Assembly: GCF_006715785.1 (NCBI RefSeq)
Contig: NZ_VFNX01000001.1
Location: forward strand, 3,858,501-3,922,500
Direction of reading: 5' to 3'
Source: Streptomyces puniciscabiei
GTDB taxonomy: Bacteria > Actinomycetota > Actinomycetes > Streptomycetales > Streptomycetaceae
DNA: 64,000 bases
This document shows positions 1-64,000 of this stretch, one piece after another. Position 1 is the stretch's first letter, and every line of letters starts with the position of its first letter. A program made the position numbers and the translations under genes. Under the pieces are notes generated by a model. The model worked only from the letters and a program-made list of their open reading frames with translations. It was not told the origin of the DNA and ran no database searches.

Positions 1-213
1 CAGCTCGTTGGACTTGCCGTCGATGTCCAGCGAGATCAGGACGTTCGGCGTACGCAGCGCCAGCAGCAGGTCGTGACCCGGCAAAGTCAGGTGCACCGGC
101 TCGGTGCCGTGGCCGTAGAGAACAACCGGAACCTTGTTGTCACGGCGGATGCGACGGGCCGCACCCTTGCCGAACTCGGTACGGGTCTCGGCGGCGAGCT
201 TCACCTCGGACAT
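1..213 (-). CDS. rplY: 50S ribosomal protein L25 (partial, N-terminal part only)
   Basis: The protein reads [19 protein letters not shown] and then [17 protein letters not shown], the N-terminal signature of the bacterial L25/Ctc family. These proteins bind 5S rRNA in the large ribosomal subunit; the long form in actinobacteria has a C-terminal TL5 extension. Only about 71 residues are inside the window and the gene runs off the left edge. The ATG at 213 has an AGGAGT-type ribosome binding site just upstream. It lies downstream of prs on the same strand, the usual actinobacterial order glmU-prs-rplY, with a strong hairpin between prs and rplY, so it probably also has its own promoter. Confidence 0.93.
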
Positions 214-316
214 AGTGATCACTCCTCGTAGGAACTCGGAACGGACGTGGTCACCCGGCCACGAACGGCCTGCTACGAAGAGCGCGTCGATAACGGACCG
301 CCGTACTGCACGAGTA

Positions 317-366
317 CGGCCTCCCTCGCCGAGCAACTGCAGCAGTCTACTCGGCAAGGGAGGCCG
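317..366 (-). terminator. stem-loop between prs and rplY
   Basis: Arms at 317-333 and 350-366 (CGGCCTCCCTCGCCGAG against its complement) pair at 16 of 17 positions around a 16-nt loop. No T-tract follows on the minus strand, which is common for Streptomyces terminators. It probably ends or attenuates prs transcripts before rplY. Confidence 0.65.
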
Positions 367-414
367 CACCCAAAAGGATCTTCAGCCGCCGCTAGCGCAG
401 GCAGCGCAGAAACC

Positions 415-1395
415 TCACTGCTCGTCGAACAGGCTCGTCACCGAACCATCCTCGAACACCTCACGCACCGCACTCGCAATCGTCGGAGCGATCGACAACA
501 CCCTGATCTTGTCCAGATCCCGGCCCAGCTCCGCCGGCGTCGGCAACGTGTTCGTGAACACGAACTCACTCACCCGCGAGTTCTTCAACCGGTCCGCGGC
601 AGGACCGGACAGCACACCGTGCGTAGCCGTGACGATGACATCCTCCGCACCATGCGCGAACAGCGCGTCCGCAGCCGCACAGATCGTCCCACCCGTGTCG
701 ATCATGTCATCGACCAGCACACAGACCCGGCCCTTGACCTCACCCACGACCTCATGGACGGTCACCTGGTTCGCCACGTCCTTGTCCCGACGCTTGTGCA
801 CGATCGCAAGAGGCGCACCCAGCCGGTCACACCAGCGGTCCGCCACCCGCACCCGACCCGCGTCCGGCGACACCACCGTCAGCTTGTCCCGGTCCACCTT
901 CTCGCCCACATAGTCCGCCAGCAGCGGCAACGCGAACAGATGATCCACCGGCCCGTCGAAGAAACCCTGGATCTGATCCGTGTGCAGATCCACCGTCAGG
1001 ATCCGGTCCGCACCCGCCGTCTTCATCAGATCAGCGATCAGACGCGCCGAAATAGGTTCACGACCCCGGTGCTTCTTGTCCTGCCGCGCGTAACCGTAGA
1101 ACGGCACGATCACCGTGATGGAGCGGGCCGACGCACGCTTCAGCGCGTCGATCATGATCAGCTGCTCCATGATCCACTGATTGATCGGAGCCGTGTGGCT
1201 CTGGATCACAAAGCAGTCCGCACCACGCGCCGACTCCTGATAACGGACGTAGATCTCACCGTTCGCGAAGTCGAAGGCCTTCGTCGGGACAACCCCGACA
1301 CCCAACTGCTGGGCGACCTCCTCGGCAAGCTCGGGGTGGGCGCGGCCGGAGAAGAACATCAACTTCTTCTCGCCGGTCGTCTTGATCCCGGTCAC
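415..1395 (-). CDS. prs: ribose-phosphate pyrophosphokinase (PRPP synthetase)
   Basis: This enzyme makes 5-phosphoribosyl-1-pyrophosphate from ribose-5-phosphate and ATP, feeding purine, pyrimidine, histidine, tryptophan and NAD synthesis in the cytosol. The 326-residue length fits class I enzymes. Visible motifs are the metal-binding DLHTDQIQGFF stretch, the PRPP loop VLVDDMIDTGGT, and an N-terminal SGRAHPELAEEVA segment. It starts at ATG 1395. It is 156 bp downstream of glmU on the same strand, and both genes supply nucleotide or UDP-sugar precursors, so co-expression is likely. Nothing is truncated. Confidence 0.97.
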   Translation of the reverse strand: MTGIKTTGEKKLMFFSGRAHPELAEEVAQQLGVGVVPTKAFDFANGEIYVRYQESARGADCFVIQSHTAPINQWIMEQLIMIDALKRASARSITVIVPFYGYARQDKKHRGREPISARLIADLMKTAGADRILTVDLHTDQIQGFFDGPVDHLFALPLLADYVGEKVDRDKLTVVSPDAGRVRVADRWCDRLGAPLAIVHKRRDKDVANQVTVHEVVGEVKGRVCVLVDDMIDTGGTICAAADALFAHGAEDVIVTATHGVLSGPAADRLKNSRVSEFVFTNTLPTPAELGRDLDKIRVLSIAPTIASAVREVFEDGSVTSLFDEQ

Positions 1396-1551
1396 AGCAC
1401 AGTCTCCTCAGAGGTTGTCTCAGACCAGCCGGCAGCTCGGGCGACCTCCGCGCCTGGGCATGAGAGGCCGAACCAGCTGGTAGGGGTGCGGGTGCACGCG
1501 TGCGGATGTGCACTTATCACGGTACGCCGTGTTTGGCGCACCCGAATCCGG

Positions 1552-3000
1552 TCAGTCCTCGCTCTCGCCCCTCCGGGACGCCGCCTCGGCCGCCTTCGCC
1601 GCCGCGCTCCCCGGACGCTTCCGAGCCACCCAACCCTCGATATTCCGCTGCTGACCACGGGCCACGGCCAGCGAACCGGGCGGCACATCCTTCGTGATCA
1701 CAGACCCGGCAGCGGTGTAAGCACCGTCCCCGACCGTGACAGGAGCCACAAACATGTTGTCCGAACCCGTCTTGCAGTGCGACCCGACCGTCGTGTGGTG
1801 CTTGTGCTCCCCGTCATAGTTCACGAACACACTCGCCGCCCCGATGTTCGTGTACTCACCGATCGTCGCGTCACCGACATACGACAGATGCGGCACCTTC
1901 GTGCCCTCACCGATCGAGGCGTTCTTCGTCTCGACATACGTGCCGATCTTGCCCTTGAGACCGAGCCGGGTACCGGGACGCAGGTACGCGTACGGCCCCA
2001 CGGACGCCTCCGGGCCCACGACAGCCCCATCCGACACGGTGTTGTCCACCCGCGCCCCCGCACCGACCGTGGTGTCCTTCAGCCGGCTGTTCGGCCCCAC
2101 CTCCGCACCCTCACCGAGGTGCGTGGAGCCGGTCAGCTGCGTGTTGGGGTGAACGAGCGCATCCCGCTCGAAGGTCACGGTCACATCGACCCAGGTGGAA
2201 GCCGGATCGACGATCGTGACCCCCTCCAGCATCGCAGCGGTCAGCAACCGGTCGTTCAGGATCCGGCGCGCCTCCGACAACTGCACCCGGTTGTTGATCC
2301 CGGCGATCTCCCGGTGATCACCGGCCACGGAAGCACCGACCCGGTGACCGGCCTCGCGGAGAATGCCCAGGACGTCGGTGAGGTACTCCTCACCCTGGCT
2401 GTTGTCCGTCCGCACCTTCTTCAGCGCGTCCGCCAGCAACTGCCCGTCGAACGCGAACACCCCGCTGTTGATCTCCCGGATCGCCCGCTGGGCGTCGGTG
2501 GCGTCCTTGTGCTCGATGATCGCGGTGACAGCACCCGTCGCGTCATCGCGGATGATCCGGCCGTACCCGGTGGCATCCGGCACCTCGGCCGTCAGCACGG
2601 TCACGGCATTGCCGTCGGCGGCGTGGGTCTCGGCGAGCTGCTTCAGCGTCCCGGCGGTGAGCAGGGGCGTGTCCCCGCACACGACCACGACGGTCCCGTC
2701 CACAGCGCCGCCCAGCTCCTCCAGGCCCATCCGTACGGCGTGCCCGGTGCCGTTCTGCTCCGCCTGTACGGCGGTCCTGGTGGCCGGGTCGATCTCGGCG
2801 AGGTGAGCGGTGACCTGCTCACGGGCGTGGCCCACGACGACGACCAGGTTCTCCGGGTCCAATTCACGGGCGGCGGCCAGCACATGGCCCACCAGGGAAC
2901 GGCCACAGATCTCGTGCAGGACCTTCGGTGTGGCCGACTTCATACGGGTGCCCTCACCCGCTGCGAGAACGACGACGGCTGCCGGGCGGATGGCGCTCAC
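1552..3000 (-). CDS. glmU: bifunctional UDP-N-acetylglucosamine pyrophosphorylase / glucosamine-1-phosphate N-acetyltransferase
   Basis: GlmU acetylates glucosamine-1-phosphate and then uridylylates it to UDP-GlcNAc, the peptidoglycan and amino-sugar precursor. The N-terminal half carries the nucleotidyltransferase signature VVLAAGEGTRMKS and the second half is a left-handed beta helix of hexapeptide repeats (GAGARVDNT, GPEASVGP, GTKVPHLSYVGD). I place the start at GTG 3000 (VSAIRPAAVVVLAAGEGT), giving 482 residues, the family length; the open frame extends to 3147 but the extra 49 residues are not GlmU-like. It ends 156 bp before prs. The C-terminal tail is Ala/Arg/Ser-rich, as in other actinobacterial GlmU proteins. 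Confidence 0.97.
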   Translation of the reverse strand: MSAIRPAAVVVLAAGEGTRMKSATPKVLHEICGRSLVGHVLAAARELDPENLVVVVGHAREQVTAHLAEIDPATRTAVQAEQNGTGHAVRMGLEELGGAVDGTVVVVCGDTPLLTAGTLKQLAETHAADGNAVTVLTAEVPDATGYGRIIRDDATGAVTAIIEHKDATDAQRAIREINSGVFAFDGQLLADALKKVRTDNSQGEEYLTDVLGILREAGHRVGASVAGDHREIAGINNRVQLSEARRILNDRLLTAAMLEGVTIVDPASTWVDVTVTFERDALVHPNTQLTGSTHLGEGAEVGPNSRLKDTTVGAGARVDNTVSDGAVVGPEASVGPYAYLRPGTRLGLKGKIGTYVETKNASIGEGTKVPHLSYVGDATIGEYTNIGAASVFVNYDGEHKHHTTVGSHCKTGSDNMFVAPVTVGDGAYTAAGSVITKDVPPGSLAVARGQQRNIEGWVARKRPGSAAAKAAEAASRRGESED

Positions 3001-3077
3001 GGGGTTGCCCTTCGGCTGTGGGTGAGTGGGGATGACAGCCGCAGGATACCGGGGTGTTACTTGGGGGAGGTGAGAGC

Positions 3078-3112
3078 GGGCCCTGACCGGGGGGTTTCGC
3101 CGGTCAGGGCCC
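3078..3112 (-). terminator. perfect 13-bp stem-loop downstream of tRNA-Gln
   Basis: GGGCCCTGACCGG at 3078-3090 pairs perfectly with 3100-3112 around a 9-nt loop. It lies just beyond the 3' end of the minus-strand tRNA gene and upstream of glmU, so it most likely terminates the tRNA transcript. Confidence 0.7.
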
Positions 3113-3133
3113 GAACCTAGGTCTTGTGTGCTG

Positions 3134-3209
3134 TGGCTCCCCCGCAAGGATTCGAACCTTGTCCTGCTGGTACCAAAAACCAGTGTGCTGCCAGTTACAC
3201 CACGGGGGA
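3134..3209 (-). tRNA. tRNA-Gln (anticodon TTG)
   Basis: On the minus strand the gene starts TCCCCCGTGGTGTAACTGG and ends CGGGGGA-G-CCA, so the 7-bp acceptor stem is perfect and CCA is encoded. The anticodon arm is CTGGT-TTTTGGT-ACCAG, giving anticodon TTG (codon CAA). The T arm is AAGG-TTCGAAT-CCTT. Total length is 76 nt including CCA. The 3' end of the gene at 3225-4091 lies only 15 bp upstream, so the two may share a transcript. Confidence 0.95.
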
Positions 3210-3224
3210 ACAGCGCTTCAGACC

Positions 3225-4091
3225 TTACCCGAGACGTGCCTCAGCCTGGGCCACGATTCCGTTCCACCAGCCTTCGATGCGGTTGTACAAGTGGGCGCTT
3301 CGGGCTACGCCGATGACGAGGCAGCCGTGATAGTCGTCCCCGGTGTTCTTGCGGACCGTCTTGGGGTTGTGCTTCTTCAGCGTCGGCTTGGCGAAGACCG
3401 ACGGATCGATGTCAGCCACGGCGGCCCAGAATCGGTGCGCGGCGTCCACGTCTGCCGACTCATGGATGAGTAACCGGAAGTTCAGTCGCTCCCTGTCCAC
3501 CTCCAACAAGTCGAGCCAGGCGAGGTACGTCCGGATCACCCCCGCGTCGCTGTTGACGAAGATCGCGCGCTCACGGCGGTCGTACGGCTTGCTCTTCGAT
3601 CCTTCCGCCCAGTAGAGCGCGGTGCCCACCATGAAGAGCTCGCGATCGCTGAGTTCACCGATCTCTCGCAGCGCAGCCACCTTGGTCTCCTCGCGCTTCT
3701 CCCTCTCTGTGGCGCGGCGCCTTGCGAGGCCCTCTCGCATGAGTGCCCGCTGCTCCTCCGGCGTGTACCGCGGCTCGGGCCTCGGAAGGTCCCGGACCCA
3801 GAGCGACACCGAACTCCGCGAGCACCCCAGCTCCGCTTCGATCTGGTCATAGGTCCAGCCCTGGAGTCGCAGCTCCCGCGCCTTTGCTCGGAGGTCGTCC
3901 TTGGCGTTCGGGCGCTTCGTCCACTCCGGCGGTGGCTCCCCCTTCACCAGCTGGTTGAGGATGTCGTTGTTGAAGATCTTCAGCTCGTCCCGGATCTGCC
4001 GGAGGCTGTAGCCGGCCCGCCGCAAGGCGACCGCCCGTTCCCGGAGGCCCTCGAAGTCGGCGTATTTGCTGTGTGAATGTGCCATGGGCAT
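3225..4091 (-). CDS. helix-turn-helix protein with a LAGLIDADG-like C-terminal half, TTA-containing
   Basis: The protein is 288 residues. Two HTH-like repeats are visible in the N-terminal half (AVALRRAGYSLRQIRDEL near residues 20-40 and ARELRLQGWTYDQIEAELG near 70-90), followed by SRSSVSLWVRDL. The C-terminal half (FMVGTALYWAEGSKSK, then NSDAGVIRTYLAWLDLLEVD) resembles a small family of HTH proteins with a homing-endonuclease-like fold; I recognise the pattern but not a function. It ends 15 bp from tRNA-Gln. Codon positions 3471-3473 are an in-frame TTA (Leu), so translation should depend on bldA. No clear ribosome binding site precedes ATG 4091 or the alternative ATG 4085. The base composition is slightly less GC-rich than its neighbours, which is compatible with acquisition. 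Confidence 0.75.
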   Translation of the reverse strand: MPMAHSHSKYADFEGLRERAVALRRAGYSLRQIRDELKIFNNDILNQLVKGEPPPEWTKRPNAKDDLRAKARELRLQGWTYDQIEAELGCSRSSVSLWVRDLPRPEPRYTPEEQRALMREGLARRRATEREKREETKVAALREIGELSDRELFMVGTALYWAEGSKSKPYDRRERAIFVNSDAGVIRTYLAWLDLLEVDRERLNFRLLIHESADVDAAHRFWAAVADIDPSVFAKPTLKKHNPKTVRKNTGDDYHGCLVIGVARSAHLYNRIEGWWNGIVAQAEARLG

Positions 4092-4202
4092 ACCGTCCGG
4101 GCGGAATGCGGCGTTCCGGGGTCGAACAGGAAGGGTTCGCCAGTTCGAGTGATTGCGGTGGGTTTCGAGGTCGCCCGGTCACGGAGTGTGGTGTGTGGAG
4201 GT

Positions 4203-4245
4203 CGGTGAAAGTCACCGGAAAAGGCGCGGGGGTCGCCCGTAGGCT
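4203..4245 (+). promoter_or_regulatory. candidate promoter and operator of the histidine kinase gene
   Basis: TAGGCT at 4240-4245 sits 6 nt before ATG 4252, the geometry of a leaderless Streptomyces transcript, and no ribosome binding site is present. Upstream, CGGTGA-AAG-TCACCG at 4203-4217 is a perfect 6-bp inverted repeat in the position of a -35 element or operator. Confidence 0.45.
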
Positions 4246-4251
4246 GGACGT

Positions 4252-5565
4252 ATGACCGTGACGGGGGAAGAGCACGCCAGGGGTTTGACCGGCCCGTGGT
4301 GGTGGGCCAGGTGGCGTAGTGCGGTGCTCGACGGGAGTCTCGCGCTGGTGTCGGCCGTGGAGTGCGGCGCGGAGGGGATTCCGTTCGCCCGGGATGCGGG
4401 GATCCCGGTGGCGGTGGGGGTCGTTTTCGGGGTGATCGCCGGGTCCGTCCTGCTCGTGCGGCGGAAGTGGCCGATCGCCGTCGTACTCGTGGCGATCGCG
4501 ATCACGCCGGCGCAGATGGGGTTCCTGCTGGGGATCGTCGGGCTGTACACGCTGGCCGCGTGTGAGGTGCCGAGGCGGGTCATCGGGGCGCTGGCGGGGA
4601 TGTCGCTGATGGGCACGGCGGTGGTGACGTTCGTGCGGGTGCGGCAGGACATGGCGCGCGGCGATCTGACGCTGGGTGACTGGTTCGTGCCGTTCGCGGC
4701 GGTGACGACGGCGCTCGGGCTGACGGCTCCGCCGGTGCTGCTTGGTTTGTACGTGGGGGCGCGGCGGCGGTTGATGGAGAGCCTCAGGGAGCGGGCGGAC
4801 AGTCTGGAGCGGGAGCTTCAGTTGCTCGCGGAGCGGGCGGAGGAGCGGGCCGAGTGGGCGCGTAACGAGGAGCGGACCCGGATCGCGCGTGAGATGCATG
4901 ACGTGGTCGCGCATCGGGTGAGTCTGATGGTGGTGCATGCCGCTGCGCTGCAGGCTGTGGCGCGGAAGGATCCCGAGAAGGCTGTGCGGAATGCGGCTCT
5001 GGTGGGGGACATGGGGCGGCAGGCGTTGACGGAGTTGCGGGAGATGCTGGGGGTGCTGCGGGCGGGGGAGGATCCGGTCCGGCGTGCTTCGGGTGTGCTG
5101 TTGGCGGCGGTGGGGGAGGCGGCTGCGGCGGCGGCTTCGCGGGTGGCGGAGGTGGACGGTTCGGTGGACGGGCCGTGTCTGTCGGAGCTGGAGGAGCTGG
5201 TCGGGCAGTCGGCGGCGGCGGGGATGGTCGTGGATCTGTCGGTGGAGGGGGAGGTGCGGTCGTATGCGGCGGTGGTCGAGCAGACGGCGTACCGGGTGGT
5301 GCAGGAGGCGTTGACGAACGTCCACAAGCATGCGGCGGGTGCGAAGACGCATGTGCGGCTCGCGCATCGGGTGTCGGAGATCGCGATGCAGGTGGAGAAC
5401 GAGCCGCCGCCGGAGCCGGGGTCGGCGTCGTCGGCGGGGTTGCCGTCGGGGGGGAACGGTCTGGTGGGGATGCGGGAGCGGGTCGCGGCGCTGGGTGGTG
5501 TGTTCGTGTCGGGGCCGACGGATGCGGGGGGTTTCCGGGTGTCGGCGGTGATTCCGGCGGCGTGA
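4252..5565 (+). CDS. two-component sensor histidine kinase (NarL/DesK type, HisKA_3)
   Basis: This 437-residue protein has about four to five membrane segments in residues 25-175 (for example VAVGVVFGVIAGSVLLV and VIGALAGMSLMGTAVVTFV). A short coiled coil follows, then the dimerisation/phosphoacceptor box TRIAREMHDVVAHRVSLMVV with His in MHDVVAH. The ATPase domain shows the N box ALTNVHKHA and the G box GGNGLVGMRERVAALGG. It should autophosphorylate on His and phosphorylate a LuxR-type response regulator, but no response regulator gene is adjacent, so it is an orphan here. The ligand cannot be inferred. The start is ATG 4252, probably leaderless. Confidence 0.9.
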   Translation: MTVTGEEHARGLTGPWWWARWRSAVLDGSLALVSAVECGAEGIPFARDAGIPVAVGVVFGVIAGSVLLVRRKWPIAVVLVAIAITPAQMGFLLGIVGLYTLAACEVPRRVIGALAGMSLMGTAVVTFVRVRQDMARGDLTLGDWFVPFAAVTTALGLTAPPVLLGLYVGARRRLMESLRERADSLERELQLLAERAEERAEWARNEERTRIAREMHDVVAHRVSLMVVHAAALQAVARKDPEKAVRNAALVGDMGRQALTELREMLGVLRAGEDPVRRASGVLLAAVGEAAAAAASRVAEVDGSVDGPCLSELEELVGQSAAAGMVVDLSVEGEVRSYAAVVEQTAYRVVQEALTNVHKHAAGAKTHVRLAHRVSEIAMQVENEPPPEPGSASSAGLPSGGNGLVGMRERVAALGGVFVSGPTDAGGFRVSAVIPAA

Positions 5566-5729
5566 GCCGGTTCCTCATGGTCGGCCGGTTTTCCCGTGGG
5601 TCGGCCGGTTTCCTCGTGGGTCGGCCGGTTTCCTCGTGGGTCGGCCGGTTCTCCCGTGGGCCGGCCGGTTTCCTCGTGGGTCGGCCGGTTTCCTCGTGGG
5701 TCGGCCGGTTCTCCCGTGGGCCGGCCGGC
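5566..5729. repeat. 20-bp tandem repeat array between convergent genes
   Basis: Seven complete 20-bp units run from 5581 to 5720, with partial units on both sides. The consensus unit is TCGGCCGGTTTCCTCGTGGG. Variant bases recur every third unit (CTCCCG in units at 5641 and 5701, CCGGCC in the units at 5661 and 5721), so there is a 60-bp higher-order period. Each unit contains the palindrome CGGCCG or CCGGCCGG. The array sits exactly between the end of the kinase gene and the end of the convergent SUKH-3 gene. Confidence 0.9.
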
Positions 5730-5752
5730 GGCGTGTGGCTGCCGTGCGTGGG

Positions 5753-6283
5753 TCAGCCGGCGGTGAGTCGTACCGGCTGGATGCCTGTGATGAGGGTGGC
5801 GAGGGCGTGGTCGATGTCGGGGCCGACGTACCAGTCGCCGGTGTGGTCGAGGGTGTAGACGCGGCCTTCGGTGTCGATGGCGAGGACGGCGGTGGTGTCG
5901 GCCTCCTCGCCGAGGGGGCAGAGTTCGGTGGCGAGGGCGCGGCCGAGGTCGCCGAGGGTGCGGGCGTGGTGGAGGCCGTGGAGGGGGTCGAGGTGGAGGG
6001 TGGCGGGGGCGATCTGGCGGCCGGGGCCGCCGGGGGTGATGGTGAGGCCGCCGAATTCGGCCCAGGCTTCGACGGCGGCGGGGAAGACGGTGTGCCGGTG
6101 GCCGGCGGGTGAGGTGTGTTCGCGCAGGGTGTCGGCCCAGATTTCCGCCTGTTTTATGTCCCAGCGTCCGGGTTGCCAGCCGGCGGCGCGCAGGGCGGCG
6201 TCGACGAGTACGGGGAAGCGGGATGGGGGTCCCCCCGGTCGCGCGGAGCCGAGACTGGGGGAGGAGGTGCGGTCGGCGTGCAT
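5753..6283 (-). CDS. SUKH-3 family immunity-type protein
   Basis: This 176-residue protein fits the SUKH-3 pattern seen in Streptomyces: an N-terminal LVDAALRAAGWQPGRW segment, EAWAEFGGLTI, LGEEADTTAVLAIDTEGRVY, then DWYVGPDIDHALATLI. SUKH proteins (SMI1/KNR4 superfamily) are typically immunity proteins that neutralise nuclease or deaminase toxins. It lies 52 bp downstream of a YwqJ-type deaminase on the same strand, the toxin-then-immunity order. No signal peptide is present. Residues about 8-21 are encoded by a dispersed Streptomyces repeat (6224-6263), so the true N terminus may be an accretion. The start is ATG 6283. Confidence 0.78.
   Translation of the reverse strand: MHADRTSSPSLGSARPGGPPSRFPVLVDAALRAAGWQPGRWDIKQAEIWADTLREHTSPAGHRHTVFPAAVEAWAEFGGLTITPGGPGRQIAPATLHLDPLHGLHHARTLGDLGRALATELCPLGEEADTTAVLAIDTEGRVYTLDHTGDWYVGPDIDHALATLITGIQPVRLTAG
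6224..6263. repeat. dispersed Streptomyces GGGGGTCCCCC-type repeat inside coding sequence
   Basis: The segment begins TGGGGGTCCCCCC and ends GAGACTGGGGGAGG, with a GGTCGCGCGGAGCC middle. It closely matches a short intergenic element that is very common in Streptomyces genomes (recalled, not searched). Here it lies inside the 5' end of the SUKH-3 frame and is translated as SPSLGSARPGGPPSRF. Confidence 0.6.
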
Positions 6284-6335
6284 CGGCCCTTCGTTCGTCG
6301 AGCTTGCTGGGTGTTACTGGTGTTGACGGGGGCTG

Positions 6336-6848
6336 TCAGCCGTCGGTTGCCGTGGGGTCGACGATGCGGACGCCGAAGTGGGCGCTGAGGGCGGTGCAGG
6401 CGCGGCAGGGGGTGGCGAAGCTGCCGTGGAGGGGGTCGCCGTCCTCGCGTATGCGGCGGGTGGTGAGTTTGGCGTGTTTGAGGGCTTTGCGGGCTTCGCC
6501 GTTGGTCATGGGTTTGCGGGCGGCGCGTTTGCTGCGGGCTGCGTCGGCGGTGGTGAGGTGCCGGGAGATGAGGATGGTTTCGGCGCAGCGGCCGGTGAAG
6601 CGGTCGCGTTCACCGCTGGTGAGGGTGTCGAGGAAGTCCTGGACGAGGGGGTGCAGGGGCGGGGGCTGGTCGCTGCGGGCGGCGGTGCCGGTGAGGGTGG
6701 TGCCGCGGACGGAGAGGGCGGCGGCGATGGTGGGCAGGATGCCGTCGCGGCGGTGGCGGAGGGTGGGGGCGGGCGTGTCGGTGCCGCTCCAGCCGATGCG
6801 TGGGTCGCCGGCCCGCACGTCGGTACCTCCGGTTCGCAAGGTATTCAT
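6336..6848 (-). CDS. YwqJ-related deaminase domain protein
   Basis: The 170-residue protein carries the zinc deaminase signature: C88-A89-E90 in FTGRCAETILISRHL and P147-C148-R149-A150-C151 in ATPCRACTALS. This fits the YwqJ-type branch of the nucleic-acid/nucleotide deaminase superfamily found in polymorphic toxins. The rest is a short non-secreted N-terminal region, so it resembles a free-standing or domesticated toxin domain without a delivery module. It starts at ATG 6848 behind a purine-rich leader and is followed 52 bp later by the SUKH-3 gene, a likely immunity partner. The natural substrate is unknown. Confidence 0.75.
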   Translation of the reverse strand: MNTLRTGGTDVRAGDPRIGWSGTDTPAPTLRHRRDGILPTIAAALSVRGTTLTGTAARSDQPPPLHPLVQDFLDTLTSGERDRFTGRCAETILISRHLTTADAARSKRAARKPMTNGEARKALKHAKLTTRRIREDGDPLHGSFATPCRACTALSAHFGVRIVDPTATDG

Positions 6849-7000
6849 GATCGTTTTCCCCTCCCCGGGCGTTCCCCGGCTTCCCCCGAAGGACACAGGG
6901 TGCCAAATGCCGTGGCGGGTGGGGAAGCTGGGGCGGTGCGACACACCCTGTTCGGGGCTGGTCGTCACGGTGGGGTGACGGCTGGTCACGGAGGTGGCAG

Positions 7001-7073
7001 GTGGTTGCCCGCGGGAGGCGGAGGGTGGTTGGCCGCGGGATGCGGAGGGGTGGTTTCCGCGGGGTGCGGTGGG
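7001..7073. repeat. three imperfect 24-bp direct repeats upstream of the HNH-SUKH gene
   Basis: Copies begin GTGGTT at 7001, 7025 and 7050 and each continues with a CCGCGGG core and a GCGGAGG or GCGGTGG tail. They fill the part of the 6849-7168 divergent intergenic region nearest the plus-strand toxin/immunity genes. They may be regulatory or a simple slippage product. Confidence 0.6.
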
Positions 7074-7168
7074 CCGGTGACCGGGGTGCGTGTACCGCAT
7101 AGGCTGTCGGCATCCGCGATCGACACCGCCATTCGAGGCCAGAGAGAACGCCGCAGGGGGCTACCGCC

Positions 7169-8164
7169 ATGACGACAGGTCGGCTCGGGCAGCAAGCCGC
7201 GCCGCCGAACGCGGCCTACGCCGGGCAGGTCGTGCACTTCCCGGATCCGGTCCGGGCGGCGCGTCACCCGAGAGGGGTACGGGTCGATGAGGGTGGTTAC
7301 CCGGATTTCTCGCCGTACGCGCGCGTGGCGGTGGAGATCGCCGAGCCGCCGGAGGGTTTCGGTGTCGACGAGTTGCGGCTGACGGACTATGTGTCGGCGA
7401 ACGCCGCGTTGGCGGCGGCTGGGCACGAGTTGTGGGACACGGTGCCGGATGTGGCGACGCCGCACGGCTGGACGTGGCATCACGTGGCGGGGACGCGGCG
7501 GCTGGAGTTGATTCCGGTCGAGGTGAAGGCGTTGCTGCGGCATCACGGTGGGGTGGCGACGGCGGCGGTGGACCACGGCAAGCGGGGGACGCGGCCGTTG
7601 CAGGAGACGCGGCCGGCGCATTTCGGTCTGCCGAAGTCGGGTGTGGCGGTGTCGGAGGGGCAGGTTCAGGGGGTCGAGGAGGATCTCGGCTACCGGCTGC
7701 CGGGCGCGTATCGCTCGTTCCTGAAGGCGGCGGGTGGGTGTGCGCCGGTGGGTACGGCGCTGGACGCCGAGTTGGGACTGCTGCTGGACCAGCCGTTCTT
7801 CACGGTGCGTGAGGAGGCGGCGGTCAATGACCTGGTGTATGTGAACAAGTGTCTGCGCGACCATCTGACGAAGGATTACCTCGGGGTGGCGTTCGTGCAG
7901 GGCGGGTTGCTCGCGGTGAAGGTGAAGGGCGAGCGTCCCGGTTCGGTGTGGTTCTGCGCGTACGACGACGTGCGTGATGTGGATCCGTCGTGGTCGCCGG
8001 CGGAGCGGGTGGAGCGTCTGCTGTTGCCGTGCGGTGAGGACTTCGATGTCTTTCTGTCGCGGCTGGCGGGTAGTCCGCCGGAGTTGGAGACGGTGGCGAA
8101 TCTGATGGTCGACGGCGGTTTCGCCCGTGTCGTTCCGGTGTCTTCCGGCCCGGTGGGGGAGTGA
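7169..8164 (+). CDS. HNH (WHH-type) nuclease-like domain fused to SUKH (SMI1/KNR4) domain
   Basis: This 331-residue protein has, near residues 90-140, the sequence HGWTWHHVAGTRRLELIPV followed by LRHHGGVATAAVDHG. This is the pattern of WHH-class HNH nuclease domains of polymorphic toxins (WHH, then hydrophobic LVP, then HHGG). Residues about 165-310 read as a SUKH domain: VSEGQVQGVEEDLGYRLPGAYRSF, then CAPVG, VNDLVYVN and LLLPCGEDFDVFLSRL. Nuclease and immunity modules are therefore in one chain, suggesting either a self-inhibited enzyme or a neutralised fossil toxin. It is cytoplasmic, with no signal peptide. The downstream gene starts 10 bp later, so the two form an operon. The start is ATG 7169. 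Confidence 0.72.
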   Translation: MTTGRLGQQAAPPNAAYAGQVVHFPDPVRAARHPRGVRVDEGGYPDFSPYARVAVEIAEPPEGFGVDELRLTDYVSANAALAAAGHELWDTVPDVATPHGWTWHHVAGTRRLELIPVEVKALLRHHGGVATAAVDHGKRGTRPLQETRPAHFGLPKSGVAVSEGQVQGVEEDLGYRLPGAYRSFLKAAGGCAPVGTALDAELGLLLDQPFFTVREEAAVNDLVYVNKCLRDHLTKDYLGVAFVQGGLLAVKVKGERPGSVWFCAYDDVRDVDPSWSPAERVERLLLPCGEDFDVFLSRLAGSPPELETVANLMVDGGFARVVPVSSGPVGE

Positions 8165-8174
8165 GCTTCAGGCG

Positions 8175-11132
8175 ATGGTGACCTACGCGCAGGCGCAGGA
8201 GCGCGCCGAGGAGTGGATCAACGGCGACGTGCCCGCGTACCAGCATCGTGAGGTGCGGGTGCGGGAGTTCGAGCTGGGTTTCGTGGTGTGGGGCGAGGAC
8301 CGGGCGGAGGGTCCGCGTTCGGATGCGGGTGCGCAGCGGCTCGTGATCGCCCGGGACAGCGGGGAGGCGACGCTGTGGCCGGGGTTGCCGGTCGGTGAGG
8401 TGATCCGCCGGTACGAGGAGGAGTACGGCCGTGCGGAGGAGCCCCAGGACGCGGTTCCGGCGCCGGCTGCCGCGCGGGTGGATCTGAATCAGACGTCGTT
8501 CCTGCTGACTCCTCCGGAGTGGCTGCAGGAGGCGGCGGACAAGCTGGGCATCGGGGACCGGCGGCCGGGGGGCGAGGACGGTGCCGGTGCTGGTTCGGGT
8601 TCCGGTGCTGGTTCGGGTGCCGGTGGTGGGGCTTCGTCCGGTGGGGCGGGGCCGGCGGAGACGCAGGCCGGGGTGCTGGCGGGGGCGTCCGGTGGGGCCG
8701 GGGCGCCTGCTCCTGCGGGCCCGCCTTCCGTGGATGTGCCGGTGGGGGCCACGCCGTGGGCCGGTACGGACACGAACGCGGACTCCGGTGAGGACGACCG
8801 TTCGGTGCCGTTGCCCGCGACGGTGTTCGCGCCGCCGTTGAGCGATTCCGACGACGAGGCTCCGCGGCCGCCGGTGAGCGCGCCGGACGCGAAGACGGCG
8901 TTGATGTCGGGGGGCAGCCAGCTGCCGCCGACGGCGGTCGCGCCGGCGCTCGATCCTTCGAACGCGCCGGGCGCGCAGGGCTTCCCGCCGGGCGCGCCCG
9001 GTGTCCCGGGGGTGCCCACCGCTCCTGTTGCGCCGGGCGCTCCGCAGGGCAGTACGCCTCCTGCGCCGCCGGGTACGCCGCCGTACGGCTACCCGCAGCC
9101 GCCGGCGGCTCCCGGCACGCCGCCGCCGGGCGTGCCCGCGTACCCGTCGGCGCCCGGCGCGCCGGGAGCGGCGCAGGCCAGCCCGCCCCCGCCGCCCCCG
9201 GACGCGCCGAACTACGGCTCTCCGCAGGGGCCCGGCGCTCCGCAGGGTGCTCCGGGTTACGGCTATCCGCAGGCGCCGGTGCCGGGCGGTGCGCCGGGTG
9301 CGCCGCAGCCTCCGGCCGACCCGGGTGGCCCGGCGCGACGGCTCGCGCCGAACGCCGGGGAGATCGCGGACGCCGCGACGAGCAAGGCCGCGCCGCCGCC
9401 GAAGAAGGCGCGCGGTGGGGTGGGTGCGCCGCCTCCGCCGCCGGGTGCCCCTGGTACGCCGGGTGCGCGCCCGGGGGGTGCGGCGACGCCTCCCGCGCCG
9501 GGTGCGCCTGCCGGCGGCTATGTGCCGACGCAGCTGGTGTCGGCGCTCGGTCCGGAGGGGCCCGAGGGTCCGGGTGGCGGGCCGGCGGGTCCCGGTGGTG
9601 CCGGCGGGGCGCAGGCGCCGGGCGCCCCGCATCCGCCTGCCGCGCCGAATGCTCCGGGCGGCCCGAATCCGTCTGCCGCGCCTTTGGGCAATGTGCACCA
9701 CGCGGCCACGGTGCTGGCCGACCCCAGTCTGCTGGGCCGGGGCGCGCCCCAGCCGCCGGGCGCCCCGGGCGTTCCGAGCGCCCCGGGCGTTCCGGGCACG
9801 CCGGGCGCGCAGGGTGGTCAGGGCGCCTCCGGCATGCCGAACCCGCCCGGTGCTCCTGCGGCTCCGGGCGCCCCGGTTATGCCTCCCGCGCCGGGTGCGC
9901 CGCAGCCTCCGAGTGCCCCCGCCGGTCCTGGCGCGCCTGGCGCGCCCGGTGGCGGGCGTGGGGCCGTGCACCACGCGGAGACCGTGCTGGCCGCGCCCCC
10001 GGTGACCGGTCCGGGCGCACCCCCGCCGCCGCCCGTGCCCGGCGCACTCGGTGCGCCGGGCGCCCCCGGCATGCCACCGGGAGCGCCGGGCGCCCCGCAG
10101 CCGATGCCGCCGGGCGCGCCCGGGCAGCCGCCGGCGTACGGGTATCCGCAGCAGGCGCAGCCGACCGTGGGTCCCGGCTACCAGGCCGTGCTGCGCTATC
10201 GCGCGCAGGACGGCTCGGAGCAGCAGCTGATCCGGCGTTCGGCGCCGGGCACGCCGCATCCGGAGTGGCAGATCTTCCATGAGCTGCGGGCGATGAACGT
10301 GCCCCCGGACCAGGTGCTGGAGTTGCACACGGAGCTGGAGTCGTGCGCGCTGCCGGGTGCCTACTGCGCGCGGATGATCCGGGAGCAGTGGCCGCAGGCG
10401 CGGATCACGAGCATCGCGCCGTACGGCACGGATCACGCGAGCCGGCAGCAGGGCATGCAGCAACTGCTGGCGCACCAGGGTGAGTTGCACCAGGTGGCGG
10501 ACGGGCCGGCGCGGCCCGCGCCGGTGCGGGCGCCGTTGCCGCCGGTGCAGGCCGCGCCGCCCGTCCCGCCGGAGGGCATCGCGCAGGAGCTGGCGGCGGC
10601 GTTCGGGCCGGGGATCTTCCGGTTCGAGCAGCAGGCGGTGTCGCGGCAGGGGGTGCCGCCGATCGTGGCGCACACGCTGGTCGTGGCCGGTCTGCCGGTG
10701 GACATGGGCCCGTTCTTCTGGGCGCAGGCCCAGCCGGGCCGCCCCGTGCCGACGCTGGCGGAACTGGCGGCCGAGCGCGGGGTGCAGCCGGCCTCGGACG
10801 CGGGGTCCTACCTCGTCATGGGAACCGACTTCGGCAAGGCGATCTGCGTGCAGTACGGCACGGCGAACATCGTGGCCGTGCCGGTGGAGGCGGGCCCGGG
10901 CGGTGCTGCCGTGCCGCCGCAGTTCGTGAACACCGGGCTGCCGGAGTTCGCGCGCTGCCTGGCGCTGCTGGGCCGGATGTGGCGCCTGCGGTTCGGGCTG
11001 AACCAGGAGCAGGCGGGCCGCTGGACCGTGGACTTCCAGGCGCAGCTGGCCGCGCTGGACCCGGCGGCGCTCGGTTCGCCGGAGAGCTGGTGGTCGGTGC
11101 TGCTGGAGCAGATGTGGGACGGGCTGCTGTAG
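8175..11132 (+). CDS. giant YrhB-like / nucleic acid deaminase / SUKH-4 composite protein with Pro-Gly-Ala linker
   Basis: The 985-residue protein has an N-terminal YrhB-like immunity domain (about 1-95, AQERAEEWINGDVPAY ... GEVIRRYEEEYG). A roughly 530-residue low-complexity linker of GAP, PPG and YGYPQ repeats follows. Next is a deaminase domain (about 670-760) with H695-P-E697 as the HxE motif and C724 and C731 as the metal cysteines (ESCALPGAYC). The C-terminal SUKH-4 domain (about 800-985) is recognisable from SYLVMGTDFGKAICVQYG and ESWWSVLLEQMW. The catalytic residues look intact. No signal sequence is present. I start at ATG 8175, 10 bp after the preceding gene; the frame is open from 8127 but those residues belong to the upstream overlap. 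A deaminase flanked by two immunity-type domains is notable. Confidence 0.78.
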   Translation: MVTYAQAQERAEEWINGDVPAYQHREVRVREFELGFVVWGEDRAEGPRSDAGAQRLVIARDSGEATLWPGLPVGEVIRRYEEEYGRAEEPQDAVPAPAAARVDLNQTSFLLTPPEWLQEAADKLGIGDRRPGGEDGAGAGSGSGAGSGAGGGASSGGAGPAETQAGVLAGASGGAGAPAPAGPPSVDVPVGATPWAGTDTNADSGEDDRSVPLPATVFAPPLSDSDDEAPRPPVSAPDAKTALMSGGSQLPPTAVAPALDPSNAPGAQGFPPGAPGVPGVPTAPVAPGAPQGSTPPAPPGTPPYGYPQPPAAPGTPPPGVPAYPSAPGAPGAAQASPPPPPPDAPNYGSPQGPGAPQGAPGYGYPQAPVPGGAPGAPQPPADPGGPARRLAPNAGEIADAATSKAAPPPKKARGGVGAPPPPPGAPGTPGARPGGAATPPAPGAPAGGYVPTQLVSALGPEGPEGPGGGPAGPGGAGGAQAPGAPHPPAAPNAPGGPNPSAAPLGNVHHAATVLADPSLLGRGAPQPPGAPGVPSAPGVPGTPGAQGGQGASGMPNPPGAPAAPGAPVMPPAPGAPQPPSAPAGPGAPGAPGGGRGAVHHAETVLAAPPVTGPGAPPPPPVPGALGAPGAPGMPPGAPGAPQPMPPGAPGQPPAYGYPQQAQPTVGPGYQAVLRYRAQDGSEQQLIRRSAPGTPHPEWQIFHELRAMNVPPDQVLELHTELESCALPGAYCARMIREQWPQARITSIAPYGTDHASRQQGMQQLLAHQGELHQVADGPARPAPVRAPLPPVQAAPPVPPEGIAQELAAAFGPGIFRFEQQAVSRQGVPPIVAHTLVVAGLPVDMGPFFWAQAQPGRPVPTLAELAAERGVQPASDAGSYLVMGTDFGKAICVQYGTANIVAVPVEAGPGGAAVPPQFVNTGLPEFARCLALLGRMWRLRFGLNQEQAGRWTVDFQAQLAALDPAALGSPESWWSVLLEQMWDGLL

Positions 11133-11155
11133 GCGGGGCCGGCCGGTGTGAGCGG

Positions 11156-11189
11156 ATCATGCCCTCCCCGCGCGCGTGGAGGGCATGAT
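11156..11189 (+). terminator. perfect 12-bp stem-loop after the SUKH-4 gene
   Basis: ATCATGCCCTCC at 11156-11167 and GGAGGGCATGAT at 11178-11189 pair perfectly around a 10-nt GC-rich loop, 24 bp after the stop codon. It likely terminates the toxin/immunity operon. Confidence 0.65.
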
Positions 11190-11195
11190 GGGCCG

Positions 11196-11775
11196 GTGGA
11201 CTTCCAGCCGTACCGGGGCGAGCTGGTGGCGTACTGCTACCGGATGCCGGGCTCGTTCCACGAGGCCGAGGACCTGACGCAGGAGACGATGCTGCGGGCC
11301 TGAAAGGCGCGGGACCGCTACGACCCCACGCGCGCGTCCGTGCGGACCTGGCTGTACCGCATCGCGACCAACGCCTGCCTGAACGCCCTTCAGAGCCGCG
11401 CACGCCGCCCCCTGCCGTCCGGGCTGGGGGCACCCTCGGACGATCCCGGGGCGCCGCTGACGCCCGCCCTGGACGTGCCGTGGCTGGAGCCGTTCCCCGA
11501 GGCGCGGTACGACGTGGAGGCGCGCGCGGACCTGCGGCTGGCGCTGGTGGCGGCGCTGCAGCTGCTGCCGGCGCGGCAGCGGGCCGTGCTGGTGCTGCGC
11601 GAGGTGCTGGAGTTCTCCGCCGCCGAGGTCGCCGAGCAGCTTCGGACGTCGGTGGCCGCGGTCAACAGCGCGTTGCAGCGGGCGCGCGCCGTCCTCGCGC
11701 GCGAGGACGCGACCGGCGCGATCGACGAGGTCGGCGAGCCGGAGGATCCCGAGGTGCGGGCGGTGGTGCGGCGTT
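11196..11775 (+). pseudogene. decayed ECF sigma factor (sigma-70 family), internal stop and lost C-terminal domain
   Basis: From GTG 11196 the frame reads [20 protein letters not shown] and continues through [13 protein letters not shown] to a TGA at 11301-11303. The frame then continues KARDRYDP...VRTWLYRIATNACLNAL. ECF sigma factors have Trp (TGG) at exactly this place (LRAW), so TGG to TGA is the likely lesion. Sigma-4 follows (LPARQRAVLVLREVLEFSAAEVAEQL ... VNSALQRARAVL). The SnoaL-like C-terminal domain expected in this ECF41-like group is missing: after DPEVRAVVRR the sequence runs into a reductase remnant. The open part from 11340 is in frame with the EthD gene, so an automatic caller may report a false 290-residue fusion. 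Confidence 0.8.
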
Positions 11776-11898
11776 GTCGTGCTGGGGCAGGGCCGGCGGC
11801 TGTTCCCGGCCGCGAGTCCGCCGGCCGGGCTGGAGTGCCTGTCGGCCGAACGGGTGGGCGCCGCGGTTCTCACGCGTCATGGGAGGGCGGCGCGATGA
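11776..11898 (+). pseudogene. C-terminal remnant of a RibD/dihydrofolate reductase family gene
   Basis: In a different frame from the sigma remnant, 11776-11898 reads VVLGQGRRLFPAASPPAGLE and then ECLSAERVGAAVLTRHGRAAR to a stop. This is the typical last 40 residues of RibD-C dihydrofolate-reductase-like proteins (LGxGxRLF). Its TGA overlaps the ATG of the EthD gene (ATGA), so it was originally translationally coupled to it. The start and bulk of the gene are deleted, and the deletion joins it directly to the sigma factor. Confidence 0.65.
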
Positions 11899-12212
11899 CG
11901 GCCCGTTTCCTCGCCCTGTACGAGCCCCCTGCCGACCCCGAGGCGTTCGACCGGCACTACCGCGAGGTGCACATCCCGCTCGTCCGGCGGCTGCCCGGTC
12001 TGCGCCGCTGCACGGTCGGCCGGAATCCGGCGCCCGTGCGCGGGGGTGCGCCGTACTGCCTGGTCGTGACGCTGGAGTGGGACTCGCCGGAAGAGCTGCG
12101 CGCGGCGTTCGACTCGCCGGAGGGGCGCGCGACGGCGGCGGACGCGGCGCTTCTGGCGGAGCTCGCGCCCGTTCGCAGCATGATCATCACCATGGAGGAG
12201 GACGTGCTGTAG
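11895..12212 (+). CDS. EthD family protein
   Basis: The 105-residue protein reads MTARFLALYEPPADPEAFD, then HYREVHIPLVRRLPGL and ending RSMIITMEEDVL, the small dimeric alpha+beta barrel EthD fold. These proteins accompany oxidoreductases; a catalytic role is not established for most. The start is ATG 11895, overlapping the stop of the reductase remnant, which suggests that its original operon partner has been lost. The gene itself looks intact. Confidence 0.82.
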   Translation: MTARFLALYEPPADPEAFDRHYREVHIPLVRRLPGLRRCTVGRNPAPVRGGAPYCLVVTLEWDSPEELRAAFDSPEGRATAADAALLAELAPVRSMIITMEEDVL

Positions 12213-12362
12213 CCGGCCCCGTCCGCCACACCGGTCACCGAGTGCGCGGTTCGGGGCGTGACCTGAGCGCGGAGTGTCGCGTTATGCACACTTGTGCCCG
12301 ATCCATCAAGATGTGCGCGAAATCGTCCTGTCGTGCATGTCCGGTGGAGAGGGGTTCCCAGG

Positions 12363-13250
12363 GTGAGCAGCGCATCGATGCCGCCGCACGGCTTCGTGAC
12401 CGGCCGGGGGCGCGGCTACCGCCCCGCTCAGGTCGAGGCCTGCCTGGAGCAGTTGTCGTACGACCGCGACGCCGCGTGGGAACGGGCCGCGCGGCTGACC
12501 GTGCTCGCCAAGGAGATGGAGGCGGAGGCCGCGCGGATGCGCGAGGTCGTCGCCCAGCTCGCACCGCAGACCTACGAGTCGCTCGGGGAGGGCGCGCGGC
12601 GGCTGTACCAGGTCGTGCTGGAGGAGGCCGCGGACCTCCGCGAGCGCACACGGCGTGCCGCGCACGAGTGCGTCGCGCAGGCCGAGGCGCGCGCCGAGAG
12701 CGTACGCCGGGAGGCACAGGAAGCGGCGGATGCGCTCCGCGCGGAGGCCGACGAACACGCCCGCCAGGTACTTGACGCCGCGCGCGCGGAGGCCGACGGC
12801 ATCCGTGTCGGCGTCCGGCGCGAGGTGAGGCAAGAGCGCGCGGAGGCGCTCACCGCGTTGCGCGAGGTACGGCAGCGCGCCACCGGCATGCTCGACCAGC
12901 AGTCCCGGCGGCACGCCGAGCGGTGGGCCGAGGCCGAACGCGAGGAGGCCGAGCGGATCGCCGCGCTGGACGCCCGGCACGCGGAGCAGGTGAGCCGGGC
13001 CGGGGCCGCGCTGTCCGACGCCGAGCGGGCCCTGGCGGAGAGCGAGGAGTACGCGCGCCGCAGCCAGGAAGAGGCACGCGCGCGTGCCGCCGAGATCATC
13101 GCCGACGCGCGCGTGCGGGAGGAACGCATCGCCCGGGAGACCGAAGAGGTGCTGCGCGAGCACGGCGAGACCTGGGACGACGTGCAGACGCACATGGACG
13201 ACATGCGCAGCAGCCTGATCTCGCTGACCGGCGGAGCGGTCCTGGAATGA
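12363..13250 (+). CDS. DivIVA-like coiled-coil protein (annotated as cellulose-binding protein in Streptomyces)
   Basis: The 295-residue protein begins VSSASMPPHGFVTGRGRGYR, whose GFVTxxRGYRPxQV motif resembles the N-terminal lipid-binding turn of DivIVA-domain proteins. Nearly all the rest is a charged heptad coiled coil rich in Ala, Glu and Arg (ARAEADGIRVGVRREVRQER and so on), ending DDMRSSLISLTGGAVLE. Such proteins act at membranes or as cytoskeletal scaffolds in streptomycetes; the specific role is unknown. I choose GTG 12363, preceded by GGAGAGG; the frame is open from 12294. It is transcribed alone, facing the convergent symporter gene. Confidence 0.8.
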   Translation: MSSASMPPHGFVTGRGRGYRPAQVEACLEQLSYDRDAAWERAARLTVLAKEMEAEAARMREVVAQLAPQTYESLGEGARRLYQVVLEEAADLRERTRRAAHECVAQAEARAESVRREAQEAADALRAEADEHARQVLDAARAEADGIRVGVRREVRQERAEALTALREVRQRATGMLDQQSRRHAERWAEAEREEAERIAALDARHAEQVSRAGAALSDAERALAESEEYARRSQEEARARAAEIIADARVREERIARETEEVLREHGETWDDVQTHMDDMRSSLISLTGGAVLE

Positions 13251-13298
13251 CACCCGGGCCACCGGCATGACACCCGGGCCACCGGCTCCCGTCCCCGC

Positions 13299-14942
13299 TC
13301 AGCTTCCCTTGCGCACCGCCCCCGCCAGGATCCGCCCCTCCACCGCCTCGTACTGGTGCCGCTGCTGCTCCGCCTCGGTGCGGCCGGAGGCGATCGTGCC
13401 GAGCCAGCCGAAGAGGAAGCCGGCCGGGATGGAGACGATGCCCGTCGTGGTGAACGGGAACCAGTTGAAGTCGGCGTTCGGGAAGGCCGAGACGGGGGAG
13501 CCGGAGACCAGGTTGGTGCCCGGCATGAGCAGCAGCACGGTCAGGGTGCCCCCGATCAGCGTCGCCAGCAGCCCGGTGCGGGTGTAGCGGCGCCAGAACA
13601 GCCCGTACACCAGGGCGGGCGCGATGGCGGAGGCGCCCAGGCAGAAGGAGAGCGTCACCAGCGGCTGCAGGCTGTGGTGCTGCACCATCGTGGCGAGCAG
13701 GATCGTCGGCACCCCTATGGCGAGCGCCGAGACCCGGGCGAGGGCCATCTCGCGCCGGGCCGGCATCTCCTGCACGCGGGCCGCGAACACGTCGTGGGCC
13801 AGGGAGTTGGCGCAGGCGAGGATCATCCCGGCGACCGAGGCGAGCAGGGTCAGGAAGATCGCGGTCGTCACCATGGTGAACAGGAAGGTCTCCGCCGTGG
13901 ACACGTCCGCGCCGAACGCCGCCCGCGAGCCCAGCAGATACGCGGTGTTGCCCTGCGGATCGGCCCCGGCGATCACCGCACGGCCGACCAGCGCCGTGGC
14001 GCCGAACCCGACCACCGTGATGACCAGCACGAACAGGGCGACGATCGACACCGCCCAGGACATCGAGCGGCGCACCTGGCGGGCGCTGGAGGCGGTGTAC
14101 ATGCGCATGGTGATGTGCGGCAGGACGCCGCCGCCGAGCACCACGGTCAGCTCCGAGGCGATCATGTCGAGGCGGGACGTGCCCGACGTGCCGAACTCCA
14201 GCCCGGAGTGCAGGAAGGCGGGCCCCGCGCCGCTCTGCCGGGAGGCCGCGGTGAACAGCGCGCCCGGATCCCAGTCGAAGCGGCGCAGCACCAGCACGGC
14301 GACCACCGCGCCCGACCCGACCAGCATCACGATCTTCAGGATCTGGATGAGGGCGGTGCCCTTCATGCCGCCGATCGCCGCGTAAGCGATCATCAGGGCG
14401 CCCAGCCCGACGACGCACGAGGTCTTCAGCGACTCGTCGGTGAAGCCGAGGATGAACGCCATCAGCTGCCCGGTTCCGGCGAGTTGGACCAGCATCAGCG
14501 GCAGCAGCGCGGCGATGGTCACCGCGCAGGCCGTGATGCGTACGCGGCGTCCCGGCAGCCGGCGGGCGAGCGCGTCGCCCATGGTGAACCGGCCCGCGTT
14601 GCGCAGCGGTTCGGCCAGCAGGAACATCAGCAGCATCAGCGACAGCGCGGTGCTCAGGGCGAGGACGACCCCGTCGTAGCCGCACAGGGCGATCACTCCG
14701 CCGGTGCCGAGGACGGTGGCCGCGGAGATGTAGTCCCCGGCGATGGCGAGGCCGTTGCGCAGCGGGGACAGGGAGCCGTAGCCGGTGTAGAACTCGTCGA
14801 GGTCGTCGCGGTCGGGGCCGGTCATCACGCACAGCAGCAGGGTCACCGTGGCGACGGTGGAGAAGGCGACCAGGGACATGGACTGGGCCGAGCCGCTGAA
14901 ACCGGCGAAGCCCCCCACGGCCGGGGTACCGGCGGCGGTCAT
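13299..14942 (-). CDS. sodium/solute symporter (SSS family, acetate/monocarboxylate permease ActP/MctC type)
   Basis: The 547-residue protein has about 13 membrane helices. The family core is visible as SLSPLRNGLAIAGDYISAAT, the gate GGMKGTALIQILK and NSLAHDVFAARVQE. SSS carriers of this group import short monocarboxylates such as acetate or pyruvate with Na+ or H+; the exact substrate cannot be told from sequence. Its ATG overlaps the stop of the upstream DUF485 gene by 4 bp (ATGA), the standard ActP/YjcH-like pairing. The start is ATG 14942. Confidence 0.92.
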   Translation of the reverse strand: MTAAGTPAVGGFAGFSGSAQSMSLVAFSTVATVTLLLCVMTGPDRDDLDEFYTGYGSLSPLRNGLAIAGDYISAATVLGTGGVIALCGYDGVVLALSTALSLMLLMFLLAEPLRNAGRFTMGDALARRLPGRRVRITACAVTIAALLPLMLVQLAGTGQLMAFILGFTDESLKTSCVVGLGALMIAYAAIGGMKGTALIQILKIVMLVGSGAVVAVLVLRRFDWDPGALFTAASRQSGAGPAFLHSGLEFGTSGTSRLDMIASELTVVLGGGVLPHITMRMYTASSARQVRRSMSWAVSIVALFVLVITVVGFGATALVGRAVIAGADPQGNTAYLLGSRAAFGADVSTAETFLFTMVTTAIFLTLLASVAGMILACANSLAHDVFAARVQEMPARREMALARVSALAIGVPTILLATMVQHHSLQPLVTLSFCLGASAIAPALVYGLFWRRYTRTGLLATLIGGTLTVLLLMPGTNLVSGSPVSAFPNADFNWFPFTTTGIVSIPAGFLFGWLGTIASGRTEAEQQRHQYEAVEGRILAGAVRKGS

Positions 14943-15472
14943 CGGAGTGCTCCTCGGCGGGCGTCCAGTTCGGCCTCCTTGCGGATGCGGTCCGCGAGCG
15001 GATCGACGTGCCGGCGCGCGGTGTGCTCGTACAGGGCGATCGCCAGCCAGGTGACCGGGAGTTGGATCAGTGCGAGCAGCAGGCCGGCGGGGATGCCGTC
15101 GGCGACCGTGCGCGTCATCACGCCGGGCGCGGACGCGGACAGCACGAGGAACAGCGTGAAGTAGCCCAGCGCGGTGAGCGTGGCCGTACGCCGCTGCCAG
15201 CGGTAGGCGCTGCGCAGCACCCGCAGGTCGCTGTGGTGGCCGAGGGGTTCACGGGGCGGCCGGCGGTCCGTGCGGGGCGGCTGCGGGGGAGCGGGCTGCC
15301 AGGGATAGGTGAGGTCGGGCGACGGACGGGGCGGGCCGTACGGCGGCCGAGGCGTGCCGTACGGCGGCCCCGGTGGACGGTACTGCGACGGGGGCGGCTC
15401 GTACTGCGGCCCCGGTGGGCGGTACTGCGGTTGGGGCGGGCGGTACGACGGGTGCGGCGGGTCGTAGGACAT
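14939..15472 (-). CDS. DUF485 membrane protein, symporter partner
   Basis: The 177-residue protein has a Pro/Tyr-rich cytosolic N terminus with repeated YRPP/YGPP units. A DUF485 core follows: LRSAYRWQRRTATLTALGYF, two membrane helices, and ALYEHTARRHVDPLADRIR. DUF485 proteins (YjcH) are encoded immediately before acetate permease genes and are thought to be accessory subunits. I start at ATG 15472 with AAGGAG upstream rather than the longer open frame to 15541. Translation is coupled to the symporter through the 4-bp overlap. Confidence 0.88.
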   Translation of the reverse strand: MSYDPPHPSYRPPQPQYRPPGPQYEPPPSQYRPPGPPYGTPRPPYGPPRPSPDLTYPWQPAPPQPPRTDRRPPREPLGHHSDLRVLRSAYRWQRRTATLTALGYFTLFLVLSASAPGVMTRTVADGIPAGLLLALIQLPVTWLAIALYEHTARRHVDPLADRIRKEAELDARRGALR

Positions 15473-15661
15473 CCCGGGGCTCCTTGCGTGGCTCGGGTCC
15501 GTGGCGGCGGACCGCAGGGAGGTGGGGGGGTGTGGAGCCACGCACGCTACTCGTGAGCCCGGGACCGCGCTGCGTTTTCACCGAACTGGCCGGTCGGTAT
15601 GCGCTTACTACACCGAGTTCGCGTTCTGCCTGGGGTGTTACCCGCGTTAACCGGGTGCGGC

Positions 15662-15677
15662 CGGTCCCGCGGGACCG
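15662..15677 (-). terminator. GC palindrome directly after the MFS gene
   Basis: CGGTCCCGCGGGACCG is a perfect 16-bp palindrome ending one base from the stop codon of the minus-strand MFS gene. It could act as a terminator hairpin, although the loop would be minimal and no T-tract follows. Confidence 0.35.
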
Positions 15678-15678
15678 C

Positions 15679-17184
15679 TCACTCCTCGCGCACCGGGAAC
15701 CGCCGCGGCGCCACCAGCAGCAGCACCAGGAAGGCCAGCGCCGCGGCGGCCGCCGCGCCGAGGTACACCGCGTGCACCGCGTCGGCGATCGCGCGCCGGG
15801 TCGCCTCCGGGGCCGTGCCGGCGTCCAACGCGCGCGTGACGGAGTCCAGATCGCCCGCCCCGCCCAGCCGCGCGGCCAGCACCCCGTTGGCGACGGCGCC
15901 GAACAGCGAGGCGCCCACGGTCTGCCCGGTCTGCCGGCAGAACAGCACGGACGCGGTCGTGGTGCCCCGCTCCGACCAGCCCACCGTCGACTGCACCCCG
16001 ACGATCAGCGGCAGCTGGAACAGCCCGAGCGCCGCGCCCAGCAGGAGCATCAGCAGCGTCGGCTGCCACCACGAGCCGGGGTAGGGCAGGAGGGGGAACG
16101 CGCACAGGATCAGCGCGGCCAGGCCGATGCCGAGCAGCGCGGTGTCCCGGAAGCCGATGCGGCGGTAGACGTGCTGGCTGAGCGCCGCCGACACCGGCCA
16201 GCTGAGCGTCCACACCGACAGCACGAAACCGGCGGCCACGGGCGCGAGTCCGAGCACCGACTGCGCGTACGTCGGCAGGAACACGCTCGGCGCCACCATC
16301 AGCAGCCCCAGCGCGCCGAGCGCCAGATTGACGGCCGCGATCGTCCGGCGCCGCCACACCCACCCCGGGATGATCGGCTGCGCCGCCCGCCGCTCCACCA
16401 CGACCACCACGGCCACCAGTGCCAGGCCCGTGCCGAACAGCGCCAGCGACGGCGCCGACAGCCACGGCCAGGCGACCCCGCCCTGTACCAGCGCGGTCAG
16501 CAGCACCCCGCCGCACGCGAACACCGCGAGCGCCCCGGCCCAGTCCACGCGCGCGTGGCCGCCGTCTTCCGCCTTCTCCCGCCCGGGCTCGTGCAGGTGA
16601 CGGACGATCAGCCACAGCGCGGCCGCGCCGATCGGCAGGTTGATCAGGAAGATCCAGCGCCAGTCGGCGTACGCGGCGAGCACCCCGCCGAGGCCCGGCC
16701 CCGCCACCGCCGACATCGCCCACACGGTGGACAGCTTGGACTGGATCTTCGGCCGCTCCGCCAGCGGATACAGATCGGCGGCCAGCGTCTGCACGGTGCC
16801 CTGCAACGCCCCGCCGCCCAGCCCCTGCACGACCCGGAACGCGATCAGCGCCGCCATGTTCCAGGCGCCCGCGCACAGCAGCGAGCCCAGCAGGAACACG
16901 GCCGCGCCCGTCACCAGCACCGGTTTGCGGCCGAAGGTGTCGGACAGCTTGCCGTAGACCGGCAGCGTGACGGTCACGGCCAGCAGATAGCCGGAGAAGA
17001 GCCAGGAGAAGACGGAGAACCCGCCGAGGTCGCCGACGATCTGCGGTACGGCCGTGGAGACGATGGTGGCGTCGAGCGCGGCCAGCGCCATCGCCAGCAT
17101 CAGCGCGGCGACGACCGCGCCTCGGCGCCGGGTGCCCTGCTCGTCGGCGGCGGCGTTGCGTATCGCGGGTGTGGTACTCCCCAC
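15679..17184 (-). CDS. MFS drug:H+ antiporter, DHA2 (EmrB/QacA, 14-TMS) family
   Basis: The 501-residue protein has around 14 hydrophobic helices. It carries the MFS motif A YGKLSDTFGRKPVLV, motif C-like GPGLGGVLAAY, and the DHA2 start AALDATIVSTAVPQIVGDLGG. Such carriers expel drugs or secondary metabolites using the proton gradient. I choose GTG 17184 (VGSTTPAIRN) because GGAGGG lies 9 nt upstream; the open frame runs to 17277 without family similarity. No TetR or MarR regulator is adjacent. Confidence 0.9.
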   Translation of the reverse strand: MGSTTPAIRNAAADEQGTRRRGAVVAALMLAMALAALDATIVSTAVPQIVGDLGGFSVFSWLFSGYLLAVTVTLPVYGKLSDTFGRKPVLVTGAAVFLLGSLLCAGAWNMAALIAFRVVQGLGGGALQGTVQTLAADLYPLAERPKIQSKLSTVWAMSAVAGPGLGGVLAAYADWRWIFLINLPIGAAALWLIVRHLHEPGREKAEDGGHARVDWAGALAVFACGGVLLTALVQGGVAWPWLSAPSLALFGTGLALVAVVVVVERRAAQPIIPGWVWRRRTIAAVNLALGALGLLMVAPSVFLPTYAQSVLGLAPVAAGFVLSVWTLSWPVSAALSQHVYRRIGFRDTALLGIGLAALILCAFPLLPYPGSWWQPTLLMLLLGAALGLFQLPLIVGVQSTVGWSERGTTTASVLFCRQTGQTVGASLFGAVANGVLAARLGGAGDLDSVTRALDAGTAPEATRRAIADAVHAVYLGAAAAAALAFLVLLLVAPRRFPVREE

Positions 17185-17594
17185 CGGACATCCCCTCCCC
17201 GTGCCCCTTGCACCTATCTCCGGTACGACAGCTTCCCATTGACCCTCACGCGACGGGAGGGTGGAGGCTTTGCGCACCGAAGGGTGGAGACGACCCCGAG
17301 GGGGTCTCCGCCCGGGGGTGGAGCACCCCTAGGGGTACCTCCGTACTACGGCTCGGGGAGGGTTCGTCCCCCCGGAGGACGAGAGGGGCGGGGCCCGGTC
17401 CTTAACCTGGCTTTACGCCGCTGGGGGGCGGCCGACCGCACCGGCGGGGTGGGGTTTTCCCCCGGGAAAGAGGGGGCTTCGCACCAGCGCGCGACGGCCC
17501 CGCCGGCCGCGAGACTCATCGACGTACCCAAGACCACGCCCTGGCACGCCGGGGCACCACTCACCGACTTGCCGACCGACATAGGAGACATACC
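17185..17594. other. 410-bp divergent intergenic region
   Basis: No coding sequence is evident. The segment 17285-17345 is rich in short GC inverted repeats (GAGACGACCCCGAGGGGGTCTC, and GGGGT/ACCCC runs). The AGGAGA ribosome binding site of the ABC ATPase gene lies at 17583-17588. Promoters for both flanking genes must be here, but I cannot assign them with confidence. Confidence 0.5.
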
Positions 17595-18383
17595 GTGACA
17601 TCGGCTGTGACCATTCCCAGGCACGGGGGCACTGGAGGGACTACGGCCGTTGCCGCGCGGGCGCGGCAGGTCGTGAAGGCGTACGGGTCCGGCGAGACCC
17701 GTGTCGTCGCCCTCGATCACGTCGACGTGGACATCGCGCGGGGCCAGTTCACCGCCATCATGGGCCCCTCGGGGTCCGGCAAGTCCACGCTCATGCACTG
17801 CCTCGCCGGCCTCGACACCGTCACCAGCGGCAAGATCTACCTGGACGAGACCGAGATCACCGGCCTGAAGGACAAGAAGCTCACCCAGCTGCGCCGGGAC
17901 CGGATCGGCTTCATCTTCCAGGCGTTCAACCTGCTGCCGACGCTGAACGCCATCGAGAACATCACCCTCCCCATGGACATCGCGGGCCGCAAGCCGGACA
18001 AGGCCTGGCTGGACCGCGTGGTGGAGACCGTCGGGCTCGCCGGACGCCTCAAGCACCGCCCGACCCAGCTCTCCGGCGGCCAGCAGCAGCGCGTCGCCGT
18101 GGCCCGCGCCCTCGCCGCCCGCCCGGAGATCATCTTCGGGGACGAGCCGACCGGAAACCTCGACTCGCGCGCTGGCGCCGAGGTCCTCGGCTTCCTGCGC
18201 CGCTCGGTGGACGAACTCGGCCAGACCATCGTGATGGTCACCCACGACCCCGTCGCCGCCTCCTACGCCGACCGCGTGCTCTACCTCGCCGACGGCCGGA
18301 TCGTCGACGAGATGTACCAGCCGACGGCCGATCAGGTCCTCGACCGCATGAAGGACTTCGACGCCCGGGGGCGTACGTCATGA
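17595..18383 (+). CDS. ABC transporter ATP-binding protein (MacB/LolD type)
   Basis: The 262-residue protein has Walker A GPSGSGKST, Q-loop FQAFNLLPTL, signature LSGGQQQRVAVARAL, Walker B IIFGDEPTGNLDS and H-loop VMVTHD. It energises the FtsX-like permease encoded by the next gene, overlapping by 4 bp (ATGA). This family usually performs mechanotransmission or export of peptides, lipids or antibiotics rather than bulk import. The start is GTG 17595, with AGGAGA upstream. It is closely similar along its length to the protein encoded at 51509-52279, so the two are paralogues. Confidence 0.95.
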   Translation: MTSAVTIPRHGGTGGTTAVAARARQVVKAYGSGETRVVALDHVDVDIARGQFTAIMGPSGSGKSTLMHCLAGLDTVTSGKIYLDETEITGLKDKKLTQLRRDRIGFIFQAFNLLPTLNAIENITLPMDIAGRKPDKAWLDRVVETVGLAGRLKHRPTQLSGGQQQRVAVARALAARPEIIFGDEPTGNLDSRAGAEVLGFLRRSVDELGQTIVMVTHDPVAASYADRVLYLADGRIVDEMYQPTADQVLDRMKDFDARGRTS

Positions 18384-20962
18384 CCGTCCTGAAGACCTCG
18401 CTGCGCAACTTCCTCGCGCACAAGGGCCGCATGGCGCTCTCCGCGATCGCGGTCCTGCTGTCGGTGGCCTTCGTGAGCGGGACCCTCGTCTTCACCGACA
18501 CCATGAACACCACCTTCGACAAGCTGTTCCAGGCCACGGCCTCGGACGTGACCGTCAGCGCACAGGGCTCCTCCGACACCGGTGAGACCACCTCCCGCAC
18601 CGGCAAGCCGCCGGTCATGCCGGCCTCCGTGGTCGGCCGGGTCCGGGGGGCGCAGGGCGTCGCGAAGGCCGAGGGCACGGTGTTCTCCACCTCGGTGACC
18701 GTCATCGACGCCAAGAAGGACAAGCTGTCGCCGAACAGCGGCGCGCCGACCATCGTCGGCAGCTGGAACGGCAACGACGCCCGCACCATGAAGATCACCA
18801 CCGGTACGGCGCCCAAGGGCCCGGACCAGGTCATGGTCGACGAGGACACCGCCGCCAAGCACCACCTGAAGCTCGGCGACGACATCGGCGTCATCTCGGT
18901 CGTGGGCACGCACCACGCGCGCGTGTCGGGCATCGCCGCCTTCAAGGTCACCAACCCCGGTGCGGCGATCTTCTACCTGGACACGAAGACCGCCCAGCAG
19001 ACCCTGGTCGGCAAGACCGGCGTCTATACCGACGTCAACGTCACCGCCGCGCAGGGCGTGACGAACGACCAGCTGAAGAAGAACGTCACGGCCGCCCTCG
19101 GCCACGGCTACAAGGTGCAGACCGCCAAGGAGGTCGCCGACGCCAACCAGAAGAGCGTCGAGAGCTTCCTGAACGTCATGAAGTACGCGATGCTCGGCTT
19201 CGCCGGGATCGCCTTCCTCGTCGGCATCTTCCTGATCATCAACACCTTCTCCATGCTGGTCGCCCAGCGCACCCGCGAGATCGGTCTGATGCGCGCCATC
19301 GGCTCCTCCCGCAAGCAGATCAACCGGTCCGTGCTGATCGAGGCGCTGCTGCTCGGCGTGATCGGCTCGGTGCTCGGCGTCGGCGCGGGCGTCGGCATCG
19401 CGGTCGGCCTGATGAAGCTCATGGGCAAGATGGGCATGCACCTGTCCACCGACGACCTGACCATCGCCTGGACGACTCCCACCGTCGGGCTGCTCCTCGG
19501 CGTCGTGGTCACCGTCCTGGCCGCCTACCTGCCCGCCCGGCGCGCCGGCAAGGTCTCCCCGATGGCCGCCCTGCGCGACGCCGGCGCCCCCGCCGACGCC
19601 AAGGCCGGTGCCGTCCGGGCCGTGATCGGCCTGATCCTCACCGCCGCCGGCGGCTTCAGCCTGTACGTCGCCGCCACCGCCGACAAGGCCAAGGCCGGCT
19701 CGGGCTGGCTGGGCCTGGGCGTGGTGGCCACGCTGATCGGCTTCGTCGTCATCGGCCCGCTGCTGGCCGCCGGACTGGTCCGCGTCCTCGGCGCGGTCAT
19801 GCTGCGGATCTTCGGTCCGGTGGGCCGGATGGCCGAGCGCAACGCGCTGCGCAACCCGCGCCGCACCGGCGCCACCGGCGCGGCCCTGATGATCGGCCTG
19901 GCCCTGGTGGCCTGCCTGTCGGTGGTGGGCTCCTCCATGGTGGCCTCGGCCACCGACCAGCTCGACAAGACCGTCGGCACCGACTTCATCATCCAGGCCG
20001 ACAACGGCCAGCGTGTCGTGCCGCAGGCGGTCCGGCTCATCAAGGACACCCCGGGGCTCGCGCGGGTCACCGAGTACCGGCCGACCCTGGCCGACTTCAC
20101 CACGCCCGACGGCCGGACCCTCAAGGACACGGACATCACCGCGGCCGACCCGACCTACGCGACCGACCTGCGCAAGAAGACCGTCGCCGGGAACCTCAAG
20201 GACGCCTACCTGCCCGACTCGATGTCCGTCCACGAGAAGTTCGCCAAGGCGCACGGCATCCACCTCGGCTCGAAGATCACCGTCGCGTTCAAGGAGGGCT
20301 CCACCGCCCACCTGACGGTCCGGGCGATCACCAGCAGCGACGACGTGATCGACCAGGGCGCCAAGTACACGTCGACCACCACGCTCGCCAAGTACGTGCC
20401 CGCCGCGAAGATGCCGCTCGACCAGCTGGTCTTCGCCAGCGCCGAGGACGGACAGCAGGCCGCCGCCTACAAGGCCCTGAAGTCGGCCCTGCACGACGAC
20501 TACCCGCAGCTCACCGTGCGCGACCAGACCGACTACAAGAAGGCCCTGAAGGACCAGATTGGCCAGCTGCTCAACATGATCTACGGCCTGCTGGCCCTCG
20601 CGATCATCGTCGCGGTCCTGGGCGTGGTGAACACCCTGGCCCTGTCGGTGGTCGAGCGGACCCGGGAGATCGGCCTCATGCGGGCCATCGGCCTCTCCCG
20701 CCGCCAGCTGCGCCGCATGATCCGCCTGGAGTCCGTGGTGATCGCCGTCTTCGGCGCCCTGCTCGGCCTCGGCCTGGGCATGGGCTGGGGCGCGACCGCC
20801 CAGAAGCTCCTCGCCCTGCAGGGTCTGAAGATCCTGGAGATCCCCTGGCCGACGATCACCGCCGTCTTCATCGGCTCGGCCTTCGTGGGCCTGTTCGCCG
20901 CGCTGATCCCGGCGTTCCGGGCGGCCCGGATGAACGTGCTGAACGCCATCGCGACGGACTAG
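18380..20962 (+). CDS. ABC transporter permease (FtsX/MacB, duplicated)
   Basis: The 860-residue permease contains two FtsX units. Each has the hydrophobic core followed by NTFSMLVAQRTREIGLMRAIG (near 295) or NTLALSVVERTREIGLMRAI (near 755), and each is preceded by a large extracytoplasmic domain. The N-terminal segment is RNFLAHKGRMALSAIAVLLS. No MacA-like adaptor or substrate-binding protein is encoded nearby. It is translationally coupled to the ATPase. The substrate is unknown; the paralogue is at 48981-51509. A strong terminator follows 43 bp after the stop. Confidence 0.93.
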   Translation: MTVLKTSLRNFLAHKGRMALSAIAVLLSVAFVSGTLVFTDTMNTTFDKLFQATASDVTVSAQGSSDTGETTSRTGKPPVMPASVVGRVRGAQGVAKAEGTVFSTSVTVIDAKKDKLSPNSGAPTIVGSWNGNDARTMKITTGTAPKGPDQVMVDEDTAAKHHLKLGDDIGVISVVGTHHARVSGIAAFKVTNPGAAIFYLDTKTAQQTLVGKTGVYTDVNVTAAQGVTNDQLKKNVTAALGHGYKVQTAKEVADANQKSVESFLNVMKYAMLGFAGIAFLVGIFLIINTFSMLVAQRTREIGLMRAIGSSRKQINRSVLIEALLLGVIGSVLGVGAGVGIAVGLMKLMGKMGMHLSTDDLTIAWTTPTVGLLLGVVVTVLAAYLPARRAGKVSPMAALRDAGAPADAKAGAVRAVIGLILTAAGGFSLYVAATADKAKAGSGWLGLGVVATLIGFVVIGPLLAAGLVRVLGAVMLRIFGPVGRMAERNALRNPRRTGATGAALMIGLALVACLSVVGSSMVASATDQLDKTVGTDFIIQADNGQRVVPQAVRLIKDTPGLARVTEYRPTLADFTTPDGRTLKDTDITAADPTYATDLRKKTVAGNLKDAYLPDSMSVHEKFAKAHGIHLGSKITVAFKEGSTAHLTVRAITSSDDVIDQGAKYTSTTTLAKYVPAAKMPLDQLVFASAEDGQQAAAYKALKSALHDDYPQLTVRDQTDYKKALKDQIGQLLNMIYGLLALAIIVAVLGVVNTLALSVVERTREIGLMRAIGLSRRQLRRMIRLESVVIAVFGALLGLGLGMGWGATAQKLLALQGLKILEIPWPTITAVFIGSAFVGLFAALIPAFRAARMNVLNAIATD

Positions 20963-21005
20963 CGCCCACAGGGCCGACAGCCACCGCATACGGGGGTTGC
21001 GGGGG

Positions 21006-21053
21006 AAAACCCGGTGCCGGGGAGTCGCCAGGACTTCCCGGCACCGGGGTTTT
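21006..21053 (+). terminator. strong bidirectional terminator after the ABC operon
   Basis: AAAACCCGGTGCCGGGGAGTC at 21006-21026 pairs with 21032-21053 with one bulge and one mismatch, around a 5-nt loop. The stem is flanked by A4 and T4, so it can work on both strands. Confidence 0.85.
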
Positions 21054-21276
21054 GCCGTCCACTTTTCAGCCGGCCGAGTCGGGTGGCGGGTGGGAGAAGG
21101 CCCAGGGTCCAGGGGGCGGAGCCCCCTGGTCGGCCCACTGCGGCACCGGGCAGCGAACGCCGGAGTTGTCCACAGCCTCCGACGCCACCCTCGACGGAGT
21201 CGTACGCTGGACACCCCCGGCTGCCACCCGCACCGGGCTGCTTGCGTTGCCCCACCACCGGACGGAAAGCCCCTCC

Positions 21277-24200
21277 ATGAGCCTGCACGGTCTGCTCGAC
21301 GCCGTCGTCAAGGACCCCGCCCTCGCGGAAGCGATCACGGCGGCCGCGGACGGCAACCGTATGCACATCGACCTCGTCGGCCCCCCGGCGGCCCGCCCCT
21401 TCACGGTCGCCGCCCTCGCCCGCGAGGCAGGCCGCCCGGTGCTCGCGGTCACGGCGACGGGCCGCGAGGCCGAGGACCTGGCGGCCGCCCTGCGCTCCCT
21501 GCTGCCCGCCGAGGGCGTCGTGGAGTACCCCTCCTGGGAGACCCTCCCGCACGAGCGGCTCAGCCCGCGCAGCGACACCGTCGGCCGTCGCCTCGCCGTC
21601 CTGCGGCGCCTGGCCCACCCCAGCCCGGACGACCCCGAGACCGGCCCGGTCTCCGTCGTCGTCGCGCCCGTGCGCTCCGTGCTGCAGCCGCAGGTCAAGG
21701 GCCTCGGCGACCTGGAGCCGGTGGCCCTGAGGACCGGGCAGACCGCCGACCTGAACGACGTGGTGGAAGCCCTCGCGGCCGCCGCCTACGCGCGCGTGGA
21801 GCTCGTCGAGAAGCGCGGCGAGTTCGCCGTGCGCGGCGGCATCCTGGACGTGTTCCCGCCCACCGAGGAACACCCGCTGCGCGTGGAGTTCTGGGGCGAC
21901 GACGTCGAGGAGATCCGCTACTTCAAGGTCGCCGACCAGCGCTCCCTCGAGGTCGCCGAGCACGGCCTGTGGGCGCCCCCGTGCCGCGAGCTGCTGCTGA
22001 CCGACGACGTCCGCGCACGCGCGCGTGCCCTCGCCGAGGAACACCCGGAGCTCGGCGAACTCCTGAACAAGATCGCCGAGGGCATCGCGGTCGAGGGCAT
22101 GGAGTCCCTCGCCCCCGTCCTGGTGGACGACATGGAGCTGCTCCTCGACGTCCTGCCCAAGGGCGCGATGGCCGTCGTCTGCGACCCGGAGCGGGTCCGC
22201 ACGCGCGCCGCCGACCTCGTGGCCACCTCCCAGGAGTTCCTGCAGGCGTCCTGGGCGGCCACCGCCGGCGGCGGCGAGGCCCCGATCGACGTCGGCGCCG
22301 CCTCCCTGTGGTCCATCGCCGACGTCCGCGACCGCGCCCGCGAGCTGGACATGATGTGGTGGTCCGTCTCGCCCTTCGCCGCCGACGAAGAGCTCGACGC
22401 CGACACCCTCAAGCTCGGCATGCACGCGCCCGAGACCTACCGCGGCGACACCGCGCGGGCCCTCGCCGACACCAAGGGCTGGCTCGCCGACGGCTGGCGC
22501 ACGGTCTTCGTCACCGAGGGCCACGGCCCGGCCGCCCGCACGGCGGAGGTGCTCGGCGGCGAGGGCATCGCCGCCCGACTCGACGCCGACCTCGGCGAAC
22601 TGAGCCCGTCGGTGGTGCACGTCTCCTGCGGCTCCATCGAGTACGGCTTCGTGGACCCGGCCCTGAAGCTCGCCGTGCTCACCGAGACCGACCTGTCCGG
22701 CCAGCGTGCCACCGGCCGCGAGGGCGCCCGCATGCCGGCCCGGCGCCGCAAGACCATCGACCCGCTCACCCTGGAGTCGGGCGACTACATCGTCCACGAA
22801 CAGCACGGCGTCGGCCGCTACATCGAGATGGTGCAGCGCACCGTGCAGGGCGCCACCCGCGAGTACCTGGTCGTCGAGTACGCGCCCGCCAAGCGCGGCC
22901 AGCCCGGCGACCGCCTCTACATCCCGACCGACCAGCTGGAGCAGATCACCAAGTACGTCGGCGGCGAGGCCCCCACCCTGCACCGCCTCGGCGGAGCCGA
23001 CTGGACGAAGACCAAGGCCCGCGCGAAGAAGGCCGTCAAGGAGATCGCCGCCGACCTGATCAAGCTCTACAGCGCGCGCATGGCCGCCCCCGGCCACACC
23101 TTCGGGGCCGACACGCCCTGGCAGCGCGAGCTGGAGGACGCCTTCCCCTACGCCGAGACCCCCGACCAGCTCACCACCATCGCCGAGGTCAAGGAGGACA
23201 TGGAGAAGTCCGTCCCCATGGACCGCCTGATCTGCGGCGACGTCGGCTATGGCAAGACCGAGATCGCGGTGCGGGCCGCCTTCAAGGCCGTACAGGACGG
23301 AAAGCAGGTCGCGGTCCTGGTGCCGACGACCCTGCTGGTGCAGCAGCACTTCGGGACGTTCTCCGAGCGGTACGCGCAGTTCCCGGTGAGCGTGAAGGCG
23401 CTGTCCCGGTTCCAGACCGACACCGAGGCCAAGGCCGTCCTGGAGGGACTGAAGGAAGGCTCGGTGGACGTCGTGATCGGCACCCACCGCCTGTTCTCCT
23501 CCGAGACGAAGTTCAAGGACCTGGGGCTGGTCATCGTCGACGAGGAACAGCGCTTCGGCGTCGAGCACAAGGAGCAGCTGAAGAAGCTCCGCGCCAACGT
23601 CGACGTGCTGACCATGTCCGCCACCCCGATCCCGCGCACCCTGGAGATGGCGGTCACCGGCATCCGTGAGATGTCCACGATCACCACACCCCCGGAGGAA
23701 CGCCACCCGGTGCTCACCTTCGTCGGGCCGTACGAGGAGAGGCAGATCGGCGCCGCCATCCGCCGCGAACTGCTGCGCGAGGGCCAGGTCTTCTACATCC
23801 ACAACCGTGTCGAGTCCATCGACCGCGCCGCGGCGAGGCTCCGCGAGATCGTCCCCGAGGCGCGCATCGCCACCGCCCACGGCCAGATGTCGGAGTCGGC
23901 GCTGGAGCAGGTCGTCGTCGACTTCTGGGAGAAGAAGTTCGACGTCCTCGTCTCGACCACGATCGTCGAGTCCGGCATCGACATCTCCAACGCCAACACC
24001 CTGATCGTGGAGCGCGGCGACACCTTCGGCCTGTCCCAGCTGCACCAGCTGCGCGGCCGCGTCGGCCGCGGCCGTGAGCGCGGTTACGCCTACTTCCTCT
24101 ACCCGCCGGAGAAGCCGCTGACGGAGACCGCGCACGAGCGTCTGGCCACCATCGCCCAGCACACCGAGATGGGTGCGGGCATGTACGTGGCGATGAAGGA

Positions 24201-24810
24201 CCTGGAGATCCGCGGCGCCGGAAACCTCCTCGGCGGCGAGCAGTCCGGCCACATCGCGGGCGTCGGCTTCGACCTGTACGTCCGCATGGTCGGCGAGGCC
24301 GTCGCCGACTACCGGCGTCAGCTGGAGACCGGCGAAATCGAGGAGGAGGCACCGCTCGAGGTCAAGATCGAGCTGCCCGTCGACGCGCACGTGCCGCACG
24401 ACTACGCGCCCGGCGAGCGCCTCCGCCTCCAGGCCTACCGCGCCATCGCCTCCGCCAACTCGGAGGAGGACATCAAGGCCGTCCGCGAGGAACTCACCGA
24501 CCGTTACGGCAAGGTGCCCGAGCCCGTGGAGAACCTGCTGCTGGTGGCCGGCCTCAGGATGCTCGCGCGCGCGTGCGGCGTCGGCGAGATCGTGCTCCAG
24601 GGCACCAACATCCGTTTCGCACCGGTGGAGTTGCGCGAGTCGCAGGAACTGCGGGTCAAGCGCCTCTATCCCGGTACGGTCATCAAGCCGTCCGTCCACC
24701 AGGTGCTGGTCCCGCGCCCGAAGACCGCGAAGGTCGGCGGCAAGCCGCTGGTCGGCCGCGAACTGCTGGGCTGGGTCGGCGAGTTCCTCGCCTCGATCCT
24801 GGGGTCGTAG
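21277..24810 (+). CDS. mfd: transcription-repair coupling factor
   Basis: Mfd is a DNA translocase that displaces stalled RNA polymerase and recruits UvrA for transcription-coupled repair. From ATG 21277 the protein is 1177 residues, the family size. Visible parts are the UvrB-like N-terminal region (VVEYPSWETLPHERLSPRSD), the RNA polymerase-interacting CarD-like domain (GDYIVHEQHGVGRYIEMV), Walker A ICGDVGYGKTE, the DEEQ box IVDEEQRFGVEHKE and TMSATPIPRTLEMA. The translocation motif (TTIVESGIDISNANTLIV ... LHQLRGRVGRG) and the TRCF C-terminal domain follow. The open frame extends upstream to 21052 but those residues are not Mfd. No oddity is seen. Confidence 0.97.
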   Translation: MSLHGLLDAVVKDPALAEAITAAADGNRMHIDLVGPPAARPFTVAALAREAGRPVLAVTATGREAEDLAAALRSLLPAEGVVEYPSWETLPHERLSPRSDTVGRRLAVLRRLAHPSPDDPETGPVSVVVAPVRSVLQPQVKGLGDLEPVALRTGQTADLNDVVEALAAAAYARVELVEKRGEFAVRGGILDVFPPTEEHPLRVEFWGDDVEEIRYFKVADQRSLEVAEHGLWAPPCRELLLTDDVRARARALAEEHPELGELLNKIAEGIAVEGMESLAPVLVDDMELLLDVLPKGAMAVVCDPERVRTRAADLVATSQEFLQASWAATAGGGEAPIDVGAASLWSIADVRDRARELDMMWWSVSPFAADEELDADTLKLGMHAPETYRGDTARALADTKGWLADGWRTVFVTEGHGPAARTAEVLGGEGIAARLDADLGELSPSVVHVSCGSIEYGFVDPALKLAVLTETDLSGQRATGREGARMPARRRKTIDPLTLESGDYIVHEQHGVGRYIEMVQRTVQGATREYLVVEYAPAKRGQPGDRLYIPTDQLEQITKYVGGEAPTLHRLGGADWTKTKARAKKAVKEIAADLIKLYSARMAAPGHTFGADTPWQRELEDAFPYAETPDQLTTIAEVKEDMEKSVPMDRLICGDVGYGKTEIAVRAAFKAVQDGKQVAVLVPTTLLVQQHFGTFSERYAQFPVSVKALSRFQTDTEAKAVLEGLKEGSVDVVIGTHRLFSSETKFKDLGLVIVDEEQRFGVEHKEQLKKLRANVDVLTMSATPIPRTLEMAVTGIREMSTITTPPEERHPVLTFVGPYEERQIGAAIRRELLREGQVFYIHNRVESIDRAAARLREIVPEARIATAHGQMSESALEQVVVDFWEKKFDVLVSTTIVESGIDISNANTLIVERGDTFGLSQLHQLRGRVGRGRERGYAYFLYPPEKPLTETAHERLATIAQHTEMGAGMYVAMKDLEIRGAGNLLGGEQSGHIAGVGFDLYVRMVGEAVADYRRQLETGEIEEEAPLEVKIELPVDAHVPHDYAPGERLRLQAYRAIASANSEEDIKAVREELTDRYGKVPEPVENLLLVAGLRMLARACGVGEIVLQGTNIRFAPVELRESQELRVKRLYPGTVIKPSVHQVLVPRPKTAKVGGKPLVGRELLGWVGEFLASILGS

Positions 24811-25293
24811 GAGTCGTAGGCGCCGGAGGAAAAGGCGGGGCAGGCGGATCGGCGAGCCGGCGCCCCTACGAACAGGCGGACCTGATCACGTCCGCACGCG
24901 CCACACGCCACACGCCACGCGCGGATCGCGGCCCGCGCCAAGGCGACCACGGCCGCGTACAGACCGCACCGCTCCGCGTGGCCCGTATGACGACCTCGGG
25001 GCCGGGGGCCGGGCGCTCTCATGCATGCTCTCGTTCATGCCGGGGGCGTCGGACCCTGACGCCGGCGTCAGGGGCAAGCTGCCCACGGCCGGATGTGAGC
25101 GGGCGCACACCCCCACCGGCCGTGCTCCCCGCGAACGGCACCGCCATGCCCCAACTCGATCGCCGGCTACCCGAAAAGGATGCTTTGGTCCTCATCGGCA
25201 GGGGCCCCGGCGGCAGTTACGGTAAGGGACGGAACGATTCCGCCCGCCTGCGAGGGGCGGACCAGGGCGAGTGACGAGTGAGGGGGACGCACC
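24811..25293. other. 483-bp intergenic region with palindrome
   Basis: I see no convincing gene; a 42-codon frame from ATG 25146 lacks a ribosome binding site. A GTAGG-CGCCGG stem (24816-24826 with 24857-24869) may terminate mfd. CCCTGACGCCGGCGTCAGGG at 25054-25073 is a perfect 20-bp palindrome of unknown role. A CGCCACA triplet repeat occurs near 24900. Confidence 0.5.
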
Positions 25294-26010
25294 GTGGCGC
25301 GTCTGAGGGGTGGGGCGGTCACCGCCGTGGTCGTGCTGGTCGCGGTGGCCGGCTGCACCACGGACAGGACCAAGGGGGCCTCCGGGCCCGAGCGGAGCGG
25401 CGGCGACGGCGTGGTCCTGGCCGCCGTCGACTCACTGACCGTCAAGGGCCGCGCCCCGAAGACCGGCTACTCGCGAGCCCGGTTCGGCACGGCCTGGGCG
25501 GACACCGACTCCAACTCCTGCGACACCCGGGACGACATACTCAAACGCGACCTGAAGGGCGTCAGGTTCACCGGCGGCACCTGCAAGGTGACGTACGGCC
25601 TGCTCGAGCCCGACCCCTACTCCGGCAAGGACATCACCTACCGGCGCGGCAGCAGCCAGGTCGACATCGACCACGTCGTCCCCCTCTCCGACGCCTGGCA
25701 GAAGGGCGCCAAGTACTGGGACGCGAGCAAGCGCATAGCGCTGGCCAACGACCCCCTCAACCTCATCGCGGTCGACGCGAGCACCAACCGCGGCAAGGGC
25801 GACGGCGACGCGGCCACCTGGCTCCCGCCCAACACCCGGTACCGCTGCACCTATGTGGCCGCCCAGGTCGCGGTGAAGAAGAAGTACGGCCTGTGGGTCA
25901 CCGCCGCCGAGAAGGCCGCCATGAAGAAGGTGCTCAGCGGCTGCCCCGGCCAGAAACTCCCCACGGGCGGCAACCCGACCCAGGCCCCGGAGCGCTTCCG
26001 CGCCCGCTGA
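25294..26010 (+). CDS. secreted lipoprotein with HNH nuclease domain (DUF1524-like)
   Basis: The 238-residue protein has an N-terminal signal with lipobox VAGC (Cys21). The mature part contains SSQVDIDHVVPLSDAW (D126-H127) and then ANDPLNLIAVDASTNRGKGD, the HNH pattern of the DUF1524/GmrSD C-terminal-like family of extracellular nucleases. It is probably a membrane-anchored DNase or RNase for nutrient scavenging or DNA turnover during development. The start is GTG 25294 with AGGGGGA upstream. Cys residues in SNSCDTRD, GGTCKVT, YRCTY and SGCPG could form two disulfides. Confidence 0.85.
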   Translation: MARLRGGAVTAVVVLVAVAGCTTDRTKGASGPERSGGDGVVLAAVDSLTVKGRAPKTGYSRARFGTAWADTDSNSCDTRDDILKRDLKGVRFTGGTCKVTYGLLEPDPYSGKDITYRRGSSQVDIDHVVPLSDAWQKGAKYWDASKRIALANDPLNLIAVDASTNRGKGDGDAATWLPPNTRYRCTYVAAQVAVKKKYGLWVTAAEKAAMKKVLSGCPGQKLPTGGNPTQAPERFRAR

Positions 26011-26087
26011 GCCCCAGGCCCCTCGGGTCGAACCAGCCGGAGACGCCGACCGGCGAAAACCGTTGTCCGGGCCGGGTGCGTGCCGCC

Positions 26088-26093
26088 TACCGT
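26088..26093 (+). promoter_or_regulatory. candidate leaderless -10 box for the GNAT gene
   Basis: TACCGT ends 7 nt before ATG 26101 and no ribosome binding site is present. A weak TTGTCC lies 19 bp upstream as a possible -35. Confidence 0.4.
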
Positions 26094-26100
26094 GAACGCC

Positions 26101-26844
26101 ATGGACGTCAAGGTGAGCAGCATCGCCGAGCGGCCCGACCGGCTGCCGGCGTTGTTCGAGATGGCCGACACATGGCCCGAGTTCGTGACCAACGACCCTG
26201 TGGGCACCGCCCATTACGGCCGTATCCCCACCGAACTGCCGCAGTACGCGCTGTTCGCCGAGGACGAGCGCGGCCGGATCGTCGCCCACGCCTTCAGCGT
26301 GCCCTTCGCCCTCGGCGTCGACGGCCGGCGCACCCTGCCCGCGCGCGGCTGGGACCAGATCCTGCTGTGGGCCTTCGCCGACCTGCGCCGGGGCACCCGC
26401 CCCGACACGGTGAGCGCCGTCTCGGTCACCGTCGCCCCGCACGCCCAGGGCCACGGCCTGTCCGCCGTCATGCTCTCGGCGATGCGGGCGGGCGCCCGCG
26501 CGCTCGGCTTCCGCGAGGTCGTCGCCCCTGTCCGCCCCAGCGCCAAGCACCGGGAGCCGCGCACCCCGATCGCCGAGTACGCGCACCGGGTGCGCCCCGA
26601 CGGGCTGCCCGAGGACCCGTGGCTGCGTGTCCACGCGCGTGCCGGGGCCACCATCGACTCCATCGCGCCGGCGTCCATGACCGTGGGCGCCTCGCTGGAG
26701 GAGTGGCGCCGCTGGACCGGGCTGCCGTTCGACACCGCGGCCGACGTCGAGGTGCCCGGCGCACTGGTCCCCGTCCGCTGTGAACCCGAGCGCGGCTACG
26801 CCGTCTACGTCGAGCCCAACGTGTGGATGCGGCACCCGCTGTGA
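26101..26844 (+). CDS. GNAT family N-acetyltransferase
   Basis: This 247-residue protein is a GNAT-like acetyl-CoA-dependent transferase. The middle region VSVTVAPHAQGHGLSAVMLSA is the acetyl-CoA-binding motif A variant (QGHGLS for Q/RxxGxG/A). It is followed by an AMRAGARALGFREVVAPVRP helix-strand. The C terminus YAVYVEPNVWMRHPL is typical of a streptomycete subfamily with no assigned substrate. The start is ATG 26101, probably leaderless. It is convergent with the next lipoprotein gene, 25 bp away. Confidence 0.82.
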   Translation: MDVKVSSIAERPDRLPALFEMADTWPEFVTNDPVGTAHYGRIPTELPQYALFAEDERGRIVAHAFSVPFALGVDGRRTLPARGWDQILLWAFADLRRGTRPDTVSAVSVTVAPHAQGHGLSAVMLSAMRAGARALGFREVVAPVRPSAKHREPRTPIAEYAHRVRPDGLPEDPWLRVHARAGATIDSIAPASMTVGASLEEWRRWTGLPFDTAADVEVPGALVPVRCEPERGYAVYVEPNVWMRHPL

Positions 26845-26869
26845 GCGGGTGCCGCGTGTCCCCGGCCGG

Positions 26870-27589
26870 TCAGGCGGTCTTCAGGCCCTTCAGGGCGGCC
26901 AGGATCTCGGTCGTCACCTTCTTCGCGGACGCCGCGCCGTTGTCGCTGCCCGCCGTGGACAGCACGGTGACGACGGAGTTTCCGGAACGGGCCGCGATCA
27001 AAGTCTGACCGTTCTGCCAGTGACCGCTCGTCAGCGTCATCGTGTAGGCCTCGTCCCCGAGCCCGGCCGCGGACTTGCCGGTGACCTTCACCTTGGCGTG
27101 GTCGTCGGTGTTCGTGTACGTGGCGCACTCGGCCGCCACGGTGCGCAGGTCCTTCATCACGGTGGCCGCCGTGGTGCCCTGGAACGCGTCGATCTCCTGG
27201 GCCACGAGCTCGGTCTGGTCCTTGTTCGCGTAATCGTTCTGCGCGAACGACACGCCTCCCTTGTAGCCGCTCACCTGGATCCAGGACGTGGTCTCCAGCC
27301 TCGTGCAGTCCGGCTTCCCGGCCTTCCGGTTCGACGGGGAGAGGAACTGGCCGCCGCTGTCCGCGGAACCGTCGGCCTCCAGGGTGAGCCCGGACGGGAC
27401 GGCCGACGCGGGCGCCAGTGCCTTCTTCAACTGCGTACCGGTGGCGAGACCGGCGTTCAGGTCCTTGGCCTTGGCCGGCTTGGCACTCGCGGCCCCGCTG
27501 TCCGAGGAGGAACCGGACGAGCAGGCGGTGAGGGCCAGGGGGAGCGCCGCGACGGCGAGCAGCGTGGCGACACGGGGGGTGAGGCGCAT
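26870..27589 (-). CDS. lipoprotein with sensor-like domain
   Basis: The 239-residue protein has a clear lipoprotein signal (LPLALTACSSGSSSDSG, lipobox LTAC). The mature domain (residues about 45-235) includes ALAPASAVPSGLTLEADGS, two cysteines (PDCTRLE and AAECATY) and a C-terminal SGNSVVTVLSTAGSDN segment. It resembles the PknH-like extracellular sensor fold found in many actinobacterial lipoproteins; that assignment is tentative. It is separated by 167 bp from the next minus-strand gene. The start is ATG 27589 with GAAGGATC upstream. Confidence 0.8.
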   Translation of the reverse strand: MRLTPRVATLLAVAALPLALTACSSGSSSDSGAASAKPAKAKDLNAGLATGTQLKKALAPASAVPSGLTLEADGSADSGGQFLSPSNRKAGKPDCTRLETTSWIQVSGYKGGVSFAQNDYANKDQTELVAQEIDAFQGTTAATVMKDLRTVAAECATYTNTDDHAKVKVTGKSAAGLGDEAYTMTLTSGHWQNGQTLIAARSGNSVVTVLSTAGSDNGAASAKKVTTEILAALKGLKTA

Positions 27590-27756
27590 GACGATCCTTC
27601 AACGGGTGGGTGTAACGGGGATGTGTGTACGGCTTGCCGTACGGCGTCCGGAACCGGTCCGGCTGCGCGGGGTCGGGCCCGGGCAGCCGGAGCCGGGAGG
27701 ACGGGTTCGGTGAGCGGTGGGTGTGAGGTGAGCGGTGGCGGGAAGGGCCGGCCGGC

Positions 27757-28458
27757 TCAGGCCGCCTTCTTCCAGGCGCCGCAGCCGGTGGTCTTGAAGT
27801 AGGCGTCGCCCGGGCTGATGGTGACGACGGCCGTGCCGGTCACGTTGTCGTTGGCGATGATCGAGTTCAGCCCGTGCTCGGCGTCCTTGGTGCGCTCCCA
27901 GTAACAGGAGTCGTCGGTGTTGCCGGTCGACTTGTAGGTGCCCGGCGCGATGTCCGTGCCGACCTTGTACATGCCGCCGTCGCCGTCCATCGAGGAGGCG
28001 GGCGTGCCCTTCGCCTTGGGGTCGACGGCCTCCCAGTCCTTGCAGCCGCTGGACTTGAAGATCTTGTCGGTGGGCTTGACGGTCACGTAACTCGTGCCGG
28101 TGACGTTGTCGTTGGCCAGCAGGGAGTCCGTCTCGCCCTTGGCGTCCTTGGCGCGCTCCCAGTAGCACATGTCGTCGGTGTTGCCGGTCGTGCGGTACGT
28201 GCCCGGCTTCACGTCCGAGCCGACCTGGTACTCGCCGTCGCCCGCGATGGCGGCCTTCTTCTTCCCGGCCGCCTGCCCGAGCCCCGAGCCCTTCTTGTCC
28301 TTGGCGCCGCCGGGCGTGCGTTCGGCGGAGGCGGACGAGCCCTTGCCGATGCCGCCGGAACCGCCGTCCTTGCCGTTGCTGCCGGCGTTCGCCGACACGG
28401 CAGCGATGACAACGACCCCCACGACGGCACCCAGCGAGACCTTGGCCTTCATGCCCAT
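27757..28458 (-). CDS. secreted protein with two tandem copies of a Cys-pair domain
   Basis: The 233-residue protein has a signal-like N terminus (MGMKAKVSLGAVVGVVVIA) and a Gly/Ser/Lys linker. Two about 65-residue repeats follow (about 93-160 and 165-231). Each reads Y-VG-D-PGTY-STGNTDD-CYWER, then ANDNVTGT and VT-P-D-F-GC-W, with one Cys near the start and one near the end, suggesting one disulfide per repeat. The domain is widespread in actinobacterial secreted proteins but I know no function. ATG 28458 has GGGAGGG upstream. Its upstream region contains the TGTGAACCG palindrome (28533-28558), within which TTGACT could be its -35. Confidence 0.8.
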   Translation of the reverse strand: MGMKAKVSLGAVVGVVVIAAVSANAGSNGKDGGSGGIGKGSSASAERTPGGAKDKKGSGLGQAAGKKKAAIAGDGEYQVGSDVKPGTYRTTGNTDDMCYWERAKDAKGETDSLLANDNVTGTSYVTVKPTDKIFKSSGCKDWEAVDPKAKGTPASSMDGDGGMYKVGTDIAPGTYKSTGNTDDSCYWERTKDAEHGLNSIIANDNVTGTAVVTISPGDAYFKTTGCGAWKKAA

Positions 28459-28532
28459 GGCGAATCCCTCCCCAAAGCGGCGGCCTCCCCCTCCGGTGGC
28501 CGCTCGTTCGCTGGGTCAATAAGAGCAGAGCC

Positions 28533-28558
28533 TGTGAACCGAGTCAACACGGTTCACA
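28533..28558. promoter_or_regulatory. palindromic operator TGTGAACCG-N8-CGGTTCACA
   Basis: Perfect 9-bp arms at 28533-28541 and 28550-28558 are separated by AGTCAACA. The site lies between divergent genes for the secreted repeat protein (minus) and the methylase-like protein (plus). On the minus strand the spacer supplies TTGACT, so a bound protein would block a -35. The same GTGAAC hexamer recurs at regular spacing inside the methylase gene. Confidence 0.65.
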
Positions 28559-28645
28559 AATGCAGGGCAGTACACGTCGTGAATGCACGGATCTTGTGTA
28601 CGCCGGTATGCTCGGCGCACACACGGGACGAGGGGAGCGGGGCCG

Positions 28646-30928
28646 GTGCAGGACAACGCGACAGAGGTGACCGCGGGCGGGATCGCGCGGCTCGCCGGAG
28701 TGGGCCGGGCCGCCGTCAGCAACTGGCGCCGTCGGCACGCCGATTTCCCCAAGCCGGTCGGCGGCACCGAGACCAGCCCGTCCTTCGCGCTCGCCGAGGT
28801 CGAGGCCTGGCTGCGCAAGCAGGGCAAGCTCGCCGTGGTCCCGCTGCGGGAACGCGTCTGGCAGCAGCTCGTCGGGCATCCCGAGGGCCCGCTGACCGCC
28901 CTGGTGCACGCGGGCTGCGTGCTGCTGCTCATCCACGAGCGCCCCACCGTCTGGCTCGACGCGAGCGCCGGCTCCGACGCGCGCCTGGCCGCGATGCTGC
29001 CGGGCGCGCTGGAGCAGGTGCTGACAGCGCGTTTCGGCGGCGTGCGGGGGCCCGGTGTGAAGGCACGCCCTGGGACATCCGGTGTGAACGTGGATTCGGC
29101 GGCGCCCGCCGTGAACGCCGACACGGAGGCAGCCGCTGTGAACGCGGCACGCACGTCCCCCGCTGTGAACTCCTCAGAGACCGAGCAGCCTGTGAACACC
29201 CCGCCAACCGTTCACACGCCCGCTGCAGTTCACGGCACCGCCACCCCGGGCACCGCCACCCCGCGGACCCCGCGCATCCCGCGCACCCCCGCCCCCCACA
29301 CCCCCGCCCTCCGCACCCCCACCGGCCCCCAACTCCTCCCCTCTGTTCCGCTCCTGCGCGGCGCGGCCGAGCTGGCCGCCGAGACCGGGGCGCGGCAGGC
29401 CTTCGAGTTCCTGCTGGGCCGGCACCTGGACGCCAACCCCCGCCAGTACACGCTCACCCCGGCCGAACTCGCCGGCCTCATGGCCGACCTCGCCGGCCCC
29501 GCCCGTACCGTCCTGGACCCCGCCTGCGGCACCGGCGCCCTGCTGCGCGCGGTCGACCCCCGCCCCGAGCAGGAGCTGTACGCCCAGGACAGCGCGCCCG
29601 ACCTGGCCGCGCTGACCGCGCTGCGGCTCGCGCTGCACTCCCGGGCCGGCGTGCGTGGCGCCGTCGGCGACTCCCTGCGCGCCGACGCCCACCCGGAGCT
29701 GCGCGCGGAGGCCGTGCTGTGCCATCCGCCGTTCAACGAGCGCAACTGGGGCCACGACGAACTCGCCTACGACCCCCGCTGGGAGTACGGCTTCCCGGCC
29801 CGAACCGAGTCCGAACTGGCCTGGGTGCAGCACGCGTTGGCCCGGCTGGCCGACGGCGGCCGTGCCGTGCTGCTCATGCCGCCGGCCGCGGCCTCCCGCC
29901 GTTCCGGGCGCCGGATCCGTGCCGACCTGCTGCGCCGGGGCGCGCTCCGGGCGGTGATCGCGTTGCCGGTCGGGGCGGCGCCGCCGTACAACATCCCGCT
30001 GCACGTGTGGGTGCTGCGCCGGCCCGACCGGACGCCGGTGTCGCCCGAGGTGCTGCTCGTGGACACCGGGAGGTTCGCCGGGGAGGGCCGCGGCGGTCCG
30101 GACTGGCCGGCGGTCCGTGAGGCCGTCGTGGACGCCTGGCGTGCCGTCGAGCGCGCGGGGCGGCCGGCGGAGCGGCCGGGGCTCGCCCGCTGCGTGCCGG
30201 TCATCGAGCTGCTCGACGACGACGTCGACCTCGCCCCCGCCCGCCATCTGCCGCCGGCGGCCGTGGCCGACGGCGCGGAGCAGCTCACCGCGGTGCGCGA
30301 GCGCCTCGGTGCCACCCTGCGCCTGACCGCCGAGCTCACTCCGCCGCCCGCGGCGCCCGCGCCGGGCGCGCGTTGGCCGCTCACCACGATCGGTGAACTC
30401 GCGCGCGGGGGCGCGCTGATGATGCGCACCGGCGGAAACGGCGGCCACGCACGCGTGCCCGTGCTCACCGACCACGACGTCCTCGCCGGCACGGCACCCT
30501 CCGGATCGCTGCCGGAGAGCGAGGAGGAGGCCGTGCTGACCGAGCCGGGCGACGTGGTCGTACCGGTACTCGGCGGCGGCTCGGTGGCGCGCGTGATCGA
30601 TGACACGACGGGCGGCGCCGCCCTGGGGCGCAACCTCGTGCTGCTGCGCCCCGATCGCACGGCGCTCGACCCGTGGTTCCTCGCCGGGTTCCTGCGCGGC
30701 ACCGCGAACAACCGGCAGGCCAGCAGCTACGCCTCCACCGCGACCCGGCTGGACGTGCGCCGGCTGCAGTTGCCCCGGCTCCCGCTGGACGAACAGCGGC
30801 GCTACGGTGAGCGTTTCCGCGCACTCGACGAGTTCGAGCGGGCACTGCGGCTTGCGGGCCGGCTCGGCGAGCAACTCGTGCGCGGCATGTACGACGGGCT
30901 GACGGACGGGACGGTGGCACCGGACTGA
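28646..30928 (+). CDS. orphan N-6 adenine DNA methylase-like protein with HTH and specificity-like domains
   Basis: The 760-residue protein starts at GTG 28646 (VQDNATEVTAGGIARL) behind GAGGGGAG. Residues about 12-33 form an HTH (GIARLAGVGRAAVSNWRRRH). A Pro/Ala/Val-rich linker with VN nonapeptide repeats follows (about 138-197). The HsdM-like methylase core has motif I DPACGTGALL (D291). Motif IV reads CHPPFNERNW, with His360 where N-6 methylases have Asn/Asp/Ser. The C-terminal part (about 575-750, GELARGGALM ... YASTATRLDVRRLQLPRLPL) resembles HsdS target recognition. No restriction gene is adjacent. The His substitution could abolish catalysis and leave a DNA-binding regulator. Confidence 0.8.
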   Translation: MQDNATEVTAGGIARLAGVGRAAVSNWRRRHADFPKPVGGTETSPSFALAEVEAWLRKQGKLAVVPLRERVWQQLVGHPEGPLTALVHAGCVLLLIHERPTVWLDASAGSDARLAAMLPGALEQVLTARFGGVRGPGVKARPGTSGVNVDSAAPAVNADTEAAAVNAARTSPAVNSSETEQPVNTPPTVHTPAAVHGTATPGTATPRTPRIPRTPAPHTPALRTPTGPQLLPSVPLLRGAAELAAETGARQAFEFLLGRHLDANPRQYTLTPAELAGLMADLAGPARTVLDPACGTGALLRAVDPRPEQELYAQDSAPDLAALTALRLALHSRAGVRGAVGDSLRADAHPELRAEAVLCHPPFNERNWGHDELAYDPRWEYGFPARTESELAWVQHALARLADGGRAVLLMPPAAASRRSGRRIRADLLRRGALRAVIALPVGAAPPYNIPLHVWVLRRPDRTPVSPEVLLVDTGRFAGEGRGGPDWPAVREAVVDAWRAVERAGRPAERPGLARCVPVIELLDDDVDLAPARHLPPAAVADGAEQLTAVRERLGATLRLTAELTPPPAAPAPGARWPLTTIGELARGGALMMRTGGNGGHARVPVLTDHDVLAGTAPSGSLPESEEEAVLTEPGDVVVPVLGGGSVARVIDDTTGGAALGRNLVLLRPDRTALDPWFLAGFLRGTANNRQASSYASTATRLDVRRLQLPRLPLDEQRRYGERFRALDEFERALRLAGRLGEQLVRGMYDGLTDGTVAPD
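29057..29233 (+). repeat. array of GTGAAC hexamers with 27-bp then 18-bp period
   Basis: GTGAAC occurs at 29084, 29111, 29138, 29165 and 29192, and a degenerate GTGAAG at 29057, all exactly 27 bp apart. GTTCAC follows at 29210 and 29228, 18 bp apart. In protein these are 9- and 6-residue repeats beginning Val-Asn or Val-His. The hexamer equals the core of the operator arms at 28533-28558. Confidence 0.85.
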
Positions 30929-31039
30929 GCGCCCGGAGAGCGGCAACGGTTCGGTACACCCGGGACCAGCTGTCCTCGGCGGCCTATACGCTCGGACTCA
31001 GCACACACGTCCGCACGCATCAGGCCTCCAGGAGCAGCC

Positions 31040-31666
31040 ATGCAAGGCCACGGCTACGCGCCGCCTCAGCCGCAGCCACCCTCGACCGGGGTGCTGGTCC
31101 TGTTGCGCGTGATCTTCGTGGCGGTGGCGTTCTTCAGCATCGGATTTCTGGCGTGGGTGGCGCCGCTGCGCGCGGCCATCGTGACCCGCAGGCCCGCCGA
31201 GTGGTGGTTCTTCGGCGCGTCCGTGACCGTCCTCGGCATCTGCTTCGCACTCTTCAGTACCGACCACACCGACGACTTCAGCTCGCCCAACGGCACTCTG
31301 GGCATGAGCATGCTGCTGCTGAACCTCGTCGCCTGCATCGCCTACTACCTCTACGCGGACATACGCCACTTCCAACGGCTCCGCCAGGCTTACGCCGGGC
31401 ACGTGCCGTTGGGGCCGGGCTACGGATACGCCCAGCGCGTCTCGCCGTTCACCGCGACGACCGCGCCGAGCACGCCGAGCACACCGCAACCCCCGTACGC
31501 CCCGGCCCCGATGCCCCACATCCCCGCGCCCCAGCCGCACGTCCCCGCACCGCCCCAGCGCCCGGCGCCCAGCCACATCGACCAGGTGCGCGCCGAACTG
31601 GACGAGCTGAGCGACTACCTGCGCAAGCACGACGGCCGGCCCGACGGTCACGAGAGCGGAAGGTGA
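31040..31666 (+). CDS. two-helix membrane protein of unknown function
   Basis: The 208-residue protein is not recognised beyond its architecture. It has a short Pro/Gln N terminus and membrane helices at about 17-42 (LVLLRVIFVAVAFFSIGFLA), 54-70 and 84-104 (MLLLNLVACIAYYLYADI). A Pro-rich linker of PAP repeats leads to a C-terminal helix IDQVRAELDELSDYLRKHDG. ATG 31040 has CAGGAG upstream. Its stop codon overlaps a possible GTG start of the kinase gene, so the two are co-translated and the protein may be a kinase partner or substrate. Confidence 0.8.
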   Translation: MQGHGYAPPQPQPPSTGVLVLLRVIFVAVAFFSIGFLAWVAPLRAAIVTRRPAEWWFFGASVTVLGICFALFSTDHTDDFSSPNGTLGMSMLLLNLVACIAYYLYADIRHFQRLRQAYAGHVPLGPGYGYAQRVSPFTATTAPSTPSTPQPPYAPAPMPHIPAPQPHVPAPPQRPAPSHIDQVRAELDELSDYLRKHDGRPDGHESGR

Positions 31667-31668
31667 GC

Positions 31669-33198
31669 GTGGCGACAGGACGTGTCGTCGCCGGCCGGTA
31701 CGAACTGTCCACGCTCATCGGGCAGGGCGGCATGGGCCAGGTGTGGACGGCGTACGACCGGCGGCTCGACCGGCGCGTGGCGGTGAAGCTGCTGCGCCCC
31801 GACAAGGTGGCGGGCCAGGAGGCGGACGAGTTGCGCCGCCGGTTCCTGCGCGAGTGCAGGGTGACCGCGCAGGTGGACCACCCCGGTCTGGTGACGGTGC
31901 ACGACGCGGGCAGCGAGGGCGAGGAGCTGTTCCTCGTCATGCAGTACGTCGACGGCGCCGACCTGTCGGACCATCTCGCCGAGCACGACCCGTACCCGTG
32001 GCAGTGGGCGGTCGCGGTGGCCGCGCAACTGTGCGCCGTGCTGAGCGCCGTGCACGCCGTGCCGATCGTGCACCGCGACCTCAAGCCGCGCAACGTGATG
32101 GTGAAGCAGGACGGCACGGTCACCGTCCTCGACCTCGGTGTGGCGTCCGTCATGGACAGCGACACCACGCGGCTCACCCACACCGGCTCCCCGATCGGCT
32201 CGCCCGCCTACATGGCGCCGGAGCAGGCGATGGGCGGCGTGGTCGGCCCGTACACCGACCTGTACGCGCTCGGGGTGCTGATGCACGAACTGCTCAGCGG
32301 TGACGTGCCGTTCGCGGGCTCGACGGCGCTCGGGGTGCTGCACCGGCACCTGTACGAGCCCCCGCTGCCCGTGCGCCGGATCCGCCCCGAGGTGCCCGAG
32401 GCGCTGGAGACGCTCGTGCTGCGGCTGCTCACCAAGGACCCGCAGCACCGGCCGGGCTCCGCACAGGAGGTGTACGAGGACCTGGCGGCGCTCCTGCCCG
32501 CGCGCGGGACCCCCACCGGGGCTCCCTTGGACCCCACGCGCCCCTTCCTGCGCCCGCACGCCCCCTGGCCGGACCGTGCGCGGACCCCCGCGCCCCAGCC
32601 CGCCCCCGTCGCGCCGGCGCCGCCGGTGACCGAGAAGCCCGACGTCGCCGCCGCCGTGGACGAGGTCAAGCGGCTGCTGGGGGAGGGGCGCATCACCCAG
32701 GCCGTGGACATCCTGGGCGCGATCCTGCCCGCCGCCGCCGAGCAGCACGGCGAGCACTCCCCGGTCGTGCGCACCCTGCGCAAGCAGTACGCGGCCACGC
32801 TCATGGACGACGGCCAGTACCGGCGCGCGCTGCCCGAACTGCGCCGCCTCGCCGACGAACGCGCCGCCGAGGCCGGCCAGGCCGACCCGCAGTCCCTGCG
32901 CTACCGCTACGAGGCCGCGCAGTGCCTGGAGCAGCTGGGCCAGCCGGCCGCCGCACTCGCCGAGTACCGGGCGCTGCTGCCGTACTACGAGAACCAGTAC
33001 GTCTCCGGCGACCCACAGCTCGCCCACGACGTCCGGCGGCGCGTCGGACACCTGCTGCTCGCCCTCGGCGACCGGCCGTCGGCGCACGACACCCTCGCCC
33101 GGCTGCTGATGGACGTGGAGCGGCTGCACGGCCCCGGCTACCCGATGGCCCTGGAGATCCGGCGCACCCTGCAATGGCTGGGGCAGGTGCGGGGCTAG
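31669..33198 (+). CDS. serine/threonine protein kinase with C-terminal TPR-like region
   Basis: The 509-residue protein has a PknB-type kinase domain at residues about 10-275. It shows the glycine loop IGQGGMGQVW, Lys in VAVKLL, the catalytic loop IVHRDLKPRNVMV, DLG in place of DFG (VLDLGVASV) and MAPEQ. A Pro-rich linker follows, then about 190 residues of TPR-like helices (RALPELRRLADERAAEAGQ, QCLEQLGQPAAALAEYRALL). There is no transmembrane segment, so it is cytosolic. I prefer GTG 31669, 5 nt after GGAAGG; GTG 31663, overlapping the upstream stop, is the alternative. Confidence 0.92.
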   Translation: MATGRVVAGRYELSTLIGQGGMGQVWTAYDRRLDRRVAVKLLRPDKVAGQEADELRRRFLRECRVTAQVDHPGLVTVHDAGSEGEELFLVMQYVDGADLSDHLAEHDPYPWQWAVAVAAQLCAVLSAVHAVPIVHRDLKPRNVMVKQDGTVTVLDLGVASVMDSDTTRLTHTGSPIGSPAYMAPEQAMGGVVGPYTDLYALGVLMHELLSGDVPFAGSTALGVLHRHLYEPPLPVRRIRPEVPEALETLVLRLLTKDPQHRPGSAQEVYEDLAALLPARGTPTGAPLDPTRPFLRPHAPWPDRARTPAPQPAPVAPAPPVTEKPDVAAAVDEVKRLLGEGRITQAVDILGAILPAAAEQHGEHSPVVRTLRKQYAATLMDDGQYRRALPELRRLADERAAEAGQADPQSLRYRYEAAQCLEQLGQPAAALAEYRALLPYYENQYVSGDPQLAHDVRRRVGHLLLALGDRPSAHDTLARLLMDVERLHGPGYPMALEIRRTLQWLGQVRG

Positions 33199-33259
33199 CC
33201 GCGGCGGTTGGTACCTTGCGTTTCGCTTTTCCGGGCGACGTACGCAAGGGGTGGGGTTC

Positions 33260-34087
33260 ATGGCCGGCCATCGGCAGTCGAAGAAGCGCAGACACATCAC
33301 GTGGGCGGTGGCAGGGGCTGCCGTCGTCGCCGGCGCCGGGATCGCCGCGCAGACCTCCATGGCCGCCACCGTCTGGCCTGCGCAGAAGACGTTCACGGGG
33401 CGCGCGTTCGACACCTGCGCCGCGCCCTCCAAGCCGGCCATGAAGGCCTGGCACACCGGCTTCTACGGCGCCGCCGCCGTCTACGTGGGCGGCAGGAACC
33501 GCGGCTGCGCCCAGCCCAACCTCACCGCGGACTGGGTCAGGTACGTCTCCGGCATGGGCTGGAAGCTCGTCCCGATCTACGTCGGCGCCCAGCCGCCCTG
33601 CCAGTCCGGTTCCAACCCGGAGAAGATCACCGCGTCCACGGCCGCCTCCCTCGGCGCCACGGACGCCGCCGACGCCGTGGCCAAGGCCTCCGCGCTCGGG
33701 ATGAAGGCGGGCAGCCCCGTCTACCTCGACATGGAGCCGTACGACATCACGAACACGGCGTGCAACGACGCCGTGCTGACGTATGTCCGCGCCTTCGACA
33801 AGGGACTGCGCGCGAAGACCTACCGCAGCGGTTACTACGGCTTCACCAGCTCCAGCGCCAAGGCCGTCGCCACGGCCAAGGACAAGACGGACCTGCCGGG
33901 CAACCTCTGGTACGCGCTGTGGGACAAGCAGAACACGACCACCGCGGACTGGCCGTGGGGATCCACCCAGTTCACCGACCACAGCCGCGGCCATCAGTAC
34001 CTGGTCAACAGCAAGGAGACCTACGGCGGGGTCACGCTCACCGTGGACCGGGACGCCTGGGACGCGCCGGTGGCCATCACCGGCTGA
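33260..34087 (+). CDS. secreted DUF1906 glycoside hydrolase-like protein
   Basis: The 275-residue protein has a signal peptide (KKRRHITWAVAGAAVVAGAG, cleavage near SMAATVW). The DUF1906 (Rv2525c-like) TIM-barrel domain follows: GRAFDTCAAPS, YVGGRNRGC, GWKLVPIYVGAQPPC, SPVYLDMEPYD and GYYGFTSSSA. The Asp/Glu in LDMEPYD is the expected active-site pair. It probably acts on or binds cell-wall polysaccharide. ATG 33260 is preferred over GTG 33251 because GGGG lies at the right distance. An 8-bp inverted repeat (CCTTGCGT / ACGCAAGG, 33214-33249) lies just upstream and could be regulatory. Confidence 0.88.
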   Translation: MAGHRQSKKRRHITWAVAGAAVVAGAGIAAQTSMAATVWPAQKTFTGRAFDTCAAPSKPAMKAWHTGFYGAAAVYVGGRNRGCAQPNLTADWVRYVSGMGWKLVPIYVGAQPPCQSGSNPEKITASTAASLGATDAADAVAKASALGMKAGSPVYLDMEPYDITNTACNDAVLTYVRAFDKGLRAKTYRSGYYGFTSSSAKAVATAKDKTDLPGNLWYALWDKQNTTTADWPWGSTQFTDHSRGHQYLVNSKETYGGVTLTVDRDAWDAPVAITG

Positions 34088-34236
34088 GCCGGGAGCAGGC
34101 CCGGCAGGGTGCGCGACGGTGCCCGAAGCGCGTGCGAATCGTTGGTCGAATGGGTTGGCCCCGGCCTCCCCACTGCCTACCATCGATCACCGCAAGACTT
34201 TGTGCACCGTCGCACAATCTCCCCCTGGAGGTTTCC

Positions 34237-34890
34237 TTGCACCGCCGCCGTCGCACCGCGCTCGTCCTCACCGCCGCGATCGCCGCCGCGGCACCCCTGC
34301 TGACCGCCTGCGGAAACGACGCACACGCCGGCGCCGCGGCCGTCGTCGGCGGGCAGCGGATCACCGTCGCCCAGCTGGAGAGCAGGGTCGACGAGGTCCG
34401 CAGGGCACAGCGGGCCGCGGTGCCGGACGAGACCCAGTACCAGCAGGTCCTCGCCTCCACCAGCAGCCTGACCCGGGACACCCTGCACAACATGGTCCTC
34501 GACCGGGTGCTGCACCGCGCCGCGCAGGACGCTGGCATCACGGTCAGCCGCAAGGAGGTCGAGCAGATGCGGGCCGGGCTGGAGCAGCAGGCCGGCGGCG
34601 CCAAGGGCCTGCAGACCGCCTGGCTGCAGAAGTACGGCATCGCCCCCGCCCGCCTCGACGACAACCTCCGGCTCCAGCTGGAGGCGCAGAAGCTGGCCGA
34701 CCGGCTCGGCACCGACACCAGCCGGCCCGCCTTCTGGAAGGCGCTGTCCAAGGCGTCCCAGGAACTCCACATCGACCTCAACCCGCGCTACGGCACCTGG
34801 GACGTGCAGAAGAGCAGCCGCGTGGACGCCAGGACCCCCTGGGTACGGGAGGTCACGACGGCGTCGGGCGGGCAGCCCGTGACGGCGTAG
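34237..34890 (+). CDS. SurA N-terminal domain-like lipoprotein
   Basis: The 217-residue protein has lipobox LTAC (AAAAPLLTACGNDAHAG). A SurA/trigger-factor-like helical region follows: [40 protein letters not shown] and LRLQLEAQKLADRLG. No peptidyl-prolyl isomerase domain is visible, so it would be a chaperone-only form acting on the outer face of the membrane. The start is TTG 34237, 5 nt after CTGGAGG; no ATG or GTG fits. The mazG gene follows in the same direction. Confidence 0.85.
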   Translation: MHRRRRTALVLTAAIAAAAPLLTACGNDAHAGAAAVVGGQRITVAQLESRVDEVRRAQRAAVPDETQYQQVLASTSSLTRDTLHNMVLDRVLHRAAQDAGITVSRKEVEQMRAGLEQQAGGAKGLQTAWLQKYGIAPARLDDNLRLQLEAQKLADRLGTDTSRPAFWKALSKASQELHIDLNPRYGTWDVQKSSRVDARTPWVREVTTASGGQPVTA

Positions 34891-34969
34891 CGGCACGGGT
34901 GCCGGTCATACGATCACACGACCATCCCCGCCCTGTGGACAACCGAATCCGCTCGTCGCCGCGGTGGGT

Positions 34970-34975
34970 TACGTT
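34970..34975 (+). promoter_or_regulatory. candidate leaderless -10 box for mazG
   Basis: TACGTT is followed by exactly 6 nt and then GTG 34982, with no ribosome binding site. This is the same arrangement as at 4240 and 61898. Confidence 0.45.
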
Positions 34976-34981
34976 CGGATC

Positions 34982-36118
34982 GTGAACGCATCCAGCTCCG
35001 ACCTCGCCCCCGCCGCCGACCCCGGTCGCATCGTCCTGCTCACCACCAGCCACCGCGTCGCGCCCGGCCTGCTGTCCTGGCCCGCCTGGCAGGCCCTGCG
35101 CGCCGCCGACGCCGTGCTGTGCGCGGACGGAGCGCATCCGCAGCTGCCGTATCTGCGCGAGGCCGGCATAGCGGTGCGGGAGGCGTCGCCCACCGCGCAG
35201 GAGCTCGTCGCGGCCTGCGCCGGCGGGCGGACCGTGGTGGTCGTGGCCACCGGTGAGGGAGAGCCCGCGCTCACCGACGGCCTGGCCCGGCTGGCCGGCT
35301 CCGGCCGCGTCGCCATGCCCGAGCTGGAGCTGCTCCCGGCCTCGTACGACCTGCCCGGCGCCCGCCTGCTGGACCTCGTCCAGGTCATGGACCGCATCCG
35401 CGCCGAGTGCCCCTGGTCGTCCCGGCAGACCCACCAGGGCCTCGCCAAGTACGGCATCGAGGAGGCGTACGAACTGGTCGAGGCGATCGAGGCCGGCGAC
35501 CGCGAGGAGCTGCGCGAAGAGCTGGGCGACGTCCTGCTCCAGGTCGTCTTCCACTCCCGGATCGCCGAGGAGCACCCGGACGCGCCGTTCTCCGTCGACG
35601 ACGTGGCCGGCGGCATCGTCGCCAAGCTCGTCCACCGGCACCCGCATGTCTTCGGCGACGAGAAGGCCGAGACACCGGAGGACGTCAAGGAGCACTGGCT
35701 GCGCACCAAGGCCGAGGAGAAGCGGCGCACCTCGGTCACGGAGGGCGTCCCGCTCGGCCAGCCCGGCCTGGCCCTCGCCGCCAAGCTCGCCTCCCGTGCG
35801 CGCACGGCGGGCCTCGAGGTGCCGCTCCCGCAGGGCGGGGGCGTCGGCTACCAGCTGCTGGCCCTGGCGGCCCGCGCCGAGGCGGAGGGCGTGGACCCGG
35901 AGGCGGCCCTGCGCGCGGCGGCGCGAGCGTACCGGGACGCCATCCGGGAGGCGGAGGGAGCCGTCCCCGGGGCGGTACGCGCGATCCCCGGCGACCACCG
36001 GGACGCGGAGGCCCACCGGGACCCCGGCGAACCGGACGCGCCCGAGGCGATACCCACGGCTCCGGGCGGCCACCGGAACGCGGAGACCCACCCGGATCCG
36101 GATACCGTCGGGGAGTGA
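34982..36118 (+). CDS. mazG: nucleoside triphosphate pyrophosphohydrolase
   Basis: The 378-residue protein hydrolyses (d)NTPs to NMP and PPi and probably clears abnormal nucleotides. The MazG core has RIRAECPWSSRQTHQGLAKY, GIEEAYELVEAIEAGDREEL, REELGDVLLQVVFHSRIAEE and KLVHRHPHVFGDEKA. The EExxE and ExxD metal-binding residues look intact. An extra N-terminal region of about 110 residues resembles a tetrapyrrole-methylase-like domain, as in long actinobacterial MazG. The tail after residue 320 is low complexity. The start is GTG 34982, probably leaderless. The stop overlaps the P450 start by 4 bp. Confidence 0.93.
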   Translation: MNASSSDLAPAADPGRIVLLTTSHRVAPGLLSWPAWQALRAADAVLCADGAHPQLPYLREAGIAVREASPTAQELVAACAGGRTVVVVATGEGEPALTDGLARLAGSGRVAMPELELLPASYDLPGARLLDLVQVMDRIRAECPWSSRQTHQGLAKYGIEEAYELVEAIEAGDREELREELGDVLLQVVFHSRIAEEHPDAPFSVDDVAGGIVAKLVHRHPHVFGDEKAETPEDVKEHWLRTKAEEKRRTSVTEGVPLGQPGLALAAKLASRARTAGLEVPLPQGGGVGYQLLALAARAEAEGVDPEAALRAAARAYRDAIREAEGAVPGAVRAIPGDHRDAEAHRDPGEPDAPEAIPTAPGGHRNAETHPDPDTVGE

Positions 36119-37434
36119 CCGACCAGCCCCATCCCCGGACCGGCCCCGACCCGGCGCCCGCTCCCGCCGCCTTGGCACCCGCCCTGTTCACCTGGGAGTT
36201 CGCCACCGACCCCTACCCCGCCTACGCCTGGCTGCGCGAGCACGCGCCGGTGCACCGGACGCGGCTGCCCAGCGGCGTCGAGGCCTGGCTGGTCACCCGG
36301 TACGCCGATGCCAAGCAGGCCCTGGCCGACCAGCGGCTGAGCAAGAACCCGGCGCATCACGACGAGCCCGCGCACGCCAAGGGCAAGACCGGTATCCCGG
36401 GCGAGCGCAAGGCCGAGCTGATGACCCATCTGCTGAACATCGACCCGCCGGACCACACCCGGCTGCGGCGGCTGGTCAGCAAGGCGTTCACCCCGCGCCG
36501 CGTCGCCGAGTTCGCGCCCCGGGTGCAGGAGCTGACCGACCACCTCATCGACCGGTTCGCGGCGGAGGGCTCCGCCGACCTCATCCACGAGTTCGCCTTC
36601 CCGCTGCCCATCTACGCCATCTGCGACCTGCTCGGCGTCCCGCGTGAGGACCAGGACGACTTCCGGGACTGGGCGGGCATGATGATCCGGCACGGCGGAG
36701 GGCCGCGCGGCGGGGTCGCCCGGTCGGTGAAGAAGATGCGCGGCTACCTCGCCGAGCTGATCCACAAGAAGCGCGAGGCGCTGCCCGCCGAGCCCGCTCC
36801 CGGCGAGGACCTCATCTCCGGCCTCATCCGGGCCTCCGACCACGGCGAGCACCTCACCGAGAACGAGGCCGCCGCGATGGCCTTCATCCTGCTGTTCGCC
36901 GGTTTCGAGACCACCGTGAACCTGATCGGCAACGGCACCTACGCCCTGCTCACCCATCCCGGGCAGCGCGAGCGGCTCCAGCGCTCCCTGGCCGCGGGGG
37001 AACGGGACCTGCTGGAGACCGGAGTGCAGGAACTCCTGCGCTACGACGGCCCGGTGGAGCTGGCCACGTGGCGGTTCGCCACCGAGCCGCTCACCATCGG
37101 CGGGCAGCAGATCGCGCCCGGGGATCCGGTGCTGGTGGTGCTCGCGGCGGCGGACCGGGACCCGCAGCGGTTCGCCGACCCGGACGTGCTGGACCTCGCC
37201 CGCCGGGACAACCAGCACCTCGGATACGGCCATGGCATCCACTACTGCCTGGGCGCGCCGCTCGCCCGGCTGGAGGGCCAGACCGCGCTCGCCACCCTGC
37301 TCACCCGCCTGCCCGATCTGCGGCTCGCCGCCGATCCGGCCGACCTGAGGTGGCGGGGCGGGCTCATCATGCGGGGCCTGCGCACCCTGCCGGTGGAGTT
37401 CACACCGGTCCCGGCGGGCACCGGCGCTCAGTAG
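36115..37434 (+). CDS. cytochrome P450 (CYP107-like)
   Basis: The 439-residue class I bacterial P450 has I-helix LLFAGFETTVNLIGNG (AGFET), the K-helix ExxR in VQELLRYDGPVE, and heme loop HLGYGHGIHYCLGAPLAR with the Cys thiolate. Tyr replaces the usual Phe of FGxGxHxC. Position after mazG and before the rpf genes fits the CYP107U1 locus of S. coelicolor (from memory). GTG 36115 overlaps the mazG stop (GTGA), so translation is coupled. No ferredoxin is encoded nearby. The substrate is unknown. Its 3' end overlaps the convergent DUF899 gene by 7 bp. Confidence 0.93.
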   Translation: MTDQPHPRTGPDPAPAPAALAPALFTWEFATDPYPAYAWLREHAPVHRTRLPSGVEAWLVTRYADAKQALADQRLSKNPAHHDEPAHAKGKTGIPGERKAELMTHLLNIDPPDHTRLRRLVSKAFTPRRVAEFAPRVQELTDHLIDRFAAEGSADLIHEFAFPLPIYAICDLLGVPREDQDDFRDWAGMMIRHGGGPRGGVARSVKKMRGYLAELIHKKREALPAEPAPGEDLISGLIRASDHGEHLTENEAAAMAFILLFAGFETTVNLIGNGTYALLTHPGQRERLQRSLAAGERDLLETGVQELLRYDGPVELATWRFATEPLTIGGQQIAPGDPVLVVLAAADRDPQRFADPDVLDLARRDNQHLGYGHGIHYCLGAPLARLEGQTALATLLTRLPDLRLAADPADLRWRGGLIMRGLRTLPVEFTPVPAGTGAQ

Positions 37435-38111
37435 TCCAGGCCCGCGAACCAGTCGCCACGGCCGCCCGGTGTCAGGTCGAGCAGGTGCCAGACAGGACTG
37501 AGCAGGTCGATGCCGCGCTGGTCGATGTCCTCGGACATGCGGGGGTGGGCGGAGTAGAAGTGGCGGACCGTGCCGTCCGCGTCCCGGGTGAAGACGGAGA
37601 CGGTGGAGTCCTGCACACCGCCCTCGTCCTCGCTTCCCAGGTCGTACTTGAAGGTGCTGTCCCCGGCGCTCAGCAGGCGCAGCCGGGACCAGCCGCGGGC
37701 CCGGGCGTGCCGGCGCAGGGTGGGCGGGTCGGCGGCCGCGACGACGACGAGGTCGGCGTTCCGGGCGACGTGGTGGGCGACGCCGTTGAAACCGTCGATC
37801 CACAGGGTGCACATCGGACACGGGTCGGTCTGCCGTTTGCCGTACATGAAGTGGTAGACGATCAAGGGCCGGCCGGGGCCGGTGAACAGCTCGGTCAGCC
37901 GGACCTCGCGCACCGGCGTGTCGCCCGCGTCGAGGTCCGCGGGGCCTTCGAGGAAGACGTAGTCGCCGACCCCGGCGCCCTGCGGCAGCGCCCTGCGCAT
38001 GGCCGCCACCCGCTCGCGGTGGCGCATGAGTTCGATCTCGGCGTCGCGGAGTTCCTCGCGTGCGGCGAGGTACTCCGCGGACTCGCCGGGCAGCCGGGTG
38101 TGCCGCGCCAT
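37428..38111 (-). CDS. DUF899 family thioredoxin-like protein
   Basis: The 227-residue protein contains LIVYHFMYGKRQTDPCPMCT and GVAHHVARNADLVVVAAADP. This is the DUF899 pattern: a thioredoxin-fold protein with a CPMC motif in place of CxxC of thioredoxin. Its biochemical role is not established. ATG 38111 has AGGAGG upstream; the longer open frame to 38285 is not family-like. It is convergent with the P450 gene. Confidence 0.88.
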   Translation of the reverse strand: MARHTRLPGESAEYLAAREELRDAEIELMRHRERVAAMRRALPQGAGVGDYVFLEGPADLDAGDTPVREVRLTELFTGPGRPLIVYHFMYGKRQTDPCPMCTLWIDGFNGVAHHVARNADLVVVAAADPPTLRRHARARGWSRLRLLSAGDSTFKYDLGSEDEGGVQDSTVSVFTRDADGTVRHFYSAHPRMSEDIDQRGIDLLSPVWHLLDLTPGGRGDWFAGLDY

Positions 38112-38305
38112 CGTGTCCTCCTGGACGTCCAGCCCCCCGGGGTCATGTCGAGTCCCATGGTCGCGGCCGTCCCGTGCGCCGGGAGTGAGGCGGCGCCGTT
38201 CCCGCCGGGTGACAAAGCGGGCAGGAGGGGAGGATCGGGCGGCGCACAGGGGGAGATGACAAACCTTCAACTCTGTGATCTTCACGTGATCTGCGCGGCA
38301 TTAAC

Positions 38306-38333
38306 TTGTGACAAGTGATCGTCTGCCTATACG
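38306..38333 (+). promoter_or_regulatory. promoter of rpfC
   Basis: TTGTGA at 38306-38311 and TATACG at 38328-38333 are 16 bp apart, a good vegetative-type promoter 74 bp before the start codon. Just upstream, GTGATCTTCACGTGATC and TTGTGACAAG are short palindromic stretches that could bind a Crp-type regulator. Confidence 0.5.
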
Positions 38334-38406
38334 TTCACCCATCAGCGCGGCGGGGGACTCCACTTCACCGCCGCGCCGGTCCTGCTGTCGCACGAAAGGC
38401 TTCCGC

Positions 38407-39498
38407 ATGCTCTCCGGGAACGGTCGTCACCGTCGCCCCCGTCAGGCTCCGGCCCTCCTCGTCGCGGCCGGCGTGACCGGCTCCGCCATCGCCATCCCGC
38501 TGCTCGGCGCCGCGAGTGCCAGCGCGGCCGACGGCACCACGTGGGACAAGGTCGCCGAGTGCGAGAGCGGCGGTTCCTGGAGCGCGGACACCGGAAACGG
38601 CTACTACGGCGGTCTGCAGATCTCGCTGGACGACTGGGACAAGTACGGCGGCACGCAGTACGCCGAGAGCGCCGACCAGGCCAGCCGTTCCCAGCAGATA
38701 GCCGTCGCCGAGAAGATCCTGGCCGACCAGGGCACCACGCCGTGGGCCATGTGCGCGCTGACCGCCGGGCTGACCTCCCACTCCGGCTCGGTCGACGTCG
38801 ACACCGGGGTCGGCTCCGGCGGCGGCAGCGGGTCGGGCGGTGCGTCCGGCTCCGCGGACGGCTCGGACTCGTCCGGTCTGCCGGATTCGTCCTCGTCCGA
38901 TGCCACGTCGGGCTCGGACTCCGGCTCCCACTCCACCTCCGGCTCCGACTCCGCGGGTTCGGACTCCTCCGGCCCCACCTCGGACCCGGGCGCCACGACG
39001 ACCCCGAGCCCGGGCAAGGACGTCACCGGGACCCCCGGGACGGCCGACGGCTCCACCGGAACCCCCGCCCCGAAGTCCGACAAGACCGACAAGTCCGGCT
39101 CGGACGACAGCGGAAGCTCACAGGGAACCGACAGTTCCCCCACAGCGGCACCCGGCGCCGACAACCCGGACAATTACCAGCAGGGCCCCGGTTCTTGGAG
39201 CCTGATCGACACCGGTGCGCTCAACAATGGCGGGCGCCACCGCGGCGAGAGCGCGGACGAAAGCGTGGCAAACGGTCAGAACGCCACATCTTCCGGCCGT
39301 CACGCCGGCCGGGGGCCGGACACCTACACCGTCCGCGAGGGCGACTCCCTCGCCTCCATCGCCGACTCCCTTGGCGTCGACGGCGGGTGGCATGCCCTCT
39401 ATGACGCCAACAAGAAGGCCATCGGGGCCGACCCGGACCACATCACCGCCGGTCAGACCCTGAACGTGGGCGCCGAAAACGGCGATGCACAGCGGTAG
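38407..39498 (+). CDS. rpfC: resuscitation-promoting factor (muralytic) with long linker and LysM
   Basis: The 363-residue secreted protein has a signal peptide (ending SASAADG) and an Rpf transglycosylase domain at about 35-115 (TWDKVAECESGGSWSADTGN, GYYGGLQISLDDW), with Glu in AECESGG as the catalytic acid. A roughly 180-residue linker of Gly, Ser, Asp, Thr and Pro follows. A C-terminal LysM (DTYTVREGDSLASIADSLGV ... ITAGQTLNV) binds peptidoglycan. It cleaves cell wall during spore germination or regrowth. It is in tandem with a second rpf gene 353 bp downstream. Gene letter is from synteny and could differ. Confidence 0.9.
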   Translation: MLSGNGRHRRPRQAPALLVAAGVTGSAIAIPLLGAASASAADGTTWDKVAECESGGSWSADTGNGYYGGLQISLDDWDKYGGTQYAESADQASRSQQIAVAEKILADQGTTPWAMCALTAGLTSHSGSVDVDTGVGSGGGSGSGGASGSADGSDSSGLPDSSSSDATSGSDSGSHSTSGSDSAGSDSSGPTSDPGATTTPSPGKDVTGTPGTADGSTGTPAPKSDKTDKSGSDDSGSSQGTDSSPTAAPGADNPDNYQQGPGSWSLIDTGALNNGGRHRGESADESVANGQNATSSGRHAGRGPDTYTVREGDSLASIADSLGVDGGWHALYDANKKAIGADPDHITAGQTLNVGAENGDAQR

Positions 39499-39571
39499 TT
39501 GACGCCCCACTTCGCGGCTGATGTCCGGTTTGGTGAAAGTGTGGGATGAGTCTCAGAAGCCCTGATCGTCT

Positions 39572-39601
39572 TTGAAAATCCGTCGATCGCATGTCTACGG
39601 T
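39572..39601 (+). promoter_or_regulatory. promoter of the rpfA riboswitch transcript
   Basis: TTGAAA (39572-39577), an 18-bp spacer, and TACGGT (39596-39601) place transcription start near 39608. A stem-loop (GCTCGT-CACC-ACGAGC, 39609-39624) follows at once. Confidence 0.55.
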
Positions 39602-39624
39602 CAGGACCGCTCGTCACCACGAGC

Positions 39625-39835
39625 CCCGGCAGTCGCAACGCCGAATCCTGCCAGCGGTTGCCCGGGAACAGTCGTCGCGTCAAGCGCCGTAGGCAGGAGC
39701 GGGGGACCCAAGGTAGGCGCCGGGCCCAGCGGTTGACGCTGGACCGGCTAGGGGTGGAGCCGCACCTCGCGAAAGCGGGCGTGCGGCCGGGCAACTCAAC
39801 CGGCCCGAACCCGACAGCTCACCTCGCAGGCGTCG
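39625..39835 (+). ncRNA. ydaO-yuaA (cyclic di-AMP) riboswitch in the rpfA leader
   Basis: The 5' part reads CGCAACGCCGAATCCTGCC, the middle GGGGACCCAAGGTAGGCG, and the 3' part CCCGAACCCGACAGCTCACC followed by TCGCAGGCG. These are the conserved blocks of ydaO motif RNAs, and actinobacterial examples commonly sit upstream of cell-wall hydrolases. S. coelicolor rpfA is known to have such a switch, which reduces expression when c-di-AMP is high. The rpfA ribosome binding site (GAGGGGATC) lies just after the aptamer, so the switch could act on transcription or translation. The 5' boundary is approximate. Confidence 0.85.
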
Positions 39836-39839
39836 GTGA

Positions 39840-40535
<696 letters not shown>

Positions 40536-40624
40536 CACCTGGCTCCGAACGGACCCACAGCGCCCTCACATCCCCGGCCCGCACACTGAAGGCCCCGTGA
40601 GGGCCACCCCCGTCCCCACGGGCT

Positions 40625-40673
40625 CCCCGCCCCGGCGCGTGTTCCCCCGTACGCGCCGGGGCGGGGTCTTTTT
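40625..40673 (+). terminator. intrinsic terminator after rpfA
   Basis: CCCCGCCCCGGCGCGT (40625-40640) pairs perfectly with 40651-40666 around a 10-nt loop and is followed by TCTTTTT. Confidence 0.9.
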
Positions 40674-40824
40674 CTGCCCCCTTTATGCGTGCCCCGTGCA
40701 CCCACCCTTTGTTCCGCTCGTGAACAATGGGTACCGTCTGCGTGTCCCTCCCGTCCACGGGACGGTCGGTCGGTGGCCGACGCCCCCGGGACGGTTAGGC
40801 TCTAGGCGCAAGGCACAGCCGTAA

Positions 40825-42153
<1,329 letters not shown>

Positions 42154-42184
42154 CCCAACCTGGGGTAAGGCTTAGCCAGTCGTA

Positions 42185-42229
42185 CGTACGTCCCCGTACT
42201 CGGTCCCGTACCGTGTCCGGGGACGTACG
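42185..42229 (+). terminator. 12-bp stem-loop between eno and divIC
   Basis: CGTACGTCCCCG (42185-42196) pairs perfectly with 42218-42229 around a 21-nt loop. It may terminate or attenuate eno transcripts. Confidence 0.55.
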
Positions 42230-42273
42230 CACGTGTGGAAACCACACCGGCAAGGGGAGGCGGGAGAAGCCAG

Positions 42274-42750
42274 ATGGCCGTGAAGGACCGGGACCGTTTC
42301 TCCACCGCGACCAGGCTGCGGCTGCTCGGCGAGCAGACGGCGGCCCGGGTCTACCGCTCCCAGACCAGGCGGCAGGCCCGCCGCTCCCGGCTCACCGGCC
42401 GCGCGGCGCTGCTCGCCCTGGTGCTGTGCACGATGATCGTCGCGCTCGCCTATCCGATGCGGCAGTACGTCTCCCAGCGCGCGCAGATCTCCGACCTCCA
42501 GCGGCAGCGGGAGCAGGCCCGCGAGCGGGTCGAGCAGCTGCGCGACCTCAAGGCGCGCTGGCAGGACGACTCCTACGCCGAGCAGCAGATCCGGCGCCGG
42601 CTGCACTACGTGATGCCCGGGGAGACCGGGTACGTGGTCGTCGACCCCGGCACGGCCAAGCAGTCCCGCGCCGACCGCAGAGCAGCCCAGCGGCCCTGGT
42701 ACGCCAATGTCTGGGACGGCGTCGACAAGTCCGACGCCTCCGACCAGTAA
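42274..42750 (+). CDS. divIC: septum formation initiator family protein (DivIC/FtsB-like)
   Basis: The 158-residue protein has one membrane helix (LTGRAALLALVLCTMIVALA, about 43-63). A short coiled coil follows (SQRAQISDLQRQREQARERV), then LKARWQDDSYAEQQIRRRLH and the YVMPGETGYVVVDP segment conserved in DivIC/FtsB. It is part of the FtsL-FtsQ-DivIC divisome subcomplex acting at the sporulation septum. ATG 42274 has GGGAGA upstream. The order eno-divIC-DUF501-ppx is conserved in actinobacteria. Confidence 0.92.
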   Translation: MAVKDRDRFSTATRLRLLGEQTAARVYRSQTRRQARRSRLTGRAALLALVLCTMIVALAYPMRQYVSQRAQISDLQRQREQARERVEQLRDLKARWQDDSYAEQQIRRRLHYVMPGETGYVVVDPGTAKQSRADRRAAQRPWYANVWDGVDKSDASDQ

Positions 42751-42808
42751 CCGGCCTCGGCCCGTGACCGACGGCCCGTAACCGATAGAAAGCCGACCTG
42801 AAGCAGTC

Positions 42809-44410
42809 ATGGAAACGCCCCCGCCCTCCACCCCGCGCACCGAGCCCACCGACGCGGACGTCGAGGCCTTCAAGCAGCAGCTGGGCCGCCCGCCGCGGGG
42901 CCTGCGGGCCATCGCGCACCGCTGCCCGTGCGGTCAGCCGGACGTCGTGGAGACGGCACCCCGGCTGCCCGACGGCACGCCCTTCCCGACGACGTACTAC
43001 CTGACGTGCCCGCGTGCCGCCTCGGCGATCGGGACGCTGGAGGCGAACGGCGTCATGAAGGAGATGACGGAACGCCTGCAGAGCGACCCGGAGCTGGCCG
43101 CGGCCTACCGTGCCGCCCACGAGGACTACATCGCGCGCCGGGACGCCATCGAGGTGCTGGCGGGCTTCCCCAGCGCCGGCGGCATGCCGGACCGCGTGAA
43201 GTGCCTGCACGTGCTGGTCGCGCACTCCCTGGCCGCCGGCCCGGGGGTGAACCCGCTCGGCGACGAGGCGCTCGCGATGCTGCCGGAGTGGTGGCGCAAG
43301 GGGCCGTGCGTGCAGCCGCTCGAGGCGCCCGATCCGGCGGACGAGCACCCCGGTGAGGAGGGAGCGGTGTTCGACCCCGCCGAGGTCCGCAGCGGCTTCT
43401 TCGCCGAAAGGCCCATGGTCCCGGAGGGCTTCTCCCGGGTCGCCGCCGTCGACTGCGGCACGAACTCCATCCGGCTGCTCGTCGCCGACGTCAGCCCCGC
43501 CACCGGTGAGCTGCTGGAGCTGGACCGGCGCATGACGATCGTGCGGCTCGGCCAGGACGTGGACCGCACCGGCCGGCTGGCGCCCGAGGCGCTGGAGCGG
43601 ACCTTCGCCGCATGCCGGGAGTACGCCGGGGTGATCCGTGAACTCGGCGCCACCGAGGTGCGGTTCGTCGCCACCTCCGCCTCGCGCGACGCGGAGAACC
43701 GGGACGACTTCGTGCGTGGGGTGCTGGACATCCTCGGGGTCGAGCCGGAGGTGATCAGCGGTGATCAGGAGGCCGAGTTCTCCTTCACCGGCGCCACCAT
43801 GGAGCTCAAGGGGCGCGCGGACCTCCCCAGGCCGTACCTGGTGGTGGACATCGGCGGCGGCTCCACCGAGTTCGTCGTCGGCGACGAGCACGTGCGGGCG
43901 GCGCGGTCCGTCGACGTCGGCTGTGTGCGGATGACGGAACGTCACCTGATGCAGGACGGCAAGGTCTCCGACCCGCCCGCCGAGGAGCAGATCGCCGCCA
44001 TGCGGGCCGACATCGAGGCGGCCCTGGACCTTGCCGAGGAGACGGTGCCGCTGCGCGAGGCGCGCACCCTGGTGGGCCTCGCCGGGTCCGTCACCACCGT
44101 CTCGGCCATCGCGCAGGAGCTGCCCGAGTACGACTCCGCGCGCATCCACCACTCCCGGATCTCCCGCGACCGGGTCCGCGAGATCACCGAGTGGCTGCTG
44201 CGCTCCACCCACGCCGAGCGCGCCGCGGTCCCGTCCATGCACCCGGGCCGGGTCGACGTCATCGGTGCCGGCGCCCTCGTGCTGCTCGCGATCATGGAGC
44301 GGACCGGCGCCGAGGAGGTCGTGGTGAGCGAGCACGACATCCTCGACGGCATCGCCTTCAGCGCGGCGGAGGCGGCGGCAGCGGGCAAGGACGCGGCCGA
44401 CCCGCGATGA
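42809..44410 (+). CDS. ppx: DUF501 domain fused to exopolyphosphatase (Ppx/GppA)
   Basis: One uninterrupted frame encodes 533 residues. Residues 1-175 are DUF501 (FKQQLGRPPRGLRAIAHRCP, FPTTYYLTCPRAASAIGTLE, PDRVKCLHVLVAHSLAAGPG). From about 210 on it is Ppx/GppA (RVAAVDCGTNSIRLLVADV, VVDIGGGSTEFVVGDEH, VGLAGSVTTVSAIAQ), which removes terminal phosphates from polyphosphate or hydrolyses pppGpp. These are normally separate adjacent genes. Inside the frame AGGAGGG (43356-43362) precedes an in-frame GTG at 43367, so a separate 347-residue Ppx may also be made. Apparently the DUF501 stop codon was lost while the ppx start signal remains. Confidence 0.88.
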   Translation: METPPPSTPRTEPTDADVEAFKQQLGRPPRGLRAIAHRCPCGQPDVVETAPRLPDGTPFPTTYYLTCPRAASAIGTLEANGVMKEMTERLQSDPELAAAYRAAHEDYIARRDAIEVLAGFPSAGGMPDRVKCLHVLVAHSLAAGPGVNPLGDEALAMLPEWWRKGPCVQPLEAPDPADEHPGEEGAVFDPAEVRSGFFAERPMVPEGFSRVAAVDCGTNSIRLLVADVSPATGELLELDRRMTIVRLGQDVDRTGRLAPEALERTFAACREYAGVIRELGATEVRFVATSASRDAENRDDFVRGVLDILGVEPEVISGDQEAEFSFTGATMELKGRADLPRPYLVVDIGGGSTEFVVGDEHVRAARSVDVGCVRMTERHLMQDGKVSDPPAEEQIAAMRADIEAALDLAEETVPLREARTLVGLAGSVTTVSAIAQELPEYDSARIHHSRISRDRVREITEWLLRSTHAERAAVPSMHPGRVDVIGAGALVLLAIMERTGAEEVVVSEHDILDGIAFSAAEAAAAGKDAADPR

Positions 44411-44416
44411 CGTGGA

Positions 44417-44452
44417 GCGGCCCCGGTTCCGCAGACGCCGGCACGGGGCCGC
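44417..44452. terminator. hairpin between convergent genes
   Basis: GCGGCCCCG (44417-44425) pairs with CGGGGCCGC (44444-44452), just after the ppx stop and facing the minus-strand small gene, so it may serve both. Confidence 0.5.
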
Positions 44453-44478
44453 CTCCTCAAGCCGGGGCGGGCCGGGCG

Positions 44479-44769
44479 TCAGACGCAGAGCAGAACGATG
44501 AGACCGTTGCACTCCTCGTCCTCGTCATGGCCGCCGCCCTCCTCATGGCCGCGGCCTTCGTCGTGGCCGCGGCCTTCGTCACGGCCGCCGCCCTCGTCAT
44601 GGCCACCGCCGGCGGGGGCGGCCGTGGCGGCGGTGAGATGAGAGGCGGGCGTTGCGGCCACGGCGCATGCGGCCGTCGCCGTCCCCGTGGCGAGAACTAT
44701 GCCCAGGACCGCGCTGATCGCGGCTATTCGCGAGACGGCCTTCTTGGAGGCCTTCTGTGTAGTGGTCAT
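44479..44769 (-). CDS. small secreted His/Asp/Glu/Gly-rich protein
   Basis: The 96-residue protein has a signal peptide (RIAAISAVLGIVLATGTATA) and a mature part of imperfect GGGHDEG / GRGHDEG heptads (about 54-82). It ends ECNGLIVLLCV, with two cysteines nine residues apart bracketing a hydrophobic stretch. The heptads could bind metal ions and the terminal Cys loop could form a disulfide. I do not recognise a characterised family. It lies upstream of and divergent from ndh. Confidence 0.72.
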   Translation of the reverse strand: MTTTQKASKKAVSRIAAISAVLGIVLATGTATAACAVAATPASHLTAATAAPAGGGHDEGGGRDEGRGHDEGRGHEEGGGHDEDEECNGLIVLLCV

Positions 44770-45319
44770 GCCGTCACGCTATGTGCGCATATGCCCGGAT
44801 AACGCGCGGTGCATGGCTGATCGGGTGAACGGCGGGCCGCCCAGCGCTCCGGCCGGGTGGGGTCCTGTTGTCCGGCTCTCTTTTGTTACCGCCGGGTAGC
44901 CAACTGCTGAGCAGGTCGGATAACGTTTGAGCGGCTTCCGGGGGCCTTCCGGGGCCCCTCGGTGACGCGACGTCGGAAAACTTCGTGAAGTTCTTCACAA
45001 GGATTCGCGTCCGGTCGACGTGCGGAAAGCCCCTCGTTGGCCCCTTCAGGGGGCGAAGAGGCCTTTGAACATGTTCAGATGGGGGTCGTACGGCGCCTTC
45101 GGATCGCGTGCCCAGGGCGGTGTCTCCAGCCCCTCACACCCTCGCGCCTCGCCGAGAGAGGCAGCTCACGCGGCATTGACAACGGCTGCGGGGGTACTGC
45201 GGTTCCCCTCGCCCGTCATGATCTGCGTCACGCGGGCCGCGGAGTGTAGCACAGGGCCTGTCGGTCCTTGTGAAGGGGCGCACGAGCGACCCCCTGGGAG
45301 CGGGTGGATACTCGATGGC
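44770..45319. other. 550-bp divergent intergenic region upstream of ndh
   Basis: No gene is convincing here. It contains the Rex-type operator (44983-45000), a GGATAACGTTT -10-like stretch near 44919-44930, and a 12-bp palindrome TGAACATGTTCA at 45066-45077. The ndh leader may therefore be about 300 nt long. Confidence 0.5.
44983..45000. promoter_or_regulatory. Rex operator upstream of ndh
   Basis: TCGTGAAGTTCTTCACAA matches the Rex consensus TTGTGAA-N4-TTCACAA at all but one position. Rex is an NADH/NAD+-sensing repressor, and ndh is among its known targets in S. coelicolor. It should repress when NADH is low relative to NAD+ and derepress when NADH accumulates. Confidence 0.8.
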
Positions 45320-46702
45320 ATGAGCACCACGGAGCGTCCCAGGATCCTCGTAGTAGGCGGTGGGTACGTAGGCCTGTACGCAGCTCGGCGCATTCTCAAG
45401 AAGATGCGCTACGGAGAGGCGACCGTCACGGTCGTCGACCCCCGGTCGTACATGACCTACCAGCCCTTCCTCCCCGAAGCCGCCGCCGGCAACATCTCCC
45501 CTCGCCACGTCGTCGTCCCGCTGCGGCGCGTGCTGCCGAAGGCGGAGGTCCTCACCGGTCGGGTCACCACCATCGACCAGGACCGCAAGGTCGCCACGAT
45601 CGCCCCGCTGGTGGGCGAGGCGTACGAGCTGCCCTTCGACTACCTCGTGATCGCGCTCGGCGCGGTCTCCCGCACCTTCCCGATCCCCGGCCTCGCCGAG
45701 CAGGGCATCGGCATGAAGGGCATCGAGGAGTCCATCGGTCTGCGCAACCACGTCCTCGAGCAGCTGGACAAGGCCGACTCGACCAACGACGAGGAGATCC
45801 GCCGCAAGGCGCTCACCTTCGTCTTCATCGGCGGCGGCTTCGCGGGCGCGGAGACCATCGGCGAGGTCGAGGACATGGCCCGGGACGCGGCCAAGTACTA
45901 CAAGAACGTGTCCCGTGAGGACATGCGCTTCATCCTGGTCGACGCCGCCGACAAGATCCTCCCCGAGGTCGGCCCGAAGCTCGGCCAGTACGGCAAGGAG
46001 CACCTGGAGAGCCGGGGCGTGGAGATCTACCTCTCCACCTCCATGGAGTCCTGCGTCGACGGCCACGTGGTGCTGAAGAACGGCCTCGAGGTCGACGCCA
46101 ACACGATCGTGTGGACGGCCGGCGTCAAGCCGAACCCGGCGCTGGCCCGCTTCGGTCTCCCGCTCGGCCCGCGCGGCCACGTGGACTGCGAGCCGACGCT
46201 CCAGGTCAAGGGCACGGACTACATCTGGGCCGCCGGTGACAACGCCCAGGTCCCGGACCTCGTCGGCCGCAAGGCGGGCAACGAGAACGCCTGGTGCCCG
46301 CCGAACGCCCAGCACGCGCTGCGCCAGGCCAAGGTCCTCGGCGACAACGTGGTCTCCGGCATGCGGGGCTTCCCGCAGAAGGAGTACGAGCACGCCAACA
46401 AGGGTGCGGTGGCCGGTCTCGGCCTGCACAAGGGCGTGGCGATGATCGTCATGGGCAAGATGAAGATCAAGCTCAAGGGCCGCCTCGCCTGGTACATGCA
46501 CCGTGGCTACCACGGCATGGCGATGCCGACCTTCAACCGCAAGATCCGCGTCTTCGCCGACTGGACGCTCGGCATGTTCCTCAAGCGCGAGGTCGTCTCC
46601 CTCGGCGCCATGGAGAACCCGCGCGAGGAGTTCTACGAGGCCGCGAAGCCGGCGCCGGTCGCCGCCGCGCCGAAGACCGAGGAGAAGGCCAAGGCCTCCT
46701 GA
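45320..46702 (+). CDS. ndh: type II NADH dehydrogenase
   Basis: The 460-residue single-subunit, non-proton-pumping NADH:quinone oxidoreductase is a membrane-associated flavoprotein. The FAD site is ILVVGGGYVGLYAARRI and the NADH site TFVFIGGGFAGAETIGEVED. The flavin-binding C-terminal motif is DYIWAAGDNAQVPD, and NENAWCPPNAQHALRQAKVL belongs to the Ndh-2 family. A C-terminal amphipathic region (RVFADWTLGMFLKREVVSLG) probably docks to the membrane. ATG 45320 is the first family-like start; the open frame upstream to 45020 is not. Likely regulated by Rex. Confidence 0.95.
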   Translation: MSTTERPRILVVGGGYVGLYAARRILKKMRYGEATVTVVDPRSYMTYQPFLPEAAAGNISPRHVVVPLRRVLPKAEVLTGRVTTIDQDRKVATIAPLVGEAYELPFDYLVIALGAVSRTFPIPGLAEQGIGMKGIEESIGLRNHVLEQLDKADSTNDEEIRRKALTFVFIGGGFAGAETIGEVEDMARDAAKYYKNVSREDMRFILVDAADKILPEVGPKLGQYGKEHLESRGVEIYLSTSMESCVDGHVVLKNGLEVDANTIVWTAGVKPNPALARFGLPLGPRGHVDCEPTLQVKGTDYIWAAGDNAQVPDLVGRKAGNENAWCPPNAQHALRQAKVLGDNVVSGMRGFPQKEYEHANKGAVAGLGLHKGVAMIVMGKMKIKLKGRLAWYMHRGYHGMAMPTFNRKIRVFADWTLGMFLKREVVSLGAMENPREEFYEAAKPAPVAAAPKTEEKAKAS

Positions 46703-46724
46703 CCTCCGGTCACCGCGTACGACC

Positions 46725-46766
46725 CGAAGGGGCCGCCTGCCATCCGTGGTGCGGGCGGCCCCTTCG
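46725..46766. terminator. 13-bp stem-loop between convergent ndh and secreted protein genes
   Basis: CGAAGGGGCCGCC (46725-46737) pairs perfectly with GGCGGCCCCTTCG (46754-46766). Confidence 0.75.
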
Positions 46767-46783
46767 GCGTGTGCGGGCACCGG

Positions 46784-47374
46784 TCAGGCCGACACGGGTG
46801 CTTCCTCGGCGTGCCGGGTGCCGTGGCCCGGGGCCCTGATGCTGTCGAGCACCTGACGGTAGTCCCGGTCGACAGCCTGGCGCTGATCGCCGTGGCCGAC
46901 CGTCATGATCGTGAGCGCCTGCTTCCCGTGGTCGACGAGGCGGATGTGCCCCACCCTGTCGGCGCCGGCGAGCTTCGCCTCCAGATAGTGGTCGCCGTCC
47001 GTCGTGCCCTGATGGACCTCGGTGCTGCGCAGATGGGCGCCGGTGTCAGAGCTGTTGTAGCCGTCCACCGCGGCCTTGAGGTCCGTCCTGAGGTCCCACG
47101 GTCTGTCCGGAGCCTTGCCGGGGCCGTCGAGGACGATGAAGCCCAGGGCTCCGTATCCGGTCTTCACCACGTAGTCACGGCTGTGGACTCCGCCCTCGCT
47201 GTACTTCACCACCCGGGGCTTCCCGGGCAGCCGGACGGTGATGCCGCTGCTGTCGGTGATCTTCTGCCACTGCGGGGCGGCGAAAGCGGAGCCGTGCGAC
47301 AGCACACCTCCGGTGATCACCGTGGTGGAGGCGGCGAGCAGGGCGAGACGCTGGAAGCTGGAGAGACGAGTCAT
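46784..47374 (-). CDS. secreted protein of unknown function
   Basis: The 196-residue protein starts MTRLSSFQRLALLAASTTVI and has a signal peptide ending near SAFAAPQ. The mature domain reads QKITDSSGITVRLPGKPRVV, then RDYVVKTGYGALGFIVLDGP and a C-terminal RDYRQVLDSIRAPG. The pattern is that of a small alpha/beta extracytoplasmic domain similar in feel to PsbP-like lipoproteins, but no lipobox is present. I do not assign a function. ATG 47374 is chosen; ATG 47386 is an alternative, and neither has a strong ribosome binding site. Confidence 0.72.
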   Translation of the reverse strand: MTRLSSFQRLALLAASTTVITGGVLSHGSAFAAPQWQKITDSSGITVRLPGKPRVVKYSEGGVHSRDYVVKTGYGALGFIVLDGPGKAPDRPWDLRTDLKAAVDGYNSSDTGAHLRSTEVHQGTTDGDHYLEAKLAGADRVGHIRLVDHGKQALTIMTVGHGDQRQAVDRDYRQVLDSIRAPGHGTRHAEEAPVSA

Positions 47375-47630
47375 GGTGAGGCACATCCGATGAGGAGGAG
47401 GGAATCTCGGGTACGTCATCCATTACGGCCCGGCTCCCGAAGCCCGTCATGCCCCAGCAAGTCGTGACTTGACCGACGGCCGCGCTTCGCGCACACTCCG
47501 CCGCTCCTGCATCTGCATGGCCACTGCATCTATTTTGCCCAGTTGTAACTCCTTTGCGGGACTGCGCCGGACGCCCGACGGTGTTTACGTGGTTACCGGC
47601 ATCCGGGATCTCGTCTTGGAGGTGTGCGCC

Positions 47631-48923
47631 ATGGCCGACGCCGCGTCGCGGCTGAGGAGTCTTGCCGAGCAGGTGCTGGGGGCCCCGCTCCCGGTGCGGG
47701 TACGGGCCTGGGACGGATCGCAGGCAGGGCCGCCGGAGGCACCCGCGCTGGTCATCCGCAATCGCCGCGCCCTGCGCCGCATGCTGTTCAAACCGGGCGA
47801 GTTGGGCCTCGCCCGCGCCTGGGTCGCGGGCGATCTGGACATCGAGGGCGATCTGTACGCCGCGCTCGACGCGATGGCGGGCCTGGTCTGGGAGCGCGGC
47901 GAGGACGCCCCCGGCCTCCTGCAGGCCGTGCGCGACCCCGCCGTACGGGCCGCCGTCCGCGAACTGCTGAAGCTGGCCGGGCCCCCGGTCCCGCCCGCCC
48001 CGCCCCGCGAGGAGATCCGCAGACCCCGCCGGCATCTGCACACCCGGCGTACCGACAAGCGGGCCATCAGCCACCACTACGACGTCGGCAACGACTTCTA
48101 CGAGCTCGTCCTCGGCCCGTCGATGGTCTACTCGTGCGCCTACTGGGAGGACGGCGGAACCCTGGAGACCGCCCAGCGGGACAAGCTCGAACTGGTCTGC
48201 GCCAAGCTGGGCCTGACGGCCGGTCAGCGGCTGCTGGACGTCGGCTGCGGCTGGGGCTCGATGGCCATCCACGCGGCCCGCGAGCACGGCGTGAGCGTCG
48301 TCGGGGTCACCCTGTCGCAGGAGCAGGCGGCGTACGCCCGTAAGCGCGTCGCCGACGAGGGGCTGACCGACCGGGTGGAGATCAGGGTCCAGGACTACCG
48401 GGACGTGACGGACGGGCCCTTCGACGCCATCTCCTCCATCGGCATGGCGGAGCACGTCGGCGCCGAACGCTATCTGGAGTACGCCCGTCAGCTGTACGGC
48501 CTGCTGAAGCCCGGTGGACGGCTGCTCAACCACCAGATCGCCCGCCGCCCGCAGCGCGACGAGTCGGCCTACGCCGTGGACGAGTTCATCGACTCCTACG
48601 TCTTCCCGGACGGCGAACTCGCCCCCATCGGCAGCACCGTCACCCAGCTGGAGCGCGCCGGGTTCGAGGTGCGGGACGTGGAGTCCCTCCGCGAGCACTA
48701 CGCCCGCACCCTGCGCCGGTGGGTCGCCAACCTGGAGGGGGAGTGGGACCGCGCGGTCCGCCTCACCAGCCCCGGCCGGGCCCGCGTCTGGCGGCTGTAC
48801 ATGGCCGCCTCCGCGCTCGCCTTCGAACACAACCGGATCGGCGTCAACCAGGTCCTGGCGGTCCGCACCCCGGAGTCGGGCGCGTCCGGGCTGAGGCTGC
48901 GCGCCCGCACCTGGAGCACCTGA
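47631..48923 (+). CDS. cyclopropane-fatty-acyl-phospholipid synthase family methyltransferase
   Basis: The 430-residue SAM-dependent enzyme methylates or cyclopropanates unsaturated acyl chains of membrane phospholipids. Motif I is LLDVGCGWGSMAIHAA. The upstream KRAISHHYDVGNDFYELVLG and MVYSCAYW, and the later SSIGMAEHVGAERYLEYARQ, are CFA signatures. The N-terminal domain (RRALRRMLFKPGELGLARAW) is the lipid-binding SCP2-like part. ATG 47631 has GGAGG upstream; the longer frame to 47469 is not family-like. Confidence 0.93.
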   Translation: MADAASRLRSLAEQVLGAPLPVRVRAWDGSQAGPPEAPALVIRNRRALRRMLFKPGELGLARAWVAGDLDIEGDLYAALDAMAGLVWERGEDAPGLLQAVRDPAVRAAVRELLKLAGPPVPPAPPREEIRRPRRHLHTRRTDKRAISHHYDVGNDFYELVLGPSMVYSCAYWEDGGTLETAQRDKLELVCAKLGLTAGQRLLDVGCGWGSMAIHAAREHGVSVVGVTLSQEQAAYARKRVADEGLTDRVEIRVQDYRDVTDGPFDAISSIGMAEHVGAERYLEYARQLYGLLKPGGRLLNHQIARRPQRDESAYAVDEFIDSYVFPDGELAPIGSTVTQLERAGFEVRDVESLREHYARTLRRWVANLEGEWDRAVRLTSPGRARVWRLYMAASALAFEHNRIGVNQVLAVRTPESGASGLRLRARTWST

Positions 48924-48980
48924 GCCGGGTACGGCGGAGGGGGCCCCGTTCCCGGGGCCCCCTCCACCCTCGTACGACCG

Positions 48981-51509
48981 CTACTCGGCCTTGATCGCCG
49001 CCAGCATGTTCAGCCGGGCCGCGCGCCGGGCCGGCCACAGCGCGGCGAGGACGCCGACCGTGCCCGCCAGCAGCAGGAAGACCGCCATCCGGCCCCAGGG
49101 CAGGACCAGTTCGTACGTCGGCATCTTGGTGCCCAGCAGCTGACCGGCCGCCCAGCCGAAGAACACGCCGAGCCCGATGCCGAGCACCCCGCCGAACAGG
49201 GAGATCACCAGGGACTCCAGGCGGACCATCCGCTTGACCGCCTTGCGGTCCAGGCCGATCGCGCGGAGCATGCCGATCTCCTGGGCGCGTTCGAAGACCG
49301 ACATGGCCAGGGTGTTGATGACGCCGAGGACCGCGACGATCACCGCCATGCCGAGCAGGCCGTAGAGCATGTTGAGCATCGTCGTGAAGATCTTCGCGAT
49401 GGCGTTGGAGATGTCCTGCTTGTCCTGGACCCTGATGGCAGGGTTGGAGTCGAGAGCCTTGACGAGCTTGTCCTTGGTGGCGCTGGAGGCGCCGCCTGCG
49501 GTCTTGACCATGACGTCGCTGTCGGTCGGGCGGGGCAGGTGCGGAGTGAGGGCCTTGTTGTCGACCAGGATCTCCTTGAACATCTCGTTGCCCTTGTAGA
49601 CACCGGCGACCGTCAGCTTCTGCCGCTTGCCGTCCTCGTAGCGCACGGTGAAGACCGACCCGGCCTTCCAGCCGTGCGACTTGGCGGTGTCCTCGTCCAC
49701 GGTGACCCGGGAGCCGCTCACCTCGAAGGTGCCCTGTTCCATCTCCAGATGGGTCAGTACGCCGATCGCGGAGCCGTTGACGCCGGTCAGCACCTCGTTG
49801 GAGTCGTCGATCCGGGAGACGGTACGGCGCAGGGGGCTGCTGTCGGTCACGCCGTCGGTCGCGGCGATCTTCTTCGCCACGTCAGGGGAGAGCGGGTCGC
49901 CGTTGGTCATCGAGACGACGTAGTCCGCACGGAGCGACGAACTGGCCATCTTGTCGATCGCGGTCTGCAGGCTGCCCGCCATCACCGTCATGCCGGTGAT
50001 CAGGGTCAGGCCGATCATCAGCGCGGAGGCGGTGGCCGCCGTACGGCGCGGGTTGCGCACCGAGTTCTGGCGGGCCAGCTTGCCCGAGACACCGAAGGCA
50101 CGCAGCACCGGCGCGGCGGCCGCGATCAGCGGGCGGGACAGCAGCGGGGTCAGGACGAACACGCCGATGATCAGCAGCACCGCGCCGATGCCCATCGGGC
50201 CCTGGGCGGAGTCGGCGTCCATCGACGTGGCCGCGAGGACCACCGCGACACCGGCCGCCGCGAACAGCGCGCCGAGCGTGTTGCGCAGCACCAGCGACTT
50301 GGTGGTCGCCTTGGCGTGCACGCTGCTCATCGCCGCCACCGGCGGGATCTTCGCGGCCCGGCGGCCGGGCAGCCAGGCGGCCAGCATGGTGACGAGGACG
50401 CCGACCGCGAGGGCGGCCACCACCGTGCCCGGGGTGATCACCAGCGGCCCGTCGGGCACGCTCGCGCCGAAGGAGCCCAGCAGCGAGCGCAGGCCCGCCC
50501 CGATGCCGACACCGGCGGCGAGACCGGCCACCCCGGCGACCGCGCCGACCGCGAACGCCTCGATCAGCACCGAGCGGGTCACCTGGCGGCGGGAGGCGCC
50601 GACCGCGCGCAGCAGGGCCAGTTCGCGGGTGCGCTGGGCGACCAGCATGGTGAAGGTGTTGGCGATGATGAACGTGCCGACGAACAGCGCGATACCGGCG
50701 AACACCAGCAGCGCCTGCTTCAGGCCGCTCATCGAGTCGGCGATCTGCTTGGCCTGGTCGTCGGCGAGCTGCTTGCCGGTGGTGGTGTCCACCAGGTGGG
50801 AGGGCAGCGCCTTGTCCAGCTCGGCCTTCAACGCGGTCTGGCTGGTGCCGGGCGCGGCTCTGACGTCGATCTCGTCGTACGTGCCCTTCTTGCCGAACAG
50901 CTTCTGCGCGGTCGGCGTGTCGAACAGGGCGAGGCTGCCGCCGGCGGAGACGTTGCCGTCGTCGGTGGTGAAGATGCCGGCGAGGGTCGGGGTGAGGACC
51001 GGGCCGTTCACGGACAGGCGCACGGTGTCGCCGACCCGGTAGCCGGCCCGCTTCGCGGTCTTGGAGTCGAGCAGGACCTCGCCCGCGCCGTGCGGGGCGT
51101 GGCCGCCGACCAGCGGGTACCGGGCGTCCTTGGTGCCCCAGTAGTTGCCGCCGTTGGACTGCCAGTCACCGCCGACGAGTTTGCCGTCCTTGCCGGCGAC
51201 GGCGGTGAAGCCGCTGACGACACCGGTCGCGGAGGCGGCACGGGGAACCTTTGCGGCCTTGTCCAGCGTGGCCTGGCTCAGGCCGGACAGCTCGCCGACC
51301 TTGTCGCCCCGGGAGTCCTGGTACTTGGGCTGTACGGCGACGTCGACCTGGTCGAAGCCCTTGGCGGAGCTCTTCTGGTAGGCGTCGGAGATGGTGTTGG
51401 TGAAGACGAGCGTGCCGGAGACGAAGGCCACGCCGAGCATCACGGCGAGCACGGTCATCAGCAGCCGGGCCTTGTGCGCGAGGACGTTGCGCAGGGCGGT
51501 GCGGAACAT
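48981..51509 (-). CDS. ABC transporter permease (FtsX/MacB, duplicated), paralogue of the 18380 gene
   Basis: The 842-residue protein contains two FtsX units: NTFTMLVAQRTRELALLRAV (about 285-304) and NTLAMSVFERAQEIGMLRAI (about 740-760). The N terminus RNVLAHKARLLMTVLAVMLG matches the paralogue. Its ATG shares one base with the stop of the ATPase gene (TGATG), so translation is coupled. No accessory adaptor is present. The substrate is unknown. Confidence 0.93.
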   Translation of the reverse strand: MFRTALRNVLAHKARLLMTVLAVMLGVAFVSGTLVFTNTISDAYQKSSAKGFDQVDVAVQPKYQDSRGDKVGELSGLSQATLDKAAKVPRAASATGVVSGFTAVAGKDGKLVGGDWQSNGGNYWGTKDARYPLVGGHAPHGAGEVLLDSKTAKRAGYRVGDTVRLSVNGPVLTPTLAGIFTTDDGNVSAGGSLALFDTPTAQKLFGKKGTYDEIDVRAAPGTSQTALKAELDKALPSHLVDTTTGKQLADDQAKQIADSMSGLKQALLVFAGIALFVGTFIIANTFTMLVAQRTRELALLRAVGASRRQVTRSVLIEAFAVGAVAGVAGLAAGVGIGAGLRSLLGSFGASVPDGPLVITPGTVVAALAVGVLVTMLAAWLPGRRAAKIPPVAAMSSVHAKATTKSLVLRNTLGALFAAAGVAVVLAATSMDADSAQGPMGIGAVLLIIGVFVLTPLLSRPLIAAAAPVLRAFGVSGKLARQNSVRNPRRTAATASALMIGLTLITGMTVMAGSLQTAIDKMASSSLRADYVVSMTNGDPLSPDVAKKIAATDGVTDSSPLRRTVSRIDDSNEVLTGVNGSAIGVLTHLEMEQGTFEVSGSRVTVDEDTAKSHGWKAGSVFTVRYEDGKRQKLTVAGVYKGNEMFKEILVDNKALTPHLPRPTDSDVMVKTAGGASSATKDKLVKALDSNPAIRVQDKQDISNAIAKIFTTMLNMLYGLLGMAVIVAVLGVINTLAMSVFERAQEIGMLRAIGLDRKAVKRMVRLESLVISLFGGVLGIGLGVFFGWAAGQLLGTKMPTYELVLPWGRMAVFLLLAGTVGVLAALWPARRAARLNMLAAIKAE

Positions 51510-52279
51510 CAGGAGGTACGCCCCTTCGCGTCGAACTGCTTCATCAGGTCGAGGACGGAGTCGGCCGTGGGGCCGTACATCTCGTCGACGATCCGGCCGT
51601 CGGCCAGGAAGACCACGCGGTCCGCGTAGGCGGCGGCCACCGGGTCGTGCGTCACCATGACCACGGTCTGGCCGAGCTCGCGTACGGAGTTGCGCAGGAA
51701 GCCCAGCACCTCGGCGCCGGAGCGGGAGTCGAGGTTTCCGGTCGGCTCGTCACCGAAGATGATCTCGGGCCTGGAGGCCAGGGCGCGGGCGACGGCGACG
51801 CGCTGCTGCTGGCCGCCGGAGAGCTGGGCGGGCCGGTGGCTGAGCCGCCCGGACAGGCCGACCATCGCGATCACCTGGTCCAGCCAGGCCTTGTCCGGCT
51901 TCCGCCCGGCGATGTCCATCGGCAGGGTGATGTTCTCCAGGGCGGTCAGCGTCGGCAGCAGGTTGAAGGCCTGGAAGATGAAGCCGATCTTGTCCCGGCG
52001 GAGCTTGGTGAGCTGCTTGTCCTTCAGGGAGCCCAGCTCGGTCTCGCCGATCCGCACGGAGCCGGAGGAGAAGGTGTCGAGCCCGGCCACGCAGTGCATC
52101 AGCGTGGACTTGCCGGAGCCCGACGGGCCCATGATCGCGGTGAACTCGGCCTGCCGGAAGTCGACGGAGACCTGGTCCAGGGCGACCACCCGGGTCTCGC
52201 CCTGCCCATAGATCTTCGACAGCTCCGTGGCGCGTGCGGCCACTGCGGTGGTCCGGCCGGCGGTGGGTGTGGTGGTCAC
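51509..52279 (-). CDS. ABC transporter ATP-binding protein (MacB/LolD type)
   Basis: The 256-residue protein has Walker A GPSGSGKST, Q-loop FQAFNLLPTL, signature LSGGQQQRVAVARAL, Walker B IIFGDEPTGNLDS and H-loop VMVTHD. It is nearly collinear with the ATPase at 17595-18383 and ends with the same FDAKGRTS-type tail. GTG 52279 has AGGAGC upstream. It is the first gene of a two-gene operon with the permease, transcribed away from bldA. Confidence 0.95.
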   Translation of the reverse strand: MTTTPTAGRTTAVAARATELSKIYGQGETRVVALDQVSVDFRQAEFTAIMGPSGSGKSTLMHCVAGLDTFSSGSVRIGETELGSLKDKQLTKLRRDKIGFIFQAFNLLPTLTALENITLPMDIAGRKPDKAWLDQVIAMVGLSGRLSHRPAQLSGGQQQRVAVARALASRPEIIFGDEPTGNLDSRSGAEVLGFLRNSVRELGQTVVMVTHDPVAAAYADRVVFLADGRIVDEMYGPTADSVLDLMKQFDAKGRTS

Positions 52280-52715
52280 GGGACGGTGCTCCTGTCGGGA
52301 CGACGTGTGTTCCAGGGGACCGCTCCATCGTCCCGGCGCCCGGGGCGCGTGGAGTCAGTCGCTGTTCCGGTTCCGGAGGGCGACTCGGGTCGGACGGGAG
52401 AGCGCCGTGTCATACCTGGGGAGGACGGCGGACCCTGAGAGCGGCACCGCCGGGCCGCCGCCGGAAATCCGCGTCGAACCGGTCTCGAACGGTGGTCGAG
52501 AACGGGTGGAACACCCTCGTTCGGACGGTGAAATTCCGTCATTCCACGTACGTGCGCAGCCACGTCACGTCACGCTGTTGGCAAGTGCGGACGGCCCGTA
52601 CCGCGGGCTGATGCACCCTCAGACGTCAATAAAATAAGACAACATCGGTCCGCCCTTCCGCTGTTCGGGGGATGCGTCCCGATAGGCTCGAACCTCGAAG
52701 CGGAGCCCATGGCCT
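52280..52715. other. 436-bp region between the ABC operon and bldA
   Basis: No gene is evident. It must hold the ABC operon promoter (minus strand) and the bldA promoter. TAGGCT at 52683-52688 is a fitting -10, about 27 nt before the tRNA 5' end, with CTGTTC 16 bp upstream as a weak -35. An AT-rich patch (CAATAAAATAAGACAAC) near 52627-52643 is striking in this GC-rich DNA. Confidence 0.5.
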
Positions 52716-52799
52716 GCCCGGATGGTGGAATGCAGACACGGCGAGCTTAAACCTCGCTGCCCCTTCGCGGGCGTGCCGGTTCAAGTCCGGCTCCGGGCA
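52716..52799 (+). tRNA. bldA: tRNA-Leu (anticodon TAA), the bldA developmental tRNA
   Basis: The acceptor stem GCCCGGA / TCCGGGC is perfect, with discriminator A at 52799 and no encoded CCA. The anticodon arm GCGAG-CTTAAAC-CTCGC gives anticodon TAA, which reads UUA. The long variable arm (TGCCCCTTCGCGGGCG) and T arm (CCGG-TTCAAGT-CCGG) complete an 84-nt class II tRNA. This is the only tRNA decoding UUA in Streptomyces; mutants are bald and fail in secondary metabolism because TTA codons are confined to late genes. Confidence 0.97.
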
Positions 52800-52976
52800 C
52801 TCACTCCTGCACCGTGCGTGACCAGGCCGCACCCGGTTGAGTGACAAGTAGCGGCAAGTATTACCGTGCCCGACGACGTTCACGATGTGGCGGGCCGATG
52901 TCTCTTAGCTTCTTCACAGCATCGGATGTCGGCCGGAAGGTGGTCGCCTGCGTCCGCCACCCGTGGAGGTCATCGG

Positions 52977-53666
52977 ATGTGTCTTCGGCCCTGGGTCGCA
53001 GCACCGCTGGCGGGTGCGGCCATCGCCCTTGTGTCCTCGCCGGTCGCCGTCGCCGCGCAGGCGCCCGTGGCGTACGAAGGGGACGGGCGCCACGGTCACC
53101 ACAACCCCTGGCGCGACTGCCACAGCCGCCGCGGTGTCGTGCTCATCGACAAGGGGCTCAGAGCGATTCTGACCAACGGCCCGCGTGGGCCGGAGGCGCT
53201 CGTCATCCAGGGCAGCTCGGCATCGTCCTCGTCCCCGACGGCACCGTGGGACACCTTCACTGTCTCGACCTATCTGGCCGTGGACTATCCCACCCAGACC
53301 TCCGGCCAGTACGCGTTCGCGATTCGTGAGTTCTTCCGGGTGCATCCGCTCTTCGAGGTGAAGGCCTTCGGCGTCCACAAGAGACTGTTTCCCTTCCCGG
53401 CCACCCACTGCCGCCACGGCCGGGACGACGGTGACGGCGGGGACGGTGTTCGCCCGCAGGGCGGTGCGGTTGTCGACGGGAACGGTTCGCCGTCGCTCCA
53501 GAAGGGCGCCCCCGGGCGCACCGCTCCCTCGCACGACAGCGAGGCTGCCGGCTGGAGCGGCAGCCTGCTGAGCGTGAAGCGCATCGTGATCGCGGCCGGC
53601 GGTCTGCTGGTGGTTGTGGGACTGCTCGCCGCGGCCTGGCTCCGCCGCCGTCGTTCCGCCGAGTGA
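52977..53666 (+). CDS. secreted, C-terminally membrane-anchored protein of unknown function
   Basis: The 229-residue protein has a signal peptide (VAAPLAGAAIALVSSPVAVA), a mature domain with WRDCHSRRGVVLIDKGLRA, TFTVSTYLAVDYPTQTSG and ATHCRHGRD, and a disordered Gly/Ser-rich linker. One C-terminal helix (VIAAGGLLVVVGLLAAAWL) is followed by RRRRSAE, a cell-surface anchoring layout. ATG 52977 has GGAGG 9 nt upstream. I do not recognise the family. It is transcribed downstream of bldA and convergent with the next gene. Confidence 0.75.
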   Translation: MCLRPWVAAPLAGAAIALVSSPVAVAAQAPVAYEGDGRHGHHNPWRDCHSRRGVVLIDKGLRAILTNGPRGPEALVIQGSSASSSSPTAPWDTFTVSTYLAVDYPTQTSGQYAFAIREFFRVHPLFEVKAFGVHKRLFPFPATHCRHGRDDGDGGDGVRPQGGAVVDGNGSPSLQKGAPGRTAPSHDSEAAGWSGSLLSVKRIVIAAGGLLVVVGLLAAAWLRRRRSAE

Positions 53667-53720
53667 CAGCCGGCCCGACCAGGCCCCCGAGGACCTCCGG
53701 TCTCCTGACGTCGGGTTGCG

Positions 53721-54536
53721 TCAGGGGACCGGAGGCGCTGCCGCGTCGGCTGTGCCCGCCGGGCGAGGGTCCGGCCCGCGGGAAGGCGGCGACGTGGGGG
53801 AAGACGTAGCCCTCGCGGCGGTGCGCACGGCTTGCGGAAGGCCCGCCGTGCCGGGGCCGTCTTCTCCTGGCACCACCTGCGGCTCCACGCCCGACGGCGC
53901 GTGCACACCGCCGGTGCTGCTGGGCGCCGTACGCATCCCGCCGGGACCGGTCGGGAAGGACTGCGGCCGTGGGCGGTGGCCGGCGGGGGCGGGTGTGGCC
54001 GTGGCCCCGGGCGCAGGCGTGGGACTCGGGGAAGCCGAGCGGTGGGGCTCGGCCGGGCTCTTGTGCTTCGGGCCGGCTAAGCGGCCGAGCCCGGCCGTGG
54101 TGCCGCCGCTGCCGCCTCCGGTGGTGCCGCCGCTGCCGGAGGACGCCGTCGACTCCGAGGGGCTGGGTGCGGCGGAGGAACTGGCTGCGGCCGACGGGCT
54201 CGGGCGGGGGTCGTGAGGGCAGGGCACGTCGGGGTCCTTGATTCCGTAGCTCAGACCCCACACCCAGTCACAGCCGCCCCGGTACGCCCTCACCCAGCCG
54301 CAGTAGGGGCCGCCGTAACTGCGACAGGGGGGTGCCGATGCCTGCGGGACCGGATCGGTGACGGACGGCTCGGGCGGCTCGGTTCTGTCCCGCGAGGCGC
54401 CCATGGCGCTGACCGTGCGGACCTGCGTGACATCGGAACCCCACGACGACCAGTGCGGGGGGAAGAAGAGCAGGGCGACGGCTGAGGCGGACGCCGCCGC
54501 TGTCGCAGCAGCGAGAGCGCAGCGCGTCAGACGCAT
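53721..54536 (-). CDS. secreted low-complexity protein, TTA-containing
   Basis: The 271-residue protein has a signal-like N terminus (MRLTRCALAAATAAASASAV). A short Cys-containing segment (PCRSYGGPYCGWVRAYRG, then CDWVWGLSYGIKDPDVPCP) has four cysteines. About 160 residues of Ser, Pro, Gly, Thr and Ala follow. Codon 54078-54080 is an in-frame TTA, so it should require the bldA tRNA encoded 1.0 kb away. ATG 54536 has AGGAAGAG upstream. Function is unknown; a cell-surface or developmental role is only an inference. Confidence 0.72.
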   Translation of the reverse strand: MRLTRCALAAATAAASASAVALLFFPPHWSSWGSDVTQVRTVSAMGASRDRTEPPEPSVTDPVPQASAPPCRSYGGPYCGWVRAYRGGCDWVWGLSYGIKDPDVPCPHDPRPSPSAAASSSAAPSPSESTASSGSGGTTGGGSGGTTAGLGRLAGPKHKSPAEPHRSASPSPTPAPGATATPAPAGHRPRPQSFPTGPGGMRTAPSSTGGVHAPSGVEPQVVPGEDGPGTAGLPQAVRTAARATSSPTSPPSRGPDPRPAGTADAAAPPVP

Positions 54537-54724
54537 GACTCTTCCTCCCGGCTTCGCGGTTTGTCGGACGGTGCGAAGGGATTCTGCGCACGAGAGCGCC
54601 GCCGCTGTGGGCGCTGGAGCTGAACGTATGGTTTGCAGACAGCCCCGACCACCAGCGAACCGCCGGTCAGCGGCCTTGCGCCGGTTTTTTCACCCGGAGG
54701 GTCTCGCCTCGATCGTGCGGCGCC

Positions 54725-54985
54725 TCACCCCTCGTACACCGTCAGTACGGCGCCGTCCACCTCGATGCGCCGGCCCGCCCGGAGGCCGTCCGTGCGCAGG
54801 GTGCGCAGGCAGGTGCGGAACAGCTCCAGTTCCTCCGCGTCCAGGATCGCGGCGGCCAGGTCCAGCAGTTCGGTCACCGCGTCCTCGGTGAGCACCTCGG
54901 GCAGCTCGCCGGAGAGCAGGACGACCGATTCACCGGCGGGGCCCCGGACCACCGCGGTGGCCGGCCCGCCATGCACGAACAACAC
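54725..54985 (-). CDS. small conserved hypothetical protein
   Basis: The 86-residue acidic protein begins GTG 54985 (MLFVHGGPATAVVRGPAGES). It contains a Leu/Glu/Asp-rich helix (EDAVTELLDLAAAILDAEEL) and ends IEVDGAVLTVYEG. No catalytic motif is visible. GGGGGG lies upstream as a ribosome binding site. It is 145 bp downstream of the XRE regulator on the same strand, so it could be in its transcript. Confidence 0.6.
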   Translation of the reverse strand: MLFVHGGPATAVVRGPAGESVVLLSGELPEVLTEDAVTELLDLAAAILDAEELELFRTCLRTLRTDGLRAGRRIEVDGAVLTVYEG

Positions 54986-55130
54986 GTTCCCCCCAAAGAG
55001 CCCGGGATCGTGCGGCTCTCGTTCCTCGGGCAGGACGAGAGACTAGCGGGGGATGTCCGCCCATTCGGGCGCAGTTGCATGATTTTTCCGGCATCACATT
55101 TTTCCGGCATGCCCCGCGCGGGACGGCCGG

Positions 55131-55547
55131 TCACTTCTCCGGTGGCGAGGGCGCCGACGGCGCGGAGCGCCCCAGCAGGGACTCGACCAGGGCGGCGACA
55201 TGCCGGCGGTCCTCCGCCGACAGCTGTTGCACGCTGGCGATGAGCAGGTCCACCTCGGGGTCGGTGGCCGGGGCGGCCGTACCGTCGGTGTCCGGTCCGG
55301 CCGGGGTGCCGTAGACGTGGATGCCGCAGGCCTCGGCGGCGGCCCGGCGCACGGTGTCGAGCGGCAGCTCAAGGCCCTTGGCCAGGCCTTCCAGGGTGGT
55401 GGCCTGGGGCATGCGGACGACCCGGTCGGTGGTGGCCAGGTGGTGGACGGTGGAGCGGGGCACACCTCCGCGCCGCGCCACGTCGCCGTAGGACCAGCCC
55501 TTTCGGTCGAGACGCTCACGGATCAACTGCTGCAGTGCGTTGGCCAC
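55131..55547 (-). CDS. XRE-family helix-turn-helix regulator
   Basis: The 138-residue protein has an N-terminal XRE HTH (LIRERLDRKGWSYGDVARRG, then GVPRSTVHHLATTDRVVRMP). A C-terminal helical region (ATDPEVDLLIASVQQLSAED, RRHVAALVESLLGR) may dimerise. It is divergent from the two small peptide genes, with the TTGGACA operator between them, so it probably controls that cassette and itself. The start is ATG 55547. Confidence 0.82.
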   Translation of the reverse strand: MANALQQLIRERLDRKGWSYGDVARRGGVPRSTVHHLATTDRVVRMPQATTLEGLAKGLELPLDTVRRAAAEACGIHVYGTPAGPDTDGTAAPATDPEVDLLIASVQQLSAEDRRHVAALVESLLGRSAPSAPSPPEK

Positions 55548-55675
55548 CGAAGTCCACTTCCTGCTCGCCGCTCGACCGAACCGTCCCTGTCGGCGCCGAT
55601 TCTACGGTCGGGTAGTCGGGCCGCCGAAAGGGTGATTCGCCGAACGGGTTGCGGAGGGGTGTCGCGAGGCCCTAG

Positions 55676-55716
55676 TGTCCAATCTCGTTGGACAGCCCGT
55701 CCGACCAAGTTGGACA
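55676..55716. promoter_or_regulatory. inverted and direct TTGGACA operator
   Basis: TGTCCAA (55676-55682), TTGGACA (55688-55694) and TTGGACA (55710-55716) form an inverted repeat with a 5-bp spacer plus a third half-site 22 bp further, two helical turns. The site lies between the divergent XRE gene and the peptide genes. Confidence 0.7.
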
Positions 55717-55779
55717 GAGTCCGGGGGGAACCTGACTCTCTCCGACCGGAACCGCCTGTTTCCCGAGGGGGAATCGATC

Positions 55780-55995
55780 ATGTTGAACGCCCATGAGCTC
55801 GACGCCGAGTCCGCGGAGCTGCTGCCGGGCCGTGAGGCCCTGGGCCGGCTGAAGTTCAGCTTCGGCAAGACGGTCAACGTCACCAAGCACGTCGCGCACA
55901 TCAACGCCCACAACGAGTCGGCCGCCGTCAACGACCACTCCTCGTGGTCCGTGGCCGACTCCGGCGCCGGCCAGAGCATCACCGTCGTCCAGTAA
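55780..55995 (+). CDS. small tandem peptide 1 (putative precursor)
   Basis: The 71-residue peptide starts MLNAHELDAESAELLPGREA, continues LGRLKFSFGKTVNVTKHVAH and ends with a Ser-rich, Cys-free tail (SITVVQ). ATG 55780 has GAGGGGG upstream. Residues 7-57 are almost identical to those of the next gene. The acidic N-terminal leader-like part and the Asn/His-rich core (HINAHNESAAVNDHSSW) suggest a precursor for processing, but there is no Cys and no known RiPP signature. It lies upstream of a PqqD-like/M50 protease gene. Confidence 0.7.
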   Translation: MLNAHELDAESAELLPGREALGRLKFSFGKTVNVTKHVAHINAHNESAAVNDHSSWSVADSGAGQSITVVQ

Positions 55996-56042
55996 CGCTC
56001 GCGCCCCGTCCCCGAACGACACACCACGAGAGGAACACCACC

Positions 56043-56261
56043 ATGAGCATGGACATGCGCGAGCTGGACGGCGAGTCCGCGGAGCTGCTGCCGGGCCGTG
56101 AGGCCCTGGGCCGGCTGAAGTTCAGCTTCGGCAGGACCGTCAACGTCACCAAGCACGTGGCGCACATCAACGCCCACAACGAGTCGGCCGCCGTCAACGA
56201 CCACTCCTCGTGGTCCGACGCCGAGTCGTCGGCCCAGCAGACGATCACCGTCCAGCAGTAA
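56043..56261 (+). CDS. small tandem peptide 2 (putative precursor, duplicate)
   Basis: The 72-residue peptide (MSMDMRELDGESAELLPGRE ... SSAQQTITVQQ) is a recent tandem duplicate of the previous gene. Substitutions cluster at the first 6 and last 15 residues, while LLPGREALGRLKFSFG, NVTKHVAHINAHNESAAVND and HSSW are shared. Conserved nucleotides including third positions point to recent duplication or gene conversion. AGAGGA precedes ATG 56043. It ends 133 bp before the protease gene. Confidence 0.7.
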   Translation: MSMDMRELDGESAELLPGREALGRLKFSFGRTVNVTKHVAHINAHNESAAVNDHSSWSDAESSAQQTITVQQ

Positions 56262-56279
56262 CGGCACCACCGCTACGAC

Positions 56280-56363
56280 GGCAGCGGGGGCGGACCGCAC
56301 CGCCGAAGGGGCGCGCCGGAGGTGACAGGCCACCGGCGGGCGGGGCGGTCCGCCCCCGCTGCC
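56280..56363 (+). terminator. perfect 19-bp hairpin between peptide genes and protease gene
   Basis: GGCAGCGGGGGCGGACCGC (56280-56298) and its exact complement (56345-56363) enclose a 46-nt segment that can itself fold. No T-tract follows. The position suggests partial termination or mRNA protection so that peptides are made in excess over the protease. Confidence 0.7.
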
Positions 56364-56394
56364 ATGGGGGGAACGGCGTGGGGGGAGACCACGG

Positions 56395-58320
56395 ATGACG
56401 GTGCTCGACGACGGCACCAGCGCGCTGTACGACACCGGTCCGGTGCCCGGGCCCGGGGGCTGGCCGGTGACGTACGAACAGGTGACGACCGGCAGCCTGC
56501 CGGCCGTCGGAACGCCGGTCCGCCCGGCCCCGCGGCTCAGCGCGGGGCTGCGGCTGCACGGCGAGTACCAGGGCTCGGGCTTCACCGAACCGAAGTACAT
56601 CGCCCGTCGGGGGGACGGGCAGGTCGTCCAGCTGTCGCGGCTGCTGTACCTGGTGGCGTCGTCCGTCGACGGGATCCGTGACGTCGACACGATCGCCCAC
56701 CGGGTCAGCGCCCGCTACGGCCGTGAGGTCAGCGGCGAGAACATCCGCTACCTGCTGGAGAACAAGCTCCAGCCGCTCGGTGTGACCGTGCCGGAGGGTC
56801 AGGAGGACGACGAGGTCGACGCCCCGCGCTCCGACCTGCTGCTCGCCCTCAAGGGCCACCGGGTGGTCTTCGACGAACGTCGTACGGCACGGATCGCGCG
56901 CGCCCTGGCCTGGCTGCACCGCCCGGCCGTGGTCGCCGCCGTGCTGCTCACGGCGCTCGCGATGGACGTCTGGCTGTTCGGCTACTTCGGGGCGATCGAA
57001 CCGGTGCTGGAGGTCCTGGACCAGCCGGTGCTGATCCTCATCGTCTTCGTCCTCACCGTGGCCTCCCTCGTCTTCCACGAGTTCGGCCACGCCTCGGCCT
57101 GCCGCTACGGCGGCGCCCGGCCCGGCTGCATCGGCTGCGGGCTCTTTCTCATCTGGCCGTCGATGTACACCGACGTCACCGACGTCTACCGGATCTCCCG
57201 GGCGGGCCGGCTCCGCACGGACCTCGGCGGGGTGTACTTCAACGTCGTCTTCATGCTGGCCATGGCCGGGGCCTACTTCGCCACCGGGGCGCAGTTCTTC
57301 CTGGCCGCCGTCTACCTCGGGCACTTCGAGATCCTGGAACAGCTGATGCCGGCCGTCCGCCTGGACGGCTACTACATCCTCGGCGACCTCGCCGGGGTGC
57401 CGGATCTCTACGGCAAGATCAAGCCGATCCTGCTCTCGCTCGTGCCGGGCGTGAAGGGCCGGGCGGCGCGCACGGAGGTCGCCGGGCTGAAGAGCTCCGC
57501 GCGCACCATCGTGGCCGGCTGGGTGCTGACCATGGTGCCGCTGATCGTCGGCGAGCTGGGCTACGCGCTGTGGAACCTGCCCCGGATCCTCACCACGACG
57601 GTCCGCTCGCTGACCGAGCAACTCCTCGGTACCGGCGCCGCGTTCGCGCACGGGCAGATCGTCGCCGGGCTCGTCGGGGTGATCGGCAGCGTGATGCTGC
57701 TGTGCCCGATGGCCGGTGTCGGCTACCTCTCCGTGAAGATCGGCGGCCGGCTCCTGCGGGCCGCGAACCGCTCCACCGCCGGCCGGCCCCGGCTGCGGCT
57801 GGCGCTGTGCGTGCTCGCCCTCGCCGGACTCACCGGGCTCTCCTACGCCTGGGTCTCGGGGATGACCCCGAAGCCGTTGCCGAAGCAGCCCCCGATCGCA
57901 CCGATTCTGCAACCCGGGGTGTCGACCGAGGAGCCCTCGCCCCGGGACGCCTCCACTCCGGTCCACGGCGGGCACGGCCGGTACGGCACCGGCGGCGCCT
58001 CCGTGTCGCCTTCGGCGGTGCCGGGGGCTTCCGCTTCGGCGCCGGGCGGCGGGCCGTCGCCGGGCCCCTCGGGGAGCGCGTCCGCCTCGGCCGCCAGGCA
58101 GTCGGCGTCGGGCCCGGCCGCGCCGGCCGCACCGACCGGCTCGAAGTCCCACCAGCCGGAGTCCTCCAGCGGCGGGGCCACCGCGACCACGACCCCGCCC
58201 GCCAGCCCGGACCCCGGCCCCCCGACCTCCCCGACCCCCTCGGAGAGCGTCCCCGCGTCACCGACCGGGAGTCCGACGTCCGCGCCGCCCGGCGGCTCGC
58301 CCGCGCCGGCGTCGTCCTGA
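56395..58320 (+). CDS. membrane M50-type metallopeptidase with PqqD-like N-terminal domain
   Basis: The 641-residue protein has an N-terminal region (about 60-135: QLSRLLYLVASSVDGIRDVD, TIAHRVSARYGREVSG) that reads as a PqqD-like peptide-recognition fold. Membrane segments follow, with zinc motif HEFGH at 228-232 in VASLVFHEFGHASACRYGG and the partner Asp324 in VRLDGYYILGDLAGVPD, typical of putative peptide zinc metalloproteases. About six to seven helices are present, ending near 500. A C-terminal 130-residue Ser/Pro/Thr-rich tail follows. It probably binds the leader of the preceding peptides and cleaves them at the membrane. The start is ATG 56395 behind GGGGGAGA. Confidence 0.82.
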   Translation: MTVLDDGTSALYDTGPVPGPGGWPVTYEQVTTGSLPAVGTPVRPAPRLSAGLRLHGEYQGSGFTEPKYIARRGDGQVVQLSRLLYLVASSVDGIRDVDTIAHRVSARYGREVSGENIRYLLENKLQPLGVTVPEGQEDDEVDAPRSDLLLALKGHRVVFDERRTARIARALAWLHRPAVVAAVLLTALAMDVWLFGYFGAIEPVLEVLDQPVLILIVFVLTVASLVFHEFGHASACRYGGARPGCIGCGLFLIWPSMYTDVTDVYRISRAGRLRTDLGGVYFNVVFMLAMAGAYFATGAQFFLAAVYLGHFEILEQLMPAVRLDGYYILGDLAGVPDLYGKIKPILLSLVPGVKGRAARTEVAGLKSSARTIVAGWVLTMVPLIVGELGYALWNLPRILTTTVRSLTEQLLGTGAAFAHGQIVAGLVGVIGSVMLLCPMAGVGYLSVKIGGRLLRAANRSTAGRPRLRLALCVLALAGLTGLSYAWVSGMTPKPLPKQPPIAPILQPGVSTEEPSPRDASTPVHGGHGRYGTGGASVSPSAVPGASASAPGGGPSPGPSGSASASAARQSASGPAAPAAPTGSKSHQPESSSGGATATTTPPASPDPGPPTSPTPSESVPASPTGSPTSAPPGGSPAPASS

Positions 58321-58348
58321 CACCTCGTCAGCGGCATCCGGCCCGCCC

Positions 58349-58432
58349 GGCCGATCGACACCTTCCGGCCTTCCTGGGCCGGCCGACACCTTCCGGCCCT
58401 CCGGGGCCGACCGACACCTTACGGAGACCCCA
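58349..58432 (+). repeat. three exact-length 28-bp direct repeats ending at a start codon
   Basis: Units begin GGCCGA/GGCCGG at 58349, 58377 and 58405, each with the core CCGACACCTT (first unit CGACACCTT) and a GGCC-rich tail. The third unit has diverged to ACGGAG, creating the ribosome binding site of the secreted protein gene at 58432. Confidence 0.85.
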
Positions 58433-59109
58433 TGAGCAGCCACCGCAAGGCACGCTCCAGCAACCATCCCCTCGCCCGGCGCGCCCTGGGCATGGGCCTG
58501 TTCGCGGCCGGATTCGCCGGTGTGGCCACCGCCGTACCGGCCCAGGCCGCCACCGGCGCGTCGCACGCGGCCTTCGCCGCCGACCACGTCTTCAGCCACG
58601 TCGACCGGGCCCACCACACCCAGGCCCGGGACTCCTTCACGATCCGCCAGTTCGGCGCCGTCAACGCGGCGGGGGTGCGCAACCAGGCCAACGCCGTCTC
58701 CGCGGGCTGCTCGGCCGACGACCACTGCCGGTCGGTCGCTCTGTCCTTCCAGATCGTGACCGTCGCGGGCGAGCACACCCACCTGAACGCCGTGAACCTC
58801 AGCGACGCGGCCAACAAGGAGTGCACCGGCTGCCAGACCCTCGCCGGCGCCTACCAGTTCGTCGTCTCCACACCGGCGCCCCTCACCCTCGACACCGCGG
58901 CCCGGGAGCGGCTCGCCGACATCCACCGCCGGCTGGACGCGCTGACCCGCTCCTCGGTGCCCGCGGCCGAGCTGAAGACGCGGGTCGACGGACTGGCGGG
59001 CGAGGTCTCGCAGGTCCTGCGCGACGCCGTCGCCCACGCGCCGAAGACGGACACCGCCCAGCCCACGGTCACGCTTCACCGGCATCTGGACGGCTGGCCG
59101 GGCCACTGA
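58432..59109 (+). CDS. secreted protein of the peptide/protease cassette
   Basis: The 225-residue protein has a signal peptide (RALGMGLFAAGFAGVATAVP, cleavage near AQAATGA). The middle domain reads FTIRQFGAVNAAGVRNQANA, AGCSADDHCRSVALSFQIVT and ECTGCQTLAGAYQFVVST, with two Cys pairs (CSADDHC, CTGC). A C-terminal helix region (RERLADIHRRLDALTRSSVP, LKTRVDGLAGEVSQVLR) follows. I know no function for this family. Its position directly after the M50 gene suggests it is the exported effector, a binding partner or immunity factor of the peptides. Confidence 0.75.
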   Translation: MSSHRKARSSNHPLARRALGMGLFAAGFAGVATAVPAQAATGASHAAFAADHVFSHVDRAHHTQARDSFTIRQFGAVNAAGVRNQANAVSAGCSADDHCRSVALSFQIVTVAGEHTHLNAVNLSDAANKECTGCQTLAGAYQFVVSTPAPLTLDTAARERLADIHRRLDALTRSSVPAAELKTRVDGLAGEVSQVLRDAVAHAPKTDTAQPTVTLHRHLDGWPGH

Positions 59110-59206
59110 CCGTGTGAACGCCTCGCGCTCCCCCGGGGCGCGAGGCATCCGGCCACGCGGTGCCCCCATTGACATCGGATGCCCCTCGGCGCAGACTCGC
59201 CGCACA

Positions 59207-59228
59207 TCAGTGAAGGAAATTTCACTGA
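59207..59228. promoter_or_regulatory. palindromic operator upstream of pobA
   Basis: TCAGTGAA (59207-59214) and TTCACTGA (59221-59228) form perfect 8-bp arms around GGAAAT, 43 bp before the pobA start. TTGACA at 59169-59174 is a plausible -35. In Streptomyces pobA is controlled by an IclR-type regulator (PobR); whether this is its site is an inference. Confidence 0.6.
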
Positions 59229-59271
59229 GCGAACGGCGATACTCGTGGAGTCGACCCGAAGGGACCCACCG

Positions 59272-60447
59272 ATGCGCACCACCGTCGGGATCATCGGAGC
59301 CGGACCGGCCGGACTGCTGCTCGCGCGGCTGCTGCACCGCGCCGGCATCGACTCGGTCGTCCTGGAGAGCCGTGACCGGGCCTACGTCGAACATCGGCAG
59401 CGCGCCGGAATCCTGGAGCAGGGCACGGTCGACGTGCTGCGCGCGGCCGGCGCCGGGGAGCGGATGGACCGGGAGGGTCTGCGGCACGACGGGATCGAGC
59501 TGCGCTTCGGCCGTCGCCGCCACCGCGTGGACTTCCCCGGCCTGACCGGCGGCCGGTCGGTGATGGTGTACGCCCAGACCGAGGTCTGCAAGGACCTGAT
59601 CGCCCTTCAGCTGAAGGAGGGCGGGCCGCTGCTGTTCGAGGCGGAGGCGCTGGCGGTGCTGGGCGCGGACGGCGACCGGCCGCGCGTCCGCTTCCGGCAC
59701 CAGGACCGCGAGGACGTGCTGGAGTGCGAGTACGTCGTCGGCTGCGACGGCTTCTGGGGCGTGTCCCGCAGGGCCTTCCCGGCCGCCCTGTCCCGCGTGT
59801 TCGAACGGACGTACCCCTACGCCTGGCTCGGCATCCTCGCCGACGTCGCTCCCTCCCACGACGAACTCGTCTACGCCCGCCACGACCGCGGCTTCGCCCT
59901 CCTGTCCATGCGCTCCCCGTCCGTCTCCCGCCTCTACCTCCAGGTGCCTGCCGGCACGGACGCCCACGACTGGACCGACGACGAGATCTGGGCCGAGCTG
60001 GAGCGGCGTTTCGAGACCGAGGACGGCTGGCGGCTGGAGCGCGGGCCCATCACCCAGAAGTCGGTCACGCCGATGCGGTCCTTCGTGCACGAGCCGATGC
60101 GGCACGGCCGGCTCTTCCTCGCCGGTGACGCCGCCCACATCGTGCCGCCGACCGGGGCCAAGGGGCTGAACCTCGCCGTCGGGGACGTCGTCACCCTCGC
60201 CCGCGCCCTCGCCCACGAGAAGGAGACCGGCTCCCCGGAGCTCCTCGACGCCTACTCCGCGACCTGCCTGCGCCGCGTCTGGCAGGCCGAGCGGTTCTCC
60301 TACGACATGACGACGATGCTCCATCCGGCCCCGGACGCCACCCCCTTCGAAGCCCGCCTGCAGCAGGCCCGGCTGGAGCGGATCGCCTCCTCCCGCGCGG
60401 CCGAGACCGACCTGGCCGAGGCGTACACCGGGTTCCCGCTCGGCTGA
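59272..60447 (+). CDS. pobA: 4-hydroxybenzoate 3-monooxygenase
   Basis: The 391-residue flavoprotein hydroxylates 4-hydroxybenzoate to protocatechuate with NAD(P)H and O2, feeding the beta-ketoadipate pathway. FAD motifs are VGIIGAGPAGLLLARLL, the DG motif VGCDGFWGVSRR and the GD motif RLFLAGDAAHIVPPTGAKGLN. QRAGILEQGTVDVLRAAG and YAQTEVCKDLIALQL are class A hydroxylase features, and the overall length fits PobA. ATG 59272 is preceded by GAAGGGAC. No protocatechuate genes are adjacent. Confidence 0.93.
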   Translation: MRTTVGIIGAGPAGLLLARLLHRAGIDSVVLESRDRAYVEHRQRAGILEQGTVDVLRAAGAGERMDREGLRHDGIELRFGRRRHRVDFPGLTGGRSVMVYAQTEVCKDLIALQLKEGGPLLFEAEALAVLGADGDRPRVRFRHQDREDVLECEYVVGCDGFWGVSRRAFPAALSRVFERTYPYAWLGILADVAPSHDELVYARHDRGFALLSMRSPSVSRLYLQVPAGTDAHDWTDDEIWAELERRFETEDGWRLERGPITQKSVTPMRSFVHEPMRHGRLFLAGDAAHIVPPTGAKGLNLAVGDVVTLARALAHEKETGSPELLDAYSATCLRRVWQAERFSYDMTTMLHPAPDATPFEARLQQARLERIASSRAAETDLAEAYTGFPLG

Positions 60448-60653
60448 CCGGGTCCCCGCCGGGTTAGCGGAGCGTCTCGGTGAGGTAGCAGGTTCGTCAT
60501 GGAAGGCGATCACCCATGGCCGGGAATCACCGGTACGCGTAGCGTGTTGGGCAGCACGGCAGGGGAAAGATCCTCCTCAAGTATCATGTCGATCCTTTGC
60601 CAATCCATTACGCTTTGAGCCAAGGCTGCGCACGGCAGCCATGGAGGAGTGAA

Positions 60654-61514
60654 ATGAGGAGCAGTAACCCGGTCTTCTCGCGACGGGGGTTCAGCCGCGA
60701 CAACGGCTACGCCGGCTTCAACACCGCACCGCAGGCCGGGTACGCACAGGGCAACCCGTACGCGCAGAACCCCTACGCCCAGAACCCGTACGCCCAGCAG
60801 GGGCTCCAGTACGGCGCCCCGCCGCAGGCCCCGGTCACCACCGACCGGATGACCATGGACGACGTCGTCGTCCGCTCGGCCATCACGCTCGGCACCGTCG
60901 CCGTCGGCGCCGTCCTCGCCTGGGCCCTGCTGCCGGTCACGGCGACCAGCTACGGCCTGGCCGTCGGCTCGGCGATCGTGGCGTTCGTCCTGGCGATGGT
61001 CCAGAACTTCAAGCGCACCCCGTCCCCCGCGCTGATCCTCGGGTACGCCGCCTTCGAGGGCGTCTTCCTCGGTGTCATCAGCGAGATGTACAACAGCCGC
61101 TGGAGCGGCGCCCCCTTCCAGGCGGTGCTCGGCACCATGGCGGTCTCGGCCGCGACCCTGCTGGTCTACAAGGCCGGCTGGATCCGCGTCACCGCCCGCT
61201 ACGCCCGCATCGGCATGGCCATCGCCATGGCGTTCCTGGTGGTGATGGCGGTCAACCTGCTGCTGGTCGTGTTCGGCGTCGCCGAGAACGGCGGTCTGCG
61301 CAGCTTCGGTCCGCTCGGCGCGCTCGTCGGCATCGTCGCCATCGTGCTCGGCGCGTTCTTCCTGACCCTCGACTTCAAGCAGATCGAGGACGGCATCGCC
61401 TACGGCGCCCCGCGCAACGAGTCCTGGCTCGCCGCGTTCGGCCTCACCGTGACGCTGGTGTGGATCTACCTGGAGATGCTGCGGCTGGTGGCTATCTTCA
61501 CCAACAACGACTAG
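60654..61514 (+). CDS. Bax inhibitor-1/YccA family membrane protein
   Basis: The 286-residue protein has an N-terminal cytosolic region with repeated NPYAQ units (three), then about seven membrane helices from residue 75. The C-terminal YGAPRNESWLAAFGLTVTLV with WIYLEMLRL is the conserved end of the family. Some members act as pH-sensitive Ca2+ leak channels; the role in Streptomyces is not established. ATG 60654 has GGAGGAG upstream. Confidence 0.9.
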   Translation: MRSSNPVFSRRGFSRDNGYAGFNTAPQAGYAQGNPYAQNPYAQNPYAQQGLQYGAPPQAPVTTDRMTMDDVVVRSAITLGTVAVGAVLAWALLPVTATSYGLAVGSAIVAFVLAMVQNFKRTPSPALILGYAAFEGVFLGVISEMYNSRWSGAPFQAVLGTMAVSAATLLVYKAGWIRVTARYARIGMAIAMAFLVVMAVNLLLVVFGVAENGGLRSFGPLGALVGIVAIVLGAFFLTLDFKQIEDGIAYGAPRNESWLAAFGLTVTLVWIYLEMLRLVAIFTNND

Positions 61515-61579
61515 CGCCCGCGCCGGTCATGAGGAGGGCCCCGGGTTCCACCCGGGGCCCTTCGCCGTCTCGGCGGCGG

Positions 61580-61810
61580 CTAGCGCAGCTTGCGCGCCGC
61601 CCTCCTCAGGTCGTACTCGTGGACGATCGCCTTCGCGTGGCCGTACGCGAGGTCGTACTCGTGCCGGAGCCAGCTGACCTTCTCCTCGAAGCGGAACAGG
61701 GCGGGGCCTTCTTCAACGGTGCGCAGCCAGTCGGAGACTTCGCGACCGGTGCAGTGGGGGATGCGGGCGAGCAGATTGCGGTGGGTCTCCTCCGAGAAGA
61801 GCTGGGACAT
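61580..61810 (-). CDS. DUF4287 domain protein
   Basis: The 76-residue basic protein reads MSQLFSEETHRNLLARIPHC and ends YGHAKAIVHEYDLRRAARKL plus R. The WLRTVEEG and KVSWLRHEYDLAYGHAKAIV parts fit DUF4287. No enzymatic motif is visible. ATG 61810 has GGAGG upstream. It is convergent with the Bax-inhibitor gene. Confidence 0.75.
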   Translation of the reverse strand: MSQLFSEETHRNLLARIPHCTGREVSDWLRTVEEGPALFRFEEKVSWLRHEYDLAYGHAKAIVHEYDLRRAARKLR

Positions 61811-61897
61811 CGGCGCCTCCGAACGCAAAGGGGATGTAAGCCGGTCCTTCACGTCACGGTGCCTGAGCGTTCGCGTATTGGCAACAGTGCGGCACGT

Positions 61898-61903
61898 TAC
61901 GCT
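61898..61903 (+). promoter_or_regulatory. candidate leaderless -10 box
   Basis: TACGCT is followed by exactly 6 nt and GTG 61910, with no ribosome binding site. Confidence 0.45.
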
Positions 61904-61909
61904 CGGCGC

Positions 61910-62221
61910 GTGGTTGATACGACGCCCTTGACCCGAGCAGTGGATCACTTCGCCGACCGGTTGCGGGCTGCTCCGCAGAGCCGGCTTCAACGGGGCGCCG
62001 CGGCAGAGGCCTTGGCGATGGCGAGGGAGCTGTCCCGGCGGGCCCAGCTGTTGGAGGACCCCGGTGTCGAGCCCCGGGAGATGCCGGACGCCGGGATGTT
62101 CGCCGCGGCCGATCAGATTCTCGTGGCCGCGCACGACTTGGCGGTGGTGCTGGAGAGTGACGATCAGGTCGCTGAAGCGGTGCGGTTGGTCGAGGAGGCG
62201 CGTCAGAGGGCGGGTGTCTGA
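61910..62221 (+). CDS. small alpha-helical hypothetical protein
   Basis: The 103-residue protein (VVDTTPLTRAVDHFADRLRA ... LVEEARQRAGV) is predicted all-helical from sequence and rich in Ala, Arg and Glu. No domain is recognised. GTG 61910 is supported by the leaderless arrangement with TACGCT, and the divergent DUF4287 gene starts 99 bp away. Confidence 0.65.
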   Translation: MVDTTPLTRAVDHFADRLRAAPQSRLQRGAAAEALAMARELSRRAQLLEDPGVEPREMPDAGMFAAADQILVAAHDLAVVLESDDQVAEAVRLVEEARQRAGV

Positions 62222-62330
62222 GCACCGTTCGCGCCTGCGGTTTCGTCGTGGCTGGTCGCGCCCACGCGGCGGAGCCGCATCTCAGACGCAGCCCCGCGCC
62301 CCTTACGGGGCGCTGTCCCCCGCCGGTGTC

Positions 62331-63122
62331 TCAAAGTGAGGCGATGACCCTGTCCGCCAGGATGTAGACCATGTTCGCGTCGTCCTCGCCGTAGGCGAAG
62401 GTGAGGGTGTAGGCGCCGGAGACGCCGGAGCCGCCCAGCAGGTGCGGGGCCTCGCCGGCTTCCACGGCCGCTGCCAGGCGTTCGGCGGTTTCGCGGTGGC
62501 CCGGGGTCATGCACAGGGTGGTGCCGTCGGCGAAGACGTAGACGTCGAGGGTGCCGAGGGGGCCCGGGCGGACATCGGAGAGCTCGACGCGTTCGGCGGC
62601 CAGCTGTTCCAGCGTGGTGACGGTGCGCTCGTGGTCGTTCACGGCCGGCGACTGCACCGGGACGAAGTCGGGGTGCGAGGGGTGACGGCGGCGGGCCGCG
62701 GCCAGTTCCGGGGACTCCGCGGCGAACTCGTCGGTGTCGGCGGTCGGCTCGGACACCGGCTCCAGCCCGGCGAAGTCGGCCTGCCGGGGCAGGAACAGCT
62801 CCGTGTCGGGCAGACCCAGCAGAGTCGGGGTGTCGGAGGCGTCACGGGCCTCCTGCGCGGCCCAGAACGCACGCGCCTCGGCCAGCTCCCGCTCCCGCTC
62901 CTCGGCGAGCGCCTCGGCCACGGCGGCGCGTATCTGGTCGGCGTCGGCGCCGCTGCGGGCGTGGGGCAGCAGCGCGCCCAGGGCGGCCGACTGGTTCTCG
63001 GCGAGCTGGGTCTGCAGCTCCGCCAGCTGACGGCGCACCTTCAGCACGGTGCGCAGGACGGCGACGCCCACGGCGCCGGTGGCGGCCGTGGTGAGCAGCA
63101 GGGCGATCGGCATGGCGCTCAC
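62331..63122 (-). CDS. membrane-anchored hypothetical protein
   Basis: The 263-residue protein has an N-terminal helix (MPIALLLTTAATGAVGVAVL) and then a coiled coil (LRTVLKVRRQLAELQTQLAE). An acidic middle region and a C-terminal alpha/beta domain (LDVYVFADGTTLCMTPGHRE, SGAYTLTFAYGEDDANMVYI) follow. GTG 63122 has GGGAG 7 nt upstream; ATG 63113 is an alternative. Function is unknown. Confidence 0.78.
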   Translation of the reverse strand: MSAMPIALLLTTAATGAVGVAVLRTVLKVRRQLAELQTQLAENQSAALGALLPHARSGADADQIRAAVAEALAEERERELAEARAFWAAQEARDASDTPTLLGLPDTELFLPRQADFAGLEPVSEPTADTDEFAAESPELAAARRRHPSHPDFVPVQSPAVNDHERTVTTLEQLAAERVELSDVRPGPLGTLDVYVFADGTTLCMTPGHRETAERLAAAVEAGEAPHLLGGSGVSGAYTLTFAYGEDDANMVYILADRVIASL

Positions 63123-63325
63123 TGACGTACTCCCGGTTCAAAGTCGACCCCCGACTTCCTACATCAGCTTGAAGGGCGGACTAAGCAGCTGTCAGTGCGT
63201 AACGTCACGAAACGGACAGGACTTTGATTCCGCGGCTTCTTCGCGTGCCGCGCTGACCTGTGCTGACCTGCAGCGATGCGTCCGGCGAGCGAGATAGGTC
63301 ACATCCTGGGGGAATTTGGATCACG

Positions 63326-63364
63326 AAAAGGCCCAGAACCTTGGAGTTTCCTCGGTTCCGGGCC
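63326..63364 (-). terminator. intrinsic terminator of the thiolase gene
   Basis: GGCCCAGAACC (63330-63340) pairs with GGTTCCGGGCC (63354-63364) with one mismatch; on the minus strand the stem is followed by TTTT. Confidence 0.8.
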
Positions 63365-63405
63365 ACTTCCTGACGTAAAGTGCCTGCCCCGCTACGGACG
63401 GTGGG

Positions 63406-64000
63406 TCAGCTGAGGCGCTCGATGACCATCGCCATGCCCTGGCCGCCGCCGACGCACATCGTCTCCAGGCCGAACTGCTTGTCGTGCCACTGCAGGGAGT
63501 TGATGAGCGTGCCGGTGATGCGGGCGCCGGTCATGCCGAAGGGGTGGCCGACGGCGATGGCGCCGCCGTTGACGTTCAGCTTGTCGATGTCGATGCCGAG
63601 GTCCTGGTAGGAGGGGATCACCTGGGCGGCGAAGGCCTCGTTGATCTCGACCAGGTCGATGTCGTCGATGGTGAGGCCGGCTCGCTGCAGGGCCTGCTTG
63701 CTCGCCTCGACCGGGCCGAGGCCCATGATCTCGGGGGAGAGGCCGGAGACGCCGGTGGACACGATCCGGGCGAGCGGGGTCAGGCCCAGCTCGCGGGCCT
63801 TGGTGTCGCTCATGATGACGACGGCGGCGGCACCGTCGTTGAGCGGGCAGCAGTTGCCGGCGGTGACGAGTCCGTCCGGGCGGAAGACCGGCTTGAGGCC
63901 CTGGACGGCCTCCAGGGTGACGCCGGGGCGGGGGCCGTCGTCCTTGCTGACGACCGTGCCGTCCGGGAGGGTCACCGGGGTGATCTCGCGCTCCCAGAAG
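63406..64000 (-). CDS. acetyl-CoA C-acyltransferase (thiolase), partial
   Basis: The C-terminal half of a thiolase is inside the window and the gene runs off the right edge. Visible motifs are [31 protein letters not shown], the His-containing [17 protein letters not shown] and the catalytic Cys loop [19 protein letters not shown] at the C terminus. It catalyses thiolytic cleavage or Claisen condensation of acyl-CoA in fatty acid or acetoacetyl-CoA metabolism; which direction cannot be told. The frame is open to position 64000 and no start is present in the window. Confidence 0.95.

Follow-up and report, generated by a model that had tools for sequence, protein, structure and literature searches.

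A possible leader-guided release-and-assembly cassette in Streptomyces puniciscabiei and other actinobacteria

Results

A recurrent cassette of precursors, a membrane protease and a secreted partner

The window analysed here, a stretch of 64,000 nucleotides from Streptomyces puniciscabiei, contains a cassette encoding an XRE regulator, two precursor peptides, an RRE-M50 protease and a secreted protein that we call SEC. All five genes are present, and the cassette recurs as a unit across genomes, so it is more than a chance grouping. There is nearly an even chance, in our estimate, that it forms a leader-guided release-and-assembly system resembling curli or chaplins. SEC and the precursors have a module in common, and many loci carry SEC as a fusion to the protease; both features favour an assembling material over a small natural product. 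The genes and control sites are as follows.

54725..54976, minus strand: small conserved protein, 83 aa, start uncertain, adjoining the XRE gene
55131..55547, minus strand: XRE/Cro-type HTH regulator, 138 aa, divergent from the precursors, matched by Pfam HTH_3
55676..55694, no strand: predicted operator 1, perfect palindrome TGTCCAA-N5-TTGGACA, from a conserved gap alignment
55699..55715, no strand: predicted operator 2, imperfect palindrome GTCCGAC..TTGGAC, conserved in the same gap alignment
55780..55995, plus strand: precursor peptide 1, 71 aa, leader ELDAESAELLPGREALGRL followed by a beta-arch-like core
56043..56261, plus strand: precursor peptide 2, 72 aa, leader like that of precursor 1 (ELDAESAELLPGREALGRL), core at about residues 27-72
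56395..58320, plus strand: RRE-M50 membrane protease, 641 aa, from NCBIfam matches and an AlphaFold2 model
58432..59109, plus strand: secreted four-Cys partner protein SEC, 225 aa, N-terminus signal-like by eye

The first-pass annotation had listed the five genes correctly; the small gene (54725-54976, minus strand) and the operator region (55676-55715) belong with them. When 18 loci and the window were clustered, the precursor, protease, SEC, XRE and small-gene families came out as recurrent. Beyond these, the same clustering gave only synteny among close relatives and one transposase-like family, and no modifying-enzyme, transporter or immunity family recurred. The earlier suggestion of a cleavage-only class fits this gene content; since no modifying enzyme was seen, though one might be encoded at another site, the label RiPP is unproven. 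The four window neighbours searched against Pfam are ABC, FtsX, FAD-binding and Bax1-I proteins, with no radical SAM protein and no member of the daptide decarboxylase, aminotransferase and methyltransferase set among them. Outside Streptomyces, the neighbours of the cassette were covered as gene listings. Rodlin-like genes adjoin two cassettes. The ABC/FtsX transporter at 48981-52279 was rejected as the exporter, as among the clustered loci only those of close relatives have it beside the cassette, and long antisense open reading frames across the protease gene were rejected as an artefact of high G+C.

The cassette occurs in soil Streptomyces and in many other actinobacteria. In a co-occurrence survey of the kind proposed with the first-pass annotation, the peptide was present in 10 of 121 genomes of the same genus and never without an adjacent protease and SEC gene (10/10). 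At the level of the class, a peptide profile matched 9 of 296 genomes, with a SEC match in 9/9. We also assembled 79 wider loci, a set that leaves out L105, where the protease is uncalled. Of the 79, 40 encode the SEC domain as a fusion to the protease and 30 encode it adjacently, and a rule-defined precursor lies upstream of the protease in 70, compared with 0 of 308 other open reading frames. This rule was widened post hoc from a narrower one that found 56 of 79 and missed leaders of the LPDKEVA type, which some precursors in the wider loci carry; both versions gave 0/308 among control frames. The loci missed by the rule start less than 500 bases from a contig end (L089, L145), have precursors on the opposite strand (L084, L103), have short or late-starting calls (L142, L148, L151), or encode Gly-rich peptides of a different kind (L128, L150).

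The protease combines a predicted RRE domain with a site-2-protease core

The protease was modelled with AlphaFold2 over residues 1-502 (pLDDT 83.8). Its parts are given below.

56521..56799, plus strand: RRE / PqqD-like winged-helix domain, residues 43-135, predicted fold
56875..57720, plus strand: site-2-protease core, residues 161-442, SpoIVFB/S2P-like predicted fold
57076..57090, plus strand: HEFGH zinc motif, residues 228-232, by conservation
57361..57375, plus strand: LDGYY motif, residues 323-327 (RLDGYY 322-327), with D324 the presumed third zinc ligand
57859..58317, plus strand: Pro/Ser/Ala-rich C-terminal tail, residues 489-641, presumed to lie outside the membrane

Residues 53-125 are predicted to adopt a beta-beta-beta-alpha-alpha-alpha arrangement, and the modelled segment 43-135 gives modest structural matches to solved RREs. 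When the M50 profile was compared with PDB sequences, PqqD was the sole match, a weak one (E 0.55). The model thus supports an RRE/PqqD-like winged helix of three strands followed by three helices at residues 43-135. A PqqD-like domain had been guessed at from the sequence, and structure prediction of the region around residues 60-135, suggested at the time as a check, did return such a fold.

The modelled core matches the folds of SpoIVFB and S2P. Both motifs noted in the first-pass annotation, HEFGH and LDGYY, are present, and in 77 aligned protease sequences H228, E229, D324, G325 and Y326 are invariant and H232 nearly so. From the HEFGH motif, the D-G motif and the SpoIVFB/S2P fold match, the enzyme is predicted to be an M50 protease of the site-2 type; its score against Pfam PF02163 is 10 bits, under the cut-off of 27.2. 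The last long helix of the model (465-488) precedes the C-terminal tail, and in fused relatives the SEC domain occupies this tail position at the C-terminal end of the protease.

The NCBIfam daptide_HExxH family (NF041824) scores 84 bits on the window protease and 98 on a fused relative, against a cut-off of 300, and spans both the RRE and M50 domains of each. The YydH/LiaK family (NF058609) scores 41.7 bits on the window protease, against a cut-off of 225. By sequence, the protease appears related to the daptide and epipeptide families while falling under both cut-offs.

Precursor cores and SEC have a module in common

The first-pass annotation described two near-identical, Cys-free duplicated peptides of 71-72 residues; size, duplication and lack of Cys hold, and the identity is 82%, which is short of near-identical. 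The conserved leader motif is LLPGREALG. Precursor 2 has 278 relatives, of which the best 120 are listed, and no Pfam family matches the window precursors. The C-terminal residue is Gln in 23/23 aligned precursors, and the cores vary at alternate positions. Clade A cores show a beta-strand-like alternation (entropy alternation p 0.001 and 0.0003). The core repeat motif is found in 137/140 clade A, 39/42 clade B and 37/37 clade C precursors. Long precursors carry 18-residue repeats; those of clade C are 207-484 aa long and contain tandem repeats, and their successive spacings are exactly 18 in 59 of 99 cases. The curlin repeat PF07012 was unlisted for the window precursors at E<=1, and for one clade C and three shorter precursors at E<=10.

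SEC was identified in the first-pass annotation as a secreted protein with Cys pairs, a description that agrees with its signal-like N-terminus (by eye) and with its four Cys (93, 99, 131 and 134), none of which varies across 89 aligned sequences, among them that of the window. It has 235 relatives (best 120 listed) and gave nothing above cut-off in Pfam or NCBIfam. The AlphaFold2 model (pLDDT 85.4) contains two modules.

58666..58767, plus strand: SEC module 1, residues 79-112, strand, Cys93/Cys99 turn, strand
58780..58872, plus strand: SEC module 2, residues 117-147, strand, Cys131/Cys134 turn, strand, matching the precursor core

DSSP assigns strands 79-91 and 99-112 to module 1, in which N84, A88, C93 and C99 are invariant, and strands 117-129 and 134-147 to module 2. 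A curli-like spacing near residues 68-85 was rejected because its Asn is unconserved among relatives.

In each of three clades, profile alignment places the precursor core on SEC module 2 with an unchanged register, and the core has Ser at the positions of the module Cys. The core-SEC profile scores are 21.9, 26.3 and 24.6 for clades A, B and C, respectively, and were equalled by 0/300, 0/150 and 0/150 column shuffles. Shuffles that preserve parity reached the score in 1, 0 and 0 of 120. The clade A core profile also retrieves SEC proteins from among 1406 proteins, with E values of 2.9e-7 and 3.6e-6.

A divergent regulator and its predicted operators

The XRE regulator proposed in the first-pass annotation is confirmed by Pfam, with HTH_3 scoring 25.8 bits over a cut-off of 23; no peptide-binding domain was seen by Pfam in its 138 residues. 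Among six cassette proteins compared with PADLOC models, the HTH protein was the sole match, to capH (3.9e-6) and mad1 (7.3e-6), both regulators. The XRE family has 10 members in the locus clustering. The small-gene family has 12 members at 11 loci, the window included, and the 83-aa protein gave no match in Pfam, NCBIfam or PADLOC.

The XRE gene adjoins the precursors in the loci aligned for the operator, 21 of Streptomyces type and one from Actinospica, or 19 gaps once three doubly fetched genomes are counted singly. Operator 1 columns are at least 90% conserved in this alignment of 22 XRE-precursor gaps (8 rows displayed), and operator 2 is also conserved. In the 9.1 Mb genome the sole exact match to operator 1 is its own site; the operator 2 site was matched with 2 mismatches, and exactly under a relaxed pattern.

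Comparison with known systems

We found no description of this cassette in open-licence papers, and the term M50 is absent from the available text of PMC7794033 and PMC6511847. The earlier label of undescribed nevertheless calls for caution: daptides are known to have RRE-dependent M50 leader proteases (PMC10036551), and epipeptides an M50 protease (PMC10885120). Like daptide MpaP/DapP, the cassette protease has an RRE followed by an M50 core, with leader-bearing precursors nearby. Unlike them, it falls far under the 300-bit cut-off and has a tail or a fused SEC domain outside, and its cores end in Gln (23/23) rather than in the C-terminal Thr of daptides. It shares the M50 core with YydH/EpeP/LiaK, among which EpeP is proposed to cleave and export its peptide (PMC10885120), and differs from this epipeptide group in its score (41.7 bits vs 225). 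Compared with SpoIVFB and archaeal S2P, it adds an RRE domain and a long outer tail.

The precursors and SEC recall surface fibres. The curlin unit (N-x-h-x-h-x-Q) forms a strand-arc-strand (PMC10192328), and in curli the nucleator is homologous to the subunit, and the number of repeats differs among subunits (PMC10192328, PMC3521004). The cassette would resemble CsgA/CsgB in its strand-arc-strand, inward N/Q, homologous nucleator and varying repeat number. It is unlike curli in that the subunit bears a leader (by eye) rather than a signal peptide, the repeat has 18 residues, with an extra small one among them, vs about 23, and Pfam lists no curlin repeat in the cassette precursors searched. 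Chaplins come as short forms with one unit and long forms with two, with Cys pairs, and the long forms are a proposed scaffold (PMC7766987); the cassette has single-unit and two-unit Cys-pair members in the same way. Chaplins are secreted proteins, whereas the single-unit members of the cassette come with a leader and a protease, and no Pfam family matches these precursors.

Discussion

We infer the following sequence of events. The two precursors would be made in the cytosol, where the RRE domain that the membrane protease carries may bind their LLPGREALG leader. The M50 core would cut near the leader end and pass the core across the membrane, as proposed for EpeP. Outside, the core could fold into a strand-arc-strand with N, S, A, Q and I side chains pointing inward and stack on SEC, whether secreted or tethered to the protease. 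SEC, as two Cys-bearing copies of the core unit, presumably closed by disulfides, may act as nucleator, anchor or cap. The outcome would be a curli- or chaplin-like layer at the cell surface, with the XRE protein and its operator timing use of the cassette. The precursor-protease logic of the first-pass annotation is upheld by the predicted RRE-M50 architecture, the leaders and the co-occurrence; the SEC module and fusion had been missed.

Other functions were weighed against this. It is unlikely, in our judgement, that the cassette makes cleavage-only, RiPP-like antimicrobial or competition peptides that hit other cells, with SEC aiding delivery or self-protection. Such a role is consistent with the protease being a distant relative of the leader proteases of daptides and epipeptides, peptides that are haemolytic or toxic (PMC10036551, PMC7614699), and with the duplicated precursors and their variable alternate core positions. 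However, the lack of any recurrent modifying-enzyme, transporter or immunity family in the 18 loci and the window, and the module that the core has in common with SEC, argue against it, and clade C precursors, 207-484 aa long with tandem repeats, are unlike bacteriocins. Alternatively, SEC might hold the peptides in solution, as a chaperone, decoy or inhibitor, and the peptides might act at another site, such as the spore coat or envelope, where they could be subunits alongside other proteins. The same-register module would also be expected of a capping chaperone, four invariant Cys would suit a stable cap, and the rodlin-like genes beside two cassettes would agree with it; we nonetheless consider this rather improbable.

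Peptide signalling or surface sensing, in which released peptides bind SEC and the XRE protein responds directly or via the protease, seems very unlikely. M50 proteases process pheromones in other bacteria, the divergent XRE gene has a dedicated predicted operator, and a SEC-protease fusion could signal that a ligand has bound. Yet the XRE protein is short and lacks a Pfam peptide-binding domain, multi-repeat precursors are unlike pheromones, and the regulator is known from Streptomyces-type loci and the one Actinospica gap.

Within the release-and-assembly reading, a more specific claim is possible rather than probable: that the cassette makes an undescribed extracellular self-assembling material of actinobacteria, in which a RiPP-style leader and an RRE-guided intramembrane protease replace the signal peptide, and a Cys-stapled doubled subunit, in many cases part of the protease, serves as nucleator or anchor. 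If true, this would join leader-guided peptide maturation and functional amyloids, two fields kept apart, and would give a use to RRE-M50 proteases without modifying enzymes. It would explain genes mostly named hypothetical protein (278 precursor and 235 SEC relatives, the best 120 of each listed) and, with three genes, would be a simple way for a Gram-positive bacterium to make assembling peptides outside the cell. Even without assembly, the module common to precursor and SEC is a clear, testable clue to the binding partner of the released peptide.

Gene content and regulation of the cassette

The first-pass annotation had proposed a cassette made up of a regulator (XRE) gene, two precursor peptides, a membrane protease and a secreted Cys-pair protein, here called SEC. 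All five genes are real and lie where they had been placed. The genes of the region are as follows.

Genes of the cassette and the small gene beside it
54725-54976, minus strand, small protein of 83 aa, behind the HTH gene
55131-55547, minus strand, HTH (XRE) protein of 138 aa
55780-55995, plus strand, precursor 1
56043-56261, plus strand, precursor 2
56395-58320, plus strand, membrane protease of 641 aa
58432-59109, plus strand, SEC, secreted protein of 225 aa

Among the matches listed, the best named relatives of the protease and SEC are from S. puniciscabiei (97% identity each), and the closest named relatives overall are Streptomyces proteins. Further upstream, a weak-scoring ORF at 53031-53666 (plus strand) has signal-like and membrane-anchor-like ends by eye and a single relative, in locus L014.

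Aligning 22 loci (19 once repeated genomes are merged) shows a conserved putative double operator in the gap between the XRE gene and the precursors. Its palindrome has only one exact match in the 9.1 Mb genome. Allowing up to two mismatches gives 4 places, no excess over the 6 of the control pattern. The XRE protein is thus likely to serve as a dedicated regulator. No sigma-70 consensus was scored in the gap.

The cassette behaves as one unit

We examined linkage in 121 same-genus genomes, including the source genome. The peptide is present in 10 of these, and the same 10 encode the protease at 66% identity or above (12 copies) and SEC (12 copies), with one additional marginal SEC match in G008 (E 7.6e-4). 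By printed coordinates, all 12 proteases have SEC immediately downstream and at least one peptide no more than 0.9 kb upstream; two of the 24 peptide rows (G117 and G106) are found 6.5-8.5 kb ahead of a second cassette. Protease matches at around 40% identity or below occur in 20 more of the 121 genomes, all lacking the peptide. At class level (296 genomes), the SEC profile matches 27 genomes and the peptide profile nine, all nine among those 27. The cassette behaves as one unit.

Transposase-like fragments, recognized by eye and forming one four-member family in clustering, adjoin second-type cassettes at L003:5836-6642, L004:5774-6433, L005:9365-9994 and L006:393-713, hinting that these cassettes may be mobile.

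Distribution of related protease loci

Public genomes were scanned with a protease profile, giving 80 named loci, the best 80 of at least 523 encoding a relative. These were picked by likeness to one system protease, and the counts describe that clade rather than M50 proteases at large. The loci listed come from Streptomyces, Streptacidiphilus, Actinospica, Arthrobacter, Nocardioides, Kribbella, Geodermatophilus, Mycolicibacterium, Frankiaceae, Acidimicrobiia, Thermoleophilia, Rubrobacteraceae, one Chloroflexi MAG and others. A protease was called in 79 of the loci. Of these, 40 have the SEC domain as a C-terminal fusion, 30 encode it in the following gene, four have it close by, and five lack it, three of them stopping at a contig end. 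Seventy of the 79 have a precursor with a leader upstream, under a rule that matches none of 308 other ORFs. By the same rule, fused systems (37 loci) have a single long precursor of 207-484 aa, and unfused systems (33 loci) have one to four shorter precursors of 64-144 aa.

Close protease relatives without a SEC label, in L128 (Saccharopolyspora) and L150 (a Pseudonocardiales MAG), sit beside Gly-rich LPARTVMS-type peptides, perhaps another material. Four same-genus genomes (L007-L010) encode an M50 protease of a sister type, about 40% identical, together with one or two precursors that differ in kind, having a GELLPERTVMG-type leader and two Cys close to the C-terminus; no SEC gene is labelled at these loci. 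L012 and L013 carry more distant M50 proteases (25-29% identity), next to two and four peptides (50-57 aa) with a C-terminal Thr and to enzyme-sized genes; these loci resemble daptide clusters. In two genomes, genes that we take to be rodlin-like adjoin the cassette (L019:4571-5611 and L020:4997-6012).

Precursors share one plan and a repeated beta-like motif

All three precursor clades have a leader motif followed by a core. The pattern is ...ELLPGREALG plus core in clade A (Streptomyces and kin), ...GEELPDREAMS plus LINANLAAPVNAAVAANVLSDNS.AYANAEQ...I.Q in clade B, and ...ALPDKEVVS plus LDLNADLDL... with several repeats in clade C. The clade A leader motif is near-invariant, whereas the core varies at alternate positions. 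Among 133 distinct peptides of this clade, alternating conservation runs through residues 40-52 (p 0.001) and 60-72 (p 0.0003); the leader has no such alternation (p 0.19).

The motif small-x-small-x-small-x-Q-x3-I-x-Q, defined after inspecting the sequences, occurs in 137/140 clade A, 39/42 clade B and 37/37 clade C precursors. Clade C precursors contain it two to four times each, at a successive spacing of exactly 18 in 59 of 99 cases, and clades B and C together have 175 copies against 0.54 expected from shuffled sequences. Its logic is similar, though not identical, to that of the curlin unit, the repeat of curli subunits, given in PMC10192328 as N-x-h-x-h-x-Q in a strand-arc-strand.

Some clade B loci (L060:4443-4649, L064:4306-4488, L086, L087 and L088) have an extra Arg-rich peptide of similar pattern ahead of the precursors, without the LPxRE leader. 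Core profiles match two of these, L087_5 (E 2.8e-6 and 3.1e-4) and L060_6 (E 0.011). At clade B loci L076:8488-9273, L082:6237-7004, L084 and L091, SEC is followed by a protein of about 260 aa that looks like a lipoprotein by eye; the two tested match no Pfam family at E 0.01.

SEC and the precursor core

SEC is predicted to fold into two strand-turn-strand units, 79-91/99-112 and 117-129/134-147, each turn bearing a Cys pair. Across 89 aligned sequences its four Cys, N84, A88, A140 and Q142 do not vary. The peptide core spacing A44.N46.S48.A50.N52..S55..S58.A60.S62.A64.Q66.I68 matches A120.N122.S124.A126.N128..C131..C134.T136.A138.A140.Q142.V144 in SEC. This register was first spotted by eye, and profile comparison afterwards gave the identical one. 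Core-to-SEC profile scores for clades A, B and C are 21.9, 26.3 and 24.6, compared with 18.4, 19.2 and 21.8 for the best of 300, 150 and 150 column shuffles and 9.7, 16.0 and 14.4 for reversed profiles. Shuffles that keep odd/even parity attain the observed score in 1/120, 0/120 and 0/120 cases, respectively.

A search of the 1406 proteins encoded at the loci with the clade A core profile recovers SEC proteins at E 2.9e-7 and 3.6e-6; the first unrelated protein appears at E 0.74, setting aside what we read as unlabelled precursors and accessory peptides. The clade B core reaches SEC from E 6e-4, and that of clade C does so only from E 0.042. Of the 20 best non-precursor matches, 9 (A), 8 (B) and 3 (C) are SEC proteins, which make up 7% of the database. 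SEC and the precursors have a module in common.

Proposed mechanism

The individual parts of the machine are of known kinds. Searches of an open-licence library revealed no system that joins a leader protease to a secreted partner built from the precursor's own module and in which no modifying enzyme was seen to recur. No transporter family recurs across the clustered cassettes, close relatives aside; for EpeP, the epipeptide M50 protease, export by the protease itself is proposed in PMC10885120 and PMC7614699.

We propose an order of leader binding, cutting, export and assembly on SEC, based on the domains present and the side of the membrane that each presumably occupies. The RRE, the PqqD-like domain of the protease, would bind the precursor leader on the inner side of the membrane, and the zinc core, in the membrane, would make the cut. 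The core would then be exported and assembled on SEC, with the tail or SEC presumably outside.
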